A stretch of DNA of 64,000 nt from an uncultured Clostridia bacterium. GTDB taxonomy: Bacteria > Bacillota > Clostridia > Christensenellales > Borkfalkiaceae. The stretch is taken from assembly GCA_947625385.1 (NCBI GenBank), contig CANQOB010000003.1:1-64000 (forward strand). The letters run 5' to 3'. Position 1 is the stretch's first letter. Each line of letters starts with the position of its first letter. A model generated the notes under the pieces. That model saw only the letters and a list, made by a program, of their open reading frames with translations. It ran no database searches and had not been told where the DNA came from. A program made the position numbers and the translations under genes. This document shows, piece after piece, positions 1 through 64,000 of this stretch.

Positions 1-1104
1 TGCGACAAGAAAGCCGTGAACAAGGAGAAGATCGAGGATGCCGTCGTAAAGGCAGTCATGGAGAAGGTCATGGACGACGAGCTGATGGAACAGCTCTCCT
101 ATCGGCTCTATGACTTGCAGACGAGCGAGAACAGCATTCTCCCCGCATTACAGCAAAAGCTCGCGGAGGTGGAGAGCGGCATTGAGAATATGCTCGACGC
201 CATTCAAAAAGGAATCATCCTCGACAGCACAAAGAAGCGGCTTTCCGACTTGGAGGAGCAGCAGAAACAGCTCACGATTGAAATTGCCGAAGAACAGATC
301 AGGAGACCGATTTTGACGAGAGAGCAGATTTTATTCGGCTTGTGTAAATTCCGCAAATTGGACACGGCAACCACCGAGGGCAAGCGTGTTCTCATCAATG
401 CTTTTGTGAACAGCATCTATCTCTTCGACGATTATGCCGTGATTACCTGCAACTACAAAGAGGGAACGGAAACGATCACCTTCGAGGATATAGAAGATTC
501 GGAACTCGGAGAATTTCTCGAAACACAAAAAAATAAACCCGAACAAGGGTGTTCGGATTTATCCATGTCTGGTGACCTTGCCGGGAATCGAACCCGGGAT
601 TGCGCCGTGAGAGGGCGCCGTCTTAGCCGCTTGACCACAAGGCCATATGTTGTTGTTACCGTTGCCGCGGAATACTCGCGGGCGAAGATCTGTTTGAAGG
701 AAGATCTGTTTGGAGGATTCCATGCCCTGCAAGCGACGCAGAAGGAACTGCGGTTCTCGCAACTGCTTATGATTATACCATACTCGGCGGCAAGTTGCAA
801 CCGATTTTGCCTTGCTTCCGCAAAAAATTTCGGCGGAGCCTTAAAAACTCCCCTTTCGGTCAAAAAATTTCGGCGGAGCCTCGGAAAACTCCCCTTTCGG
901 GCGGAAAAAGGCGCAAAAAAAGGACATCCGCCTGTGCCGCATCCCGGAAATGGAAAACCCGCTTTCTCGCAGGTGGGTGCGCGGCGGTGCGTCATCGGGC
1001 TTTCCGCTACCGCAGACCTTGCCTATCCGCCCCGACCGTCAGCTCCCGTATTTTTTCTGTGGATTCCGCAAATCCCGGGCTCCGAACACCGCAGGTGTCG
1101 ATAA
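1..1104 (+). CDS. Large serine recombinase, C-terminal part (truncated by window start; frame reads through an antisense tRNA to a stop at 1104)
   Basis: Frame open from base 1 (CDKKAVNKEKIEDAVVKAVMEKVMDDELMEQLS...). The coiled-coil and end 'NAFVNSIYLFDDYAVITCNYKEGTETITFEDIEDSELGEF' are typical of Zn-ribbon serine recombinases. Residues after about 'NKPEQGCSDLS' are antisense tRNA and non-coding sequence. Confidence 0.8.
   Translation, partial: CDKKAVNKEKIEDAVVKAVMEKVMDDELMEQLSYRLYDLQTSENSILPALQQKLAEVESGIENMLDAIQKGIILDSTKKRLSDLEEQQKQLTIEIAEEQIRRPILTREQILFGLCKFRKLDTATTEGKRVLINAFVNSIYLFDDYAVITCNYKEGTETITFEDIEDSELGEFLETQKNKPEQGCSDLSMSGDLAGNRTRDCAVRGRRLSRLTTRPYVVVTVAAEYSRAKICLKEDLFGGFHALQATQKELRFSQLLMIIPYSAASCNRFCLASAKNFGGALKTPLSVKKFRRSLGKLPFRAEKGAKKGHPPVPHPGNGKPAFSQVGARRCVIGLSATADLAYPPRPSAPVFFLWIPQIPGSEHRRCR
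570..644 (-). tRNA. tRNA-Glu (anticodon CTC), CCA encoded
   Basis: Reverse complement GGCCTTGTGGTCAAGCGGCTAAGACGGCGCCCTCTCACGGCGCAATCCCGGGTTCGATTCCCGGCAAGGTCACCA folds as a cloverleaf: acceptor GGCCTTG/CAAGGTC, GGTTCGATTCC T-loop, anticodon loop CCTCTCA. Confidence 0.95.
821..901. repeat. Two-copy ~40 bp direct repeat (caaaaaatttcggcggagcct..aaaactcccctttcggg)
   Basis: Direct comparison of 821-860 with 861-901. Confidence 0.85.
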
Positions 1105-1178
1105 TAGTATACCAAATTTGTGCCGAAAACGCAACGGTTGAGCGCATTTTTTTCATGCCAAATATTGCCGTTGAAGTT

Positions 1179-1207
1179 TTGACTTTCCCGCGCCGATATG
1201 GTATACT
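1179..1207 (+). promoter_or_regulatory. Sigma-A-type promoter, TTGACT-17-TATACT
   Basis: Near-consensus -35/-10 with 17-bp spacer upstream of the ORF at 1235. Confidence 0.75.
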
Positions 1208-1234
1208 GAAAGTATCTTTTTCGGGAGAACACAC

Positions 1235-1885
1235 ATGAAGAACACGGTTTTGGACATTCTCAGAAAGCTTGCGGACGGATTTCTGGCGGGCATGATGATC
1301 TCGCTCGGGGGGGCAGTCTTTCTCGCCTGCAACAACCCCGACACGCCCTATTCGAAGTACATCGGCGCGCTGCTCTTTTCGATGGCGCTTTTGTGCATCT
1401 GCATGCGCGGCTATGCGCTCTACACGGGCAAGATCGGGCTCGTCTTGGAAAAACATACAAAAGACGACATCTCCCTGCTTCTTCTCTGCCTCTTGGGGAA
1501 CCTGCTCGCGACGGTCGCTTTCGGCTACCTCATCGGGTTCGTGTTCCCGAATTTGAAGGAGACGGCGATTTCGCTCTGCGGGGAGACGGGCAAGCTCGGG
1601 CAGGGCTACGGATTCGGCTTTTTGCGGGCGGTTTTGTGCGGGATTCTCGTCTTTATTTCCATTGATATTTACCGCAACAACAAGTCGGCGCTCGGCATCG
1701 TTTTGTGCATCCCCGCGTTCATTCTGAGCGGCTACGAACACTCCATTGCGGATATGTTCTACTTTGCCTGTTCGGGCATTGCCTCGGGGGAGGCGTTCCT
1801 CTACCTCATGCTCATCGTGCTCGGGAACTCCGTCGGCGCGCTCATCATTCCCGCGCTGCAACTCATCAAGCCCAAAAAGCCATAA
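1235..1885 (+). CDS. Formate/nitrite transporter family protein
   Basis: Six-TM hydrophobic profile with FNT-like motifs (KLADGFLAGMMISLGGAVFLAC; VLCIPAFILSGYEHSIADMFYF; LYLMLIVLGNSVGALIIP). Confidence 0.85.
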   Translation: MKNTVLDILRKLADGFLAGMMISLGGAVFLACNNPDTPYSKYIGALLFSMALLCICMRGYALYTGKIGLVLEKHTKDDISLLLLCLLGNLLATVAFGYLIGFVFPNLKETAISLCGETGKLGQGYGFGFLRAVLCGILVFISIDIYRNNKSALGIVLCIPAFILSGYEHSIADMFYFACSGIASGEAFLYLMLIVLGNSVGALIIPALQLIKPKKP

Positions 1886-1897
1886 CAAAACGGCAAA

Positions 1898-1925
1898 AAA
1901 AGAGACCCTGCAAAGGGTCTCTTTT
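1898..1925. terminator. Bidirectional intrinsic terminator
   Basis: AAAAGAGACCC-TGCAAA-GGGTCTCTTTT, 11-bp stem with A/T tracts, between convergent genes. Confidence 0.85.
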
Positions 1926-1935
1926 GATTTGGCGG

Positions 1936-2838
1936 TTACGAACCCGAAACTGCTTCCATTTCAAGTTTGTCGCCGTTGATGTTCCACTTGATGATGTACA
2001 TACCGTCGCGGTCGACCTTCTGGTCGTTCTTCACGCCGTCCGGGTGATACTTGGTGTTGACAACGTTGTAGACCTTGAAGCGGTCAGCCGCCGTGAGACG
2101 GAGCGGTTCGGTCGCAAACGTTTCACCGTCATCCTGCAACGTGAGCTTGATGCAGCATTCCGAGAGCTTCTTGCCGTAGAACGGGCTGTCTTTGTCCTTC
2201 ACGTCGTCGGGCCAGCAGTTGTCGGGATAGTTTGCAAGATCGCCGACGAGATAGCATTCATACTTCTCTGCCTCGGTGAGGGGCGGGAGAGTCTGTTTGC
2301 ACTCGTACTGAATCTCGTAGGTCATGCCGCCGCTCTCTTCGACGATGTAGAGGTCGTAGATACCGTCGCCGCCCTTTCCGACGAGGACGTTGCCGAGCGT
2401 TCCCTCGCCGAGGGCGCCGGTCTTATCGGCAAGGTCGGCAGAGCCCGCAGTCAGGTGCACCGTCCACCATTCCTTCTCTTCCATTTCTTCCTGTGTGCCG
2501 AAGAAATCGCCGTCCTTATCCGTGTCCATCTTCTTCATGAACTTGAAGTCGTCGCCTTCACGGAGCGTGATGTCGCGCAGGACGTACTTGCCCTCCTCGT
2601 CCGTTTTGAGGAGACGGAAGTCACGCAGGAAGTAGCTCCAGGTGCCCTCTCTCAGCGTGCCGCTGCCCGCGCCGAGCAGATACCAATCCGAATAAGCGGA
2701 TTCGGGGAGATCCGTGTCGCCGCTGGGACCGGGGTTCGGGTTGTTCGGGTCCGTGGGACCGCATGCCGCTACGCCGACTGCAACAGAGAGCGCGAGCACC
2801 GCAGTGACGATGAATGCCAACCATTTTTTTGCTTTCAT
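1936..2838 (-). CDS. Lipoprotein with SusE/F-like 'YLVGDLANYPDNCW' modules, likely carbohydrate binding
   Basis: Lipoprotein signal MKAKKWLAFIVTAVLALSVAVGVAAC; WYLLGAG and YLVGDL modules; next to pullulanase. Start taken at internal Met (2838). Confidence 0.65.
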   Translation of the reverse strand: MKAKKWLAFIVTAVLALSVAVGVAACGPTDPNNPNPGPSGDTDLPESAYSDWYLLGAGSGTLREGTWSYFLRDFRLLKTDEEGKYVLRDITLREGDDFKFMKKMDTDKDGDFFGTQEEMEEKEWWTVHLTAGSADLADKTGALGEGTLGNVLVGKGGDGIYDLYIVEESGGMTYEIQYECKQTLPPLTEAEKYECYLVGDLANYPDNCWPDDVKDKDSPFYGKKLSECCIKLTLQDDGETFATEPLRLTAADRFKVYNVVNTKYHPDGVKNDQKVDRDGMYIIKWNINGDKLEMEAVSGS

Positions 2839-2945
2839 TGAATCATCCTCCTGAAATTTCATTCTACATTCTCTTCTTCATACCGTTCTCTTCCCGAAGA
2901 AAGGGTCTGCCGCAGAGCGCGGCTTCCCAAGCGGGATAGAAGGAA

Positions 2946-2975
2946 CGCCCCGCCCGCGCAAGCGTGGGCGGGGCG
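2946..2975. terminator. GC-rich hairpin in intergenic space
   Basis: CGCCCCGCCC-GCGCAAGCGT-GGGCGGGGCG; 10-bp perfect stem downstream of the 3064 gene. Confidence 0.5.
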
Positions 2976-3063
2976 CATACTTCCTCCCACAACAGAGCGG
3001 TCATTCCGCCTGTCTTTTCAACTCTCCTCCCCGTGGGGGAGGAGAATGAAGTTTCGCCTGATG

Positions 3064-4485
3064 TCAGTCCGCAGCAGCAGCTTCGATCTTCAAAGACGGT
3101 GCACTGCCGGTCGTGGTGACGGTGATCGTGTATTTGCCTGCCGTATTGCAAACGATGTTGGTATCGCTGTCGCTCTTCGCGGCGAAGCCGGTGGGAGCGG
3201 GGCTGATCGAGTCGAAGCCGAGATAGGTCTTGCCGTTTCTGATCTTGAACTCATAGCCGGACGCGAAGTCATAAGTAAAGGTGTACACACCCTCCGCCGA
3301 CTTCGTGAAGGCAAGATCTGCGCTCATTCCTTCCCAACGATCGATGTTCAACTTTCCGACAAGGAACCATTCGTTGAACGTGAACTCCGATTCCGGCGTG
3401 TCCTTCGGGAACGCCTGCAAGACGCTGCCGTTGTAAGCGAAGGTGTATTCGCCGGGCGCGACCCACATCTGCGTGCCGTCCACGATGTTCTTGGTCTCAT
3501 TGGTTTCCCAAAGCGCGAACTTCGCGTAGCCGTCAACGCCGTCGGGCCAGTTCGTCGGGCAATCCTTCGCAGTGACCGTGTAGTCGACCGTCCAGATGCC
3601 GGGCGTAGTGGTGCTCTCGGTGAGCTGATACTTTCTCGTGTCCTTACCGAACATGGTGTCGCCGTCAACGCAGCCGACAAGGTAGTAATCCTTCACGCCT
3701 TTCGGGTCGCCGTTTCTCACGATCGCAATGGACTTGGAGGAAAGCGTGAAGTTGATGGTGTAATTGCCGTCCTGCAACACTTTGATGTTCCAGCCGCCGT
3801 AATTGTCGTTATCCTTTACCACAAGGGTCTGGCTCTCCGTAGTCACGTTGTCGAAGCCGATCCATGCGTCGCTGTCGCTGTCGTGGACCTTGAAGAGGTC
3901 GCCCGCATACATGTTGCCGGTGATATACGCCTTGTCGGTATCGCCCTCAACCTTTTTAAGGCGCTTGCCGTTGCCGGAGGTCCAGTTGTTGGAGCCCATC
4001 ATGCCGGCGCCGTTGCCGAGGAGTTCCCACGTGGTGTTGTTCACATCGTGCTGATCGAGGGTATCCTGCGTGGTGCCGCACTTGGAGCAAGTGCCGTTCA
4101 CCATCGTATGGTCTTCGTCCTCCGTGAGCTTCTTATAGCAAGCCGTGCATGCCTGATAGTGATGCAGGTAGTCTTCGGAGACGGAATACGTCGTAGAAGC
4201 GTGCGTGCATTTATGTCCGCAATCCGAGCAGACCATATCGTTGCCTTCTGCCTTGTAGTTGTGGAACGCCTTTTTGACATTGTTGTTGCACTCGGTGCAG
4301 AAGACCTGGTGGCTGTTGTTGTCCCCTTCGATCTCTTTGGCAACAAGCTTTTCCGTGGGATGGCTTTCACAAGGTTCTTTTGCTTCGCCTTCCGAGCCTT
4401 CGGGCGCGCACGCTACCATGCCGACCGCCATCGCAACGACGAGCAGCAGAGAGAGAACAGCGCCAAACCATTTTTTGAGTTTCAT
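3064..4485 (-). CDS. Lipoprotein with CxxC-rich repeats and starch-binding-like modules
   Basis: MKLKKWFGAVLSLLLVVAMAVGMVAC lipobox; CTECNNNVKK/CSDCGHKC/CTACYKK/CSKCGTT; YYLVGCVDGD and WFLVGKLNIDRW modules. Start at internal Met (4485). Confidence 0.65.
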   Translation of the reverse strand: MKLKKWFGAVLSLLLVVAMAVGMVACAPEGSEGEAKEPCESHPTEKLVAKEIEGDNNSHQVFCTECNNNVKKAFHNYKAEGNDMVCSDCGHKCTHASTTYSVSEDYLHHYQACTACYKKLTEDEDHTMVNGTCSKCGTTQDTLDQHDVNNTTWELLGNGAGMMGSNNWTSGNGKRLKKVEGDTDKAYITGNMYAGDLFKVHDSDSDAWIGFDNVTTESQTLVVKDNDNYGGWNIKVLQDGNYTINFTLSSKSIAIVRNGDPKGVKDYYLVGCVDGDTMFGKDTRKYQLTESTTTPGIWTVDYTVTAKDCPTNWPDGVDGYAKFALWETNETKNIVDGTQMWVAPGEYTFAYNGSVLQAFPKDTPESEFTFNEWFLVGKLNIDRWEGMSADLAFTKSAEGVYTFTYDFASGYEFKIRNGKTYLGFDSISPAPTGFAAKSDSDTNIVCNTAGKYTITVTTTGSAPSLKIEAAAAD

Positions 4486-4658
4486 TACAGTTCCTCCGTT
4501 ATAAAAATTTTTTTTGGATTCGAAATCAGGGTCTCCCCCCGCCGCGGGGAAGAGGTTTCCCCGCACGCCGCGCCGCGTTCGGCGGGCGTGCGGAGGGGCT
4601 TGTAAGGTAAAAACGGTTTTTGTGAGTAGGTCGTCCCGTTCAATCCCTTTTTTGATAT

Positions 4659-4687
4659 ATTCTATCACTGAAATTGAACGTTGTCAA
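4659..4687 (-). promoter_or_regulatory. Promoter TTGACA-17-TAGAAT for the 3064-4485 lipoprotein gene
   Basis: Reverse complement TTGACA acgttcaatttcagtga TAGAAT. Confidence 0.75.
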
Positions 4688-4731
4688 TAGGTTTCGGCAT
4701 TTTTTTCGGAAAAATTTTTCCGAGGGCTTTT

Positions 4732-7422
4732 TTATGCCTTTGCGTAGACGAAAGAGGTGTACGCCGGGACGCTTTGGGCGCCCGAGAGATTGCTTTGAAG
4801 CGCCGCCGTGCCCGAAGCCGTCCCGTTGACGTAGAGGTTCCACGTCCCCGCGGAAAGGGTGGGAAGGGTGACGGAAGCCGCCGCGCCGCCGCAGTTGAGC
4901 ACCACATAGACGTCGTCCGTCCCGTTGGAGAGGTGCACGGTGATGCAGCTGCCGCTGACCTTGCCGTCTTTGTAGACGCTCGCATCCACGGAGCGGAGCA
5001 CGGGATGCGCCGCACGGAAGGCGATGAGACCCTTGTAGTACTGCATCATCTGATACTGGTTGGAAGAGGTCGTGAGCAGGTTCCATTTGAGGTTGTTGAC
5101 CGCATCGGGCGAGCTGTAACTGTTCTCGTCGAAGCCGAGACCGGAGCCCGCCTTGGGGTTGGGCTTGCTGCGGAGCATCTCTTCGCCCGCGAGCATGAAG
5201 GGAACGCCGAGCGAGGTCTGCACGAGGGCTGCGCCGAGGCGGTTGTACTGCAACTGACGGGTCGTATCCGTCGTCGCGAGCTGAATCTTGTCGAAGAAGG
5301 CAAGGTTGTCGTGGCAGGAGAGATAGTTGATGACCTGCGTGGGGTTGGAAGCCGTCCAATAATCCTTGAACGAGCTGTTCGTGCCGCCCGTGTAGGCGAA
5401 GAGGAGACGGTTCCCATTGCCGCTGCCGCCCGTGATGAAGCCCGTCGTGCGGTCGTTCGTGCCGCCCTTTGCGGCGTCTCTCGTGGTGTTGTTGAACATC
5501 GCGATGCCGTTTTCGCCGAGGGTGGAGTTGACCGCGGAGAGGTTTTCGAGACGCGCCTGCTGCGCCTGCTGCGAGATCCCGTTGCTGCCCGCGTCCCAGC
5601 CCTCGCCATAGATGAGAGCCTGCGGATTGATCGCGTGCACAGCCGCCGCCACTTCGCGCATCGTCGTGACATCGTGGAGCGCCATGAGGTCGAAACGGAA
5701 GCCGTCCACATTGTAGTCCTTCATCCAGTGCGTGACGGATTCGACGATGAATTTGCGGAACATCGCGCGGTCGGACGCGGTCTCGTTGCCGCAGCCGCTC
5801 CCGTTGGAGGGCTTGCCGGTGTTCGTGTTGTAACGGTAGTAGTAATACGGTACGATCTTCTGGAAGTTGGTGTTGATGCCGCTCGTGTGGTTGTACACGA
5901 CGTCCATCACCACGCCGATGCCGGCATCGTGGAGCGCCTGCACCATTGCGCGGAATTCCACAACGCGCTTTGCGCCGTCGCTCGGGTCGGTGGAGTAGCT
6001 GCCCTCGGGCATGTTGTAGTTCTGCGGGTCGTAGCCCCAGTTGAAGCCGTCGGAAGTGGTCTCATCGACGGAAGAGTAGTCAAAGACGGGCTGCAAATGC
6101 ACGTGCGTGATGCCGAGCTCTTTGAGATAGTCGATACCGACGGGGACGCCGTTCTCTTTGAGACCCGTCTCGGTGAAGGCGAGATACTTGCCCTTGTGCT
6201 TGGAGCCGGAGATCTGATTGGAGAAGTCGCGGACGTGGACTTCCCACAGCTCTGCGTCGGTGTAGTTGACGACGGGCTCGCCGTTTACCATCTTCGGGGT
6301 GAACGTATCGCCGTTCCAGCCCTTCGGGAAGTTTTCGGACGCGTCAAGGTCGATGATCATGCCGCGCGCGCCGTTGACGCCGCCGGAGACCGCGTACGGG
6401 TCGACCGTTTCCTGCGTGCCCGTCGCCGTCGTCACGGTGTAGGTATAATATTTGTTCATGTAGTCGGCTTTGCCGGTGTGCTTCCACGTGCCCTTTACGT
6501 CTTTTTCCATGTCGACGGTGTCCACAAGGTTGTCGCCGCTGCCCTTGGAATAGATCTTGAGCACTACTTTGGAAGCCGTAGGCGCCCAGAGACGGAAGGA
6601 AGGCACGCCGTTCTCGAACGTGACGCCGAGATCGTCTCCCTCATAGTTGAATTTGTCGCCGAATTCCTTCGTGGAGAAATAGCTGTAAGGAATGACGGGC
6701 GCTTCGCCGTAGCCGTCGAGCGTGACGGTGTACGTCTTGTTGAGGTCGAGCGGCTCCGCAAGCGCGAGCTGCGTGAGCACGGTCTTGGTGAACACGACGG
6801 GGTTGCCCTCGGAGTCCGCGATCTTCGGATGAAGGGTGAGAAGGTCTGCGACCGCGGGCGTCATGATGCAGTTGATGTGCGTAAGGTCGGTCATGTCCGC
6901 AAGATCGAATACTTTCATGATCTCTTCCTGTCCTTGATCGTTCAGAATGTAGATGTTCTTGTCGTTATCATGGATGTAAACGTCGAGTTTGCCGTCCTTG
7001 ATGAAGCGGGGGTCGAGCGGGATAAAGCGATCGTCGCCCGTGCCGTTCTTGACCGCGTCGCCCCAAACGTCGCCGCCCGGGTCGGTGCAATCGGTACGGA
7101 TGATGAAGCCGACGCGCCCGCTCGCCGTAGTGAGACTGACGGTGACCTTTGCGCCGTAACCGTTGCCGTAGTCGCCTATCGTCCAAAGGTAGCCGCCGGC
7201 ACGAATCGCGCCGATGTCGTCCCATATCCAAGCGTCGCTCTTGGTATATCCCGCAGAGCGCTTGAAGTAGATAGTGACGTCGACATTGAGCACCTCTTCG
7301 CCGCTTCCGGTGTTGGAGCCGGGATTGTCGGGGTTGTGGGGGTCATTGCCCGGACTGCAAGCCGTGAATACCATCAGCGCAGCGAACAGCAGAGCAAATA
7401 CCGTGATAAGTTTGCGTTTCAT
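4732..7422 (-). CDS. pulA: Secreted type I pullulanase (GH13), lipoprotein
   Basis: Lipobox LMVFTACS; N-terminal starch-binding-like domain; ELWEVHVRDFS, GVVMDVVYNHT, VDGFRFDLMALHD, YGEGWDAG and SCHDNL motifs. Confidence 0.93.
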   Translation of the reverse strand: MKRKLITVFALLFAALMVFTACSPGNDPHNPDNPGSNTGSGEEVLNVDVTIYFKRSAGYTKSDAWIWDDIGAIRAGGYLWTIGDYGNGYGAKVTVSLTTASGRVGFIIRTDCTDPGGDVWGDAVKNGTGDDRFIPLDPRFIKDGKLDVYIHDNDKNIYILNDQGQEEIMKVFDLADMTDLTHINCIMTPAVADLLTLHPKIADSEGNPVVFTKTVLTQLALAEPLDLNKTYTVTLDGYGEAPVIPYSYFSTKEFGDKFNYEGDDLGVTFENGVPSFRLWAPTASKVVLKIYSKGSGDNLVDTVDMEKDVKGTWKHTGKADYMNKYYTYTVTTATGTQETVDPYAVSGGVNGARGMIIDLDASENFPKGWNGDTFTPKMVNGEPVVNYTDAELWEVHVRDFSNQISGSKHKGKYLAFTETGLKENGVPVGIDYLKELGITHVHLQPVFDYSSVDETTSDGFNWGYDPQNYNMPEGSYSTDPSDGAKRVVEFRAMVQALHDAGIGVVMDVVYNHTSGINTNFQKIVPYYYYRYNTNTGKPSNGSGCGNETASDRAMFRKFIVESVTHWMKDYNVDGFRFDLMALHDVTTMREVAAAVHAINPQALIYGEGWDAGSNGISQQAQQARLENLSAVNSTLGENGIAMFNNTTRDAAKGGTNDRTTGFITGGSGNGNRLLFAYTGGTNSSFKDYWTASNPTQVINYLSCHDNLAFFDKIQLATTDTTRQLQYNRLGAALVQTSLGVPFMLAGEEMLRSKPNPKAGSGLGFDENSYSSPDAVNNLKWNLLTTSSNQYQMMQYYKGLIAFRAAHPVLRSVDASVYKDGKVSGSCITVHLSNGTDDVYVVLNCGGAAASVTLPTLSAGTWNLYVNGTASGTAALQSNLSGAQSVPAYTSFVYAKA

Positions 7423-7434
7423 GAGATCCTCCCT

Positions 7435-8937
7435 TTATGAATTATGAATTCTTTTGCTCACCGCAGCCATCCCGGCAAGACGCCGTTTGAGAGCCGCGGA
7501 AAAGTCACTGGATTTGAGCCGCACCGTCCAGTTCTCGGGCGAGACGGTGGACGGACGGTTGACGCGCCCCTCGTTGCCCATGCGGATCGCGTCCTGCAAG
7601 GGGAAGATCACGAGGCGCGCACGGCTTGCGAGAAGCAAACGCAGAACGGTGAGGCAAAGAGTCCCGTCCTGGTCGATACGGGCGGGAATCCCCGCCTTCG
7701 CACATTCCTTTTTGAGGTCGGAGATGAAGATCTCCCTGTTCTTGTCGTCCAGTTCGGAGATCATGGAATAGAGAGTCTGATTGTCGTGCGTGCCCGTGTA
7801 CGCCACGACATTCTCCGGATAGTTGGACGGTTTATGCTCGTTGGCGGGGTCGCCGTCGAAGCCGTATTGCAAAATGCGCATGCCGGGATATCCGAGCTCG
7901 CGCAGAGCCCTTCTCACTTCGGGGAAGCCGACGCCGAGGTTCTCCGCCACGATCGGAAGATATTCGAGCCCGCGGAAAAGCTCGGGCCCGGGACCCGAAC
8001 GCCATTCGCCCACCGTCGCGTCCTTCGCATCGGGCGGGACGCAATAGTATTTGACAAAGCCCGTGAAGTGGTCGATACGCAGAATATCGTAGAAGCGGAA
8101 CGCCTCATGGATGCGGTATCTCCACCACGAATAGTTGTCCTTCTTCATCTTCTCCCAGTCATAGATGGGATTCCCCCACAGCTGACCGGTGGAAGAGAAC
8201 GCGTCGGTCGGGACGCCCGCCTGCACGGCGGGATTCCCCTTCTCGTCGAGAAGGAACATCTCGCTGCCGTATTTCCACATCTCCACGCTGTCCCTGCCGA
8301 CGTAGAGGGACATGTCCCCCATGATCCGGACGCCGTGCGCGTTGGCATACTCTTTGAGCTTGCGCCACTGCTGGATGAAGAGATACTGCGTGAACTGCCA
8401 GAACTCCACTTCGTTCTCGTTCTCATCGGTGAAGCGGATGAGCTTCTCGCGGTCGTAGACGGAATATTCCCCCCATTCGGTGTAGGGCGCGCCGCCGAAT
8501 TTGGCTTTGAGCGCCATGAACAGCGCGAAATCGCTGTACTTGCCCTCGGCGAGGAACTCCGTCCACTCGGCGTTGGCGCGGTCGAACCGCGAAAACGCAA
8601 GACGCAGGATATCGAGACGGTAGCGGTAGATCTTGCCGTAATCCACCCAAAGGGGATTGTCCCCCCAATCGACGGAACGGCATTCCTCCTTCGTCAACAG
8701 ATTCGCCCTGCAAAGAAAATCGAGATCGATGAAATAGGGATTGAGGGCATTGGCTGCACACGCCTGGTAAGGGCTGTCGCCATAGGTCGTCGGTTGCATC
8801 GGCAAGAGTTGCCAGACTGTGCACCCCGCGTCGCGCAAGAAATCGACGAAACGAAACGCTTCGCTTCCCAGTGTTCCGATTCCGTACGGAGACGGCAGGG
8901 AAGAAATGGGCAGTAATATGCCGCAAGTACGCTCCAT
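7435..8937 (-). CDS. malQ: 4-alpha-glucanotransferase (GH77)
   Basis: MERTCGILLPISSLPSPYGIGTLG; RIDHFTGFVKYYCVPPDAKDA; AENLGVGFPEVRRALRELGYPGMRILQ; YTGTHDNQT. Confidence 0.96.
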   Translation of the reverse strand: MERTCGILLPISSLPSPYGIGTLGSEAFRFVDFLRDAGCTVWQLLPMQPTTYGDSPYQACAANALNPYFIDLDFLCRANLLTKEECRSVDWGDNPLWVDYGKIYRYRLDILRLAFSRFDRANAEWTEFLAEGKYSDFALFMALKAKFGGAPYTEWGEYSVYDREKLIRFTDENENEVEFWQFTQYLFIQQWRKLKEYANAHGVRIMGDMSLYVGRDSVEMWKYGSEMFLLDEKGNPAVQAGVPTDAFSSTGQLWGNPIYDWEKMKKDNYSWWRYRIHEAFRFYDILRIDHFTGFVKYYCVPPDAKDATVGEWRSGPGPELFRGLEYLPIVAENLGVGFPEVRRALRELGYPGMRILQYGFDGDPANEHKPSNYPENVVAYTGTHDNQTLYSMISELDDKNREIFISDLKKECAKAGIPARIDQDGTLCLTVLRLLLASRARLVIFPLQDAIRMGNEGRVNRPSTVSPENWTVRLKSSDFSAALKRRLAGMAAVSKRIHNS

Positions 8938-8966
8938 ACATTTCCTCCTTCTTCATTATCATAATA

Positions 8967-8995
8967 ATTGTATCACATCTCATGCTAAAAATCAA
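8967..8995 (-). promoter_or_regulatory. Promoter TTGATT-17-TACAAT for malQ-pulA
   Basis: Read on the minus strand about 30 bp upstream of the malQ start; 17-bp spacer. Confidence 0.6.
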
Positions 8996-9241
8996 CAATT
9001 TCTAAAAAATAATTGTAAAAAATATTTTTTGATTTGTAATTTTCGCTCGACCGTATCCCGAGCCCCGAATCCGACGGTTTTTTATGCAAAAAAAATGCGC
9101 CGCCCTCCCCGCCGAAACGGGAAAAACAGGCGGCGCGACTTTCGCGCGCGTGAATATACAATAAATATGCGATTCGCGGCGGCGGGTCCCCGCGACCCGG
9201 AAAGCGGCAGCCGACCGCATTTCCCGGGGCCCGGAGACGGC

Positions 9242-9466
9242 TCAGCCGAGGCGCTCCATCATATCGACGATATCCTGTACCGTCTTGATGCCCTCCACCT
9301 CGTTCTCGGGCAGGGTGATGCCGTACTCGTCCTCGAGCGCCATCATGAGTTCGACGACGTCGAGAGAATCCGCCCCGAGATCTTTCACGACTTCCGCTTC
9401 GGGCGTGATCTTGTCGGCGGATATCCCGAGCTGCTCTGCCAGCAACTTACAAACCTTTTCGTACAT
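9242..9466 (-). CDS. acpP: Acyl carrier protein
   Basis: MYEKVCKLLAEQLG...DLGADSLDVVELMMALEDEYGI with DSL phosphopantetheine site. Confidence 0.95.
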   Translation of the reverse strand: MYEKVCKLLAEQLGISADKITPEAEVVKDLGADSLDVVELMMALEDEYGITLPENEVEGIKTVQDIVDMMERLG

Positions 9467-9502
9467 GATGAACCTCCATTGCTCCTTCGCGAGCTTTCCT
9501 TT

Positions 9503-9531
9503 ATTGTAACGGATATTTTCGGTTTTGTCAA
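9503..9531 (-). promoter_or_regulatory. Promoter TTGACA-17-TACAAT for the ACP gene
   Basis: Near-consensus boxes with 17-bp spacer on the minus strand. Confidence 0.75.
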
Positions 9532-10031
9532 CTTTTTTTCGGCATTGTGAAAAAAGCATCGTCTGCGAGCGCGCGGCGCAGCGCTTCGTGCCACAGCCGC
9601 TCCTCGTACCGCGGGTTGGCGGGCGACGTCGAGGGCAGTTTTTCCGTCATGCCGAGAAGAGACGGAAAGTGCGCTTTCAGCAGTTCGTACGCCTTGCTGC
9701 CGTTGCAGAGAATGGCGCGGATGGGCGCGCGGAGAACTTCTTGAAGATCGACGACGCGCTCGTCACGGATGGACGCGTCGGCGGAGCCCTCCACTTCGCA
9801 GACGGCGACCATGTCCCAGAGCGCGATGCCCTCCGCGTGCAAAAGAGCCTCTTTTTCGGCGACGGAACGGGGCAGCGGTCTGCCGAAAAAGGCGGACAGC
9901 ATGCGCCAGAACCTGTTCTGCGGGTTCCCGTAATAGAACCCCTCCTTTCTGCTCATGACGGAGGGAAAACTGCCGAGGATGAGCACCCGGCTCTCCCCGT
10001 CGACCACGGGCGCAAAACCTGCCTGCGTCAT
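9528..10031 (-). CDS. DNA-deoxyinosine glycosylase / UDG-superfamily protein
   Basis: RVLILGSFPSVMSRKEGFYYGNPQNRFWRMLS; GIALWDMVAVCEVEGSADASI. Confidence 0.85.
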   Translation of the reverse strand: MTQAGFAPVVDGESRVLILGSFPSVMSRKEGFYYGNPQNRFWRMLSAFFGRPLPRSVAEKEALLHAEGIALWDMVAVCEVEGSADASIRDERVVDLQEVLRAPIRAILCNGSKAYELLKAHFPSLLGMTEKLPSTSPANPRYEERLWHEALRRALADDAFFTMPKKS

Positions 10032-11263
10032 ACCGAAAAGCTTTCCTTGCGGTTCCCGACGCAGGCGGTCGCCATGCGGGAGAAATCGTAGTTCTCTTCG
10101 AGCACGCGGGTCACGTCGTCGAGCGTGACGGACGAGATGCGCTCCAAGCGCGCCTTCGGGTCGTAGATCTCGTTCGCCTGCAACATGCGTTTGCCGCAGA
10201 GGTGCATCTGGGTGGAGGTGCTCTCCTCCGCAAAGACGTTGCCCGCCATGAACTGCTCTTTCGCGCGCAGAAATTCCTCCTTCGTCGCGCCCTCTTTGCG
10301 ATAGTCGCGGATGACGTCGCAGATCGCGGCGAAGGCGGCGTCCGCCTTCTTCGGGTTGACGCCCGCATAGACGCCGACAAGCCCCGTTTCCGTATAGTGC
10401 GAGCTGTACGAATAGACGGAATAGGCGAGCCCGAGCTCTTCGCGCACCTTCTTGAAGAGACGGGAGGACATCCCGCCGCCCAACACGGAATTCATGATCT
10501 GCACGGGGAAATAATCCTCCGACTCCCGCTCCACGGTGGGGAAGCCGATGGCGATGTGGACCTGTTCGATGGACTTCTTTTTCAGGAGTTTGTCCGTGCG
10601 CATCGCAACGCTTTGTTCTCGCTCGCGGAATTCGCCCGTCATGCCCCCGAAATACTTCTCGGCAAGTCCGACCGCCTCCTCCGCGGCGATTGCGCCCGCA
10701 AAAGAGATCACGATGTTCTGCGGCACATAGCGCTCTCTCTTATAGGCGAACAGATCTTCCCGCGTGAACCGCTTCACGTTCCCCGCGGGTCCGAGAATAT
10801 TTCTGCCGTAATTCGCCTTGCCGAACGCCGCGCGGGAGAGCATGTCCAGACAGAGGTCCTCGGGGGTGTCCTCGTCCATGTTGATCTCTTCGAGCACGAC
10901 TCCCTTTTCGCGTTCCATCTCCGTGTCGGGGAAGTCGGCGTTGAGGAAGAGATCGGCAAGCAGCGCGAATGCCTCCGCCGCGCGTTCGTGCGTCGATTTG
11001 GCATAGTAGCAGGTGAGATCTTTTGCAGTGAACGCGTTGACCTGCGCCCCGAGCGCGTCGAATGCGTCCGAGATCTCGAACGCCGTCCTCGTCGGCGTGC
11101 CCTTGAACTGCATGTGCTCGACAAAGTGGGAAATGCCGTCCTCTCTGTCCGTCTCGCAGGCGGCGCCCGTCCCGACGAGCACGCCCATCGTCACCGAATA
11201 GAACCCCTCCATCTGATTGACGACAACGCGCAATCCGTTTTCCAAAGTTACCGTTTTGACCAT
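10028..11263 (-). CDS. M16 family (insulinase-like) zinc peptidase
   Basis: HFVEHMQFKGT (HxxEH motif), LENGLRVVVNQM; start at internal Met (11263). Confidence 0.93.
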   Translation of the reverse strand: MVKTVTLENGLRVVVNQMEGFYSVTMGVLVGTGAACETDREDGISHFVEHMQFKGTPTRTAFEISDAFDALGAQVNAFTAKDLTCYYAKSTHERAAEAFALLADLFLNADFPDTEMEREKGVVLEEINMDEDTPEDLCLDMLSRAAFGKANYGRNILGPAGNVKRFTREDLFAYKRERYVPQNIVISFAGAIAAEEAVGLAEKYFGGMTGEFREREQSVAMRTDKLLKKKSIEQVHIAIGFPTVERESEDYFPVQIMNSVLGGGMSSRLFKKVREELGLAYSVYSYSSHYTETGLVGVYAGVNPKKADAAFAAICDVIRDYRKEGATKEEFLRAKEQFMAGNVFAEESTSTQMHLCGKRMLQANEIYDPKARLERISSVTLDDVTRVLEENYDFSRMATACVGNRKESFSV

Positions 11264-11285
11264 ATTCTTTTTCCTTTTATGTATT

Positions 11286-11987
11286 TCAGCCCAAGTTCTC
11301 TCCGACGGAGAGGGTGCGAATCCCGTTCTCAGCATAATATGAGAGGATTTTGGGCAAAGCATGCAGCGTGTGCGGGGTGGGGTGCATCAGAATGAACTCC
11401 CCGCTCTTCACCCCTTCCGTCGCGCGCTTGAAGCAAAGCGTTTCGTCCTTGTCCCGCCAATCCACGGTGTCGCGGCTCCACAGAATCGTTTTTACGCCGA
11501 GCGCGGCGGCGGCGCGCACCGTCTCCTCGCCGTAGTCTCCCGAAGGCGGGGCAAAGAGCTCCACGGGACGGTCCGCAATGAGGGACAAAAGGCGCATGCT
11601 CGTTGCGATCTCCCGCACGTTCGCGTCGTAACCGAGGGAGCCGTGGTCGAGGTGAAAATACCCGTGGGAACCGATCTCCTGTCCCCTCTTGGCGATCTCT
11701 TTGACGCATTCAACGTTGTCATCCGCCCAGCAGCCGCCGAGAAAGAAGGTGACCTTCGCGCCGTACTCTTCGAACACGTCGAGCATTTGGTATACGACGT
11801 CCGCGCCCTCGTACACATTGATCATGAGGGACACGCCCTCGCCGCTCCCGCGGCGGAACACATCTTCTTCGAGCTCCGAGGCGGGGTCAGTCGCCGGAAT
11901 GAGACATACGGCGGCGACCGCGATGAGAATGAGCGCAAGCGCGGAATTTGTGAGCGCGGAGACGGCGCGGGCAGAGATCTTTTTCAA
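11286..11987 (-). CDS. Polysaccharide deacetylase family protein, membrane anchored
   Basis: N-terminal TM; GAKVTFFLGGCWADDN, EIGSHGYFHLDH, FAPPSGDYGEETV, ILWSRDTVDWRD. Confidence 0.88.
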   Translation of the reverse strand: MKKISARAVSALTNSALALILIAVAAVCLIPATDPASELEEDVFRRGSGEGVSLMINVYEGADVVYQMLDVFEEYGAKVTFFLGGCWADDNVECVKEIAKRGQEIGSHGYFHLDHGSLGYDANVREIATSMRLLSLIADRPVELFAPPSGDYGEETVRAAAALGVKTILWSRDTVDWRDKDETLCFKRATEGVKSGEFILMHPTPHTLHALPKILSYYAENGIRTLSVGENLG

Positions 11988-12048
11988 AAGTTTCCCTCTT
12001 TCGGCAGGTTTTCAACCTATCCTATTAGGGAATTCGGGAATTTATGCC

Positions 12049-14391
12049 TTATTTCAAGACGGCGATCGTCACGCCGCTCTCCCCTTCGCCGTATTTGCCG
12101 AGACGGAAACTTTCCACGCGCTTATGTTTGCGCAAAATGTCATGGACGGCGGCGCGCAGCTTGCCCGTCCCCATGCCGTGCACGATGCGCACTTCGGAAA
12201 AGTTGGAGAGCACCGCCCCGTCGAGGAATCTTTCGAGCTCCTCCGCCGCCTCTGCCGTCGTCATGCCGATGAGGTTGATCTCGCGGCGCATCTGCGCGGG
12301 AGAGGAGAGATCGCGCTTGATCTGCACCTGCGCCTGTTTTTTCTCCCCGCGCGCCCGGTACAGATCGGAGAATTTCACCTGCACGCGAAGAGAGCCGACC
12401 TGCACCTCCGCGACCGCCTTGCCGCGGTGCACGGAGAGAACCTCCCCCTCCGCCTGCATGCTGCCGACGAACACGCGCTCGCCCGCTTTCAACGCCGCGG
12501 CGTCGACGGGCTCCGCGCGGACCGGCGCCTCCTCCTCGGATTCGCCGCCGCGCTCCATCGCATTCCTGACCGTCCTTGCGCGGATGAGATCGCCCTCGGT
12601 GAGCGTCTCCCGCTTGAAGATCTCTTCGAGCTCTCCGAGCAATTCGTCCGCTCTCGCCGTGCGGGCGGCGACGATTCTGCGCGCCTCGGCTTTGGAGGAG
12701 AGCAAAAATTTTTCCTTGGTGCGGGCAAATGCCGCCTCGTCGCGTTCGAGCGACGACAATCTCTTCTCCCATTCCTCTCTGAGCGCGTCCGCCTGCGCCC
12801 TTGCCTCTTCGGCGCGCACACGGCTCTCCTCGGCTGCGCGCAACGTGCGCTCGAAGGCGCGCGCGCCGTCCGAGAGGTATCCGCGGGCGTCCTCGACGAT
12901 CTGTTCCGGAAGCCCCAACCGCACGCAGATGGCAAGCGCGTTGGAGGAGCCCGCCTCCCCCATGCGCAGCCGGTAGAGCGGACGCAAGTCCTCCGCGTCG
13001 AACTCCATCCGTCCGTTTTCGAGCCCGTCGGTGGCATAGGCAAATTCTTTGAGAGAAGCGTAGTGCGTCGTCACGATTCCGCGGCAGCCCCGCGCGAGCA
13101 GGGAGGAGAGCACGGCGCGGGCGATGGCTTGCCCCTCCTCGGGGTCCGTCCCGCCGCCCGGCTCGTCGATGAGGACGAAGGAATATTCCCCCGCTTCCTC
13201 CGCGATCTCTTTGAGATTGACGATGTGCGAGGAGAACGTGGAGAGATTCTCTTCGATGGACTGGCTGTCTCCCACGTCGCAGAACACTCCCGCAACGGAG
13301 AGGTCGCAGGAAGCGGCGGGGACAAACAGTCCGCATGCCGCCATGAGACAGAACAGCCCGCACATTTTCAGCGTGACCGTCTTGCCGCCCGTGTTCGCGC
13401 CCGAGAGGATGAGGAAGCGGTATTTTCTCCCGACTTCGACGGAGACGGGCACCGCCGTCTTGGGGTCGAGAAGGGGATGCCTCCCCCGCTCGATCTCCAC
13501 GATTCCCCTGTCGTTGAGCTTGGGGCGCACCGCTTTCAGAGAATATGCGTATTCGGCGCGGGCAAAGAAGGCGTCCGCCTCGGCGAGCACGTCCATGGAC
13601 TGCGTGAGCGCCGCGCGCAGCTTCCCCACGCGGGCGGAAAGCGCTTTGAGAATGCGCTGCACTTCCTCCTGCTCGTCGGCGCAGAGGGAACGCAGCTCGT
13701 TGTTCATCTCGAGAATCTCCTCGGGTTCGATGAATACCGTCGCCCCGCTCTGGGACTTGTCGTGTACGAACCCGCGGATGCTCCTGCGGTATTCCGCTTT
13801 GACGGGGATGACGTATCTGTCCCCGCGCATGGTGACGATGCCGTCCTGCAAGTATTTTTTTTCGTCTCCCGAGAGATATTGGGCGATTTTTGCGCGGATT
13901 CGCTCCCCCATGAGGCGAATCTCACGGCGCAGGGAGAAGAGTTTTTCGCTCGCCGTATCCGCGACGGCGTCCTCCCCGACGATCTTGTCCGCGATCTCCT
14001 CCTCCAAGAGCCTGTCGAATGTCAGACGCAGCGCAAGTTCGCGGAAGAGGACGATTCTCTCGTCCGAGAGCGCCTCTATCCCGTCGTGAAGGAGCCGCAC
14101 GGCGCGAAGGATGCTCCCGCAGTGCAAAAGCTCGGCACAGGAGAGCACGGCGCCCTTCTCGGCGCGCTCCAAAAGGTCGCCCGCCGGCGCAAAATACTCT
14201 ACCCTTCCCGCGCCGAGATCGAAGAGCAGATACTGCGCCTCCTCCGTCATGGAAAGAAGCGTCTCCGCCTCCCCGCGTGAACGGACGGGCGCAAAGGAAG
14301 TCAGCCGCGCCTTCCCGTCGTCGAGCACGGCGTACGCCGCCGCAAGGGAGAGAATTTTATCCAGCTCCAACCGTTCTCTGCTGCTCTTCAT
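12049..14391 (-). CDS. mutS2: Endonuclease MutS2
   Basis: ILSGANTGGKTVTLK Walker A, IDEPGGGTDPEEGQAIARA, C-terminal Smr domain (INLIGMTTAEAAEELERFLDGA...VRIVHGMGTGKLRAAV). Confidence 0.95.
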   Translation of the reverse strand: MKSSRERLELDKILSLAAAYAVLDDGKARLTSFAPVRSRGEAETLLSMTEEAQYLLFDLGAGRVEYFAPAGDLLERAEKGAVLSCAELLHCGSILRAVRLLHDGIEALSDERIVLFRELALRLTFDRLLEEEIADKIVGEDAVADTASEKLFSLRREIRLMGERIRAKIAQYLSGDEKKYLQDGIVTMRGDRYVIPVKAEYRRSIRGFVHDKSQSGATVFIEPEEILEMNNELRSLCADEQEEVQRILKALSARVGKLRAALTQSMDVLAEADAFFARAEYAYSLKAVRPKLNDRGIVEIERGRHPLLDPKTAVPVSVEVGRKYRFLILSGANTGGKTVTLKMCGLFCLMAACGLFVPAASCDLSVAGVFCDVGDSQSIEENLSTFSSHIVNLKEIAEEAGEYSFVLIDEPGGGTDPEEGQAIARAVLSSLLARGCRGIVTTHYASLKEFAYATDGLENGRMEFDAEDLRPLYRLRMGEAGSSNALAICVRLGLPEQIVEDARGYLSDGARAFERTLRAAEESRVRAEEARAQADALREEWEKRLSSLERDEAAFARTKEKFLLSSKAEARRIVAARTARADELLGELEEIFKRETLTEGDLIRARTVRNAMERGGESEEEAPVRAEPVDAAALKAGERVFVGSMQAEGEVLSVHRGKAVAEVQVGSLRVQVKFSDLYRARGEKKQAQVQIKRDLSSPAQMRREINLIGMTTAEAAEELERFLDGAVLSNFSEVRIVHGMGTGKLRAAVHDILRKHKRVESFRLGKYGEGESGVTIAVLK

Positions 14392-16499
14392 AAAAGGCTC
14401 CTCTCATAATGTCCGCGCGTCTCGGCTGCGGGGCGCGCAGCGGGCGTGCTGTCGTCGTAAAGACGGGAACAGTGCGTCTCCCCCTCTTTGAGGAAGGCGC
14501 AGTTGTAGACCTCGAATCGGCATACCGTGTCCGCGGTACGGTATCTGCGGATGGGAAAAACCCGCCCGTTTTCGTCCGTCATGCGATAGAGCGTTTTCTT
14601 GTCGCAGGCGGCACAGGTTCGCTCGAACGGGCAATAGCACAGGTCCATGACTTTGAGGTCTCCGCCTGCGAGAGAAAAGGCGCCGTCTGCGGCGAGCGTG
14701 TCCGCTTCGGCGCGCGTGAGCTCCTTGGAGAGCGCAAAATATGCGCTTTTCTCGCGCATGCCCGCGGCGGCGAAACGGTTGGTGAGATTGCATCCCGTTC
14801 CCGCAAAGAACTTTACGCCGTACTTTTCCGCGAGCGCGATTCCGTAGCTCCCCTCCGCATAGATTCCGTCGAATTTTCCGAGGACGGGCGCGACGAGCGC
14901 CTCGTCCGCCTGCGTCCAAAGGGGCGGCAGCCACAGATAGTTCTCGCCGCCCTGCGGAATCTCGATGTGCGCATAGTCCCGCGGTTTACAGATGAAGATA
15001 TCGTCCCCCGCCTCCCGCCGTTCGCCGATACGGGCGCGGCGGCTCCCCCGAACGGTTGGAAGAAACGGCTCCGCGGGTGACGCCTCGCAAAGAGAGCGCA
15101 CGGGCGAGAAAATCCCCGCATATGCGGTGTAAAAAGCGCGGCGGAACGCGTTGAGCGCCGATTTCGGAAGGAATACTCCGTCGGTACGGACGGTGATATC
15201 GAGCGCCAGCGGAAGCTCCGTCTTGGCAAAACAGGTCCCGATCTCCTCCGCGGACAGGGGCGCATTCCTTGCGGCGGGAAGGGGCTCCTCCCCCGTAAAT
15301 ACAAACCCGTCCGCTGCGGCGCGGGGCGGCTCTCCCGCGAGAAAGGTGAGCGAGAGCGCCGTTTTCAGCCGCTTGGGAGCATGCAGAGGGAGCGCATTGC
15401 GCGCGGCGCTCGTCAGGCGCACCTCGTCGCCCTCCGCAAGCGTCTCCGAAGAAGAGAGAAGGACAACGCCGCCCACATATTCCTTGACGAGCGCGCCGCC
15501 GACTTCCCTCCCCGCGCGCAAAATTTTCAGCCCGTCGCCTTTGGAGATCTGTGCCTTTGTAAGGCAAACGGGCATACCGTGTCTGAAAGTCACCCTTCCG
15601 ATTTGCTCTCCGATGTGTCCCTGCACATTGCGGGAGAGAAAGCGGCGCTGTCCGAAGGAGAGCCCCTCGGTGTAGTCCCCGCGGTTGTATGCGCGCACGA
15701 GCCGTTCGCGCTCGGCTTCCCCGCGTTCGCCTGCGAGCAGGGCGCGGTAATATTCCACCGCGGCGGAGACATATTCTTCCCTGCGCATCCTTCCCTCGAT
15801 TTTCAGGGAAGCGACCCCCGCGGCGAGCAGCTCTTGGATGCGGTCTGCGACCATGAGGTCGGCAGTCGAGAGCGCATAGGCGAGCTCTTCATATCCCTTC
15901 CGGTCGAAGCGGTACCGCTTGCGGCAGGGCTGCTTGCACCTTCCGCGGTTGCCGCTGTTCCCGCCCGCAAACGAGGAGAGATAGCACTGACCGGAAAAAC
16001 AGGTGCAGAGCGCTCCCTGCACAAAGACTTCCGTTTCGATGACGGAAGAGATGGCGGCGATGTCCGACAGGGGCGTTTCGCGGGCAAGCACGACGCGGGA
16101 AAACCCGTACTCTTTCGCGACGCGCGCCCCGTACACATTGCAGCATCCCGCCTGCGTGGAGAGGTGCAACACGATCTCGGGATAGAGACGCTTGATCTCC
16201 CTGCCGAGAAAGAGGTCTTGCAACAGGACGGCGTCCGCTCCCCCCTCCCACGCCGCGCGCACGGCGGCAAAGAATGCCTGCGTCTCGCTGTCCTTGACCA
16301 ACGTATTGAGGGCGACGTACACCCTCGCGCCGAGCATATGCGCGTATTGCGTCACGCGGGAGAGCGCCCCCTCGTCGAAATTCTCCGAAAAGGCGCGTGC
16401 GGAAAAGCTCCTGAGCCCGAGATATACGGCGTCCGCGCCCGCGTCGAGCGCGGCATACGCCGATTTTTCATCCCCCGCGGGGGCGAGCAGTTCAACCAT
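14388..16499 (-). CDS. U32 family peptidase with C-terminal extension
   Basis: MVELLAPAGDEKSAYAALDAGADAVYLG; CTCFSGQCYLSSFAGGNSGNRGRCKQPCR. Start at internal Met (16499). Confidence 0.9.
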   Translation of the reverse strand: MVELLAPAGDEKSAYAALDAGADAVYLGLRSFSARAFSENFDEGALSRVTQYAHMLGARVYVALNTLVKDSETQAFFAAVRAAWEGGADAVLLQDLFLGREIKRLYPEIVLHLSTQAGCCNVYGARVAKEYGFSRVVLARETPLSDIAAISSVIETEVFVQGALCTCFSGQCYLSSFAGGNSGNRGRCKQPCRKRYRFDRKGYEELAYALSTADLMVADRIQELLAAGVASLKIEGRMRREEYVSAAVEYYRALLAGERGEAERERLVRAYNRGDYTEGLSFGQRRFLSRNVQGHIGEQIGRVTFRHGMPVCLTKAQISKGDGLKILRAGREVGGALVKEYVGGVVLLSSSETLAEGDEVRLTSAARNALPLHAPKRLKTALSLTFLAGEPPRAAADGFVFTGEEPLPAARNAPLSAEEIGTCFAKTELPLALDITVRTDGVFLPKSALNAFRRAFYTAYAGIFSPVRSLCEASPAEPFLPTVRGSRRARIGERREAGDDIFICKPRDYAHIEIPQGGENYLWLPPLWTQADEALVAPVLGKFDGIYAEGSYGIALAEKYGVKFFAGTGCNLTNRFAAAGMREKSAYFALSKELTRAEADTLAADGAFSLAGGDLKVMDLCYCPFERTCAACDKKTLYRMTDENGRVFPIRRYRTADTVCRFEVYNCAFLKEGETHCSRLYDDSTPAARPAAETRGHYERSLL

Positions 16500-17304
16500 G
16501 CTGCATTGCGTACCGTTCGATCGCATAAGCGACGCCGTCCTCCTCGCACGAGGGCACGACGACGGCGAGTTTTTTCATCCCCTCCACCGCATTTGCCACG
16601 GCGAATTTGCCGCCCGCGGCTTCCAGCATGGGAATGTCGTTCTCCTGGTCTCCGATCGCTGCCATCCTCTCGGCGGGAACTTTATAATAGTCCGAAAGAA
16701 ACCGTACCGCCGAGCCCTTCGTCTGCGTCTTGGGCATGATCTCCACCAGCCATTCCGAGGAGAAAGTGACGAAATACTTGTCCCCGAAACGGCGTATGAA
16801 TTTTTCGCGCACGCGCTCCTGTTCCTCCGGCATGCACATCGCAAGCGCTTTGACGACGCGCAGATGCTCCCGCTCGATGAGGCGCGGCAGGTCTTTCTCG
16901 ACGACCGCCTTGACACGGCAGATCTTCTCGTAGGCTACGAGCAACCCGTTGCGGCGGTCCGCATACATCTCCTGCCCCGCATAGATATGCGTGTGCATGT
17001 CCTCTTCCTTCATGAATCGGACGACTTCGCGCGCCTCCTCGTCCGAAAACGCCTCGTCCCGCAGGAGCTTTCCCGTCGCGATGTCCGCGATCTGCGCCCC
17101 CTGAAAGGCGACGACCAGTCCCTCTTCGAGCCCGAGCTCTTGAAGCCGCTGCCGGATGGAAGCGAGCATCCTGCCCGTGCAGACGGCGAAGATTCCCCCC
17201 GCCGCCCTGTATTTTTCGATCGCACGGATGTTCCGTTCGGAGATCGTGCCGTCATCCCGCACGAGCGTTCCGTCGAAATCGGATAAAAAAATGTCGTATT
17301 TCAT
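16492..17304 (-). CDS. Cof-type HAD-IIB family hydrolase
   Basis: IFLSDFDGTLVRDDGTIS; MPKTQTKGSAVRFL; AIGDQENDIPMLEAAG. Confidence 0.92.
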   Translation of the reverse strand: MKYDIFLSDFDGTLVRDDGTISERNIRAIEKYRAAGGIFAVCTGRMLASIRQRLQELGLEEGLVVAFQGAQIADIATGKLLRDEAFSDEEAREVVRFMKEEDMHTHIYAGQEMYADRRNGLLVAYEKICRVKAVVEKDLPRLIEREHLRVVKALAMCMPEEQERVREKFIRRFGDKYFVTFSSEWLVEIMPKTQTKGSAVRFLSDYYKVPAERMAAIGDQENDIPMLEAAGGKFAVANAVEGMKKLAVVVPSCEEDGVAYAIERYAMQHG

Positions 17305-19106
17305 AATTCCTCTAAATATTTTTTGAGCCGCGCCGCAAGCTCTTTGCCGATTCCCGCCGCCCCGCAGAGCTCCTGCTCGCTCGCTTCGAGGATGCGGGAG
17401 ATCGTGCCGAATTTATCGAGAAGTGCCTGCCGCTTCATCTTTCCGATTCCCTCGACCTCTTCGAGCAGAGAGGCAAGATTGCGTTTGTTGTGCACATTGC
17501 GGAAATATGTAATTGCGAACCTGTGCGCTTCATCGCGGATGCGCTGCAACATTTTGAGCGCATAGTCCCGCCTGTCGATGCGAACGGGCTCCTCCGCTGT
17601 GAGCGTGTAGACGGCTTCCTCCTGTTTTGCGAGCGCGATGAGGTCGATGTCGCCGATTCCCATTTCGAGGAAGATCTCCCGCACGGCGGAGAGCTGCCCT
17701 TTGCCGCCGTCGATGACGACCAGCTGGGGCTTTGCGAAGCGCTCCTCGTCCTCGGTGCCGAGCTTTTCGAGTCTGCGCCGCAGGACCTCTTGCAGGGAAG
17801 CGAAATCGTTCGCTCCCTCCACCGTCCTGATGCGGAATCTGCGGTACTGCATTTTGTCGGCTTCCCCGTCCGTAAATACGACCATGCTGCCCACTTTATC
17901 CACGCCCGAAATGTTGGAAATATCATAACATTCCATGCGCTTTGGGTATTTTTGCAGCCCTAACACGGCTTGCAGACGGGCACAGGCTTGCGTCGTCATG
18001 TCGCTCTTGTGGCGGATGGCGGAAATGGACTTTTCGAGGTATTCCGCGGCATTGCGTATCCCCATGTCCAAGAGTTCGCGCTTCACGCCGAATTTCGGGC
18101 GGGTGATCTCCACCCCTCTGCCCTGCTTTTGGCGGCAGTACGAGACGAAGAGCCCGTCGTCGAAGGGCTCTTCTAAAATGAGCTCGTGCGGAATGGTCTT
18201 GTTCGCGTAGTACTGCGTGAGAAAACTCAAAAAGGTCTCCGAGCGTTCGCCCGCCCCCTCGTCGAGAGCAAAATTCAGGCTGCCCTGCATGACTCCCTTC
18301 CTCGTGACGAGCAGGGAAAGCGCGGCATACAGCCCGTTGGAGGCATACGCCCAGATGTCCGCGTCCACATCGCGCGGCATGGACGTGATGCGCCGCCCGC
18401 CCAGCTTTTCGAGCATGCGGATCTTGTCCCGGTAGTCGAGGGCGAGCTCGAATTGCTCCGCCTCGGCGAGTTCCTTCATCTTCTGTTCGAGAATGGACGC
18501 CGCCTCCTCGTAATCCCCCGCAAGGAAGGCGAGCGCCCTCTCCACGTTCTTTGCATACTCTTCCTTGGTGCAGAGATGCGCACACGGCGCATCGCACCGC
18601 CCGAGGTGGTGGTTGAGGCAGGGCTTCTTCGGCTTGTCGGCGATCGCCGTGTTGCAGGTACGGATATGATATACCTTGGCGGCGACGTCCACGATCTCCT
18701 TGCAGCTCACCCCGCCCATGAAGGGACCGAAATACTTTCCGTCGTTTTTGACGCGGCGGGTGACGGAGATGCGCGGGAAGTCCTCCTTGGTGTGGACTTT
18801 GATATAGGGATACGTCTTGTCGTCTTTTAAGAGGATATTGTACTTCGGCTTATATTTTTTGATGAGGGTATTTTCGAGCGCCAGCGCATCCACCTCGGAG
18901 GGCGTGACGATATAGGAAAAATCGGCGATGTTATCCACCATCGCCTGCACCTTCTCGGGTTTTTCCGAGGTGTGGAAGTACTGCCGTACGCGGTTTTTGA
19001 GCACGCGCGCCTTGCCGACGTAGATGACGGTCCCCTCGCTGTCGAGCATGATGTACACGCCGGGGGCATCGGGGAGCAGTTTGAGTTTTTCCTGCACGAC
19101 GCTCAT
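17301..19106 (-). CDS. uvrC: Excinuclease ABC subunit C
   Basis: LPDAPGVYIMLDSEGTVIYVGKARVLKNRVRQYF; MECYDISNISG; LVVIDGGKGQL. Start at 19106. Confidence 0.96.
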   Translation of the reverse strand: MSVVQEKLKLLPDAPGVYIMLDSEGTVIYVGKARVLKNRVRQYFHTSEKPEKVQAMVDNIADFSYIVTPSEVDALALENTLIKKYKPKYNILLKDDKTYPYIKVHTKEDFPRISVTRRVKNDGKYFGPFMGGVSCKEIVDVAAKVYHIRTCNTAIADKPKKPCLNHHLGRCDAPCAHLCTKEEYAKNVERALAFLAGDYEEAASILEQKMKELAEAEQFELALDYRDKIRMLEKLGGRRITSMPRDVDADIWAYASNGLYAALSLLVTRKGVMQGSLNFALDEGAGERSETFLSFLTQYYANKTIPHELILEEPFDDGLFVSYCRQKQGRGVEITRPKFGVKRELLDMGIRNAAEYLEKSISAIRHKSDMTTQACARLQAVLGLQKYPKRMECYDISNISGVDKVGSMVVFTDGEADKMQYRRFRIRTVEGANDFASLQEVLRRRLEKLGTEDEERFAKPQLVVIDGGKGQLSAVREIFLEMGIGDIDLIALAKQEEAVYTLTAEEPVRIDRRDYALKMLQRIRDEAHRFAITYFRNVHNKRNLASLLEEVEGIGKMKRQALLDKFGTISRILEASEQELCGAAGIGKELAARLKKYLEEL

Positions 19107-19168
19107 ATCTCTATTATACACGACCCCGCCCGTTTTTTCAAGGAAAAACGCAAAAATTATCAAACAGA

Positions 19169-19204
19169 GATCGCGCCGCGAGGCGGTAGCCTCGCGGCGC
19201 GATC
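19169..19204. terminator. Strong hairpin downstream of the arsR-type gene
   Basis: GATCGCGCCGCGAGG-CGGTAG-CCTCGCGGCGCGATC; 15-bp perfect stem. Confidence 0.7.
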
Positions 19205-19214
19205 GTCCATAGGC

Positions 19215-19550
19215 TCAATAGCCCAAAAACTCGACGCCCTTCAACAGCACATCGTTGACGATGTCGTTGTAGAGCGAATAAAAGATGATCTTCCCGTGGC
19301 GGTCGGTGCACACCATGCCGGCGTCCTTCAAAAACCGCAGCTGGTGCGAGACCGTCGTCTGGTTGATGCCGAGAACGCGGGAGATATCCGTCACGCACAT
19401 CTCCGAGATCGCGAGCGCGGAGAGGATGCGCAGCCGCGTCCCGTCCGCAAAGATCGAGAAAAACCGTGTGAGCGAGGTCAAAAGCTCCCCTTCGGGAACA
19501 TATCCCTCCACCAAGCCCTGTGTGCGCCTGTCCAAGAGCAATGTCTCCAT
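19215..19550 (-). CDS. ArsR-family winged-helix transcriptional regulator
   Basis: RLRILSALAISEMCVTDISRVLGINQTTVSHQLRFLKDAGMVCTDRHGKIIFYSL; SD AGGAGG upstream. Confidence 0.93.
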   Translation of the reverse strand: METLLLDRRTQGLVEGYVPEGELLTSLTRFFSIFADGTRLRILSALAISEMCVTDISRVLGINQTTVSHQLRFLKDAGMVCTDRHGKIIFYSLYNDIVNDVLLKGVEFLGY

Positions 19551-19686
19551 AGCAGCCTCCTTTTTATGAAAGTATAGCACATGCAGGCATGCGCATATTC
19601 GGCTTCCCGGGCGAAAAAGCGGGGTTTATGACGAAAACACAGGGTGCGGAATCCGCACCCTGTGTTTGGTTTGGTTTGATTTCGGC

Positions 19687-22356
19687 TTATCTGCGCTTAT
19701 GGCGGCTCTTGCGGCGGCGCTCGCTGAGCGACATGCGCGTAGCGGGAGCTTCGTCGCCCGAATCATCCGACGTTCCGTCGGATTCCGTGCCTTCGGCAGG
19801 CGCTTCCTCGACGGGGACCTCTTCGACGGGGACTTCCTCGACGGGAACTTCCTCTACCGGAGTTTCCTCTACCGGAACCTCCTCAACGGGCGTCTCTTCG
19901 ACGGGCTCCTCGACGGGGACTTCCTCTACCGGAGTTTCTTCGACGGGGACTTCCTCTACGGGAACCTCTTCGACGGGCGTTTCCTCAACCGGAACTTCCT
20001 CTACCGGAACTTCCTCAACGGGCGTTTCCTCGACGGGGACTTCCTCTACCGGAGTTTCCTCGACGGGAGCCTCTTCGACAGGCGTTTCCTCGACGGGAGT
20101 TTCCTCAACGGGAGCTTCCTCGGCGGGTTCCTCGAAGGTCTCGGGGACGGGCAGCGTGCGGCGCTTCTCCTCTTCGAGGACGGCGCCGGTCACGATGATC
20201 CCGGGGGCGATCTCCACATCGGTGGGAGCGACCTCTTCCTCCACAGCGTCCGCATTCTGGCGGAAGAACGCCTCGTCCTCCTTGGTCTTGATGTTGCGCT
20301 TGATGAGACCCTTGTTGATGAGCTCTACAATGCCCTCGTACGGCACATAGTAGTCCTCGGAAATGTGATTTTCATCCCTCTTTGCGCCGAGGCGCTCCAT
20401 GACGACGGCGATGAGCTCCATCGCATAGCGCACGCGCTTGGCGTTCTTGATGCGATACAGGCAAGGCGTATCCTCGTAGGTGACGCTGTCGTCGATGGGT
20501 TCGACCTTGTACTTCGTCTCCTCGTAATCCTTGGGGTCGAGCGGGAAATAAATGCAGAGCGTCTTGCCGCGGTAGGAAAGGCGCACGGCGGTCTCCCGTC
20601 CGAAGCGGTAGCTCTCGCGCTTCCAGCTCATGCGCGCTTTGACCTTCTTATAGGAGAGCAGGTCGTTTTTGAGCTCCGTGTACCAATGCTTGACCTCGTC
20701 GTCCGATTGGATGAGGCGCGCCGTGAAGCTTCTGTCATAGCGGAGCGTGCCCTGCGGATGTTGCTCTTCTTGGATGTAAATGGGGTCGGCTTTGACGCGG
20801 ATGACCTCGGGTTCCTCGTTGATGACGACGGTCGCGGGGGAGACGATGATCTGATATCCGATCGTCTTTTCTCCGTATCTGACGAGCACGGTGGGCGCAC
20901 CCACCTGCGTCATATCGACAGGCAGGATCTCGTAATCCGAGACCTCTTCGGCAAGCGGTTCCATGTTGTAATTTGCGACGACGATGAGCCCCGTCGTATC
21001 GAGCGCTTCGCCCGCGGTGTACTCCTTGCGGACATTGTCCGTATAGAGGGTGATGCCCACGAGCTCGCGGACGGCAGGACGCTCCGCTTCGAGCACGGTG
21101 ACGGGATAGCTCGCGCGCTTGCCGCCGAAGCGGACGCCGACGACGGCTTCCCCTGCCGCAGACAGGTCGGGCGCGTCCACCGCATAGTCCTCGACGACTT
21201 CCACATAGGGCTCCTCGCTGTACGACGCGTACACAACGAGCCCCTCGGCGTTGAAGCGGCCGCCCTCCGTAAACTCGCGCTGTACGAGCCCGGTGTCGAG
21301 CGTAATGCGCAGGAGTTCGCGGCGCACATCGGAGACGACGGAGACGACGTAGACCGCCGATTTCTCGCCGTAACGCACCGTGACGGTGGGCTTGCCCTCG
21401 CAGGTCATATCGGGCGCGTCGACTTCGTAGTCGGTCACGACCTCGCTGTAAGGCGGTTCGCTGTAATTCGCCGTGACGACGAGCCCTTCGCAGTTGAATT
21501 GCTCGCCCACGGTAAATTCGCGGCGCACCATGGAGGCGTCGAGAGAGAGCCCGACAAGTTCGCGTTCGTGCTCGGCGGGTTCTTCCGTCTTTGCATTCAC
21601 GGAGATCGCATAGACCGCGGTCTTGCCGCCGAATGCAACGGTGACGGTGGGTTTGCCCTCGACATTCATGTCCGGGGTGAACACCGTGAACTCGAACACC
21701 TGCTCGGAGAGCGGCTCGACGTTGTAGTTCGCCGTGACGAGCAATCCGTCGCAGTTGAACGTATCCCCCACCGTGAACTCGCGTTGGACGACGGCGGTAT
21801 CGAGCGAGATGCCGAGGAGCTCGCGCTCCTTGGGCTCCTCTTCCGTGACCGCGACGGGCGCGTGTTCGGTGACGACATTCACCGCATAGACGGCTGTCTT
21901 GCCCTTATAGGCGACCGTGACCGTCGGTTTGCCCTCGACGTCCAGCTTGGGAACATACACGACGCAACCTTCGAGATCTTCGATCTTCTTGTTGTCCTGC
22001 ATGAGCTCCTCGAGCTTTTCGGGCGTGAGCAGCGTGATCTCGTGGAGAATCTCCGAATAGGGATCCTTGTTGTAATGGGCTGTGACGAGCAGTCCCTCAC
22101 AGGAGAATTCCTCCCCGATCGCGAACTCACGCGGAGCGAGCGACGTGTCGAGCTCGATTCCCACGAGCGCGCGCTCTTCATCGCTCTGCACCACAACCTG
22201 CGTCGGATTTTTCTTGACGCGCAGGATGAGGATCGCAAAGACGATCACCATGAAGATGACGAGCGCGACCTGTGCGACGAGCAGCCAGAACAGCGCCGTC
22301 TCCATGGGCCAATCGATCACCTGTCCGAAAATTTCAATTGCGTTGAGATTCCACAT
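19687..22356 (-). CDS. Membrane protein: one N-terminal TM, about 6 Ig-like (Big_3-like) repeats, an uncharacterised domain, PVEE repeats and a basic tail
   Basis: TM ALFWLLVAQVALVIFMVIVFAILIL followed by RVKK; repeats 'LVGISLDTxxVxREFTVGExFNCEGLVVTANY...'; 'RYDRSFTARLIQSDDEVKHWYTELKNDLL...'; PVEETPVEEVPVEE; end RRRKSRHKRR. Confidence 0.75.
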   Translation of the reverse strand: MWNLNAIEIFGQVIDWPMETALFWLLVAQVALVIFMVIVFAILILRVKKNPTQVVVQSDEERALVGIELDTSLAPREFAIGEEFSCEGLLVTAHYNKDPYSEILHEITLLTPEKLEELMQDNKKIEDLEGCVVYVPKLDVEGKPTVTVAYKGKTAVYAVNVVTEHAPVAVTEEEPKERELLGISLDTAVVQREFTVGDTFNCDGLLVTANYNVEPLSEQVFEFTVFTPDMNVEGKPTVTVAFGGKTAVYAISVNAKTEEPAEHERELVGLSLDASMVRREFTVGEQFNCEGLVVTANYSEPPYSEVVTDYEVDAPDMTCEGKPTVTVRYGEKSAVYVVSVVSDVRRELLRITLDTGLVQREFTEGGRFNAEGLVVYASYSEEPYVEVVEDYAVDAPDLSAAGEAVVGVRFGGKRASYPVTVLEAERPAVRELVGITLYTDNVRKEYTAGEALDTTGLIVVANYNMEPLAEEVSDYEILPVDMTQVGAPTVLVRYGEKTIGYQIIVSPATVVINEEPEVIRVKADPIYIQEEQHPQGTLRYDRSFTARLIQSDDEVKHWYTELKNDLLSYKKVKARMSWKRESYRFGRETAVRLSYRGKTLCIYFPLDPKDYEETKYKVEPIDDSVTYEDTPCLYRIKNAKRVRYAMELIAVVMERLGAKRDENHISEDYYVPYEGIVELINKGLIKRNIKTKEDEAFFRQNADAVEEEVAPTDVEIAPGIIVTGAVLEEEKRRTLPVPETFEEPAEEAPVEETPVEETPVEEAPVEETPVEEVPVEETPVEEVPVEEVPVEETPVEEVPVEEVPVEETPVEEVPVEEPVEETPVEEVPVEETPVEEVPVEEVPVEEVPVEEAPAEGTESDGTSDDSGDEAPATRMSLSERRRKSRHKRR
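19805..20130. repeat. Degenerate 15-bp coding tandem repeat encoding P-V-E-E-[TVA]
   Basis: About 20 consecutive units of type 'ttcctcgacggggac' within the 889-aa gene. Confidence 0.9.
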
Positions 22357-22381
22357 TCTCGTTTACCTGCCTTATCCTGTT

Positions 22382-25300
22382 TTATTTCATTCCTTTCGGC
22401 TCATCGTCCTTCGTCTTTCTGCGGCGAATGAAGATGAGAGCGAAAGTCAAAATGATGAATTGAGAAGCGAAGATGCACAAGTACAGCGTGACATCAAGCG
22501 TTCCGTTGACGACGAGGAAGGATTCGTTGACAACGAATGCCTTGACCTCCTCGAGCCCCGTGTAGTCGAGAGTATCGTCTACCGTGATCTTTGCATAGTA
22601 CGTGCTCTTCGAAAGGGCGTTGAGTTCATCCGTCACCTCGAAGAGACAGAGCGCATCGTAGTAGTACTTCACGGTCACTTTGCCGAATTTGGCGGTAGCC
22701 GACAGAAGTTCTGCGTCCGGCGTCTCGCCTTCATTCATGCTTTCGAGCGAGAAGTGTTTGAGCCATTCGTTTTCCGCCTTGCTGATGGTGAAGAACCCTT
22801 TCAGCGGGGTGACGGAGATCTCGTAGTTGTCGTCCGCGTCCTCCCACCTGATGGGATAGACGCCCACATGATAGCCTTCGGCTTTGGTGAGGACGACCCC
22901 GAGCACGAAGTCGGGATTCTCCGCATCCCACGAGGCGTACGTAGAGCCCTCCGCCAACGTGAAGCCGCCCACGATGAGGGCGTTGAACGCATCCTCTTCA
23001 TAGTAGTCGCCGAACGTGCTCTCGAAATCCTTGATGTCGAGCGTGATCTTGCGCTGGTCGACCACATAGGTCCCGTTGCCCTCTTCCTTGTCATCGTTTT
23101 GATAGGTGATCAAGTAGTTCAAGGTGTTGTTGTTCGCTTCCGCATGGATTCCGTAGACCCCCGCATTCGAGCGGTCGGTGACGCCGTCGTAGCTCAGATG
23201 GATGAGGAGCGCCTCATACGGGTTTGCCGTGTGCCAAGGCGCAAGTCCTTCCACCGTCCAGAACGTGCCGGTGAGGTCGTTGTCAACGAGCTCGACGAGT
23301 TCGTTGCCATAGGTGCTGCGCTGCGTATGGATGGTGACGGTGATCGGTCTCGCCACGACCGTCCAAACGAGAACACTGTCATCGAAGTCGATGATATAGT
23401 TGTTGTCGTTATCCACGGCTTTGATCGTGTAGACGCCCACATCGTTTGATTCGGGAAGCGTCCACGTCAGTTTGAGGTCGGCCGCTGTCTCTTCGTAGGC
23501 ATAATCATAGCCCGTGACAGGTTCGATCGTCGAAAGCGCGAACTCATAGAAGGTCGGCGCTCCCATGCCGTCTTGGAAGCTGTAATCGCCGTAGTAGCTC
23601 TCTTTTGTCGGCTGCATCGTCATCTTGATGAGAAGCGGCGAAATGACGTAGGTGCCCGCACCCTGCGGCTCGCTGAGCGGGGTGCCGTCCTCGCCTTCGC
23701 GGAGATAGTCCGCGGGAAGGTCGCCCGTCCAGTCGCCCTCGAAGGTGACGTTGTAGTCCTTGTTCGTCCAAGTGCCGAGGATGTAGTAGCTGTCCGCATC
23801 CTTTTCGTGCCCGTTTCCGACCGTCAGCTCGACTTTGAGATCTGCGTTGGTGTCCCAGCTCGCGATCGGAGTTGCTGCGTCGACAGTAAAGTTGAGCATA
23901 TGCTCGTTGTCTCCGTAACGGATGCTGCCGTCCGCGCCGTAGCTGTTGATGTGAATCGTGATGTTCGAACGCAAAATGGTGAACACGGCATCCGCTACGT
24001 CGCCGTCTGCGTTGAAGAATTCGACATCGTAGTTGGAGCCCGACGCCGTTCCCCTGATTCCGTAAACGCCTGCGTGGGCTTTATCGTCGATGGGAGCACC
24101 GTTCTCGTCGATATAGTCGAGCGTGACGCCGAGGGCGGAGACATAATCCTTTTCACCCAGCCTGTCATACGTCCACGCGTCGGAACCCGTCTTTGCGGGG
24201 TGATCCTCGCCGTAGGTGATCGTGCGGTCGTAGACCGTGACCTTGACCTTCATCTTTTCGATGATCAGCGGCTTTGTGAGCACTTCCGGCAACTTATAGT
24301 TGGCTTCGTCCTCCCCTTTGAGCAGGTTTGTGATGACGACGGAGTACTTGCCGACATTCTTGGGACCATTGGTCTCGGTGCCTTGGTCGTCGTAATAATG
24401 GGAATCGGGTCTCTCCACGCCATCGATCCCGATCACGCCCGTGAACAGCGGCTTGAAGTCGTAAGGGTAGCTGCTGTATATATAGGTGATCGCATCGGCG
24501 CCGTCGTTGGGCTCCTCTTCGTTGGTGTGAAGTTCACGCTCGACGGGCGCCCATTTGATACCGACTTCCTTCTGCTCCACGATGAGGCGGTTTGTGCCCG
24601 TGTTGTCGACGAGGAGATCTTCGTTATAGTTATCCGAATCCATGAAGGCGACGGTAAACCCGCAGCCCGGCTCCGCGACGATGCGCAGCGAGTACGTGCC
24701 TGCCCGCAGCAGTCCGGCGGAGCTCATGGCGCCCGCGTCCACGACCTCGACATGGCAATGGTCGATGATCATCTGTTTGCGCTGCGCGGCATTGAGGTCG
24801 GGATATGCTTCGCTCATTCCGTCCACCGTCGAGATCATCATCATATTGAGAAGGTACGCATTCAGATCTTTGGTGATCTGATATTCCATGATGTCGTGTT
24901 CGGTCCCGAGCGTATAATTGTAGTCCGCATTGCCCTCTTCGATCTTGAGATAGGGGTACTCCTCGCCGTAAGTGAAGGTATGCGGTCCGATCGCCGTGTT
25001 GAGGCTGACTCTCGCGACCACGGAAATGATGCGGTATGTGAGCGTCTCCGTGAGGTCGCGGTGGTTTTTCGCCGTGACGGTGACCGTCATATCCCATTCG
25101 CCCACGCTGTGGACATACCACAAATCGCCGACGCGTTCCACATCCGTCCGTCCGTCGGTATTCGTCGGCTTGGCGTAGGTGATCTGCGCGAGCACGGTTT
25201 CCCCGACTTTGACGTCATAGACGAGCTTCGTATTGTCCGAAAGCTCCTCGTTGAATACGAGTTCGCCCGCCGAGGCGCCCTTGTAGTCGCCGGCGTATGT

Positions 25301-28300
25301 GAGATAGTTTGCCGCGATAGCCATCGGATACCAGCCCGTGGTGGCGTCTTTCACTTCGGCGTCATCCTTTTGACGGTAGGGATACGTGACCTCCCAACCG
25401 GAACCGGAGGCGATGATGTCCGCAGGCTTGACGGTAAAGATGCCCGCCGTCTTGTAGTTGTCATCGCCGTCCCATTCGCCGTAGAACTTCACGTCGTAGC
25501 TCTTCATGAAGGTCATGTCGGCAGCATAGCCGAAGCCCCAGACGCCGACGATGGCATGGGTCCCTTCCGTCGCAAACAACTTCTCGGGGCTCGCGGGAGC
25601 GGCTTTGCCGAGGTAGAAGGTGAGGTAGCCGAGGTCCTGCGTCAGAATGGTGTAGTCCGCCAAGTCGAAGTCGTACGTCCACTGCGCCGCATTGGTCAGC
25701 TTCCTGCCCTCGTCATAGACGGGCGCGGTGAGTTCGATCTTCGAGCCGACATGGATGCCGTCGGTGCCGTAGATCGCATCTGCGACGCCGATTCGGATGG
25801 CAACGGAACGCTTGGTGATCTCATAGTCGCCGCCCTCGCGGTCGCCGGGCTCGTTGCCGCCCTCGGTGACCCAGTTCCTGAACGTCACTTTGTAGTTGGG
25901 GTTGCCGCAGCTGCCCTTGATGACGTTCGTATAGACGCCTGCGGGAGCCGTCTCGTTGACGACGTCGTCGAGGGTGAGCGTGATCTTCAACCCGGAACGG
26001 GTATCGCCGTCCGCATATCCCATATTCTCATCGTTTTTCGTGCCGTAGACCGCCCAGTTATCGCTCAGACCCGAGAGGTTCCGAAGGATGGTCTCGCCGT
26101 AGACGGTGGTCTGACGACCGATGAGCACGATGATAGGACGAGGCATGACGATGTAGTTGCCCGTACCCTCGGTGAAGGTGACGCTGTAATTCGCACTGTT
26201 CGGGACCGCAGTGAGACCGCCTACATAGGTCATGGCATCCCACCACTGTCCGTCTTTCGTCTTGTCCTGTTCCGTGAAGGCAAGCTCGTTGAGCGTGATG
26301 GTGATGCCGAGATCCTTTTCGCTGTCGCCTTTCACGAAACCATCGAGCGCCGTGAAGCCCCACGCTCCTTCGCTTCCCTCGAAGCCGTCCTCTTTCAGCG
26401 TTTCGCCGTAATAGCTCGAGTAGTCGTGCACGCTGACGCGCATCGCACGCTTTTCAATGGTGTGCTTGCCGCTCTGCGCGCTGTTGATGCGGAGAATAAA
26501 GTCGTCATCGAAGTTGAACCTGCCTTCTCCGAGCAACCAATCTGCGTCCTTGCCCGCGTCGGGGTCGAGTTTGACGAGGTAGCTGCCCGCACCGGGATAC
26601 GGCGTCGTGCCCTTTTCGAGTTTGGAAGTCCCATCGCTGTTGAAGAGCGCGAGAAGGTCGAGGACGAATTGATCAAGCTGCGTAACCTTTTCGCCCCTGC
26701 CGAAGTCTGCCGAGAGCACATTGTCGGTATACGTGAAGTGGAACTGCTTCTTGCCCTCCGTGCCGTAGACGGCATCGTCGTCGCCGTAGACGCTCGAGCT
26801 GTCCGCGATGGCGAGTTCGACTTCCCTGCGCTTGATCTCGAAGGCGACATACACGCCCTTATTTCCCATGTAGCGGATACTGTCGCTGGTTTCGTCCTTC
26901 TCTTCGATGAAGTAGTTTTCCGCGTCGGCGCCGAAGAGCCCGTTGGTGCTATCGCTGAACACGTGGACCCAGTACTTGCCGACATGGATGGCGCCCGTAG
27001 CTTCGAACACCGAACCGTTGTTGAAGTTGCCGCCTTCCGATTTGTTGTAACGCACGCTCTCGAACTCCACAGCGTCTCCGTCAAGACGGTTGGAGATGAC
27101 AACGTTTTCCGCCGCTACATTGACGAGGGGGGTGCCGTTGTAGCGCAGGTCGTTGATGGCTTCCTTTGTGGAGATCGTGATCGCGAGCGGCGTCACGGTA
27201 AAGACTTTCCCGCTATACTCGGTGCCGCCGTCCTTAAAGACGATGAAGCTTTCCTGCTCGAAGCCGCTGACTTCCATTTTGTCGATCTTCAGCCCGTAGT
27301 CGCCGACTTTGAGACGGTTCGCACCCGAGTAGTCGCCGTCGATCGCCAGAATGCCGATGCCGAACCCGTAGCTGACAAGGGTATTTGCCTGCTCTTCGTG
27401 AGTTCCCGAGATGCCTTCGACGGTGATCTTTCCTTCGCGGATGAACTTCAAGACCTGTTCGAGGACTTTCTCGGGCGAATAGGCGTCCGCATCGCCGTAG
27501 ACGGCGCTGAACTTCGCCTCGGCTCCGACGGTCAGCTCGATCGCGGTCGCCTTGACGGTGACTTTGAGCGTGATCGCCCACTGGTCGTGGTTGGGCGCAT
27601 CGACGGTCACGGCAATGGTGTAGAGCCCCGCACCTTTGAGACAGTAGCCGGTCTGGAGACCGTTCTCGTCGGTGACGGTATCGTAGGCAGCGCCCGTGCA
27701 GGACGTGAACGTAAACGACGCTTTGGAGGCGTTGAAGCCGTCCTCTTTGTCGATGAACTTGAAGTTCTCCGACGTGAGCGTAATGTCATGAGGATTGTCG
27801 GGCGCGAACACGAGTTCGCGTGTGAACGTGGTGCTGTTCTCCTCGGTGCCGAGCGATTCGGCATTCTTGATCTTGGCATTGGCGATGGTGTACGTCCAGT
27901 CCGCCTTTGCGACGTCCTTTGCGAAGGAGAAGTCCGCGCACACGAGGTCGACGGTGATGACATAGGCGCCCGCATTCTCGGGAATGCCGTCGAAGTCCAT
28001 GGTGTTGAAGCCGACCCAGCTCGGGGCGAAGGCGACTTTGAACGTGTAGAGCAGCGTTTCACCGTCCTTCACCTCGTACGTCGCGACAAGCCCATCGATC
28101 GCGGCTTCGCCCATGGTGCCTTTGGGGACGACGGTAAAGCCCGCCTCCGCGTTGCGGAACGCAACGGAAACGTTGTGCTTCTTGGTGTTATAGACGTTGC
28201 TCGAAACATCGGCAGGCTCATCGTCGATGGTCACAGAGAGCGAACCCGTGATGATGGCGGGCGTGATGACGTAGGCTTCCTGCCCCCATTCGCCCTTCTC

Positions 28301-31300
28301 CGTGTCAAACGTGTACGTTGCGGATTCGTGCGTGACGAACTTGAAGTTGGACAGGTCGCGCTGCGCTCCCGTAACGTCGTCACTCACATCCTTCAACGTG
28401 ACTTTTACGTTGTACGCGACAGGTTTGCGGTCGCCGTTCGTCTTGACATGCGTCGGGATATCCGCCAAGTCGTCATAGGTGATGTCGTAGTCCTTGGGCA
28501 GGACGGTAGAATTCGCCGAATTGACGAACGTGACCGTCGCGGGACGCTCCTCTCCCGTGTAGCTTGCGCCGGGGATGGCGGCGAGGTAGATCTCCGCCTT
28601 TTCGACGGTGAAGGTGAAGGTCGCCGTGTAGTCGCCCGTCTTTCCCGTAAATCCGTCTTTGAACTTGAAGTTGGGATCATTGCCGACGCCCGTCAGATTG
28701 TGCAGGGTGACGGTGACGGTGTATTCGCCCGCGTTGTGCGGCGCCTTGACATCCTGTCCTTGGAAGGTGTATTTGATGGTGTAGTCGGAGGAGTTCTCGT
28801 TGGTGTTGTACGCGGGGGTGATGCCCGTGCCGCTCTCGTTCGTGAATGTGAAAGAGCGGGACTGGTCCTGCGCGTTGTACGGGAGCGAAGTCTTATCGAT
28901 CGTCGCCGTGACCTCTGCGGGCAGGATATCATAGGACAGGTTGACCGACCCCTGATAGTTGTTCATGCCCGTGACCATGGTATCGACGTGACCGACGTTG
29001 ATATCCGACGTATTCGAGATAGAGTAGTCGCCGACCGTATCCGCCGCCGTCTTGCGCTTAAGTTCGGTCTTGGCGGCGCCCTCCGTCAGGGCGATGAGGA
29101 CATGGAAGTCATCGGTCTGCGGTCTGCCCGTGTAAATCTTCTGGTTGACTTCGTATGCAAGCGTCTTGCCGTCCGCAAGGAATACATCCCCTTGCCCGAT
29201 GGTGCGCTGCGTGATGGCATAGGTGAGCGAGATGGTGTATACCCCCGAGCCGAAGCAGAAGTTGCCGCCGAGGACTTCGGTAGAATTCCCGTCCTCATCG
29301 AAGATGTAGAATTTCAGCGTTACGGTGTAGGTACCCGCATTCGTGTAGCCCTGCCAAGCATCCTTCGCCCAGCCGTCGTAGCTCGCTTCGCGCACCGCAT
29401 AGACGTTGCCGCCCGTGCCTTCCGTTTGCACATCGCGCAATGTGACGCTGACTTCGTCGGTGTAGACCTTGTATTCGTGCGCGACGCCGTCATAGACGAG
29501 CGAGTTCTCGCCTTTTTGGACGAAGCCGTCCTTTTCAAATCCGAGGAACGGGGAGAGCACGACGGGCGTGACGCGGAAGTTCCTCGTCGCATGGTAGTCA
29601 CTGTCGCCTTCTCCGCGACCCTCTGTTGCGAAGATGAAGTTCTGGGTGAGCTGCATGGAGACAGTATAGGCGCCCGCGAAGTACGGCTTATGATCGGCGC
29701 CGAATCTCTCGTTGCCCGTTTTCTCCGTATCGTTGACGGAGTATGTTGCGGTGAAGTCGCCGAGGCTGAGGTCGGGCAGGACTGCGCCCGTGCCGTCTCC
29801 CGCGTACACGAAGGTGTAGTTTGCATCCTGCGGTCCGTCATTGTAGACGACATTGCCGACTTCTTGGAGCTTGACGACGTTGGGAATGATATCGAATACC
29901 AGCGTGACATACACGTTGTTCTCGTCAAGGACAGCCTTGCGGTAACCGTTCGTGTCCGTCGGGTTCTTTCCGAGGTCGATTTCTTGGAGCTCCACGCTGT
30001 CGTCCGTCTTTGTGCCGCCCGCGTATACATTCCGGATGGTGTAGTTGTTGTAGTGCTTCACGCCGGGATAGTGCCCGGTCTCTTCCCTGCTCAGGCGGAA
30101 GGTCACCGAATATCTGCCGACATCGTAAATCGCCTTGACGGGGTTGTCTCTGTCCCATGTCTCTTCCGTGTCGCTCACACTCGTGGCTTTGTAGTACTCG
30201 ACGGAGTACTGCGCGCCCTGCGGCACGGCGCCGCCCTCTGCGGCGTCGAGAGAGATAGAGCCGAAGCTCCCCGTCCAGTCATTGCGGTTGTAGTAGAACT
30301 TGTTGACGTACGCGCCGTCGTTTTTGAGCGTGGCGGCGGAGAAGAACACGTCGATGACGGAAGGCGTAATGGAGAAGTCGACATAGACTCCCGTCTCCGT
30401 CTTATCGCGATACTCGCTCGTCAGCTGCACATGGCTGCCGTTTCTCGGTCCCGCATAGACATTGCGGAGCTTATAGTTCTTGTTCACGTTCTCAGCCGCG
30501 AGGAGTTCGAAGTGCAAGAAGTACTTGCCCGCGTCAAAGACTTCATTGTTCTTCGCCTTCGTGCCCGCATGGGCTGCGACATTGTCGTAGTAGAACGTGA
30601 CGGAGTACCCTTGGGAAGGGGTGATGTTCCCATCGTTGGCGAAGTCGACGGAGCCGAGCTTCGAGGACTGGTTGGTACCGTCATAGACGAAGCTGCTCGT
30701 AAACTCGCTGCCGCTTACGAACCCGTTGAGATAGAGGTCGATCTCGGCAGGCGTGACCTTAAAGGCAAGGCTGAACTTTTTGAGGGTCCCGTCGTCAAGC
30801 TTGCCTTCGATCGGATGATAGGCGTCGCCCGCATTTTCCTTCACGTCGAAGGTATCGTCCGTGCCCGCATAGATGGCAGTGATGACGTAGTTGCCCGCGT
30901 CGTCCGTGAGGGTGAATACCAGGCGGTAGTCGCCGACGTCGGTGGCGCTATCCACGGCGTCCGAATCTTTCAGCATGAAGGTGACCGTGTACTCACTGTT
31001 GGTGGGCACGATGTCATCCTTGCCCGAGAGCGTGACCGCATTGAGCACGCTCGCCCAGCTCGACTTGTTGAAGCCGAATTCGTTGACGAACGCTCCCTCT
31101 GCCGACCTGAACTGTTCGGGCACATGGACCTGAATCTCCGCAGGCGTGATCTTGAACTGCACGGAGAACGCCGTGAACGGTTCGCTTGCGGTCTTTACAT
31201 AGCCCTTTTCGGCATTTTCGGACAGCTCGACCGCGTTGCTGACTTCGCTCAATGTATTCGACGGCGTACCCGCATAGACCTTGACGATCTCGAAGTTCTT

Positions 31301-34300
31301 TGCGCCGTCGCTGACAAGCGTGATGACGAGCTTGTAGGTGCCGACATTGCGCACGGTGGCGGCGTCGGTTTCCGTGTCCTTGCCGACCGACTTCAAGACG
31401 GCGGTATACTCGCCGTTCTGCGGGAAGATCCCGTTGCGGAGCTCATTCTTGAACTGTACGCTGTTCAGCGTGTTCGTCCAGTCGTTCTTGTTGAAGCCGA
31501 AGCTGTTGACGAAACCTTCCCCGCTTCGGAACGCCTCGGACAGATAGACCTCGATTTGGGCGGGCGTGATGTCGAACTTCACGGAGAAGTCCTCCATGCT
31601 GCTGCCAAAGTAGCCCGCGCCGTCCGCGCTTTCGGCTTTGGCGAGCGTAACGCTCGTGTCGTTGCCCGCGTAGATCGCCGTGACGTTGTAGTTGTTCGCC
31701 GCCTCATCACTACTGAATTTGAAGATGAGGTAGTACTTGCCGACGTTGGTGACGGTTGTGGTGTCCTCGCCCGCAAGCTCCGTCTTGAAGCTGACCGTGT
31801 AGTCGGTCCCGTTCGGGACGACGTTGTTGGCGTTCTTGATAGAGACGACGGAGAGCACGGCATGGAGGTTCTGCCTCGTGTAGACGAAGCTGTTGACGAA
31901 CGCTCCCTTGTCCTTGAAGCGGTCGGCGAGGTGAATCTCGATGTTCGCAGGGGTGACGGTGAAGGCGACGTCAAACGCGCGCATGTCGCCGTCGTCCGTC
32001 GTCGTGTAGTTGTCGGAGTTCGTGAGCTCAACGTAGTCGGAGCCCGCTGACCCGTCCTTGCCCGCGCGGACATGGGTGATGACAAAGTTCTGCGCGTCGT
32101 CGCCGATGAGCCCGAATTTGAGCGTGTAGCTGCCCGCGTTGAGGACCTGCTCGGTCGCGTCCGCGTCCTTCAAGAAGGTCACCTGATAGTCGACGTTTAC
32201 GGTGCCGGGCACAACGCCGCCACTCAGTTCGTTCTTGAAGGTGACGGGGTTGAGGCGGGTCCGCCAATCCGACCTGTCATAGCCGAAACTGTTGTTGAAC
32301 GCGCTGTCCGACTTGAACGGGCTGGACAGGTACACCTCGATCTTCGCCGTCTCGACGACAAAGTGAACGGAGATATTTTTCAGCGACTCGTCGTCCGCAT
32401 AGTAGCCGTTTCCCTCGGAGGTTTCAACCTTCGGGACTTTATCGTTCTCGGTCGAGCCCGAGCCGACATAGACACCCGTAACTTGGTAATTGCCTTTCTC
32501 GTCGATCAGTCTGAGTACAAGGTAGTAGTGGTCCGCATTGCGGGCAGAGTTCGTTTTGTGCGCTTCAGCGGCATCGCTCTCGGTGTAGAATTCTACCGTA
32601 TATTCGCCCGTGACGGGGGTAATACCGCCCTCGCCCGAGAGAGTAACGGAGTTGAGCACAGTCGTGTAATCCGTCGCAGTATACGGGAAGGTATTGGTGA
32701 ATCTGCCGTCCGCGCCCTTGAACTGGTCAGACAAGTGAATTTGGATTTGGGCAGGCGTGACGGTGATCGCAAACTTGTAGGCGAAGAGGAACGGCTCATC
32801 GGGGAACATGTCAGCGATAGTTCCCGCTTCTCGGTGCTCTTTGTAGAACACAAAGTTGCTGTACTCCTTGTTGTCGCCGCTCTGGAAGCGAATCCAAACG
32901 AAGTAACTGCCGCTGTCCGTAACGCCGCCTTCGATCGCCGTCGCATCGTCCTTGGGCTTGCTATTTGCCTCGTCCCAATCCGCTGCCTTGTAGTATTCGA
33001 TGACATAGTCCGAGCTGTTGGGCAAAGTCGAGGTATCGCAGAGGTTTTTGAACGCAAACGAAACCGTCTGTGCCGTCTTGTTATAGCTGAACGTGAGGGA
33101 GCCCTTATCTTCCGTGCTCACATCCGGCTCAAAGGTCTCCGAATTGCCGCTGTTGTCGCTTGCCGTGACATTGACGATGGCAGGCAAGATCAAGAAGCCG
33201 CCTTCGAGCGAGCCCGTGAAGTTGTTGACGCCCGTCATCGTGACCTTCGCCTCACCGGCATTCAAGTTGTCGGTATAGGTGGCTTCAAACGCCGACGCAT
33301 AATGGACCTCGTCCTTATCCCAAGCACCCGACCTGAGGGCAAGGTCGCCGGTGAAGATGTCCCCGTCGGACAGCGTGATGGTAGGCGTGATCGCCGACCC
33401 CGTGTAGTGGTAGCCGACCGCCGCGCTACCCGCATGGTCTTTGAGCGTTTCGTCGTCCTGATAGGTAGGCGTGAAGCTGCTGATGTCGCGCCGTTCGATC
33501 GTGTAGTTGCGCAGCACCGAGTAGCTGTTGTCCGCGAAGCGGAAGTCGCCGCCATCCCCGTGAAGGGTGAGCGTGACCGTGTAGGAGCCCGCATTCTTGA
33601 AGCCGTTGGAGTTGTCAAGCGTCTTGCCCGCCCAGCCGTCGTAGCCGTAGGTGACCCAAACTTCGCCGATTCCGATGCTATCGCCGCTTGTGGCAAGCGT
33701 GGGCAGGACTTTTTCGTCCGTACTCACAGAGTTGGTGAGAACGATTCCGTTCCCTATGGTCGGCTTGTGCTCTTGCCTATCGTAAGTAACGGAAGTGTCA
33801 TTCAGCGAGAAGCTGATCTGCGCGGGGGTGATGTTGTAAGTAAAGGGAATCGAGAGGTGTTTCTCATCCGCCCCCGAAGTGGTGATATAGAAGCTCTCCT
33901 CGCTGAACTTCACCGTGACGGTGTAAGTCGCGACATGGGTGAAGAAGCCAACCTTCGCAAATTCCTCGAAGGTGTAATCTTTCTTGGCGCCGTATTCGAC
34001 CGTATCGTCGGAAGTCGTGGGCGTGTAGTGGACAGTCGCGGTATTGGTAGCCCCATCGCCCTTCTTGAAGATGACATCGACGGTGAGGTCGTCCGCCTGA
34101 ATTGCCTCGGAGGACGCGTATTGGAACATCGCCGAGACCCAATTCGTGAGAGCGATGCCCTCCGCACCCGCGGCGTGGAAGTGGTCCTTGGCGTTGTAGA
34201 CGTCGGTCGCAAACAGCTGCGTGACGGTGATGTCCACGCGGTTGATGAGGAAGGGCGCGAGGATGACGGAAGCATCCTCCCCTTCGCCGAGGCGCTGTGT

Positions 34301-37300
34301 AAGAAGCGTCGCATCCGTCGCCGTCTCGCTGTGCGCAAAGTGAGGCTGCGTAATCGACCGCGTTTCGAACTTGAAGTTCTTTGCACCCGCTTCGGTCAGA
34401 GAAATTTTGACGGAATAGAGTTCCGCATAGAACGGATTGCCGTTCTCGTCGCACGAATTCTTATCAGGAGTAATGACATTGTTGTCAACGTATTCGACCT
34501 TGAATTCGTCCGCGAGCACGGGAACACCCGCATTTTGCCCGTTGTGCGTAGGTACAGCCGCATTGTTGGACTGCTTGTTCGAGAAAACGGGCGTCTGCGG
34601 CTGCGCCGCGCGGTTGTAGACGCTGTCCTTGAACGCATCGAGGGTGATGGTCGCCTTTTGGATGACATAGTCGCCGGGCGCCGTCCAGCTGCCTTCCGTG
34701 GGATAGGACGAGCCGAGGTTGTTTCCGTCGCGGACGGTATAGTTGTAGGTGTTCTCCTGCGAACCTTCGCACGAAGGATAGTTGTCCTCGCCCGTGGAGC
34801 CGTCCTTGTAGCCCGTGATGAGGCTGCCCGACGCGTCCACCGTGAGCGAGAAGCAATAGTTGTGCGACGAAAGTTGGACTTTGACCGTGTAGTTGCCCGC
34901 ATCGATCTCGGATTCCTTCCCGTTGATGGTCACCGTGTACTCGCTGCCGAGCTGCGGCACCACGTTTTGGAACGAACGCAGTGTCGGATTCTTCTCATAG
35001 GTGATATTGGTGAACGTCAAAGTCGGCGTGTGCGCCGCGCGGTTGTAAATTTCATTATTGTTGGCAAACTTATATGAGACGACCGCGGGCAGAATGGTGT
35101 GCGAGCCCGTCGCCGTCTTTTTGTAAGCCTCCGTGCCGACAGGCGTAAAGTACGACCCGCCCCCCGTGCCGCTTACAAATTGATAGTTATCGCTTCCCAA
35201 CACGATCTTGACGTCATAGACGCCCGCCTCGATGGGAACAGTCCCGTCCGTAATGTCTGCGGGAGACGCCGCCGCGCCGAATCCTGCCGCCGTACGCGTG
35301 CGCGCCTTGTATGTAATGGAGTACACCGAGGCATCGGGCTGCGGCTTCTTGAATTCTCCGTTGCCGACAAGAATCTTGGGGTCGGCGTTCAGATATTTAC
35401 TGTAAGCGTCGTCGGTCTCGGCGTTGGTGTACGTTACATTGACGCTGTGCGCCGTCTTATCGTACTGCGGCACAGCACCCACGCCCTGCGGCACAGCACC
35501 CACGCCCGCGTACTGCACGGCGATCTGCGCCGGGGTGATGGTGAAGTCGAGCGTCAGCGAGCCCGTATAGTTCCCCTGCCCGTTCAGCGTGATGCGCGCC
35601 GAGTTCGAAGCCGTCGAGGCATTCGAATTGTTCATGTACGAAATCGTGTAGTCCTCGCCATCGCCATTCAGCGTGAGCGGGGTGCCGTAGGCGGTCCTGC
35701 CCGTCGTGCGCTCAACGCTCTCCGCATAGTAGAACGGCTGATATTGGACGGTCACGCCCGGTGTATACTGCCAGTTGTTGCCCGCGAACGGGTAGGAAAT
35801 GCCCGTTTTAACATTCCCGCCCTCGCCGAGCGAAAGCGTCGTCGTGCCGCCCTCGATCGTAGAACTCCAATGCTTGAAGCTGTCGATGCCGACCTTGGTG
35901 ATATCCCCCGCGAGTTCGTTGAGGTTCTTTTGGTTGATGGTGACGTCGAGGAAGCTCGTCGAGCTGATGACGAAGTTCTGCGACGTATTGAACGCCTGCA
36001 CCTGCTTGCCGTCTTTCGGCTGATAGGTGATAATCCACGTCGCACCCTCTTTTTCGGGTTCGTCCGTGACGCGCGGCGTGGTCACAACAGTTTTGCCTGT
36101 CGCGAAAGCGTCGGCGTCGACCGTGGACAGGTGATAGTTGCCTTGATCCGCGCTCTTCGTCTTGAAGGCATACAGTCCGATACCGAAACTGATTTCGTGC
36201 TGCTTAAATTCCTCGTTAGAATAGTTGACCGAGACACTTCCGAGCGTGAAACGATTCTTATGGTAGGTCGCATCGTCGTAATTGTGCAACGTGTTGTCTT
36301 TGCCCCAAAGGTCGGTCAAATCGCGAGTTACTTCCGCCCCGCCGTCATAGGCAGAGAATGTTCCGGTCGTCGTGTAACTATCTGCATGTTGGTTTGTGAT
36401 GAGCTCGCTGGGCGTCGTGATGCCGTCCTGTACAAGGAAGAAGATGGATTCATACCAAGCGTCGTCCTCGCCCTTGCCGGAACGCGGCGGCAAATATCTC
36501 GCTCTTTCGTAGCTGCTGCCGTCATAAGTATAGGAAAGGCTGCCCGTGACGGTCACTTCCACGGGTTTGATGGTGTACGTTCCGATGTAGACGCCCTTGA
36601 AATTGGCAACAGGGGTGTATTTTGTCGCGGAGCTGTTAGCACCGTTGTTGGCATCTTCGGGCATGACGCCGCGGAAGTGGACGAGAATCCAGTATTCCCC
36701 TGCGTCCACGGGTCGGAACTTGCTCTCGAGAAGCTGATTGCCGTTCTTGTCCGTTCCGTTGTATTTTGTTTCCGCGTCCCATTTCGTCCAGTTGCCGGTT
36801 TTTGCTTCGATGTCGTCTGCCGTGACTTCGACATCCTCACGATTGGAATATTTCTCTTTGGAGAGATAGCGCACCTGCACGACGGTATCGTCGGTCATGT
36901 CGGGATAGTTGTAGAGCCCGTTGTCCGCGCCGGAAGAGTGATAGCGACCCGAAATCGTGGGCTCGTCATCCGTCGCATTGTAGACGCGGTCGTCGAGGTT
37001 GATACTGCCCTCCCCGCTGTCGGGCACGGATTCCGTCGTCCAGTTCTCAATTTCAGCGGGCTGGATGAAGAAATAGTATGCGAACTCGTACACAACATCT
37101 CTGCCCTGCTCGTCTTTTTGCGACGTTTCAGCCAAACGCTGTTTTTCGTTCGAAGTGAAGATGTAGTCGTTATACGGCTTGCCGCGCGGGGTGAAATCAT
37201 CCTTCCCCTCGTCGCCCTCTCTCCACAACATCGCATTCAGCGAGACATGCACGACGTACTTGCCCGCGTCCTTGACGCCCCAACGCGAGGAGCCGTCGGA

Positions 37301-40300
37301 GTTATCTTCGATACCGACTTCCGTCGCATTTGCACCGCGTGCAAGATAGTCGTCGAACTGATAATATTTGACGGTGACGTTGGGGTCGAGCTCGGGGTCA
37401 TTGCCCGCCTCATCGTTGTTGTTGAAGTAGAGAATCTGCTTGGTCGTATAGACGGCGTCCTTGAAGGTGTAGCCGAAGTAGCCTTCTACATCCTCTTTGA
37501 CGCAGGCATTGTTTTCGAGCCATACGGAGACGGAGACGCGCTGAATGGGCAAGTGCATCTCGCTCTGGAAGGCGATGTTGTTCTTCATATAGTCGACGGA
37601 GGGCGCAACCGCTCCATCCGCGACGACCTCATGCGCGCCGCGCACCTCATAGAATCCCGCGTGCAGGAAGTAGTTGGTCTTTTCGAGCTCCGACTGCGAC
37701 TTGTCATTGAGTTCGCGCCAGTAATATTCGAGGTCGAAGTCAACTGCGCCGAAGTCAATCTCCACGTCCTTCCCGAAGAAGTCCGTATTGGCGTAGACAA
37801 ACTTCATGACCGCGCCGGTGAAGCCCTTGTATTTGCCCTCTTTGCCCTCTCGATATGCCTTATCGAGCACGAAATCATACGCCGTGCCGCGATAATAAAG
37901 CGCGCCAGCAATATAATCTCTAAGTTCCTGTTCACTGGGAATTTTATTATTAGCGAAAGGATTTCCTTTGTCGTGCCAAGTGGGTTCACCGTTCTTGACT
38001 TCGTATGCAGAGACACCTACACCGAGCTGGTTAATCGTAATGGTAAAAGAAGTATTGCTGTATGCTCCACTGGTGACACGGAAGGAATAATCGCCCGCAT
38101 AGATGAGAGCCTTCTCTCCGCCCTCTTCGATAAGTTCGCTCTCTATATTGTTCTTTTCGAGCAGATAGTGGAAAGAATAGTTAACACCCTGGCCGGCAGT
38201 ATCCAAGTGGCTGATATCCCATGTTTGAACGACAGCCTCTCCGCTCAGAGCCTCAACTTTGGTAACTTCGTACATCTTATGGTCGAAACGAAGCTGGCTC
38301 TCTGTCCACAAGAAAGAGGTGATTTCTGCGCTCGATTTGCCAATGTCGGCATCGTCCCACTTGAAAACATGCTGACCCGCATTAAATGAGCCGTGCTCGG
38401 GTTTCCCGTCCGCAACGATTATAAACTCTTTGCCACCGTACAGTGTACCTGTGATGCGCCATGTGAGTCCCGTCATCGCGGGCTTGGTCTTATTGGAGAG
38501 AGCTGCTTCGCCTGTGCCGCCGGTGCTCTCCTGATTGTCGCTCCAAGCAACGTAGTAGTCTTCATCGTCCGAAGTAAAATAACGGTTGGGGTCGACGTTC
38601 GTTTCGGAATATTCTGAGGTGAAACTGCCATTAGGCCAGCTCGCTACGTCCTGCAACGTAATACCGATTTTGGCGTTGATTCCGTTTTGGAACATGCTTC
38701 CGCCGATAACAATTTTTGCACGTTTATCGCCAGAGCATGCAAGGAACAGATTGCTTGTGCTACCGCCCGTGAGTTCTTTGTTTTTCCAAATGACGCCGCC
38801 GATGAGGTTGTTTTCCGCATTGCGCCCCTCGCCGTACGTCCAGTCTTTTACCACTGTGCCGTCCGGTCGCGACGGCCCATTGTCTCCCGCCGCGATTTTG
38901 CTATCGACCCTCGAGCCGCCAATGCCCTTGCCGCCCCCCACCGAACTCTTGTCAACTTCGGTGGTATTATGCGAATAGAACGATATATGGTAAATGTTGT
39001 TCTTGGAACTGGTATGTGTCCACAGCGTTGTACCGTCATATGTGAAATCTCTATGATAATACTGGGCAGCCAATCCGCTGACGTTATCGGTAACAATAAG
39101 CGCACCCGCGAACTTGAACGTCGTCGCTTCTGCGTCGACATAAATACCGCCACCGTAAATGCCCGCCTTGTTGAAGCGAATCGTTGTGTTTTCGAGCAGA
39201 CCTTGGCTCGAGGGGCCGATATGGACGCCGCCGCCGTAAGAACCCGCAATGTTATAGGTGATATCGCCATCATGAATGTTGACATACGAGGTGTCGCGCA
39301 GGGCAATGCCGCCGCCGTACCCCGCAGCGCGGTTATAGGAAATGACTCCGTCGTACACTGTGAAGACGGAGCGGGAAGCACTGGCAAGATACACGCCGCC
39401 GCCATAGAGCGTGGCGTAGTTGCCGATGATATAGCCGTTGTAGATGATCATGGCGGCATTGCTGACCAGATAGATCGCACCGCCGAACTGCGCCTGGCTG
39501 TCGCTGAGCGTGCCGCTGTGCAGAATAAACTCCGACCGCGGCTCTCCGTGTACGCAGCCCCCCTTCCCTTCATTATTGGTATAGCCCCATGTCGCCCAAG
39601 GGGATTCTACGCGCAATGTCTCCCAATGATCCTCTGAAAGGTCTGCCATGCGCTTGGTACCGGTAGACCAACCGTTTTCGTCGATACCCCAGTCGACATA
39701 AGAAACATATTTTTGGTCGGCGCAACCGCCCATGATTGTGCCCTCATGGTTGGTCTTGTAACCTTTAACGGGGGTTGTGGTATCGTTTGCGGGAATCGTC
39801 TCACCGCGTTCATTCAACCGATTGATACGGCCGTCGGAGGCGCGCTCGTAGGCGGTAGAATCCACGACCTCGAGACGGGCTTTCGGCTGAACTTCAATCA
39901 CGTTCCCGTAGTAGCAATAGGGATTGCCGTACATGTATTGATTTTTTAACGGGGTATCGGTGCCGTTCACCCATGCGTGAGCATCATTTTGGATAATACC
40001 GAGCGGATATTCATACCGCTCTTTGAGAATGCTCCCGCTGTTTTGAATCTCGTCGTAGTCGTCATCGGCCAAATCACGGGAAATGGTGTGGCCGTTGAGG
40101 TCGAGCACGATATACGCGCCCGTCGGCACGTTGATGCGTCCGAAAGAGAAGGGCGAAGTCACATTTTCATGAATGACGTGAGGCGTCACCCCATCACTGC
40201 ACATCGTACTGGCCGCATCGTCGGCATTGATGCAGAGGTCGTATGAAGCGTAATATTTATGCGTGACGTCGTCTTGATAGCCATCTTCGAACGAGGTATC

Positions 40301-41305
40301 GGTGATTCGATTGGTGAGCGTCTCGGGCATTGAATTTTGTTTGCCCTCTGCATTGACGCCCGCATCTGCGCTTTGGTTGAACTGCACTGTAACGCTATCA
40401 CTGTAGCCCTGCCGTGCCTCATTCCAATAGCCGTTTACACCGCTGAAGTTTTCTTCCGTGTCTGTCCAGTTGAATGTCGTAGTCCAGAGACTGAGCTTAG
40501 AATCGAGTTTTTGGGTCTGATAAGCCGCCGGCGTCGCAGTTGTCGAATAAAAATTCTCGGGAGTAAAAAGAATATTCGTCTGAATGGGCTTGGCATACCA
40601 ATCGCAGTTAAGTTTTACGGTGATATACTTCCCCGCGTATGTCCATTGTCCTTCAGCTTTTGTGACACGATCCGAATACGGGACATCGTTGTCGATTAAA
40701 TACGGGTCGGCAAAGTAGTTGCCTTGCGCAATAGAACCGTCTGCAAGCGTCTGAACTTCCCCTGTCAAAAGGTCTTTGGATTTATCCTGTGTGCTATCGA
40801 ACGGGCTATCCGCACTTTCGCCGAGCGCGAAGGCAATGGCTTCCGCCCAAACGCGTGCCGCATCTTCCGGGTTGTCGATTGTAAAGACCTTTTCGGTGCC
40901 CTTCTCGTCCTTATAGGGCTCCGCTTGCACCAACTTGTGGTCGCGTTCGGTCATCGTAAAATTCACGCCGTTGTATTCAGCTGAATCTGCTCCGTCCAAC
41001 CCGATTTGCGACATCCAAGAACTCTTCTTTTTTGCCCAATCGCCATTTTTGGCAGCAACGTCATCCGCCCAAGTCGAACTCTTGACGTCGACCTTGGTAA
41101 GGCCATAGTACCATTCACCATGTTTGCCGATGTTGGAATTGATCAAAGGATTGGCGGAAACATCCGCGGCGTACGTCTGCACCCCGGAAGATACGGGAAA
41201 ATACAAAAACAAGCCGACTGCAAGACAGACGGCAAATGCCGGGGTCAAACACCCCAATAGCCATTTTTTCACCCTCGAATATGTACCCGAATATACTTTC
41301 TTCAT
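22382..41305 (-). CDS. Giant surface protein (~6,307 aa): signal/TM, beta-helix-like region, long array of MBG/YDG-like repeats, C-terminal TM with basic tail
   Basis: Uninterrupted frame. Start MKKVYSGTYSRVKKWLLGCLTPAFAVCLAVGLFLYF (41305; alternative Met 41320, both with purine-rich SD). GGGVY/GGGI repeats; many 'ITPAxIxVxLS' and 'xxTVYGDxx' modules; C-terminus LYLCIFASQFIILTFALIFIRRRKTKDDEPKGMK. Confidence 0.85.
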   Translation of the reverse strand: MKKVYSGTYSRVKKWLLGCLTPAFAVCLAVGLFLYFPVSSGVQTYAADVSANPLINSNIGKHGEWYYGLTKVDVKSSTWADDVAAKNGDWAKKKSSWMSQIGLDGADSAEYNGVNFTMTERDHKLVQAEPYKDEKGTEKVFTIDNPEDAARVWAEAIAFALGESADSPFDSTQDKSKDLLTGEVQTLADGSIAQGNYFADPYLIDNDVPYSDRVTKAEGQWTYAGKYITVKLNCDWYAKPIQTNILFTPENFYSTTATPAAYQTQKLDSKLSLWTTTFNWTDTEENFSGVNGYWNEARQGYSDSVTVQFNQSADAGVNAEGKQNSMPETLTNRITDTSFEDGYQDDVTHKYYASYDLCINADDAASTMCSDGVTPHVIHENVTSPFSFGRINVPTGAYIVLDLNGHTISRDLADDDYDEIQNSGSILKERYEYPLGIIQNDAHAWVNGTDTPLKNQYMYGNPYCYYGNVIEVQPKARLEVVDSTAYERASDGRINRLNERGETIPANDTTTPVKGYKTNHEGTIMGGCADQKYVSYVDWGIDENGWSTGTKRMADLSEDHWETLRVESPWATWGYTNNEGKGGCVHGEPRSEFILHSGTLSDSQAQFGGAIYLVSNAAMIIYNGYIIGNYATLYGGGVYLASASRSVFTVYDGVISYNRAAGYGGGIALRDTSYVNIHDGDITYNIAGSYGGGVHIGPSSQGLLENTTIRFNKAGIYGGGIYVDAEATTFKFAGALIVTDNVSGLAAQYYHRDFTYDGTTLWTHTSSKNNIYHISFYSHNTTEVDKSSVGGGKGIGGSRVDSKIAAGDNGPSRPDGTVVKDWTYGEGRNAENNLIGGVIWKNKELTGGSTSNLFLACSGDKRAKIVIGGSMFQNGINAKIGITLQDVASWPNGSFTSEYSETNVDPNRYFTSDDEDYYVAWSDNQESTGGTGEAALSNKTKPAMTGLTWRITGTLYGGKEFIIVADGKPEHGSFNAGQHVFKWDDADIGKSSAEITSFLWTESQLRFDHKMYEVTKVEALSGEAVVQTWDISHLDTAGQGVNYSFHYLLEKNNIESELIEEGGEKALIYAGDYSFRVTSGAYSNTSFTITINQLGVGVSAYEVKNGEPTWHDKGNPFANNKIPSEQELRDYIAGALYYRGTAYDFVLDKAYREGKEGKYKGFTGAVMKFVYANTDFFGKDVEIDFGAVDFDLEYYWRELNDKSQSELEKTNYFLHAGFYEVRGAHEVVADGAVAPSVDYMKNNIAFQSEMHLPIQRVSVSVWLENNACVKEDVEGYFGYTFKDAVYTTKQILYFNNNDEAGNDPELDPNVTVKYYQFDDYLARGANATEVGIEDNSDGSSRWGVKDAGKYVVHVSLNAMLWREGDEGKDDFTPRGKPYNDYIFTSNEKQRLAETSQKDEQGRDVVYEFAYYFFIQPAEIENWTTESVPDSGEGSINLDDRVYNATDDEPTISGRYHSSGADNGLYNYPDMTDDTVVQVRYLSKEKYSNREDVEVTADDIEAKTGNWTKWDAETKYNGTDKNGNQLLESKFRPVDAGEYWILVHFRGVMPEDANNGANSSATKYTPVANFKGVYIGTYTIKPVEVTVTGSLSYTYDGSSYERARYLPPRSGKGEDDAWYESIFFLVQDGITTPSELITNQHADSYTTTGTFSAYDGGAEVTRDLTDLWGKDNTLHNYDDATYHKNRFTLGSVSVNYSNEEFKQHEISFGIGLYAFKTKSADQGNYHLSTVDADAFATGKTVVTTPRVTDEPEKEGATWIITYQPKDGKQVQAFNTSQNFVISSTSFLDVTINQKNLNELAGDITKVGIDSFKHWSSTIEGGTTTLSLGEGGNVKTGISYPFAGNNWQYTPGVTVQYQPFYYAESVERTTGRTAYGTPLTLNGDGEDYTISYMNNSNASTASNSARITLNGQGNYTGSLTLDFTITPAQIAVQYAGVGAVPQGVGAVPQYDKTAHSVNVTYTNAETDDAYSKYLNADPKILVGNGEFKKPQPDASVYSITYKARTRTAAGFGAAASPADITDGTVPIEAGVYDVKIVLGSDNYQFVSGTGGGSYFTPVGTEAYKKTATGSHTILPAVVSYKFANNNEIYNRAAHTPTLTFTNITYEKNPTLRSFQNVVPQLGSEYTVTINGKESEIDAGNYTVKVQLSSHNYCFSLTVDASGSLITGYKDGSTGEDNYPSCEGSQENTYNYTVRDGNNLGSSYPTEGSWTAPGDYVIQKATITLDAFKDSVYNRAAQPQTPVFSNKQSNNAAVPTHNGQNAGVPVLADEFKVEYVDNNVITPDKNSCDENGNPFYAELYSVKISLTEAGAKNFKFETRSITQPHFAHSETATDATLLTQRLGEGEDASVILAPFLINRVDITVTQLFATDVYNAKDHFHAAGAEGIALTNWVSAMFQYASSEAIQADDLTVDVIFKKGDGATNTATVHYTPTTSDDTVEYGAKKDYTFEEFAKVGFFTHVATYTVTVKFSEESFYITTSGADEKHLSIPFTYNITPAQISFSLNDTSVTYDRQEHKPTIGNGIVLTNSVSTDEKVLPTLATSGDSIGIGEVWVTYGYDGWAGKTLDNSNGFKNAGSYTVTLTLHGDGGDFRFADNSYSVLRNYTIERRDISSFTPTYQDDETLKDHAGSAAVGYHYTGSAITPTITLSDGDIFTGDLALRSGAWDKDEVHYASAFEATYTDNLNAGEAKVTMTGVNNFTGSLEGGFLILPAIVNVTASDNSGNSETFEPDVSTEDKGSLTFSYNKTAQTVSFAFKNLCDTSTLPNSSDYVIEYYKAADWDEANSKPKDDATAIEGGVTDSGSYFVWIRFQSGDNKEYSNFVFYKEHREAGTIADMFPDEPFLFAYKFAITVTPAQIQIHLSDQFKGADGRFTNTFPYTATDYTTVLNSVTLSGEGGITPVTGEYTVEFYTESDAAEAHKTNSARNADHYYLVLRLIDEKGNYQVTGVYVGSGSTENDKVPKVETSEGNGYYADDESLKNISVHFVVETAKIEVYLSSPFKSDSAFNNSFGYDRSDWRTRLNPVTFKNELSGGVVPGTVNVDYQVTFLKDADATEQVLNAGSYTLKFGLIGDDAQNFVITHVRAGKDGSAGSDYVELTNSDNYTTTDDGDMRAFDVAFTVTPANIEIHLADRFKDKGAFVNSFVYTRQNLHAVLSVVSIKNANNVVPNGTDYTVSFKTELAGEDTTTVTNVGKYYLIFKFSSDEAANNYNVTAIYAGNDTSVTLAKAESADGAGYFGSSMEDFSVKFDITPAQIEVYLSEAFRSGEGFVNSFGFNKNDWTNTLNSVQFKNELRNGIFPQNGEYTAVLKSVGKDTETDAATVRNVGTYKLVITLVSDGAKNFEIVKVYAGTPSNTLSEVSNAVELSENAEKGYVKTASEPFTAFSVQFKITPAEIQVHVPEQFRSAEGAFVNEFGFNKSSWASVLNAVTLSGKDDIVPTNSEYTVTFMLKDSDAVDSATDVGDYRLVFTLTDDAGNYVITAIYAGTDDTFDVKENAGDAYHPIEGKLDDGTLKKFSLAFKVTPAEIDLYLNGFVSGSEFTSSFVYDGTNQSSKLGSVDFANDGNITPSQGYSVTFYYDNVAAHAGTKAKNNEVFDAGKYFLHFELLAAENVNKNYKLRNVYAGPRNGSHVQLTSEYRDKTETGVYVDFSITPSVIDVFFSAATLKNDGAYVNKFYYNRNDWTGSFGSISLDAAEGGAVPQGAQYSVEYYKATSVSDTEETWDRDNPVKAIYDVGRYSVTFRLSREETGHYPGVKHYNNYTIRNVYAGGTKTDDSVELQEIDLGKNPTDTNGYRKAVLDENNVYVTLVFDIIPNVVKLQEVGNVVYNDGPQDANYTFVYAGDGTGAVLPDLSLGDFTATYSVNDTEKTGNERFGADHKPYFAGAYTVSMQLTQNFIFATEGRGEGDSDYHATRNFRVTPVVLSPFLGFEKDGFVQKGENSLVYDGVAHEYKVYTDEVSVTLRDVQTEGTGGNVYAVREASYDGWAKDAWQGYTNAGTYTVTLKFYIFDEDGNSTEVLGGNFCFGSGVYTISLTYAITQRTIGQGDVFLADGKTLAYEVNQKIYTGRPQTDDFHVLIALTEGAAKTELKRKTAADTVGDYSISNTSDINVGHVDTMVTGMNNYQGSVNLSYDILPAEVTATIDKTSLPYNAQDQSRSFTFTNESGTGITPAYNTNENSSDYTIKYTFQGQDVKAPHNAGEYTVTVTLHNLTGVGNDPNFKFKDGFTGKTGDYTATFTFTVEKAEIYLAAIPGASYTGEERPATVTFVNSANSTVLPKDYDITYDDLADIPTHVKTNGDRKPVAYNVKVTLKDVSDDVTGAQRDLSNFKFVTHESATYTFDTEKGEWGQEAYVITPAIITGSLSVTIDDEPADVSSNVYNTKKHNVSVAFRNAEAGFTVVPKGTMGEAAIDGLVATYEVKDGETLLYTFKVAFAPSWVGFNTMDFDGIPENAGAYVITVDLVCADFSFAKDVAKADWTYTIANAKIKNAESLGTEENSTTFTRELVFAPDNPHDITLTSENFKFIDKEDGFNASKASFTFTSCTGAAYDTVTDENGLQTGYCLKGAGLYTIAVTVDAPNHDQWAITLKVTVKATAIELTVGAEAKFSAVYGDADAYSPEKVLEQVLKFIREGKITVEGISGTHEEQANTLVSYGFGIGILAIDGDYSGANRLKVGDYGLKIDKMEVSGFEQESFIVFKDGGTEYSGKVFTVTPLAITISTKEAINDLRYNGTPLVNVAAENVVISNRLDGDAVEFESVRYNKSEGGNFNNGSVFEATGAIHVGKYWVHVFSDSTNGLFGADAENYFIEEKDETSDSIRYMGNKGVYVAFEIKRREVELAIADSSSVYGDDDAVYGTEGKKQFHFTYTDNVLSADFGRGEKVTQLDQFVLDLLALFNSDGTSKLEKGTTPYPGAGSYLVKLDPDAGKDADWLLGEGRFNFDDDFILRINSAQSGKHTIEKRAMRVSVHDYSSYYGETLKEDGFEGSEGAWGFTALDGFVKGDSEKDLGITITLNELAFTEQDKTKDGQWWDAMTYVGGLTAVPNSANYSVTFTEGTGNYIVMPRPIIVLIGRQTTVYGETILRNLSGLSDNWAVYGTKNDENMGYADGDTRSGLKITLTLDDVVNETAPAGVYTNVIKGSCGNPNYKVTFRNWVTEGGNEPGDREGGDYEITKRSVAIRIGVADAIYGTDGIHVGSKIELTAPVYDEGRKLTNAAQWTYDFDLADYTILTQDLGYLTFYLGKAAPASPEKLFATEGTHAIVGVWGFGYAADMTFMKSYDVKFYGEWDGDDNYKTAGIFTVKPADIIASGSGWEVTYPYRQKDDAEVKDATTGWYPMAIAANYLTYAGDYKGASAGELVFNEELSDNTKLVYDVKVGETVLAQITYAKPTNTDGRTDVERVGDLWYVHSVGEWDMTVTVTAKNHRDLTETLTYRIISVVARVSLNTAIGPHTFTYGEEYPYLKIEEGNADYNYTLGTEHDIMEYQITKDLNAYLLNMMMISTVDGMSEAYPDLNAAQRKQMIIDHCHVEVVDAGAMSSAGLLRAGTYSLRIVAEPGCGFTVAFMDSDNYNEDLLVDNTGTNRLIVEQKEVGIKWAPVERELHTNEEEPNDGADAITYIYSSYPYDFKPLFTGVIGIDGVERPDSHYYDDQGTETNGPKNVGKYSVVITNLLKGEDEANYKLPEVLTKPLIIEKMKVKVTVYDRTITYGEDHPAKTGSDAWTYDRLGEKDYVSALGVTLDYIDENGAPIDDKAHAGVYGIRGTASGSNYDVEFFNADGDVADAVFTILRSNITIHINSYGADGSIRYGDNEHMLNFTVDAATPIASWDTNADLKVELTVGNGHEKDADSYYILGTWTNKDYNVTFEGDWTGDLPADYLREGEDGTPLSEPQGAGTYVISPLLIKMTMQPTKESYYGDYSFQDGMGAPTFYEFALSTIEPVTGYDYAYEETAADLKLTWTLPESNDVGVYTIKAVDNDNNYIIDFDDSVLVWTVVARPITVTIHTQRSTYGNELVELVDNDLTGTFWTVEGLAPWHTANPYEALLIHLSYDGVTDRSNAGVYGIHAEANNNTLNYLITYQNDDKEEGNGTYVVDQRKITLDIKDFESTFGDYYEEDAFNALIVGGFTLAEGSTYASWDAENPDFVLGVVLTKAEGYHVGVYPIRWEDADDNYEISVTPLKGFFTISKAENEWLKHFSLESMNEGETPDAELLSATAKFGKVTVKYYYDALCLFEVTDELNALSKSTYYAKITVDDTLDYTGLEEVKAFVVNESFLVVNGTLDVTLYLCIFASQFIILTFALIFIRRRKTKDDEPKGMK
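29880..32775 (-). repeat. Array of about 8 diverged ~110-160 aa modules inside the giant gene
   Basis: Recurring pattern 'F.ITPA.I.VYLS..F.S...F.N.F.Y....W...LN.V...NE...G..P....Y.V.F......G.Y.L.F.L.....NY.I..VYAG'. Confidence 0.8.
39075..39495 (-). other. Predicted right-handed beta-helix segment of the giant protein
   Basis: Repeats GGAIYLVSNAAMIIYNGYI / GGGVYLASASRSVFTVYDGVI / GGGIALRDTSYVNIHDGDI / GGGVHIGPSSQGLLENTTI / GGGIYVDAEATTFKF. Confidence 0.7.
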
Positions 41306-41549
41306 ATATTCTCCTGCCATAGGTCCCCTCCGCGCTCTCGCTTTCGCGGCTTGCGCCGCAACGGTCAAAGGTTTTTTCCCGTGCGCACGCACGGGAAAAG
41401 GGGCATGCCCCTTTCTGCCGCTCGTTCCCCTCTGCCGAAAAATGCCCGCCTCCCCTCTTCGGAAAAGCGGGCGACATTGGTCCGTTTCATCTTCCCCCGA
41501 AAAGGCGACTACGCACAGCACAAAGGCACGAGTTTCTTATTTTGATTTT

Positions 41550-41578
41550 ATTATATTGGTGAACGTTTATTTTGTCAA
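41550..41578 (-). promoter_or_regulatory. Perfect-consensus sigma-A promoter (TTGACA-17-TATAAT) for the giant gene
   Basis: Reverse complement TTGACA aaataaacgttcaccaa TATAAT. Confidence 0.85.
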
Positions 41579-41673
41579 GTCTTTTCGACAAGTTTTTTGA
41601 ATTTTCCTGAAATTCTCAAAATTGGCTCTAAATATCAAAACGGTACGACAAATTATGACAAAATACCCCCCCC

Positions 41674-41699
41674 GTGAACAAAATTCACATTTTGTTCAC
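41674..41699. terminator. Hairpin downstream of copA
   Basis: GTGAACAAAA-TTCACA-TTTTGTTCAC; 10-bp stem. Confidence 0.6.
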
Positions 41700-41715
41700 G
41701 ATACAGGTCGTAATT

Positions 41716-43947
41716 TCAATTTTTGATTGCGACCCTGTTTGCACTTTTTTGCTTGCCGAGGGCGAGCCGAAGGGCGTTACAGGTGACGAAGAGGGAGGAA
41801 AGGCTCATCGCGGCGGCGGCGATCATGGGCGTGAGGGAGACGCCTGCGAACGCGAACGCGCCTGCGGCGAGCGGAATCCCCACACAGTTGTAGAAAAACG
41901 CCCAAAAGAGGTTCTGTTTGATGATGCGCATGGTGCGGCGGGAGAGGCGGATCGCCGACGGCAGCAGGGAGATCTCCCCGTGGAGGAGGACGACGTCCGC
42001 GCTTTCGATGGCGACATCGGTGCCGTTCCCCATGGCGATGCCCACATCTGCCTCTTTGAGTGCGGGGGAATCGTTGATTCCGTCCCCGACCATGGCGACC
42101 AAGCCGACTTTTTTCGACCCCTGCGCGGTTTCTCTCTCTTTGACGCTTTTTACGGCGGAGAGTTTCTCCCCGGGGAGCAGTTCGGCGAGCACGCTGCCCG
42201 CAGTCTGCGGGAATCCCGCCTCCCGCGCGATAAACGCCGCGCATTTTTCGTTGTCGCCCGTGAGCATGGTAGGCACGCAGCCCAGCGAAAGGAGTTCGGC
42301 GACCGCCTCGCGGCTCCCCGCTTTGAGGGTGTCCGCAAGCCCGAACACGGCGAGAATTTGCGACCTGTCTGCAAGAAACAGCACGGTTTTGCCCTCTTCG
42401 GAGAGTTTTTCGGCGAGGGCTTCGTCCGCTTGCAGACCGAAATTTTGCACCATGCGCGCGTTTCCGAGCAGATATTCGCGCCCGTTGACCTCACCCGTGG
42501 CACCCATGCCCGTGAGATAGCGCACATTTTCGGCTTCGTAGCCCTCTCGGCAGAACTCCGCGATACAGCGCGCGAGGGGGTGATTGAGCTTGATTTCCAG
42601 CGCGTAGGCGAGTTTTTTCGCCTCCTCTTCGCACGTTGCCGCAAAGTATGTCACCTGCGGCTTCCCCTCGGTGATCGTCGCGGTCTTGTCGAGCAGCACA
42701 TCTTTCACGCCCGCAAGCCGCTGAATCGCCTCCGCGGACTTAAAGAGCACCCCCATGCCCGCGCCCCGACCCGTCGAAGCCATGATCGCGACGGGCGTCG
42801 CAAGCCCCAGCGCACAGGGACAGGAGATGACGAGCACGCACACGCCGTAGTTGACTGCCCGTGCGGCGTCCCCCGTCACCGCGAACCAAACCATGAAGGT
42901 GATGAGCGCGAGCAGCGTGACGACGGGCACAAAGGCCGCGGAGATCTTGTCCGCAAGCTTCTGGATGGGCGCCTTGCTCGCGCCCGCCTCGCGCACCATG
43001 CGGATGATGCCCGCAAGCATCGTGTCCTCGCCCACCTTCTCCGCGCGCAGTTTCAGATAGCCGTCCGTCAAAAGAGAGGAGCTCTTCACCGCGCTCCCCT
43101 CCGTAAGTTCGATTGGCAGACTCTCGCCCGTGATCGCGCTCTCGTCCGCGAACGCATGCCCTTCGAGCACGACGCCGTCCGCCGCGACCCGCTCCCCCTG
43201 TTTGACGATCACGGTATCGCCCGCCTCTACCTCGGACATGGGTATCTCCGATTCCGTCCCGTCCCGTTCGACGCGCACCGTCTCCGGAGCTAAACGGGTG
43301 AGCTTTTCGAGCTCTCTTCCCGTGCGCTTCTTGCTCTTGTCCTCCAAAAATTTCCCGAGGCAGACGAGCGTGACGATCATCGCCGCCGACTCGAAAAAGA
43401 GGTGCAACTCGCCTTCGGCGTGTGCGACCCCTGTCTCGTGCAGGATGAGCATGACGAGACTGTACAGATAGGATGTTGCGGCGCCGAGCGTGATGAGGGT
43501 GTCCATATTCGGCACACCCTTGAAGAGCGCGCGTACGCCGCTCGTAAAGAACCGGTAGTTGACGGCGAGGATGACCGTCGTCAACCCGAGCTGAAAGCCG
43601 TAATTCAGCCATCCCGAAGGCACGGGAATACCTATCATCCCGCCCATCGTAAAGTACATGAGCGGCACGAGCAAGACAAGGGAGATGAGAAAGCGCACGA
43701 ACAGCGTGAGCACGAATTTCTTTTTCTCGGGCACTTTGCCGAAGTCATAGGCACGATACCCGAGCGCGTTGACCGCCGCTTTGATCGCCTCCGGGGACAC
43801 CCTTTCCGCGTCGAACACGACGTCCATGCTTTCGCCCATGAGCGAGACGGCGCAGCTCTCCACGCCGTCAAGCTTTTTGACCGTGCGCTCGATTCCCGCC
43901 GCGCACGACGCGCACATCATGCCCGTAACGGAAAATTTTTTCTTCAT
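41716..43947 (-). CDS. copA: Copper-translocating P-type ATPase
   Basis: HMA motif GMMCASCAAG, CPC in VISCPCALGLATP, DKTATITEGKP, GDGINDSPAL. Start 43947. Confidence 0.95.
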   Translation of the reverse strand: MKKKFSVTGMMCASCAAGIERTVKKLDGVESCAVSLMGESMDVVFDAERVSPEAIKAAVNALGYRAYDFGKVPEKKKFVLTLFVRFLISLVLLVPLMYFTMGGMIGIPVPSGWLNYGFQLGLTTVILAVNYRFFTSGVRALFKGVPNMDTLITLGAATSYLYSLVMLILHETGVAHAEGELHLFFESAAMIVTLVCLGKFLEDKSKKRTGRELEKLTRLAPETVRVERDGTESEIPMSEVEAGDTVIVKQGERVAADGVVLEGHAFADESAITGESLPIELTEGSAVKSSSLLTDGYLKLRAEKVGEDTMLAGIIRMVREAGASKAPIQKLADKISAAFVPVVTLLALITFMVWFAVTGDAARAVNYGVCVLVISCPCALGLATPVAIMASTGRGAGMGVLFKSAEAIQRLAGVKDVLLDKTATITEGKPQVTYFAATCEEEAKKLAYALEIKLNHPLARCIAEFCREGYEAENVRYLTGMGATGEVNGREYLLGNARMVQNFGLQADEALAEKLSEEGKTVLFLADRSQILAVFGLADTLKAGSREAVAELLSLGCVPTMLTGDNEKCAAFIAREAGFPQTAGSVLAELLPGEKLSAVKSVKERETAQGSKKVGLVAMVGDGINDSPALKEADVGIAMGNGTDVAIESADVVLLHGEISLLPSAIRLSRRTMRIIKQNLFWAFFYNCVGIPLAAGAFAFAGVSLTPMIAAAAMSLSSLFVTCNALRLALGKQKSANRVAIKN

Positions 43948-43954
43948 TTCGTCC

Positions 43955-44242
43955 TCAGCCGAAGCGCCTGAACAGTTCGACAACTTCCGCTATCACGGCT
44001 GTGTTCCCGTTTTGGATGTTCTCGACGACGCATGTGTTCAGGTGATCTTCCATGACGACGCCGGCGAGACCCTTGACCGCCTGTTCGATCGCGGCAAGCT
44101 GGACGAGGATGTCCCCGCAATAGCGATCGTCGTTGATCATGTGCTCGATGCCGTTCATCTGACCGATGAGACGGTGGACACGCGAGATCAAAGTTCTCTT
44201 CTCTTTTTCGCTGCGGACCCTTTTCTGAATGTTTTCTTCCAT
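43955..44242 (-). CDS. csoR: CsoR-family copper-sensing transcriptional repressor
   Basis: RVHRLIGQMNGIEHMINDDRYCGDILVQLAAIEQAVKGLAGVVMEDHLNTCV (C..HxxxC metal ligands); immediately upstream of copA. Confidence 0.93.
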   Translation of the reverse strand: MEENIQKRVRSEKEKRTLISRVHRLIGQMNGIEHMINDDRYCGDILVQLAAIEQAVKGLAGVVMEDHLNTCVVENIQNGNTAVIAEVVELFRRFG

Positions 44243-44254
44243 AATATTTCTCCT

Positions 44255-44271
44255 ATACCAAACGGTGGTAT
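44255..44271. promoter_or_regulatory. Candidate CsoR operator, inverted repeat ATACC-N7-GGTAT
   Basis: ATACCAAACGGTGGTAT just downstream of the csoR -10 box; resembles known CsoR sites (ATACCC...GGGTAT). Confidence 0.65.
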
Positions 44272-44275
44272 TGTA

Positions 44276-44304
44276 AGTATACCCTATTTTCGGGAAAAAG
44301 TCAA
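44276..44304 (-). promoter_or_regulatory. csoR-copA promoter TTGACT-17-TATACT
   Basis: Reverse complement TTGACT ttttcccgaaaataggg TATACT. Confidence 0.75.
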
Positions 44305-44434
44305 GCGTTTTACAAAAGATTTTTTTATGAAATTTACGAACATGCCGTGCGCATGAGAGCACACGCGCATATTTATTATTTCGATTTTTATCGAAATAAT
44401 TAAATTTCCAAAATTTTTCCTTAAAAAACAACAA

Positions 44435-44458
44435 AAAACGCCGTTTTAACGGCGTTTT
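44435..44458. terminator. Intrinsic terminator downstream of the rubredoxin gene
   Basis: AAAACGCCGTT-TT-AACGGCGTTTT. Confidence 0.8.
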
Positions 44459-44497
44459 ATAAATTACGCGCCCGCTTCTGCGGACGCGCTTTTCAAA

Positions 44498-45136
44498 TCA
44501 TATTTTTTTGAAATATTCTTTTCCGACGCCGCACATCGGGCAGACCCAGTCGTCCGGGAGCTCCTCGAAGGGCGTCTCGCCGTCGTACTCGTAGCCGCAG
44601 ACGGTGCATACCCAGCGGGTGCGTCCGTCCGATTTCTCCTCGCCGCGGTAGGTGGGAGCGTTCACGCTCGTCTTTCCTTTCAGGACTTCGTGATAGTAGG
44701 CATAGGTCATCGGCTTCCCGCTGCGGATGAGATCGCAGTCGTACACTTCGCCCAAAAAGACGGTGTGGGTCGCCGTCTCCATCTTGCCTATGACCTTGCA
44801 GCACAGATATGCCAAGCCGCCGTCCGGCACGGGAAGTTTTCCGCGCACGCGGTACGGCGTATCCTCGAATTTATCGGTGTCCTGAGAGGAGCTGAACCCG
44901 AATTTGCCGATGAGCATGGGGTCGGAGTTCTCCGCGAGCACGGTGACGGCGAAGTGCCCCGTCTCCGTGATGCAACGGTGCGTGTAGTTGTTCCTGTTGA
45001 TGCTGACGGCGACCGTCGCGGGTTTGGACGTGATCTGCATCGCGCTGTTTGCGACGCACCCCACGGGACGCCCTTCGTCCCAGCTCGTACAGAGATATAC
45101 GCCGTAGGAGAGCGTGAAAAGAGCGGTTTCGTTCAT
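44498..45136 (-). CDS. High-molecular-weight rubredoxin (flavin reductase domain + rubredoxin)
   Basis: N-terminal flavin reductase-like domain plus [36 protein letters not shown]. Confidence 0.93.
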
Positions 45137-45160
45137 AAATTACCCCCTGCTATGTACGAA

Positions 45161-45185
45161 AAGGGCGGACGCAAAGTCCGCCCTT
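45161..45185. terminator. Hairpin downstream of rpmF
   Basis: AAGGGCGGAC-GCAAA-GTCCGCCCTT. Confidence 0.65.
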
Positions 45186-45200
45186 GTGCATTTTCCGACG

Positions 45201-45392
45201 TTACTTCTTGTCTTCTTCTTTCTGAACGACGACTTCCTTCCCGTCGTAGAAGCCGCAGTTCGCGCAGACGCGGTGTGCGACTTTCAGAGCATGGCAATGC
45301 GGGCACTCGACAAGCTCGGGCGCCGTTGCCTTATAATTTGCAAAACGCTTATTCGTCCTGCTCTTCGATTGCTTTCTCTTGGGGACTGCCAT
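45201..45392 (-). CDS. rpmF: 50S ribosomal protein L32
   Basis: MAVPKRKQSKSRTNKRFANYKATAPELVECPHCHALKVAHRVCANCGFYDGKEVV. Confidence 0.97.
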   Translation of the reverse strand: MAVPKRKQSKSRTNKRFANYKATAPELVECPHCHALKVAHRVCANCGFYDGKEVVVQKEEDKK

Positions 45393-45414
45393 ATTGATAC
45401 CTCACTTCGTTTTT

Positions 45415-45825
45415 TCAAATATCCTGTCTTTTGCACGACGCGCAATGGAGCACCGGCGGCAATGCGAAGATGACGCATTCGCGCATCCACTCGCTCAGAT
45501 CGACGCTCCCGTTCGCGTAGGGGAATTCCCCCGCGCCCTCGTCGGCTTCTCCCTCGACGAACACCGCCCGTACCTCTTGTACGATGCGCTCCTCCGCGGG
45601 GGAGAGGCACCTCGAACAGCTTCCCGCAATGGTAAATGCGACGGAGCCGAACACTTCGACGCTGTCGTCCTCCGCGATCTCATAGCGAAGCTGCGCCGCA
45701 ACGGGCGAAGAAAAACCGACGAACGGAATATCCAGCCAGGCGGGATCTGCATCGAAGGAAAATTCCAGCGTTCCCTCCGTCATTCCCTTTGCGCGGGACA
45801 GCGCAATGTGTATCTTCGGAATCAT
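45415..45825 (-). CDS. YceD/DUF177 family protein
   Basis: Position directly upstream of rpmF; C-terminal CSRCL...C..C pattern. Start assumed at 45825. Confidence 0.85.
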   Translation of the reverse strand: MIPKIHIALSRAKGMTEGTLEFSFDADPAWLDIPFVGFSSPVAAQLRYEIAEDDSVEVFGSVAFTIAGSCSRCLSPAEERIVQEVRAVFVEGEADEGAGEFPYANGSVDLSEWMRECVIFALPPVLHCASCKRQDI

Positions 45826-45900
45826 TGACTTAAAAAGTATAGGATATTTGCGCGTTTTTGTCAATCGTTTTTCGCGCTATATTTCGAGATTTTGCGAAAA

Positions 45901-47091
45901 TTACAGAAGAGCCGCCGTCTCGCGCGCGATGACGAGCTCCTCATTGGTGGGAATCACGAGAATCTTCACCTTGGAGTCCGCCGCCGAGATCTCGCGGATG
46001 CCGTCGCCCTTCGCCTCGTTCTTTGCCTCGTCGAGCTTGATGCCGAACGCTTCGAGCCCCGCGACGGCGTCCCTTCTCACCGAGGGAGTATTTTCGCCGA
46101 TTCCCGCCGTAAAGACGATGACGTCCAGCCCGCCGAGCGCAGCCATGTAGGCGCCGATGTACTTCTTGCACGAATAGGCGAACATGTCGAGCGCAAGGCG
46201 CGCCCTGTCGTTGCCCGCCTCCTTCGCCGCGATGAGGTCGCGGAAGTCGGAAGAGACGCCCGAGATTCCGTAGACGCCGCATTGCTTATTGAGATAATTG
46301 AGCCCCTCGTCCATCGTCATGCCCTTCTTATGGCACAAAAAGTCGATGGCGGCGACGTCGATATCCCCGCTCCGCGTGCCCATGGGGACGCCGGCGAGCG
46401 GCGTAAAGCCCATCGAAGTATCGATGCACTTCCCGCCCTTGACCGCGGAGATCGAGGAACCGTTCCCGAGGTGGCAGGTGATGATCTTGAGCTCCTCCGG
46501 GCTCTTCCCGAGATACCTTGCCGCCTCGCCCGCCACGAACTTGTGCGAGGTGCCGTGCGCGCCGTAGCGGCGGACCTTATAGGCACGGTAATCCTCGTAA
46601 TCGATGGCATAGAGATAGGCATAGTCGGGCATGGTGGCATGGAAAGAGGTGTCGAACACGAGCGCCATCTTCTTGCCGGGCATGACCGCGCGGCAGGCGT
46701 TGACGCCGAGAATCGCCGCGGGATTGTGCAGAGGGGCGAGCTCCGCGATCTCGTCCATGAGGACCATCGCCTCGTCGGTGACGAGCGTGGTCTTTTTGAA
46801 CGCCTCGCCCGAAGCGACGACGCGGTGCCCCACGGCGTCGATCTCGTCCATCGAAGAGATGACCCCCGCCTCTTTATCCACGAGCTCCGCAAGGACGAGG
46901 GAGATCGCGTCGGTATGGGTGGGCATTTCGCGCTCGATGACGTACGTCTTGCCGTGTGCCTTATGGGTGAGCTTCCCGCCGGGGATGCCGATACGTTCGC
47001 ACCCGCCCTTTGCGATGACCTCCTCCGTCTCCATGCGGATGAGCTGGTATTTGAGCGAGGAACTCCCCGCGTTGATGACAAGAATTTTCAT
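45901..47091 (-). CDS. ackA: Acetate kinase
   Basis: MKILVINAGSSSLKYQLI; VFDTSFHATMPDYAYLYAI; RRYGAHGTSHKFV; FTAGIGENTPSVR. Confidence 0.98.
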   Translation of the reverse strand: MKILVINAGSSSLKYQLIRMETEEVIAKGGCERIGIPGGKLTHKAHGKTYVIEREMPTHTDAISLVLAELVDKEAGVISSMDEIDAVGHRVVASGEAFKKTTLVTDEAMVLMDEIAELAPLHNPAAILGVNACRAVMPGKKMALVFDTSFHATMPDYAYLYAIDYEDYRAYKVRRYGAHGTSHKFVAGEAARYLGKSPEELKIITCHLGNGSSISAVKGGKCIDTSMGFTPLAGVPMGTRSGDIDVAAIDFLCHKKGMTMDEGLNYLNKQCGVYGISGVSSDFRDLIAAKEAGNDRARLALDMFAYSCKKYIGAYMAALGGLDVIVFTAGIGENTPSVRRDAVAGLEAFGIKLDEAKNEAKGDGIREISAADSKVKILVIPTNEELVIARETAALL

Positions 47092-47135
47092 GACATATCA
47101 CCCCTTTCCGAAATCTCTCTGCACACTTTTTCCGC

Positions 47136-48191
47136 TCACTCCGCCTGCAACGCCGTGACGGCGACCGCACACACGATATCTTCCGTCTTACAGCCGCGGG
47201 AGAGGTCGTTGACGGGCTTGGCAAAACCCTGGCAAATGGGACCGATCGCTTCGAACCCGCCCAGCCGCTCGGCGATCTTGTAGCCGATGTTCCCGGATTG
47301 CAGATCGGGGAAGATGAGAACGTTTGCATGCCCCGCGACCTCGGACATGGGTGCCTTCAATTTTGCCACATCGGGCACGATCGCGGCGTCGAATTGGAGT
47401 TCTCCGTCGAGTTTGAGATCGGGAGCGAGCTCCTTCGCGATGCGCGTTGCCTCCTGTACGTTCGTCACGAGATCGTGCTTGGCGCTCCCCATCGTGGAGA
47501 AGGAGAGCATGGCGACACGGGGTTCGATTCCGCCGATCTCCTTTGCGCTCTTCGCCGTTGCGAGCGCGCATTCGGCGAGCCCCTCCGGCGTATAGGTGGG
47601 ATTTAATCCGCAGTCCGCGAAGAAGAGCATGCCGTCCTCGCAATAGCGGTTGCCGCCGGGCGCGACCATGAGGTTGAAGCTGGAAACATACTTCACGCCG
47701 GGCGCGGTCTTGATGATCTGCAAGGCGGGGCGGAGCGTATTCGCCGTCGAATGGCATGCGCCCGAGACCATGCCGTCCGCATCGCCGCTTTTGAGCATGA
47801 GCGCACCGAAGAAGGTCGCGTCCTTTGCCGTCTCCTGCGCCTGTTCCTCCGTCATGCCCTTGCTCTTGCGGAGCTCATAGAGCAGCGCGGCGTATTCGCC
47901 GAGTTTGGGGGAAGCAGCGGGGTCGACGATCTCGATTCCCGTGAGGTCGACCTCGGGATTGCGCCCCGCGATCTCCTCCGCATTGCCGAGAAGGACGATC
48001 TTCGCGATTTTTTCCTCCACGCAGCGCGCCGCGGCTTCGACGACGCGGCTGTCCTCGCCCTCGCAGAGGACGATCTTTTTCTGCCGTTCGATCGCTTTCT
48101 TTTTGACCGTCTCTATGATCGTGCCCGATTCGTTGATCTTGCGCACTGCGCCGGAAACCGACTTTTTGAGTTCACTGAAAAAACCTGCCAT
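47136..48191 (-). CDS. pta: Phosphate acetyltransferase
   Basis: KKIVLCEGEDSRVVEAA; DGMVSGACHSTANTLRPALQIIKT; FPDLQSGNIGYKIAERLGGFEAIGPICQGFAKPVNDLSRG. Confidence 0.97.
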   Translation of the reverse strand: MAGFFSELKKSVSGAVRKINESGTIIETVKKKAIERQKKIVLCEGEDSRVVEAAARCVEEKIAKIVLLGNAEEIAGRNPEVDLTGIEIVDPAASPKLGEYAALLYELRKSKGMTEEQAQETAKDATFFGALMLKSGDADGMVSGACHSTANTLRPALQIIKTAPGVKYVSSFNLMVAPGGNRYCEDGMLFFADCGLNPTYTPEGLAECALATAKSAKEIGGIEPRVAMLSFSTMGSAKHDLVTNVQEATRIAKELAPDLKLDGELQFDAAIVPDVAKLKAPMSEVAGHANVLIFPDLQSGNIGYKIAERLGGFEAIGPICQGFAKPVNDLSRGCKTEDIVCAVAVTALQAE

Positions 48192-48267
48192 GAAAAATCA
48201 CCTCGAATCCTTTATTTTTCTCCGCCGCTGTGGTATAATAAGAGCGAAGAAATCATGAACGAATGAT

Positions 48268-48296
48268 ATTATACACCTTTGTATCGAAAAAGTAAA
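48268..48296 (-). promoter_or_regulatory. Promoter TTTACT-17-TATAAT for pta-ackA
   Basis: Minus-strand boxes about 77 bp upstream of the pta start. Confidence 0.55.
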
Positions 48297-48315
48297 GGAA
48301 CAAGCGGGAAAAAAG

Positions 48316-49500
48316 ATGAAAATTTGTGCCGTCATCTGCGAATACAATCCCTTCCACAACGGACACCGGTATCAACTTTCCGAGATTCGCGCAAAGAGCG
48401 GATGCGACCGCATCCTGTGCCTCATGAGCGGGAATTTTACCCAGCGCGGGGAAGCGGCGGTGTTCGACAAATACACCCGTGCGCGCCACGCCGTCCTGTG
48501 CGGGGCGGATGCCGTTTTGGAGCTGCCCGCCTGCTTTGCAACCTCCCCTGCCGAGCTCTTTGCCGCGGGCGCCGTGCATATCCTCGCATCCGTGCCTGCC
48601 GTGACCGCACTTGCCTTCGGCTGTGAGAGCGGGACGGCGGAGGACTTCATGCGCGCGGCGCAGGCGACGCTCAAAGAGGACCGGCAATTCCGCGCCGCTC
48701 TCAAAGAGAAGATGAAGGACGGCACGTCCTACGCCAAGGCGCGCACCGATCTCCTTCTCTCCATGAACGAGGATATCGACGAGAGCCTTCTCACTTCCCC
48801 CAACAATATTTTGGGCGTAGAGTATTGCCGCGCGCTCTTGCGGGAAGATTCCCCCATCCTTCCCCTGCCCCTCAAACGGCGCGGGGGCGGCTATGCGGAC
48901 ACCGATCTTCTCAAAAACTTTTCTTCGGCGACGGCGCTCCGCACCGTGCTCGGAGACGAGAGCCGTCAGGCAAAGCGTGCGCTCAAAAACAATCTTCCCG
49001 ACTGCGTCTATGAGGACGCCGAGACCTATGTCCCCGTTCCCTTCGAACAGGCGGCGCTGTGCGCGCTCTTTTCGGCGGACGGGGAGCGCATTGCAGCGAC
49101 GCCGGACTGCTCCGAGGGGCTCGAAAACCGGTTGGTGGGCATGGCGCGCACCAATCCCGACTACCCTTCCCTCCTCAAAAAAGTCACGACGCGGCGCTAC
49201 TCCCTGTCCCGCCTCAAACGCATCCTCATGCAGAATTTCCTCGGCATCACGCTCAAAGACGTGCGGGAGTTTCTGGACGAAAAACTCTACCTCCGCCCGC
49301 TCGCGGTCAAAAAGTCGTGCGCGGACGAGCTGCTGTCCGCCCTCTCCGAGAGCAGCTTCCCCCTCGTCGTGCGCAAGAGCGACGCGGACAAGCTCAAAAA
49401 GGACGCCGCGGACTGTCTCGCCGTCGACCTGCGCGCAAACGACCTCTACGCGGCTCTGAGCGGGAAGTTCCTTCCCCAATTCGAGCTCCTCACGCTCTGA
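48316..49500 (+). CDS. tmcAL: tRNA(Met) cytidine acetate ligase (TmcAL/YlbM family)
   Basis: MKICAVICEYNPFHNGHRYQLSEIR; LCLMSGNFTQRGEAAVFDKYTRARHAVLCGADAVLELP. Confidence 0.93.
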   Translation: MKICAVICEYNPFHNGHRYQLSEIRAKSGCDRILCLMSGNFTQRGEAAVFDKYTRARHAVLCGADAVLELPACFATSPAELFAAGAVHILASVPAVTALAFGCESGTAEDFMRAAQATLKEDRQFRAALKEKMKDGTSYAKARTDLLLSMNEDIDESLLTSPNNILGVEYCRALLREDSPILPLPLKRRGGGYADTDLLKNFSSATALRTVLGDESRQAKRALKNNLPDCVYEDAETYVPVPFEQAALCALFSADGERIAATPDCSEGLENRLVGMARTNPDYPSLLKKVTTRRYSLSRLKRILMQNFLGITLKDVREFLDEKLYLRPLAVKKSCADELLSALSESSFPLVVRKSDADKLKKDAADCLAVDLRANDLYAALSGKFLPQFELLTL

Positions 49501-49514
49501 CCGAACCCACACAG

Positions 49515-49543
49515 AAAGCGCCGCCCCTTCCGAGGCGGCGTTT
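49515..49543. terminator. Intrinsic terminator after tmcAL
   Basis: aaagCGCCGCCccttccgaGGCGGCGttt. Confidence 0.7.
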
Positions 49544-49654
49544 CCTGAGAGAATATGAAAAAATCTTGAGGGCAGGCAAACTTGAAAATTTGCCTCCATT
49601 ATAAATTGCTTTTGTGAACGTTTCGTGACGTTATGATTAAAGCGGCATAAAAAA

Positions 49655-51160
49655 TCAAAAATATTTTTTCGCGATCCCGAACGCGACGCGGATGCCGTCC
49701 GCCGCCGCCGAGGAGATGCCTCCCGCATACCCGCAGCCCTCTCCGCACGGATAGACGTTTCCGATTCCCGCCGCCTGCAAGTCCTCTCCGCGCACGACGC
49801 GCACGGGCGAGCTCGTCCGCGACTCCACGCCCGTGAGCACCGCCTCCGGATCCGCAAAGCCTTGGAGCCGTCTGTCCATATCGGGCAGGGCGAGGCGGAG
49901 ACTCTCGGCAAGCGCAGGCGGAAGATAGCCGTCGACGGGCGCGAACGCCGTTCCGCGCGCATAGGTGGGGAGCACCCTGCCGAACGCCGAGCTCTCCCGC
50001 CGCGCGAGGAAGTCCCCCACGAGCTGTACGGGCGCACGGTACTCCCCCGCGGCGGCAAACGCCGCCCTCTCGAGCCTGCGCTGGAAGGCGATTCCCGCGA
50101 GCGGATGGTCGCTTCCGAAGTCCTCCCGTTTCACCTGCACGACGACGGCGGAATTGGCGTTCTCGCCCGCTCTTGCATAGTTGCTCATGCCGTTGGTGAC
50201 GACGCCCCCTTCCTCGGACGCGGCAGGGAGGACGACTCCCCCGGGGCACATGCAGAAGGTAAACACGCCGCGCGGCGCAGCATGCGAGACGAGCTTATAG
50301 TCCGCCGCGGGAAGTTTTTCCGCCGCCGACCCGTACTGCGCGAAGCCGATGTCCTTTTGCAGATGTTCGATGCGCACGCCCGCCGCAAATTCCTTTTGTT
50401 CGAGGCGGAATCCGCGCGCCAGCAGCATTTCGAACGTATCCCGCGCGCTGTGACCCACGGCGAGCACGAGCTCGTCCGCCTCCTCGAAAACGCCGTTGAG
50501 ACAGACGGCGGCGAGTTTCCCGTTTTGAATGCGGAGATCGGTGAGCGTGCACCCGAAGCGGAACTCTCCGCCGCGACCTATGATGTCCTCCCGCATGCGC
50601 CGCAGCACGGTTTTGAGATTGTCGCTGCCGATATGCGGCTTGCTGAGGTAAGCGATCTCCTCGGGCGCGCCGTAGCGGACGAACGTTTCGAGCACTTCCT
50701 GCCGGTAGGGCGAATTTGTCTGCGTGTTGAGTTTTCCGTCCGAGAACGCCCCCGCGCCCCCTTCGCCGAACTGCACGTTGCTCGACGGGTCGAGCCTGCC
50801 CGTCCTGAAAAATGCGGCGATGTCCTCTTCCCGCCGCTCGACCGGCTGTCCCCGCTCCGCGATGACGGGACGAATCCCGTGCGCGAGCAGGCGCAGCGCG
50901 CAAAACAGTCCCGCGGGACCCGCGCCGGCGATCACGACGCGCGGCATATCCGCTTTGATCTGTTCATATCTTGTTTCGGGGATTTTTTCCGCGGATCTCG
51001 AGCATTCCACGGCGTACACCCAACGGATATCCCCTTTGTCCCGCGCGTCGAGAGATTTTTTCAGAATGCGGAAATATTTCGCGGGTGCGCGGAGCTTGCT
51101 CTCGCACACTTCGCGCGGCGTGCGGGCGTCGCCGACGGCGAGGGAGAAGCGCATCAGCAT
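49655..51160 (-). CDS. NAD(P)/FAD-dependent oxidoreductase (COG2509-like)
   Basis: VVIAGAGPAGLFCALRLLAHGIRPVIAERG; SSNVQFGEGGAGAFSDGKLNTQTN; GEGCGYAGGISSAAADGIRVA. Start assumed 51160. Confidence 0.88.
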   Translation of the reverse strand: MLMRFSLAVGDARTPREVCESKLRAPAKYFRILKKSLDARDKGDIRWVYAVECSRSAEKIPETRYEQIKADMPRVVIAGAGPAGLFCALRLLAHGIRPVIAERGQPVERREEDIAAFFRTGRLDPSSNVQFGEGGAGAFSDGKLNTQTNSPYRQEVLETFVRYGAPEEIAYLSKPHIGSDNLKTVLRRMREDIIGRGGEFRFGCTLTDLRIQNGKLAAVCLNGVFEEADELVLAVGHSARDTFEMLLARGFRLEQKEFAAGVRIEHLQKDIGFAQYGSAAEKLPAADYKLVSHAAPRGVFTFCMCPGGVVLPAASEEGGVVTNGMSNYARAGENANSAVVVQVKREDFGSDHPLAGIAFQRRLERAAFAAAGEYRAPVQLVGDFLARRESSAFGRVLPTYARGTAFAPVDGYLPPALAESLRLALPDMDRRLQGFADPEAVLTGVESRTSSPVRVVRGEDLQAAGIGNVYPCGEGCGYAGGISSAAADGIRVAFGIAKKYF

Positions 51161-52287
51161 CGCATAGCCCCCTCTGCGGCGAGAAAGGCGGAAGTGAACG
51201 CCCATTGCAGGTTATATCCGCCGCACACGCCGTCTACGTTGAGAATCTCCCCCGCAAAGAAGAGCCCTTTGCGTTTTATGCTCTGCAAGGTCTCGTCCGT
51301 CTCCGCGAGCGGGATGCCGCCCCGCGTGACCTGCGCCTCGCGGAATCCGAACGTCCCCGTCACGGGGAGCCTGTATTTTTTCAGTGCGGAGGCGAGGCGG
51401 TCTCCCTGCGTGCGCAGGAGGAATCTCCCGAGCCCGTTCGGGACGAGGCAGAGCAAGCCGTCCTCGCCCTCCCCTTTGGAGAGCGCGCCGCGGACGCGCT
51501 CCTCCGCGACATCGGGCAAGAAATCGATTTCGAGGATGTCCCCCTCCCGCGCATACGAGGAGGCGCGAAAGACGAGATCGCCCGAGACGCCGCCGTCCGT
51601 GAAGAGAATGTCCCCCCTGTCCGAAAAAACCGTCTTATTTCCGCGCACGACGCCGAGCGCGCCGTCCACGCGGATGCCCTTCAAGCCCCGCACGAGCGCG
51701 GGCTGCGTTTTCAGGCGCACGAGCGCGGGCGAGAGCGGGGAGACGGTGTGCCCGAAGCCCTCCGCGAGCGCATAGGCGCTCCCGTCCGTTCCGAAGTGCT
51801 CCGCGGCTTTGCCGCCCGCCGCGAGGACGACCCTGTCCGCCCCGAAGTCCCCTCCGTCCGTTCCGAGGTGAAAGCCGTCCGAAAAGGAGAGGGAGCGCAC
51901 CCGCGCGCCGAGGCGGACGTCCACCCCGCACCGGGAAAGTTCTCTTCGGAAGAGGTCGACGATCGCCGACGCCTGCCTGCCTGCGGGATAGACGCGTCCC
52001 CTGCCGTCGGGCAAAAAGATGCCGCCCATGTCCTCGAGCATGCGCACGGTGTCCGCATTCGAGAAGCGCAGAAGGGCGCGTCCCACCTTGTCGGGGTCGT
52101 CCGAAAAATAGAACTCCTGCCCCATCGCCGTGTTGGTGACGTTGCCCTGTCCGTTGCCCGTCGCGGCGAGCTTACGCCCGAGCCGCTCCCCCCGTTCGAG
52201 GAGCGTGACGCAACAGCCCTGCCTCGCAAGATGTACGGCGCATGCCATTCCCGCCGCGCCGCCTCCGATGATTGCGATTTTCGTCAT
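51154..52287 (-). CDS. BaiN/HI0933-family NAD(P)/FAD-dependent oxidoreductase
   Basis: KIAIIGGGAAGMACAVHLARQG; LGRKLAATGNGQGNVTN; GLFFAGEILNVDGVCGGYNLQWAFTSAFLA. Start 52287. Confidence 0.92.
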   Translation of the reverse strand: MTKIAIIGGGAAGMACAVHLARQGCCVTLLERGERLGRKLAATGNGQGNVTNTAMGQEFYFSDDPDKVGRALLRFSNADTVRMLEDMGGIFLPDGRGRVYPAGRQASAIVDLFRRELSRCGVDVRLGARVRSLSFSDGFHLGTDGGDFGADRVVLAAGGKAAEHFGTDGSAYALAEGFGHTVSPLSPALVRLKTQPALVRGLKGIRVDGALGVVRGNKTVFSDRGDILFTDGGVSGDLVFRASSYAREGDILEIDFLPDVAEERVRGALSKGEGEDGLLCLVPNGLGRFLLRTQGDRLASALKKYRLPVTGTFGFREAQVTRGGIPLAETDETLQSIKRKGLFFAGEILNVDGVCGGYNLQWAFTSAFLAAEGAMRC

Positions 52288-52326
52288 ATTCTTATCATAT
52301 CGCATCGAAAAAATTTTGTCAATGGA

Positions 52327-52355
52327 TTGACAGATGAAGTTTTTCATGCTAAAAT
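52327..52355 (+). promoter_or_regulatory. Promoter TTGACA-17-TAAAAT
   Basis: TTGACA gatgaagtttttcatgc TAAAAT, 30 bp upstream of the ATG at 52386. Confidence 0.75.
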
Positions 52356-52385
52356 AGTAAAAAAGGAGTTTGTGAGGTATCAAGT

Positions 52386-53333
52386 ATGTTCAACGATCTT
52401 TTGGATGTGGGCGCTTGGTTTCAAGAGAACCTGCCTCTCGTCATCGTCCTTGCGGCAGTACTGGTCATCATTATCGCCTTGCTTGTCGCCATCATTGTCC
52501 TGCATGTGAAGGACAAAAAGAAGAAAACGGAAGAAAACGGCGAACCTGCCGAAACGCCCGCAGGACCTGCGTCCGATGCGGCGGCCGAAGAGCCCGCGCC
52601 CGCCGAAGCCGAAAATGCCGAGCCCGCGCCCGAGGAGCCCGTCTCCGAGACGACCGAAGAGACGACCGATGTGGCGACCGAAGAGCCCGCCCCCGAAGAG
52701 ACGCCCGCCGAAAATGCCGAGCCTGCGGAGGCAGAAGAACTTACGGAAGAACCCGCGACCGAAGAGCCCGCGGATGACACAAAGAACGAAAAGGAGGATC
52801 CAGACATGAAGAAAGACGAACCGAAGCCCGAGCTTGCCAAGAAGCCCGAGCCCAAGAAGGAGCCCGCGAAGAAACCCGAGCCCAAGAAAGAGCCCGCGAA
52901 AAAGCCCGAGCCCAAGAAAGAGGCGGCAAAACCCCTCGTGTTCAAGCCCGAGCCCAAGAAAGAGCCCGCCCTCGCACCCGCTCCCAAGGCAGACAGGGTG
53001 TCGAGCGCGAACGGCAAATGGGTCATCGAGAACGTCAAGGGCAAATATTGGCTCAGCCTCATCGCGCCCAACGGACAGGTGATGTTGGAGAGCCCTACCC
53101 CTTACGCCACCCTTTCGAGCGCCCGCTCCGGCATCAAGACGTATCAGGACAACATCGCAGCCGGTCGTCTCGACATCGTAGAGCACAAGAACGGCGACAG
53201 TCAGGTGAACGTGCTCAACGCCCGCGGCGGACTTCTCGCCACCAGCTCCACGTATTCGACCCGCACGCAGGCGGAGAACACCGCTGCGTCCATCAAGCGT
53301 TGGGCTGCGACCACGGCGATCGAAGAAATTTAA
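52386..53333 (+). CDS. Membrane-anchored YegP/DUF1508 protein with acidic EPA and EPKKEPAKKP linkers
   Basis: One N-terminal TM then KDKKKK; long E/P/A then K/P/E repeats; C-terminal two-copy DUF1508 (GKWVIENVKGKYWLSLIAPNGQVMLESPTPYATLSSARSGI / GDSQVNVLNARGGLLATSSTYSTRTQAENTAASI). Confidence 0.85.
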   Translation: MFNDLLDVGAWFQENLPLVIVLAAVLVIIIALLVAIIVLHVKDKKKKTEENGEPAETPAGPASDAAAEEPAPAEAENAEPAPEEPVSETTEETTDVATEEPAPEETPAENAEPAEAEELTEEPATEEPADDTKNEKEDPDMKKDEPKPELAKKPEPKKEPAKKPEPKKEPAKKPEPKKEAAKPLVFKPEPKKEPALAPAPKADRVSSANGKWVIENVKGKYWLSLIAPNGQVMLESPTPYATLSSARSGIKTYQDNIAAGRLDIVEHKNGDSQVNVLNARGGLLATSSTYSTRTQAENTAASIKRWAATTAIEEI

Positions 53334-53399
53334 GCTTTCGGTAAGAAAATTGCCGCCCGCCTCGGACGGCATATTTCTATGCAGATATTTCGAACGATT

Positions 53400-53575
53400 T
53401 CTTTTGTTTCGACGAAAATCTTTGCTACGCAAATATTTTCGTCGAGCGAATAAGCGGTTGCGCCTTAATTGACGTGACTCCGATTAGATGTTTCATCGGA
53501 CAATGTGCGTACCGTGGTGCGCAAATGCTGTGAAAAAGCAAAAAGCGTGGTTTTTGCTTTTTCCTTTATTTTGAG
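53400..53575 (-). repeat. Structured intergenic repeat, copy A (inverted relative to copy C)
   Basis: Reverse complement matches 59811-59990, including GCATTTGCGCACCACGGTACGCACrTTGTCCGwTGAAACrwmyAATCGGAGyCA...TTATTCGCTCGACGAAAATATTT. Confidence 0.85.
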
Positions 53576-53585
53576 AATGGGAATG

Positions 53586-53613
53586 CGCGGCGGCTTCTTG
53601 CGAAGCCGCCGCG
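53586..53613. repeat. GCGGCGG-type hairpin, copy 1
   Basis: CGCGGCGGCTTC-TTGC-GAAGCCGCCGCG. Confidence 0.85.
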
Positions 53614-53649
53614 TTAAAATTCGTGCGCGAGCAAAATCATATTTTGCGC

Positions 53650-53807
53650 GGCGCGACCCAATTTGCGACCTTGGGGCTTATTGTCGGATAAAACGAACGA
53701 GAGGACAAACAAGTTAAGGCAAAATAGCTTATTTCCTCGGCGAAAAGATTTTCGAAGAAAAGATTTTCGCCGAAAAGAGCGCGGCGGCATCGATGATGCC
53801 GCCGCGC
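53650..53807 (+). repeat. Structured intergenic repeat, copy D, with GCGGCGG hairpin copy 3
   Basis: CAATTTGCGACCTTGGGGCTTATTGTCGGATAAAACGAACGAGAGG...AAGTTAAGGC...TTATTTCCTCGGCG[hairpin]CGCCGAAAAGAGCGCGGCGGCATC-GAT-GATGCCGCCGCGC. Confidence 0.7.
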
Positions 53808-53996
53808 GGGGTTGTTGCGATATTTCGCAGTGTTATTCATCTCCCTCCCCTTTCGGGGTGGAGCGCCGCAGTTCTCGCTCAACAGTGCAGTGCACTGTGA
53901 GCGGCGGCGCGACATGAGCGGTGGCACCCGCGAGGGGGCGTGCGGCGGTCCCTGCCGCCCACGCGAGCGCGAAAACCCAAGTTCCCCCCTTTCGGG

Positions 53997-54024
53997 GGGG
54001 ACGCGAAACAAGTTTCGCGTCCCC
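53997..54024. repeat. Perfect 13-bp inverted repeat downstream of the BspA-like gene
   Basis: GGGGACGCGAAAC-AA-GTTTCGCGTCCCC. Confidence 0.85.
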
Positions 54025-54072
54025 AATATTGAATGAAGGGAATGTATAGGCGGAAGGTTTGCGGAAGCTCGC

Positions 54073-55953
54073 TTATTCTGCGATCGCTTCGATAAAGCTT
54101 GCAAGTTTCGACCAACCCGCGGCAGCTTTGTAGGCGTCCACGCTGTCCGTGGGCACATAGACTTTGAGGGTTGCCGAGGCTGCGGGCGCGATCAAGAACA
54201 CGCTCGTTGCCGTGGGCGGGTTCGTCGCTTTGACCGTGATCGACGTAAGAGCTGTATTATCGTAGAACTCATAGCCACCAAGCTCCGTCAGATTCGCACC
54301 GAACACAACGGTCGTGAGCTCCTTGCACCCGGAGAAAGCGCTTCTTCCGAGCGTTACAACGCTTTCAAGTTCGACGGATTGAAGTTTCGAGTTGATGAAT
54401 AGTTCGTATCCGATCGTCTTTGCACTGCTCAGGTCGACGGTCTGTACTGAGGAAGTCGAGAAAACGCAGTTGCCGATCGTCTCTGCCAAAGGCAAGTCGG
54501 CATGTTCGAGCGCAGTCGTTCCATAGAATGCGTATTTCCCGACCGTCTTGACCTTGGGGAAGTTGGCGGTCGTCACGGTCGCGTTGAAGATGAATGCGGA
54601 GTTCGCAATTTCCGTGACATTCTCAAATGTGACTTCGGTCTCCGTGCTGTACGGAAGATACATGTAGAGAACGGTTCCGTCCATGGAGAGAACTGCGTTG
54701 TTCTCGATCTTGAAGTGTTCGTTCCCGGGAGCAATCGTCACGGACTGCACCTTGGCGACGTTCTTCGGTTCGCACTTTGCGGGTTCATATTTATTGTTCT
54801 CGCCCATGCCGAAGAGCGTACCGAAGTCGGGGAATACTTCGAGGTCGGCGGGAATCTTCAAATTCACATAGTCCCCCGTGTATTCAACGAGCTCACCGCC
54901 CTCGATCTTCCATTCGGCATCCTTGCCGCTGACATAGCCGCACTCACAGGTATCGCCGCCCTTGAAGTCATGCTCCGCGCGGCTTCCTTCTTGTTCTGCA
55001 TTGTCGAAGTCGCACGCCTTCCAATGGTGCGTATCGTCATACCCCCATTTCACATAGTTATGGACGTGCTTGACGGTGGGTGTCGTCGCCCCGGAGACCC
55101 AGGTCACTTCAAACAGACCTTCCGGTGCGTCGCTCGGGCGTGTGAGGTTCCCGCCCTGGTCGGGATAGTACTGCTGATTGAGTTTGTTGTAGACCTTGAA
55201 CTGGTCGTTGGTCTTTACGGTGATGGTTGCGCTCCACGTCTTGTCGCCGTCGAAGGTCATGTGGATGCAATCCTCGATTTTTCCGTAGCCGGGCCAATCG
55301 TTCTTGGGATATGCGGCAAGCTTGCCGACGATATACATATCCTCTGTGGTGGAAGGCGGCGTGACGCTCTCGACGAGTTCCCACGTCACATAGTTATCCT
55401 TCCAAGGCGCGGGAGAAGGTTTGGTATGTACGGTGAATTTGTAAACGCCGTCCTTGCCCGTTGCGACACCGATATTCTTCGTCCCTGCGTCGATGAAGGT
55501 ACCCGAAGCATTGCGGACTTCATCGATGCCGAAGTAGGTACCGTCCGTCCAGACCAATGCGCCGTTGGCGTCCTTCTCATCCTGACGGATTTTGAAGCTG
55601 TCCCCTCCGGCATAGATCTTGAACTGAATGGTGTAGAGCGTATAGCCGTCTGCGTCCTTCTTCGGCTCTTTGGTGAGCTTGAAGTCGGGTTTGAGAGCCG
55701 TCCAACTGCAAGTGGAGAGGTCTCCCGCGCCTGCGCCGGTCACCCAGAATTCGCGGGTGTCACGGTCTGCGTCGGGCGTGACGTCGCCTTCCCCGGGATT
55801 ATCGGGGTTGTTGGGGTCGTCGGGGTTGTTGATGCCGGGGTTGTCGCCCTCGTTCGGGTTGGGCTCCGTGGGAGCGCAGGCGGCGACCGCCCAGCCGAGG
55901 CAGCCCGCAAGGGCGACCGTCAGACCCAAAGTGAGCCATTTCTTGGTGTTCAT
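54073..55953 (-). CDS. BspA-like leucine-rich-repeat lipoprotein with N-terminal SusE/F-like modules
   Basis: Lipobox CLGWAVAAC; 'MYIVGKLAAYPKNDWPGYGKIEDCIHM' module; BspA-type LRRs (VTEIANSAFIFNATVTTANFPKVKTVGKYAFYGTTALEHADLPLAETIGNCVF). Confidence 0.85.
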   Translation of the reverse strand: MNTKKWLTLGLTVALAGCLGWAVAACAPTEPNPNEGDNPGINNPDDPNNPDNPGEGDVTPDADRDTREFWVTGAGAGDLSTCSWTALKPDFKLTKEPKKDADGYTLYTIQFKIYAGGDSFKIRQDEKDANGALVWTDGTYFGIDEVRNASGTFIDAGTKNIGVATGKDGVYKFTVHTKPSPAPWKDNYVTWELVESVTPPSTTEDMYIVGKLAAYPKNDWPGYGKIEDCIHMTFDGDKTWSATITVKTNDQFKVYNKLNQQYYPDQGGNLTRPSDAPEGLFEVTWVSGATTPTVKHVHNYVKWGYDDTHHWKACDFDNAEQEGSRAEHDFKGGDTCECGYVSGKDAEWKIEGGELVEYTGDYVNLKIPADLEVFPDFGTLFGMGENNKYEPAKCEPKNVAKVQSVTIAPGNEHFKIENNAVLSMDGTVLYMYLPYSTETEVTFENVTEIANSAFIFNATVTTANFPKVKTVGKYAFYGTTALEHADLPLAETIGNCVFSTSSVQTVDLSSAKTIGYELFINSKLQSVELESVVTLGRSAFSGCKELTTVVFGANLTELGGYEFYDNTALTSITVKATNPPTATSVFLIAPAASATLKVYVPTDSVDAYKAAAGWSKLASFIEAIAE

Positions 55954-56017
55954 ACATTCCTCCTAAAAAAGTTTTATTTGCCGTTATCCACGAAATTTCA
56001 TGGTCACGACATATTCT

Positions 56018-56044
56018 ATTATACCACCCCCCCCTGCTTGTCAA
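56018..56044 (-). promoter_or_regulatory. Consensus promoter with abnormal 15-bp spacer containing G8: TTGACA-AGCAGGGGGGGGTGG-TATAAT
   Basis: Both hexamers perfect on the minus strand; upstream of the BspA-like gene. Confidence 0.75.
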
Positions 56045-56179
56045 GTGTTTTTTTGATAAAATCTAAAAATTTTCGAAAAATTTTTTCCAGAACCCGAAAT
56101 TTTCTTTCGTACCCCTGAAAAATCCGCTCTTTGCCCTTTGAAAAAGTTCGGAAAAGTTATCAACAACTGTTTCGGCGAA

Positions 56180-56395
56180 AAGAAAAGAGCGCGGCGGCTT
56201 CTCTCGAAGCCGCCGCGCGCCCAATTCTAATAATTGTTGCCTTAGGCGGAATTCACTTCCGCCGTGGGCGTCTCAATTTGCCGAACCCTTTCGGCTTACT
56301 GTCCGTTGAAACATCCAATCGGAACCAAGCCTATTGAGGCGCAGAAGTCAATTCGCTCGAATGATTTCTTTGCGCAGAAAAGAAATCATTCGAAA
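56180..56395 (+). repeat. Structured intergenic repeat, copy B, with GCGGCGG hairpin copy 2
   Basis: GCGCGGCGGCTTC-TCTC-GAAGCCGCCGCGC (56189-56218); CAATTTGCCGAACCCTTTCGGCTTACTGTCCGTTGAAACATCCAATCGGAACCAAGCCTATTGAGGCG; hairpin TCGAATGATTTCTTT...AAAGAAATCATTCGA (56357-56393). Confidence 0.8.
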
Positions 56396-56628
56396 GTATT
56401 TTCCTTGATTTCGATATTGTACTTCTTGGAATCCTTGGGCGTCTTTGCGCGCACGAGCGTGCGGATCGCCTTGGCGATCTTGCCCTGCTTGCCGATGACC
56501 TTGCCCATATCCGAATCCGAGAGAAGCACGGTGACGTTGATCGCGTCCTCCGTCTCCTCTACGCGATACTCGACGTGTTCCTTGTCCTCGGCAAAGTTGC
56601 CGACGAGATACTTGATAAGCTCTAACAT
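56386..56628 (-). CDS. khpA: KH-domain RNA-binding protein
   Basis: MLELIKYLVGNFAEDKEHVEYRVEETEDAINVTVLLSDSDMGKVIGKQGKIAKAIRTLVRA. Confidence 0.95.
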   Translation of the reverse strand: MLELIKYLVGNFAEDKEHVEYRVEETEDAINVTVLLSDSDMGKVIGKQGKIAKAIRTLVRAKTPKDSKKYNIEIKENTFE

Positions 56629-56679
56629 ACTGCCCTCCGAATTTTAGGTGTTGTCATGGAAAAGAGAGCCTTGCACGGC

Positions 56680-56973
56680 TTACTTCTTCTTTTTCTTGCC
56701 CTTGGTCTTGGACGGGGAGAGTTTGTCGCTCTTCTCGACGGCGCCCGCACGCACCAAAAGGCTGCGGACGGTCTCGGTGGGCTGTACGCCCTTGGAGAGC
56801 CAATCTTTGACCTTCTCCGCGTCAACGGTGAGGGTGACGGGGTCGGACTTGGGGTCGTAGAAGCCGACCTTGTCGATATACTCGCCCGTTGCCGCCTTGC
56901 GCGCGTCCACGACGACGATCCGGTAGACGGGAGACTTCTTGTCGCCCATTCTCACCAATCTCATTTTTACCAT
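56680..56973 (-). CDS. rpsP: 30S ribosomal protein S16
   Basis: MVKMRLVRMGDKKSPVYRIVVVDARKAATGEYIDKVGFYDP. Confidence 0.97.
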   Translation of the reverse strand: MVKMRLVRMGDKKSPVYRIVVVDARKAATGEYIDKVGFYDPKSDPVTLTVDAEKVKDWLSKGVQPTETVRSLLVRAGAVEKSDKLSPSKTKGKKKKK

Positions 56974-57004
56974 TGCTGTTACCTCCGAAGATGTTTTTTC
57001 GATT

Positions 57005-58318
57005 TCAGAACGGAAGCCTGCGCTTTCCGCTTTTCATTTGCTTCATCAAGAGTTTGGTCTGCTCGAACTGCTTCAAAAGTTGGTTGATGTCCTGCAACGT
57101 CGTGCCCGAGCCCGCCGCGATTCGCTTTTTCCGCGAATAGTTGATGATCTGCGGATTGTCGCGCTCCTTCGGCGTCATGGACAGGATGATCGCACGCATG
57201 CGCTCGATCTTCTTCTCGTCCACATCCCCCTCTTTGAGTTTGAGCTTGCCCATGCCGGGCAGCATGCTCATGAGCGCGCCCGCGCCGCCCATCTTTTTGA
57301 GCGCCTCGAACTGTTCGAGATAATCGGCGAGCGTGAAGGAGTTCTCCCGCATCTTTTTTTCGAGCTCCTTCGCCTGCTTTTCGGTGACGACCTCCTGCGC
57401 ACGCTCGATGAGGGACAACACGTCCCCCATGCCGAGAATCCTCGACGCCATGCGGTCGGGATAGAAGGGTTCGAGGTCGGTGATCTTTTCGCCCACGCCG
57501 ATGAATTTGATGGGTTTGCCCGTGACGGCTTTGATGGAGAGGCAAGCGCCGCCCCGCGTGTCGCCGTCGAGCTTGGTGAGGATGACGCCCGTCACATTTA
57601 GCCGCGCGTTGAACGTCTCGGCGACGTTGACCGCGTCCTGTCCCGTCATGGCGTCCACGGTGAGAAGAATCTCGGTGACGTTCGCCGCCTTTTTGATATC
57701 TTCCAGCTCCTGCATGAGCTTTTCGTCGATATGGAGCCGCCCCGCAGTGTCGATGACGACGGTGTCGTACCCCATTTTGTTGGCGTATTCTATGGCTTGT
57801 TTCGACGTTTTTACGGGGTCCTGCGTGCCCTTTTCAAAGACTTCCGCCCCCGCCTTGCCGCCGACGACTTTGAGCTGGTCGATCGCCGCGGGACGGTAGA
57901 TGTCGCACGCGACGAGCAAGGGACGCTTCCCCTGCTTTTTGAGATGCACGGCGAGCTTGGCGCACATCGTCGTCTTGCCGGCGCCTTGGAGCCCGCACAT
58001 CATGATGACCGTGGGAGGCTTGGGGGAGACCTCGAGCTTGGCGTTGGAGGGCCCCATCAGCGCGATGAGCTCCTCGTTGACGATCTTGATGACCTGCTGG
58101 GCGGGGTTGAGGCTTTCGAGCACCTGCTGCCCCACCGCCTTCTCGGAGACGTCTGCAATAAAGCTCTTCGCGACCTTTAAGTTGACGTCCGCCTCCAAGA
58201 GCGCGACGCGCACCTCGCGCATCGCCTGTTTGATTTCAAGCTCTGTGAGCTTCCCGCGCTTGGTGAGCTTGGAAAAGATATGGTTGAGCCGCTCCGAGAG
58301 CGATGCAAAAAGCGCCAT
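57005..58318 (-). CDS. ffh: Signal recognition particle protein Ffh
   Basis: GLQGAGKTTMCAKLA; DTAGRLHIDEKLM; C-terminal M domain LPGMGKLK. Confidence 0.98.
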   Translation of the reverse strand: MALFASLSERLNHIFSKLTKRGKLTELEIKQAMREVRVALLEADVNLKVAKSFIADVSEKAVGQQVLESLNPAQQVIKIVNEELIALMGPSNAKLEVSPKPPTVIMMCGLQGAGKTTMCAKLAVHLKKQGKRPLLVACDIYRPAAIDQLKVVGGKAGAEVFEKGTQDPVKTSKQAIEYANKMGYDTVVIDTAGRLHIDEKLMQELEDIKKAANVTEILLTVDAMTGQDAVNVAETFNARLNVTGVILTKLDGDTRGGACLSIKAVTGKPIKFIGVGEKITDLEPFYPDRMASRILGMGDVLSLIERAQEVVTEKQAKELEKKMRENSFTLADYLEQFEALKKMGGAGALMSMLPGMGKLKLKEGDVDEKKIERMRAIILSMTPKERDNPQIINYSRKKRIAAGSGTTLQDINQLLKQFEQTKLLMKQMKSGKRRLPF

Positions 58319-58741
58319 TTATTCCTCCTCATCGGGGCTGATGACCTCGCCGACGCATACCATGTCCGCGATTCCGTCGATTTTTTCGGCAAGGGACGGG
58401 ACCTCCTCTTTGAGAGAGGCGAGCGCCCGCTTCACCTTCGTCATCATCTCGGAGACCGCAAGGGAATAGACCCGGTTGTTCTCGCTTACGTGAAGTTTGC
58501 TTTCGTAGAAGTCGAGAAGTTCGCGGCTCTTTTTGAGCGCGTCGGAGACCGCCTGCTTGGAGATCCCCTTCTCCTCCGCGATCTCCGAAAGGGAGAGATC
58601 GCACAGATAGTAGAGCTCGCAGAGCTCCCGCTGGGTGTCGGTCAAAAGTGCGCCGTACGCGTCCCAGAGTTGTAGATAGCGAAGGCGTCCGCCCCGAAGC
58701 GCGACGCCCGGAGCCGTTCCCTCTACCGTTGCAAACGCCAT
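58319..58741 (-). CDS. ylxM: YlxM/P13-type DNA-binding protein
   Basis: LLTDTQRELCELYYLCDLSLSEIAEEKGISKQAVSDALKKSRELLDFYESKL; directly upstream of ffh. Start 58741. Confidence 0.9.
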   Translation of the reverse strand: MAFATVEGTAPGVALRGGRLRYLQLWDAYGALLTDTQRELCELYYLCDLSLSEIAEEKGISKQAVSDALKKSRELLDFYESKLHVSENNRVYSLAVSEMMTKVKRALASLKEEVPSLAEKIDGIADMVCVGEVISPDEEE

Positions 58742-58749
58742 TGCCGCCT

Positions 58750-58773
58750 CCGTCAAGCACACTTGCTTGACGG
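58750..58773 (-). promoter_or_regulatory. 5'-UTR hairpin abutting the ylxM Shine-Dalgarno
   Basis: CCGTCAAGCA-AGTG-TGCTTGACGG followed by AGGCGGCAATG on the minus strand. Confidence 0.7.
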
Positions 58774-58777
58774 AAGT

Positions 58778-58806
58778 ATTCTACCACAAAAAAATGCTCC
58801 CGTCAA
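58778..58806 (-). promoter_or_regulatory. ylxM-ffh promoter TTGACG-17-TAGAAT
   Basis: Minus strand TTGACG ggagcatttttttgtgg TAGAAT; -35 lies inside the upstream terminator arm. Confidence 0.7.
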
Positions 58807-58826
58807 GCATTTTTCCTTGACGGGAG
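58788..58826 (-). terminator. Intrinsic terminator of the CFI-box gene
   Basis: CTCCCGTCAAG-GAAAAATG-CTTGACGGGAG followed by CATTTTTTTG on the minus strand. Confidence 0.85.
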
Positions 58827-58841
58827 AAAAATTTTTATCTG

Positions 58842-59303
58842 TCAGAGAAGTTTCTCTTTCAGCGTGAGCGTCATGTCGCGGTAACGGGCAAGCGCGCCGT
58901 CGCTGTCCCCTTTCCCGATGCACGCCACGCACTCCGTGACGACGCCGTAGATGTATTCGTAGTATTCTTTCTGCTTGCCCGAAGCTTCGATCTTCTCCAC
59001 GATCTTGGGCGCGATCTCGTAGTACTGCTCGACGAGGGCGCTCCCCTCCGCCGTCTTTTTGAGATAGCCGTCGCGGAACGTCCGCAGCGTCGTGAGCTCG
59101 TGGCAATCGTCGGGCTTTCCCAAATAATTTACGCAGGCGGCAGTCAGAAAACAGCCCTCCTTTTCTTCATGAGCGCTGCAAGAATCTCCGTCGTTCACAT
59201 ATTTCCCATGATATGTGCACCAATGGTTTATATAAAAGCCTGTCTCCGGACCGGCTATGCTATGAGTCTTGTCCAAATACTTGCAACTACTACATAATGC
59301 CAT
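58842..59303 (-). CDS. CFI-box-CTERM-like cysteine-containing protein
   Basis: MALCSSCKYLDKTHS...CSAHEEKEGCFLTAACVNYLGKPDDCHELTTLRTFRDGYLKKTAEG. Start 59303. Confidence 0.7.
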   Translation of the reverse strand: MALCSSCKYLDKTHSIAGPETGFYINHWCTYHGKYVNDGDSCSAHEEKEGCFLTAACVNYLGKPDDCHELTTLRTFRDGYLKKTAEGSALVEQYYEIAPKIVEKIEASGKQKEYYEYIYGVVTECVACIGKGDSDGALARYRDMTLTLKEKLL

Positions 59304-59336
59304 AATTTTTTCCTCCGTAGATAAATTGTTAAGCTT

Positions 59337-59365
59337 ATTATAACATACCCCGCTCCCCTTGTCAA
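59337..59365 (-). promoter_or_regulatory. Perfect-consensus promoter TTGACA-17-TATAAT
   Basis: Reverse complement TTGACA aggggagcggggtatgt TATAAT. Confidence 0.8.
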
Positions 59366-59398
59366 GTATTTGAAGGGGGGCGGGGAAAATTTTTCCGT

Positions 59399-59701
59399 TC
59401 AACCCATATGGGAAAAGTTCTCTGCGAGCTGCTGCCACAGCCCCGTGGCGAAGCCGATCGCGACGACCGCGCCGATGATCACCGCCAAAGCGATGACGGA
59501 GATCAGATAGTAGCAGAGATAGCTTCTCGCAAAATTGCGGCGGTTGATATTATGCTCGTCATCCAACGCAAAGAGAAGGAGACAGATGAAGCCCGCGATG
59601 GGCAGTCCGAACAGAATCATGTAGCCGACATAGCGCCACGCGCCGATCGGACGGTATTTTTCGGGAAGTTGTTCGATTTCGTTACGTTCGTTTGCATCCA
59701 T
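59399..59701 (-). CDS. Small membrane protein of unknown function (two predicted TM)
   Basis: MDANERNEIEQLPEKYRPIGAWRYVGYMILFGLPIAGFICLLLFAL...YYLISVIALAVIIGAVVAIGF. Confidence 0.65.
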   Translation of the reverse strand: MDANERNEIEQLPEKYRPIGAWRYVGYMILFGLPIAGFICLLLFALDDEHNINRRNFARSYLCYYLISVIALAVIIGAVVAIGFATGLWQQLAENFSHMG

Positions 59702-59732
59702 AGCCGTTCTCCTCATATAGTCCATTTTTTCC

Positions 59733-59810
59733 GCAAACAAGTTGAGGCATACATGCTCATTCGCTCGCGCGTATTTATTTTGCGTCAGCAAAAGAAATCG
59801 CGCGAAACTC
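59733..59810 (+). repeat. Structured intergenic repeat, partial copy E
   Basis: CAAACAAGTTGAGGCATACATGCTCATTCGC + hairpin TCGCGCGTATTTATTTTG...CAAAAGAAATCGCGCGA (59765-59805). Confidence 0.65.
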
Positions 59811-59990
59811 TTAAAATTTACGGAAAAAGCAAAAATCACACTTTTTGCTTTTTCACTGCATTTGCGCACCACGGTACGCACGTTGTCCGTTGAAACGAAC
59901 AATCGGAGCCAAGCTTATTAAGCCGCCAACACTTATTCGCTCGACGAAAATATTTCCGCAGGAAAGATTTTCGCCGAAACTCTCAAAAGA
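59811..59990 (+). repeat. Structured intergenic repeat, copy C
   Basis: Hairpin GAAAAAGCAAAAA-TCACAC-TTTTTGCTTTTTC (59823-59854), core TTGTCCGTTGAAACGAACAATCGGAGCCAAGC, hairpin 59941-59977. Confidence 0.85.
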
Positions 59991-60879
59991 ACCCCTCCAC
60001 AAACTGTTCCGCATCGAAGAGTTCGAGGTCGTCGATCTTCTCCCCCACGCCCGCAAAGACGACGGGGACTTTGAGTTCGCCGCAGAGCGAGAACACGAAC
60101 CCGCCCTTTGCCGTGCCGTCGAGTTTGGTGAGGACGATGCCGTCGATATCGACCGTCTCCTCGAATACGCGCGCCTGCGAGTAGGCGTTCTGTCCCGTCG
60201 TGGCGTCGAGAACGAGAAATTTATAGAAATGCGCCTCGGGAAACTCGCGTTTGACGACCCTGTCCATCTTTTTGAGTTCGTTCATCAGATTTTCTTTGAC
60301 GTGCAGCCGCCCCGCGGTATCCACGAGGAGCACGTCCGTTCCCCGCGCCTTTGCCGAGGAGACGGCATCGAACACGACGGCGGAGGGGTCGCTCCCCTCC
60401 TCGTGTTTGACGATGCGCACGCCCGCGCGGTTCGCCCAAACCTCGAGCTGGTCGATCGCCGCGGCGCGGAAGGTATCCGCGGCAGCCACGGTGACCGATC
60501 TCTTTTGCCGGAGGAAATAGTTCGCGACCTTGCCGATCGTGGTCGTCTTGCCGACGCCGTTCACCCCCACGAACATCATCACGCAGGGGTACTCTATCTC
60601 GGGGACGGGCGCCTCGCCGAGGATATCTTCGAGGATATCTTTGAGCAGATCGGTGACGAAAGCCTCATCTTTGATCTTGCCGCCGATCGCCTCTTCCTTG
60701 ACCTGTTCGACGATCTCCTCCGCCGTGGCGACGCCGACGTCCGCAGAGATGAGAATCTCTTCGAGCTCGTCATAAAACGCGTCCCCGATCTTGTTTTTGA
60801 GAAAGAGTTGGCGCAGTTTGAGCGAAACGTTTTCCTTCGTCTTTTTCAGCGCGTCCCTGATTTTTCCGAAAAAACTCAT
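59983..60879 (-). CDS. ftsY: Signal recognition particle receptor FtsY
   Basis: MMFVGVNGVGKTTTIGKVANYF; DTAGRLHVKENLMNELKKM; LTKLDGTAKGG. Confidence 0.98.
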   Translation of the reverse strand: MSFFGKIRDALKKTKENVSLKLRQLFLKNKIGDAFYDELEEILISADVGVATAEEIVEQVKEEAIGGKIKDEAFVTDLLKDILEDILGEAPVPEIEYPCVMMFVGVNGVGKTTTIGKVANYFLRQKRSVTVAAADTFRAAAIDQLEVWANRAGVRIVKHEEGSDPSAVVFDAVSSAKARGTDVLLVDTAGRLHVKENLMNELKKMDRVVKREFPEAHFYKFLVLDATTGQNAYSQARVFEETVDIDGIVLTKLDGTAKGGFVFSLCGELKVPVVFAGVGEKIDDLELFDAEQFVEGFF

Positions 60880-60900
60880 AGAATCATCCTCACCGCGCGT

Positions 60901-63900
60901 TTACGCGATCACCGTATCGCCGCCCAGCCTCGTTTCGACCTCGGAGAGCTTGACGGAGACGATCTTGGAGACGCCTTTCTCTTCCATCGTGACGCCGAAG
61001 AGCGTATCCGCCTGGTTCATGGTCGGTTTTCTGTGCGTGATGACGATGAATTGGGTGTCGCGCGAGAACTTTTTGAGATATTTTGCGAAACGGTCAACAT
61101 TCGCCTCGTCGAGCGCCGCCTCGATCTCGTCGAGGATACAGAAGGGCATGGGACGGGAACGGAGAATGGCGAACAGGATGGCGATCGCGGTAAACGCGCG
61201 CTCGCCGCCCGACAGAAGGGAAATTTTCGTGAGTTTTTTCCCGGGCGGGCAAGCGATGATCTCCACGCCCGCGTCGAGGGGGTCCGTCCCCTCCTCGTAG
61301 TCGAGCTGCATCTCCGCCCTGCCGCCGCCGAAGAGCTCCTTGAAGATCTTGGAAAAGTTTTCGTTGATCTCTTTGAACCCTTCGTCGAACTTGGTCTGCA
61401 TCTCGTTGCGGAGATCGTTGAGCACGCCCGTGAGGTCTGCGATGCCCTTGTCGAGGTCCTCCTTCTGCGTCTGCATGTCGGTATAGCGCGCGAGAAGTTC
61501 CTCGTAATCCTCTTCGGCACGCTGGTTGACGAGCCCGAGCGCGGCGATCTTATGTTTGAGAGAGTTGATATTGGACTCCGATTGCGTGATGTCGTACTCG
61601 GCGTCGCGGTACTGCTGCGCGGACTCATAGTCGAGCCCGTACTGCTCTTCGAGTTTCTGGCGCATCGTTTCGAGGTAGATGGTCGCGCGGTCGATCTCCC
61701 TGACCGCCCTGCTCCGCTCGTCGCCCTTCGTCATCTGGGAGGCGAGCAGCGTCCTCTTCTCCTCGGCGAGCTGTACCTGTTTCTCGCCATGCGCGCGCTT
61801 CTCCGCTTCCACCGTTTCGAGACGGGTGCGGAGCGCGTTGACGGTGAACTGCTCCTCTTCGGTGAGCGCCACGGCTTCCTCTTCGTGTTTGAGCTGTTCG
61901 ATGAGGCGTTCGGTATTGGCGACTTCGAGGCGCGTATTGTCCACACGCGCATAGAGCTCGGCTTTTTCCGCGAGCAGACGCGCGATGTTCTCCTCTTCGA
62001 ACGCGATGACGGAGGCGGCTTCGGTGCCCTGCAAACGCATCGCTTGCAGCTGTTCGCTCAAATCATCGCGTTGCAGGCGAAGCCTTCCGATCTCCGTCTC
62101 CTGCGCCTGCGCCTCGTTCGCCGCGTCCGCGCGAATCTTGTTGAGCAGATCGCGGTTCTCGGCGGAGGAAAGCATCTCGCTTTCGAGGTCGGACGCCTGT
62201 CGGGAGAGTCTCTCCAAGAGCCCGCGATACTCGGCGATATCCGCCTCCGTGCTCTCGACGAGCCCCTCGATGACAAATTCTTTCTGTGCGATCGCGGCGA
62301 GGTTTGCCGTCTCCTCGACGACCTTTTGGCGGAAAGCCTCATAGTCTTTTCTCGCCTGTTCCAACTCTTCCTCGCAGGAGCGGAGCGCGGCTTGCAGCTT
62401 GACGAGCGCGCCCTTCTTGCGGGCGATGCTCTCCTCGCATTCCTTGATCTGCCGCTCGCTGGCGAGCAGGTTCCCGCTGTCCCGCTTGACGGAACCGCCC
62501 GTCATCGCACCGCTCGTGGCGATGGTGTCGCCGTCGAGCGTGATGATGCGGAAGGCGCGCGGATATTTTTTTGCGATTCTCGTCGCGTTGGCGATGGTGT
62601 CGCAGATGAGCGTGTTCCCGAGAAGGTAGCGGATGATATTGTCGTAATAGTCGTCGTAGCGCACGAGCTCGTCCGCCAGCCCGATGGCGCCCTCCTCCCC
62701 CGTGGCGCGCCGCACTTCGCCCGAATTGGGGCGCGCGCGCATCTGGTCGACGGGCAGGAAGGTGACGATGCCTCCCGCATTGCGTTTGAGGTACTCGATG
62801 AGCCAGCGCGCGTCATCCGCCGTGGCGGTGACGAGATTTTGCATCGCGCCGCCGAACGCCGTCTCGATGGCGACTTCGTACTGCTTCTCGGTCCTCACGA
62901 TGTCCGCGATGGCGCCCTTGATGCGGCTGCCGATGGCGGGATTGTGCTGCGCTTCGAGCTGCAACCTCCTCACGGAATCGCGGTACCCGTTGAAGCGGTT
63001 TTTCAGCGATATGTACATCTCGAGGTTGTTCGTCTGATTGGCGATCGAGGTGTTGCAGTTGACGATCTCCTCGGAGATCTTCTGGGAGGAACGGGTGAGG
63101 TCGGAGATGACCGCGAGGTGTTCTGCCTCCGCGCGGGGCTTGTCGTCGAGAAAGCGCTGGCAGGCGGCTTTGTCCTTGCGGCAAGCGGCGAGCTGTTCCC
63201 GGTAGGCGTCCGCCCGCGCCGACGCCTTGTCGATCGCCTCGTTGACTTCGCCGATTCTCCCGTGCGCGGCATCCCGCTTCGCGGTGAGGCTGCCCTCGTT
63301 CGCGCGCGCCTCCGCGAGATTTTCGACGGAAGAGAGCTCGCTGGCGCGCTTTTCGTCCGAAAGACGCTCGATGAGCGCCACGCGCGCGTCTGCTTCCTGC
63401 AATTTTTTGAGGAGCTCTGCGCATGCCGCCTCGATCTCCGCGGCGCGCTTCTCATTCTCCTGTTTCCGCTTTTTGCTCTCGGCGACCTGCGCATCGATAT
63501 CCTTGACCTTGCGCAAGGAATATTCGACGTCCTCGCCGATCTGTTTGATCTGGCGGCGGTAGCCGTCGATCTTGGCGCGGATGGACTTCGCTTCGCCGCT
63601 CTTGTCCGCCATGCCGACCTCGAAGAGGCGGAGCTTTTGGTTGATGTCGCGGAGCTGCTCGTCCGCAAGGCGGATGTTCTCCCTGCACGCCTCCTCCTCT
63701 TCGTCCACTTCGGCGACCCGCTTTTCGATCGCCGCAAGGTCGCGGTCTGCGGCGTCGATCTTGCTCTGATAGCGCGCCGTCTCCTGCTCGAAGCTGTCGC
63801 TCCGCAAGAGGTAGGAGTTGACTTCCTCGTATTTGAGCTGTTCGGTGTACTCGCGGCATTTGCGCGCGGCTTCCGCCTGTTTTTCGAGGGGACGGAGCTG

Positions 63901-64000
63901 TTTTTCCGCCTCGTCCATGCGCTGGACAAAGATGATGAGATTGTCCTTGGCGGACTCGAGCTTGCGCTCGATCTCCGCCTTTTGCGACTTGAACTTGATG
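60901..64000 (-). CDS. smc: Chromosome segregation protein SMC (5' end beyond window)
   Basis: Long coiled coil; hinge 'GAIADIVRTEKQYEVAIETAFGGAMQNLV'; LLSGGERAFTAIAILFAILRSRPMPFCILDEIEAALDEANVDRFAKYL; frame open to window edge. Confidence 0.96.
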   Translation of the reverse strand, partial: IKFKSQKAEIERKLESAKDNLIIFVQRMDEAEKQLRPLEKQAEAARKCREYTEQLKYEEVNSYLLRSDSFEQETARYQSKIDAADRDLAAIEKRVAEVDEEEEACRENIRLADEQLRDINQKLRLFEVGMADKSGEAKSIRAKIDGYRRQIKQIGEDVEYSLRKVKDIDAQVAESKKRKQENEKRAAEIEAACAELLKKLQEADARVALIERLSDEKRASELSSVENLAEARANEGSLTAKRDAAHGRIGEVNEAIDKASARADAYREQLAACRKDKAACQRFLDDKPRAEAEHLAVISDLTRSSQKISEEIVNCNTSIANQTNNLEMYISLKNRFNGYRDSVRRLQLEAQHNPAIGSRIKGAIADIVRTEKQYEVAIETAFGGAMQNLVTATADDARWLIEYLKRNAGGIVTFLPVDQMRARPNSGEVRRATGEEGAIGLADELVRYDDYYDNIIRYLLGNTLICDTIANATRIAKKYPRAFRIITLDGDTIATSGAMTGGSVKRDSGNLLASERQIKECEESIARKKGALVKLQAALRSCEEELEQARKDYEAFRQKVVEETANLAAIAQKEFVIEGLVESTEADIAEYRGLLERLSRQASDLESEMLSSAENRDLLNKIRADAANEAQAQETEIGRLRLQRDDLSEQLQAMRLQGTEAASVIAFEEENIARLLAEKAELYARVDNTRLEVANTERLIEQLKHEEEAVALTEEEQFTVNALRTRLETVEAEKRAHGEKQVQLAEEKRTLLASQMTKGDERSRAVREIDRATIYLETMRQKLEEQYGLDYESAQQYRDAEYDITQSESNINSLKHKIAALGLVNQRAEEDYEELLARYTDMQTQKEDLDKGIADLTGVLNDLRNEMQTKFDEGFKEINENFSKIFKELFGGGRAEMQLDYEEGTDPLDAGVEIIACPPGKKLTKISLLSGGERAFTAIAILFAILRSRPMPFCILDEIEAALDEANVDRFAKYLKKFSRDTQFIVITHRKPTMNQADTLFGVTMEEKGVSKIVSVKLSEVETRLGGDTVIA

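Follow-up and report, generated by a model that had tools for sequence, protein, structure and literature searches.

Introduction

In Neisseria meningitidis the surface-protein genes porA, fetA and opc each have an unstable homopolymer at the -35 and -10 boxes or between them, the length of which sets the spacing of the boxes and with it transcription (PMC2791445; PMC7864442). Poly-G tracts are likewise present in the surface-protein promoters of tp0126, tprE/G/J and tprL of Treponema pallidum, where tprL has 7–11 Gs with a majority of 9 (PMC7864442). For the poly-G promoters of porA and tp0126 a 17-bp spacer is the experimental optimum (PMC7864442; for porA also PMC2791445), while tprE/G/J are permissive with up to 8 Gs, so that polarity is promoter-specific (PMC7864442). 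The BspA-like surface proteins of Candidatus Mycoplasma girerdii number at least 28, and eight of them have repeats of variable length; for several phase-variable genes of this species, BspA-like genes included, the predominant form is predicted to be OFF (PMC5476646).

The promoter described here lies in a window of 64,000 nucleotides (64 kb) from an uncultured Clostridia bacterium. Whereas porA, fetA and opc are single genes of a Gram-negative pathogen, the window promoter belongs to a 22-copy module in an uncultured Clostridia and to a class found genus-wide. The T. pallidum promoters are like it in tract and in surface-protein target, without evidence of common descent. Switching of the BspA-like proteins of Ca. 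M. girerdii works by dinucleotide repeats, with frameshift and premature stops, whereas in the window family it would work by promoter spacing. The vlp genes of Mycoplasma hyorhinis form a lipoprotein family in which promoter and signal peptide are conserved from gene to gene and each promoter spacer holds a homopolymer, but the tract is poly-A and the proteins and the lineage are unrelated to the window family. In Bordetella fim a C-tract upstream of the -10 box spaces an activator site. An earlier reading of the window, made from the letters alone (the sequence-only reading), had named opc and fim as precedents, of which opc is apt and fim a less exact match. The best-documented poly-G promoter switches that we found are those of host-adapted pathogens, and our literature search found no description of such promoter switching in Clostridia. 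The mechanism is already known; its application to many genes and throughout a genus, as in this lineage, was absent from the papers searched.

Results

The window promoter and its gene

Positions 56044-56018 of the minus strand read TTGACA-AGCAGGGGGGGGTGG-TATAAT, which comprises a perfect -35 box (56039..56044), a 15-bp spacer (56024..56038) and a perfect -10 box (56018..56023). The spacer contains a G8 tract (56027..56034), the proposed site of slippage, and ends in TGG (56024..56026), a TGn extended -10 motif; TGn is present in every copy of the family described below. A porA/tp0126-type locus has a homopolymer tract flanked by recognisable -35 and -10 boxes, as is seen here, and we read the element as a likely sigma-70-type promoter with a slippage-prone G8 run in its spacer. 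Direct reading confirmed the boxes and G8 spacer given in the sequence-only reading, and the ten comparison promoters to which it had assigned 17-bp spacers all scored best at 17 bp. Absent from it were the extended -10 motif at the end of the spacer and the membership of the element in a family of 22 copies.

The window contains three perfect TTGACA/TATAAT pairs, and the other two have 17-bp spacers. Tracts of G8 were seen twice against 2.03 expected, which is chance level; the significance of the tract at 56027..56034 is its placement between two perfect boxes, not its mere presence.

The promoter is followed on the same strand by a leader (55954..56017, GTCGTGACC...GTGGATAACGGCAAATAAAACTTTTTTAGGAGG), variants of which are common to the promoter family, with a Shine-Dalgarno sequence AGGAGG at 55959-55964, and then by a gene for a lipoprotein of 626 aa (54073..55953). 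The product has a lipobox signal peptide (MNTKKWLTLGLTVALAGCLGWAVAAC) and BspA-type leucine-rich repeats at residues 469-578, which matched Pfam LRR_5 with an E value of 1.5e-20 (73.8 bits vs. a cut-off of 27.7). LRR_5 repeats on an exported protein identify it as BspA-type, and we assign the gene to a surface lipoprotein with predicted exposure at the surface. Upstream, a strong intrinsic terminator on the minus strand (56189..56218, 13-bp stem, z -4.2) sets the promoter apart from a preceding ffh-rpsP-KH-protein gene group, the names of which were read off the translations.

An invertible promoter was considered and rejected, as no inverted repeats flank 56018-56044; the hairpins or palindromes seen were local and confined to one side. 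The other G8 tract of the window (41666-41673, minus strand) lies about 90 bases upstream of the 17-bp promoter at 41550 and directly follows an inverted repeat, TGAACAAAATGTGAATTTTGTTCA; it may be an operator or belong to a second promoter with a tract.

Copies in the genome of origin

Among the 87 perfect TTGACA/TATAAT pairs of the 1.66-Mb genome, 19 are copies of this element, 18 with G8 at 15 bp and one with G7 at 14 bp. Three further copies were found on C25 (cut by the contig start; G8, 15 bp), at C8:16274 (TTGACC, G8, 16 bp) and at C2:19025 (TTGACG, G9, 19 bp), giving at least 22 copies, 20 with G8, one with G7 and one with G9. Family spacers were thus 14, 15, 16 or 19 bp and in no copy 17 bp, as against 55 of the 68 remaining perfect pairs (4 others at 16 bp and 9 at 18 bp). 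The 18 perfect G8 copies keep exactly 15 bp while the adjacent spacer bases vary (AGCA, AACA or ACGC; TGG, TGA or TGC). Distinct tracts of eight or more Gs number 29 in the genome, and 21 of them lie within this promoter family.

Every copy with a visible gene start precedes a related lipoprotein gene, and nearly all of these begin MNTKKWL. The shared module consists of A/T-rich upstream DNA, promoter, leader and signal-peptide codons, while the gene bodies are related but divergent. Comparison of the copies (L061-L082) revealed mixed combinations of upstream DNA in three or more types, leaders in several and signal peptides in two: the upstream type ...ATCAAAAAAACAC is paired with AGAATATGTCGTGACC, AGTAAGTGCCGAAACG and TATAAGTGCCGAAACG leaders, and the type ...TTTACAAAAACGC with AGAATATGTCGTGACC and AGTAAGTGCCGAAACG leaders. 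This suggests that the lipoprotein paralogs exchange promoter, leader and signal-peptide modules by recombination or gene conversion, and such exchange is one reason that may be offered for the uniform G8. Many contigs stop inside the common 5' region of the copies, so less frequent tract lengths may also have been lost in assembly.

The protein bodies of L061-L082 diverge strongly from one another, and repeated His/Trp/Cys motifs (e.g. HTHTYTKWDY...HWKVCPDDG) occur in many of them. Three of the eight other tracts of G8 or longer form C6-TGT-G8/9 hairpins (L204, C8:35533; L206, C15:5004; L211, C53:2426) close to the 3' ends of lipoprotein genes of the same family, where they are perhaps terminators.

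Tract promoters across the genus, order and phylum

Tracts of seven or more Gs between perfect boxes were found in 71 of 103 genomes of the genus (69% of sampled species), while a reversed-pattern control gave 0. Tracts of seven or more Cs between boxes occurred at 14 sites in 11 genus genomes, 13 of them C9. Statistics for G sites were drawn from the 124 distinct sites among the matches listed, with the genome of origin left out; a scan of public contigs, which covered spacers of up to 18 bp, was likewise left out of the spacer statistics. Tract length at these 124 sites peaked at 9 (7 Gs, 9 sites; 8, 24; 9, 69; 10, 19; 11, 3), and the tract began 0–8 bases from the -35 box and ended 0–10 bases from the -10 box. 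Spacer length had peaks at 15–16 and 19 bp (13 bp, 6 sites; 14, 5; 15, 23; 16, 30; 17, 11; 18, 13; 19, 22; 20, 11; 21, 2; 24, 1), and tract length was uncorrelated with the rest of the spacer (rho -0.05, p 0.60).

Spacers of 17 bp were present in 11 of these 124 tract promoters vs. 108 of 139 ordinary promoters (Fisher p about 9e-32), the latter being the 68 from the genome of origin and 71, counted by hand, from the relative G003. Since the search pattern admitted every spacer length within 13–21 bp and went beyond it at both ends, the shortage at 17 bp is no product of the pattern. Within the same order but outside the genus, an independent set of 70 sites among the matches listed from 38 genomes had 7 spacers of 17 bp as against 23 of 16 bp. 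The deficit at 17 bp is clear against 16 bp (p 2e-5) and suggestive only against 19 bp (18 vs. 29 sites, one-sided p 0.07). Elsewhere in the phylum 4 of 397 genomes (about 1%) had a site, a rate not strictly comparable with that of the genus because the order and phylum were searched for G8 or longer and the genus for G7 or longer.

A protein-binding site at a fixed position was rejected, as tract position and strand vary across the genus. Loss of mismatch repair was also rejected as a cause: a MutS-family match was present in 103 of 103 genus genomes, 99 of them over the mutS1 cut-off, and MutS is intact and full length in G000. In the nearest relative, G060 (L088-L099), orthologous lipoproteins stand behind a related TTGACA-AATGGAC-G7/G8-TACAAT, with both tract lengths in one genome.

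Genes downstream of tract promoters

Downstream genes were called mechanically as the first ORF with a Shine-Dalgarno sequence and scored for a hydrophobic N-terminus and a lipobox. In the other genomes of the genus, 34 of 58 G-tract promoters preceded a lipoprotein gene vs. 4 of 50 ordinary promoters (p 2e-8), and 47 of 58 vs. 14 of 50 preceded a gene with any signal or membrane start (p 3e-8). These p values are somewhat optimistic because some paralogs entered as separate loci and suspected homology guided the choice of part of the second batch; the lipoprotein trend was already present in the first 30 loci, taken one per genome. The surface-protein target seen in the window, with its lipobox and LRR_5 repeats, is matched by lipoprotein enrichment across the genus.

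Length differences between homologous promoters

Homologous promoters were compared only in pairs with leader identity of at least 93% over about 100 bases, because free-end-gap comparison of flanks is unreliable at low identity. One promoter shared by G022 and G024, with no difference in the 100 bases downstream and 96% identity in the upstream DNA, has G8 at 16 bp in the former and G9 at 17 bp in the latter. A lipoprotein promoter has spacers of 16, 14 and 15 bp in G003, G022 and G024, two paralogs within G072 have 17 and 13 bp, and a set from G009, G026 and G028 has 17, 15 and 13 bp, with one member (L222) only 85–87% identical and admitted as an exception to the filter. Differences span 1–4 bp, and some are adjacent substitutions or insertions rather than pure changes of the tract. 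Five promoters of G057 were uniform, all with G9 at 15 bp and built AAC-G9-TGA. Tract length differs among several homologs in the genus; of the copies in the genome of origin, 20 of 22 are G8.

Discussion

In the mechanism that we propose, replication slippage would add or remove single Gs, each step shifting the spacer by 1 bp, and RNA polymerase binding would change as the spacer moved toward or away from a 17-bp optimum. The assembled 15-bp form would stand two Gs short of 17 bp and, by analogy with the poly-G spacers of porA and tp0126, is probably a low-expression state, with G9–G10 higher. Because each lipoprotein gene has its own tract, the genes could switch independently and yield a population with mixed surface-protein repertoires. 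With at least 22 copies of the G8 promoter before surface-protein genes, and its likes throughout the genus, the bacterium probably switches coat proteins by gain or loss of single Gs. Slippage within one population, its effect on expression and the length that is ON are what we infer; for the phase-variable promoter explanation as a whole, with its module in 22 lipoprotein-gene copies, we have fair confidence. A wider picture, of a lineage-wide combinatorial surface switch in which many lipoprotein genes sit behind tract promoters 1–2 bases off the optimum (low by default and 1–2 slips from high) and modules recombine among paralogs, is offered tentatively, its chances being somewhat short of even.

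Against this explanation, the near-constant tracts in the 22 copies (20 G8) and in the five G057 promoters (all G9) give no sign of fast slippage inside a genome, MutS is intact, and eight Gs is short for a tract that slips rapidly. An extended -10 motif can rescue poor spacing, and the TGn motif could make spacer length less important here. The 15-bp form need not be OFF, given the TGG motif and the permissiveness of tprE/G/J at 8 or fewer Gs; a mostly-low population is compatible with a uniform G8. The sequence-only reading had proposed that G8 is weak and that G10 restores activity: a low 15-bp form remains probable, while G8 as OFF and G10 as ON is a hypothesis that the extended -10 motif and the activity of some T. 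pallidum promoters with no more than 8 Gs (PMC7864442) caution against. Its claim that the surface lipoprotein is phase variable gains from the genus-wide class, the free tract position, the avoidance of 17-bp spacers, the enrichment for lipoproteins and the homolog spacer differences, and loses from the near-invariance of the tract in its own genome. An invariant G8, which that reading had itself named as evidence against it, is nearly what the 20 of 22 copies present, and assembly collapse or gene conversion could account for the sameness.

A rival account takes the G-tract spacer for a fixed element rather than a switch: selection would keep its length, and 15 bp together with the extended -10 would give a steady, perhaps regulated, output from lipoprotein genes expressed together as a regulon. 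The 18 perfect copies are exactly 15 bp despite differing adjacent bases, and the G057 promoters are also 15 bp despite a different build, so that conservation appears stronger for the total spacer length than for the tract itself. Across the genus, however, tracts stand anywhere in the spacer, C can replace G, spacers range over 13–21 bp and a negative correlation between tract and remainder is missing; close homologs have unequal spacers, where a fixed site or spacing would look otherwise. We consider such an element unlikely. The mixed combinations of upstream, leader and signal-peptide variants, which point to recombination among copies, and the contig breaks at the common 5' region would also fit a recent duplication or gene conversion of the whole module that carried the near-identical G8 along as a passive passenger with no role of its own. 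But unrelated lipoproteins of other species, with unrelated flanks, also have G-tract spacers, 21 of the 29 genomic tracts of G8 or longer fall in such spacers and the spacers are displaced from 17 bp, which makes this account very improbable. Assemblies are error-prone at homopolymers and repeats, yet an artefact of assembly or chance is already contradicted by recurrence of the class in dozens of independently assembled genomes, by its presence in named public MAG records and by the empty reversed-pattern control, and we give it almost no credence.

Under phase variation by tract slippage, the occurrence of the class in 69% of species sampled in one uncultured gut-type genus vs. about 1% of other genomes sampled in the phylum suggests that slippage switches shape the surface diversity of little-studied commensals. 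Spacer statistics, with tract promoters off 17 bp and ordinary ones on 17 bp, provide a general test, and tract lengths should be readable in existing shotgun data of the lineage, which would allow culture-free tracking of surface switching in animals.

An assembly of Candidatus Ancillula from termite gut, which we take to belong to a different phylum from Clostridia, contained about 16 G-tract promoters ranging from G9 to G12 within one genome (L101, L103, L104, L109, L110, L120, L129, L137-L142, L158, L162, L163). Many of these precede a family starting MMDKNAYRNS or MMNKNAYRNS, and the assembly offers a strong, independent candidate case of phase variation.
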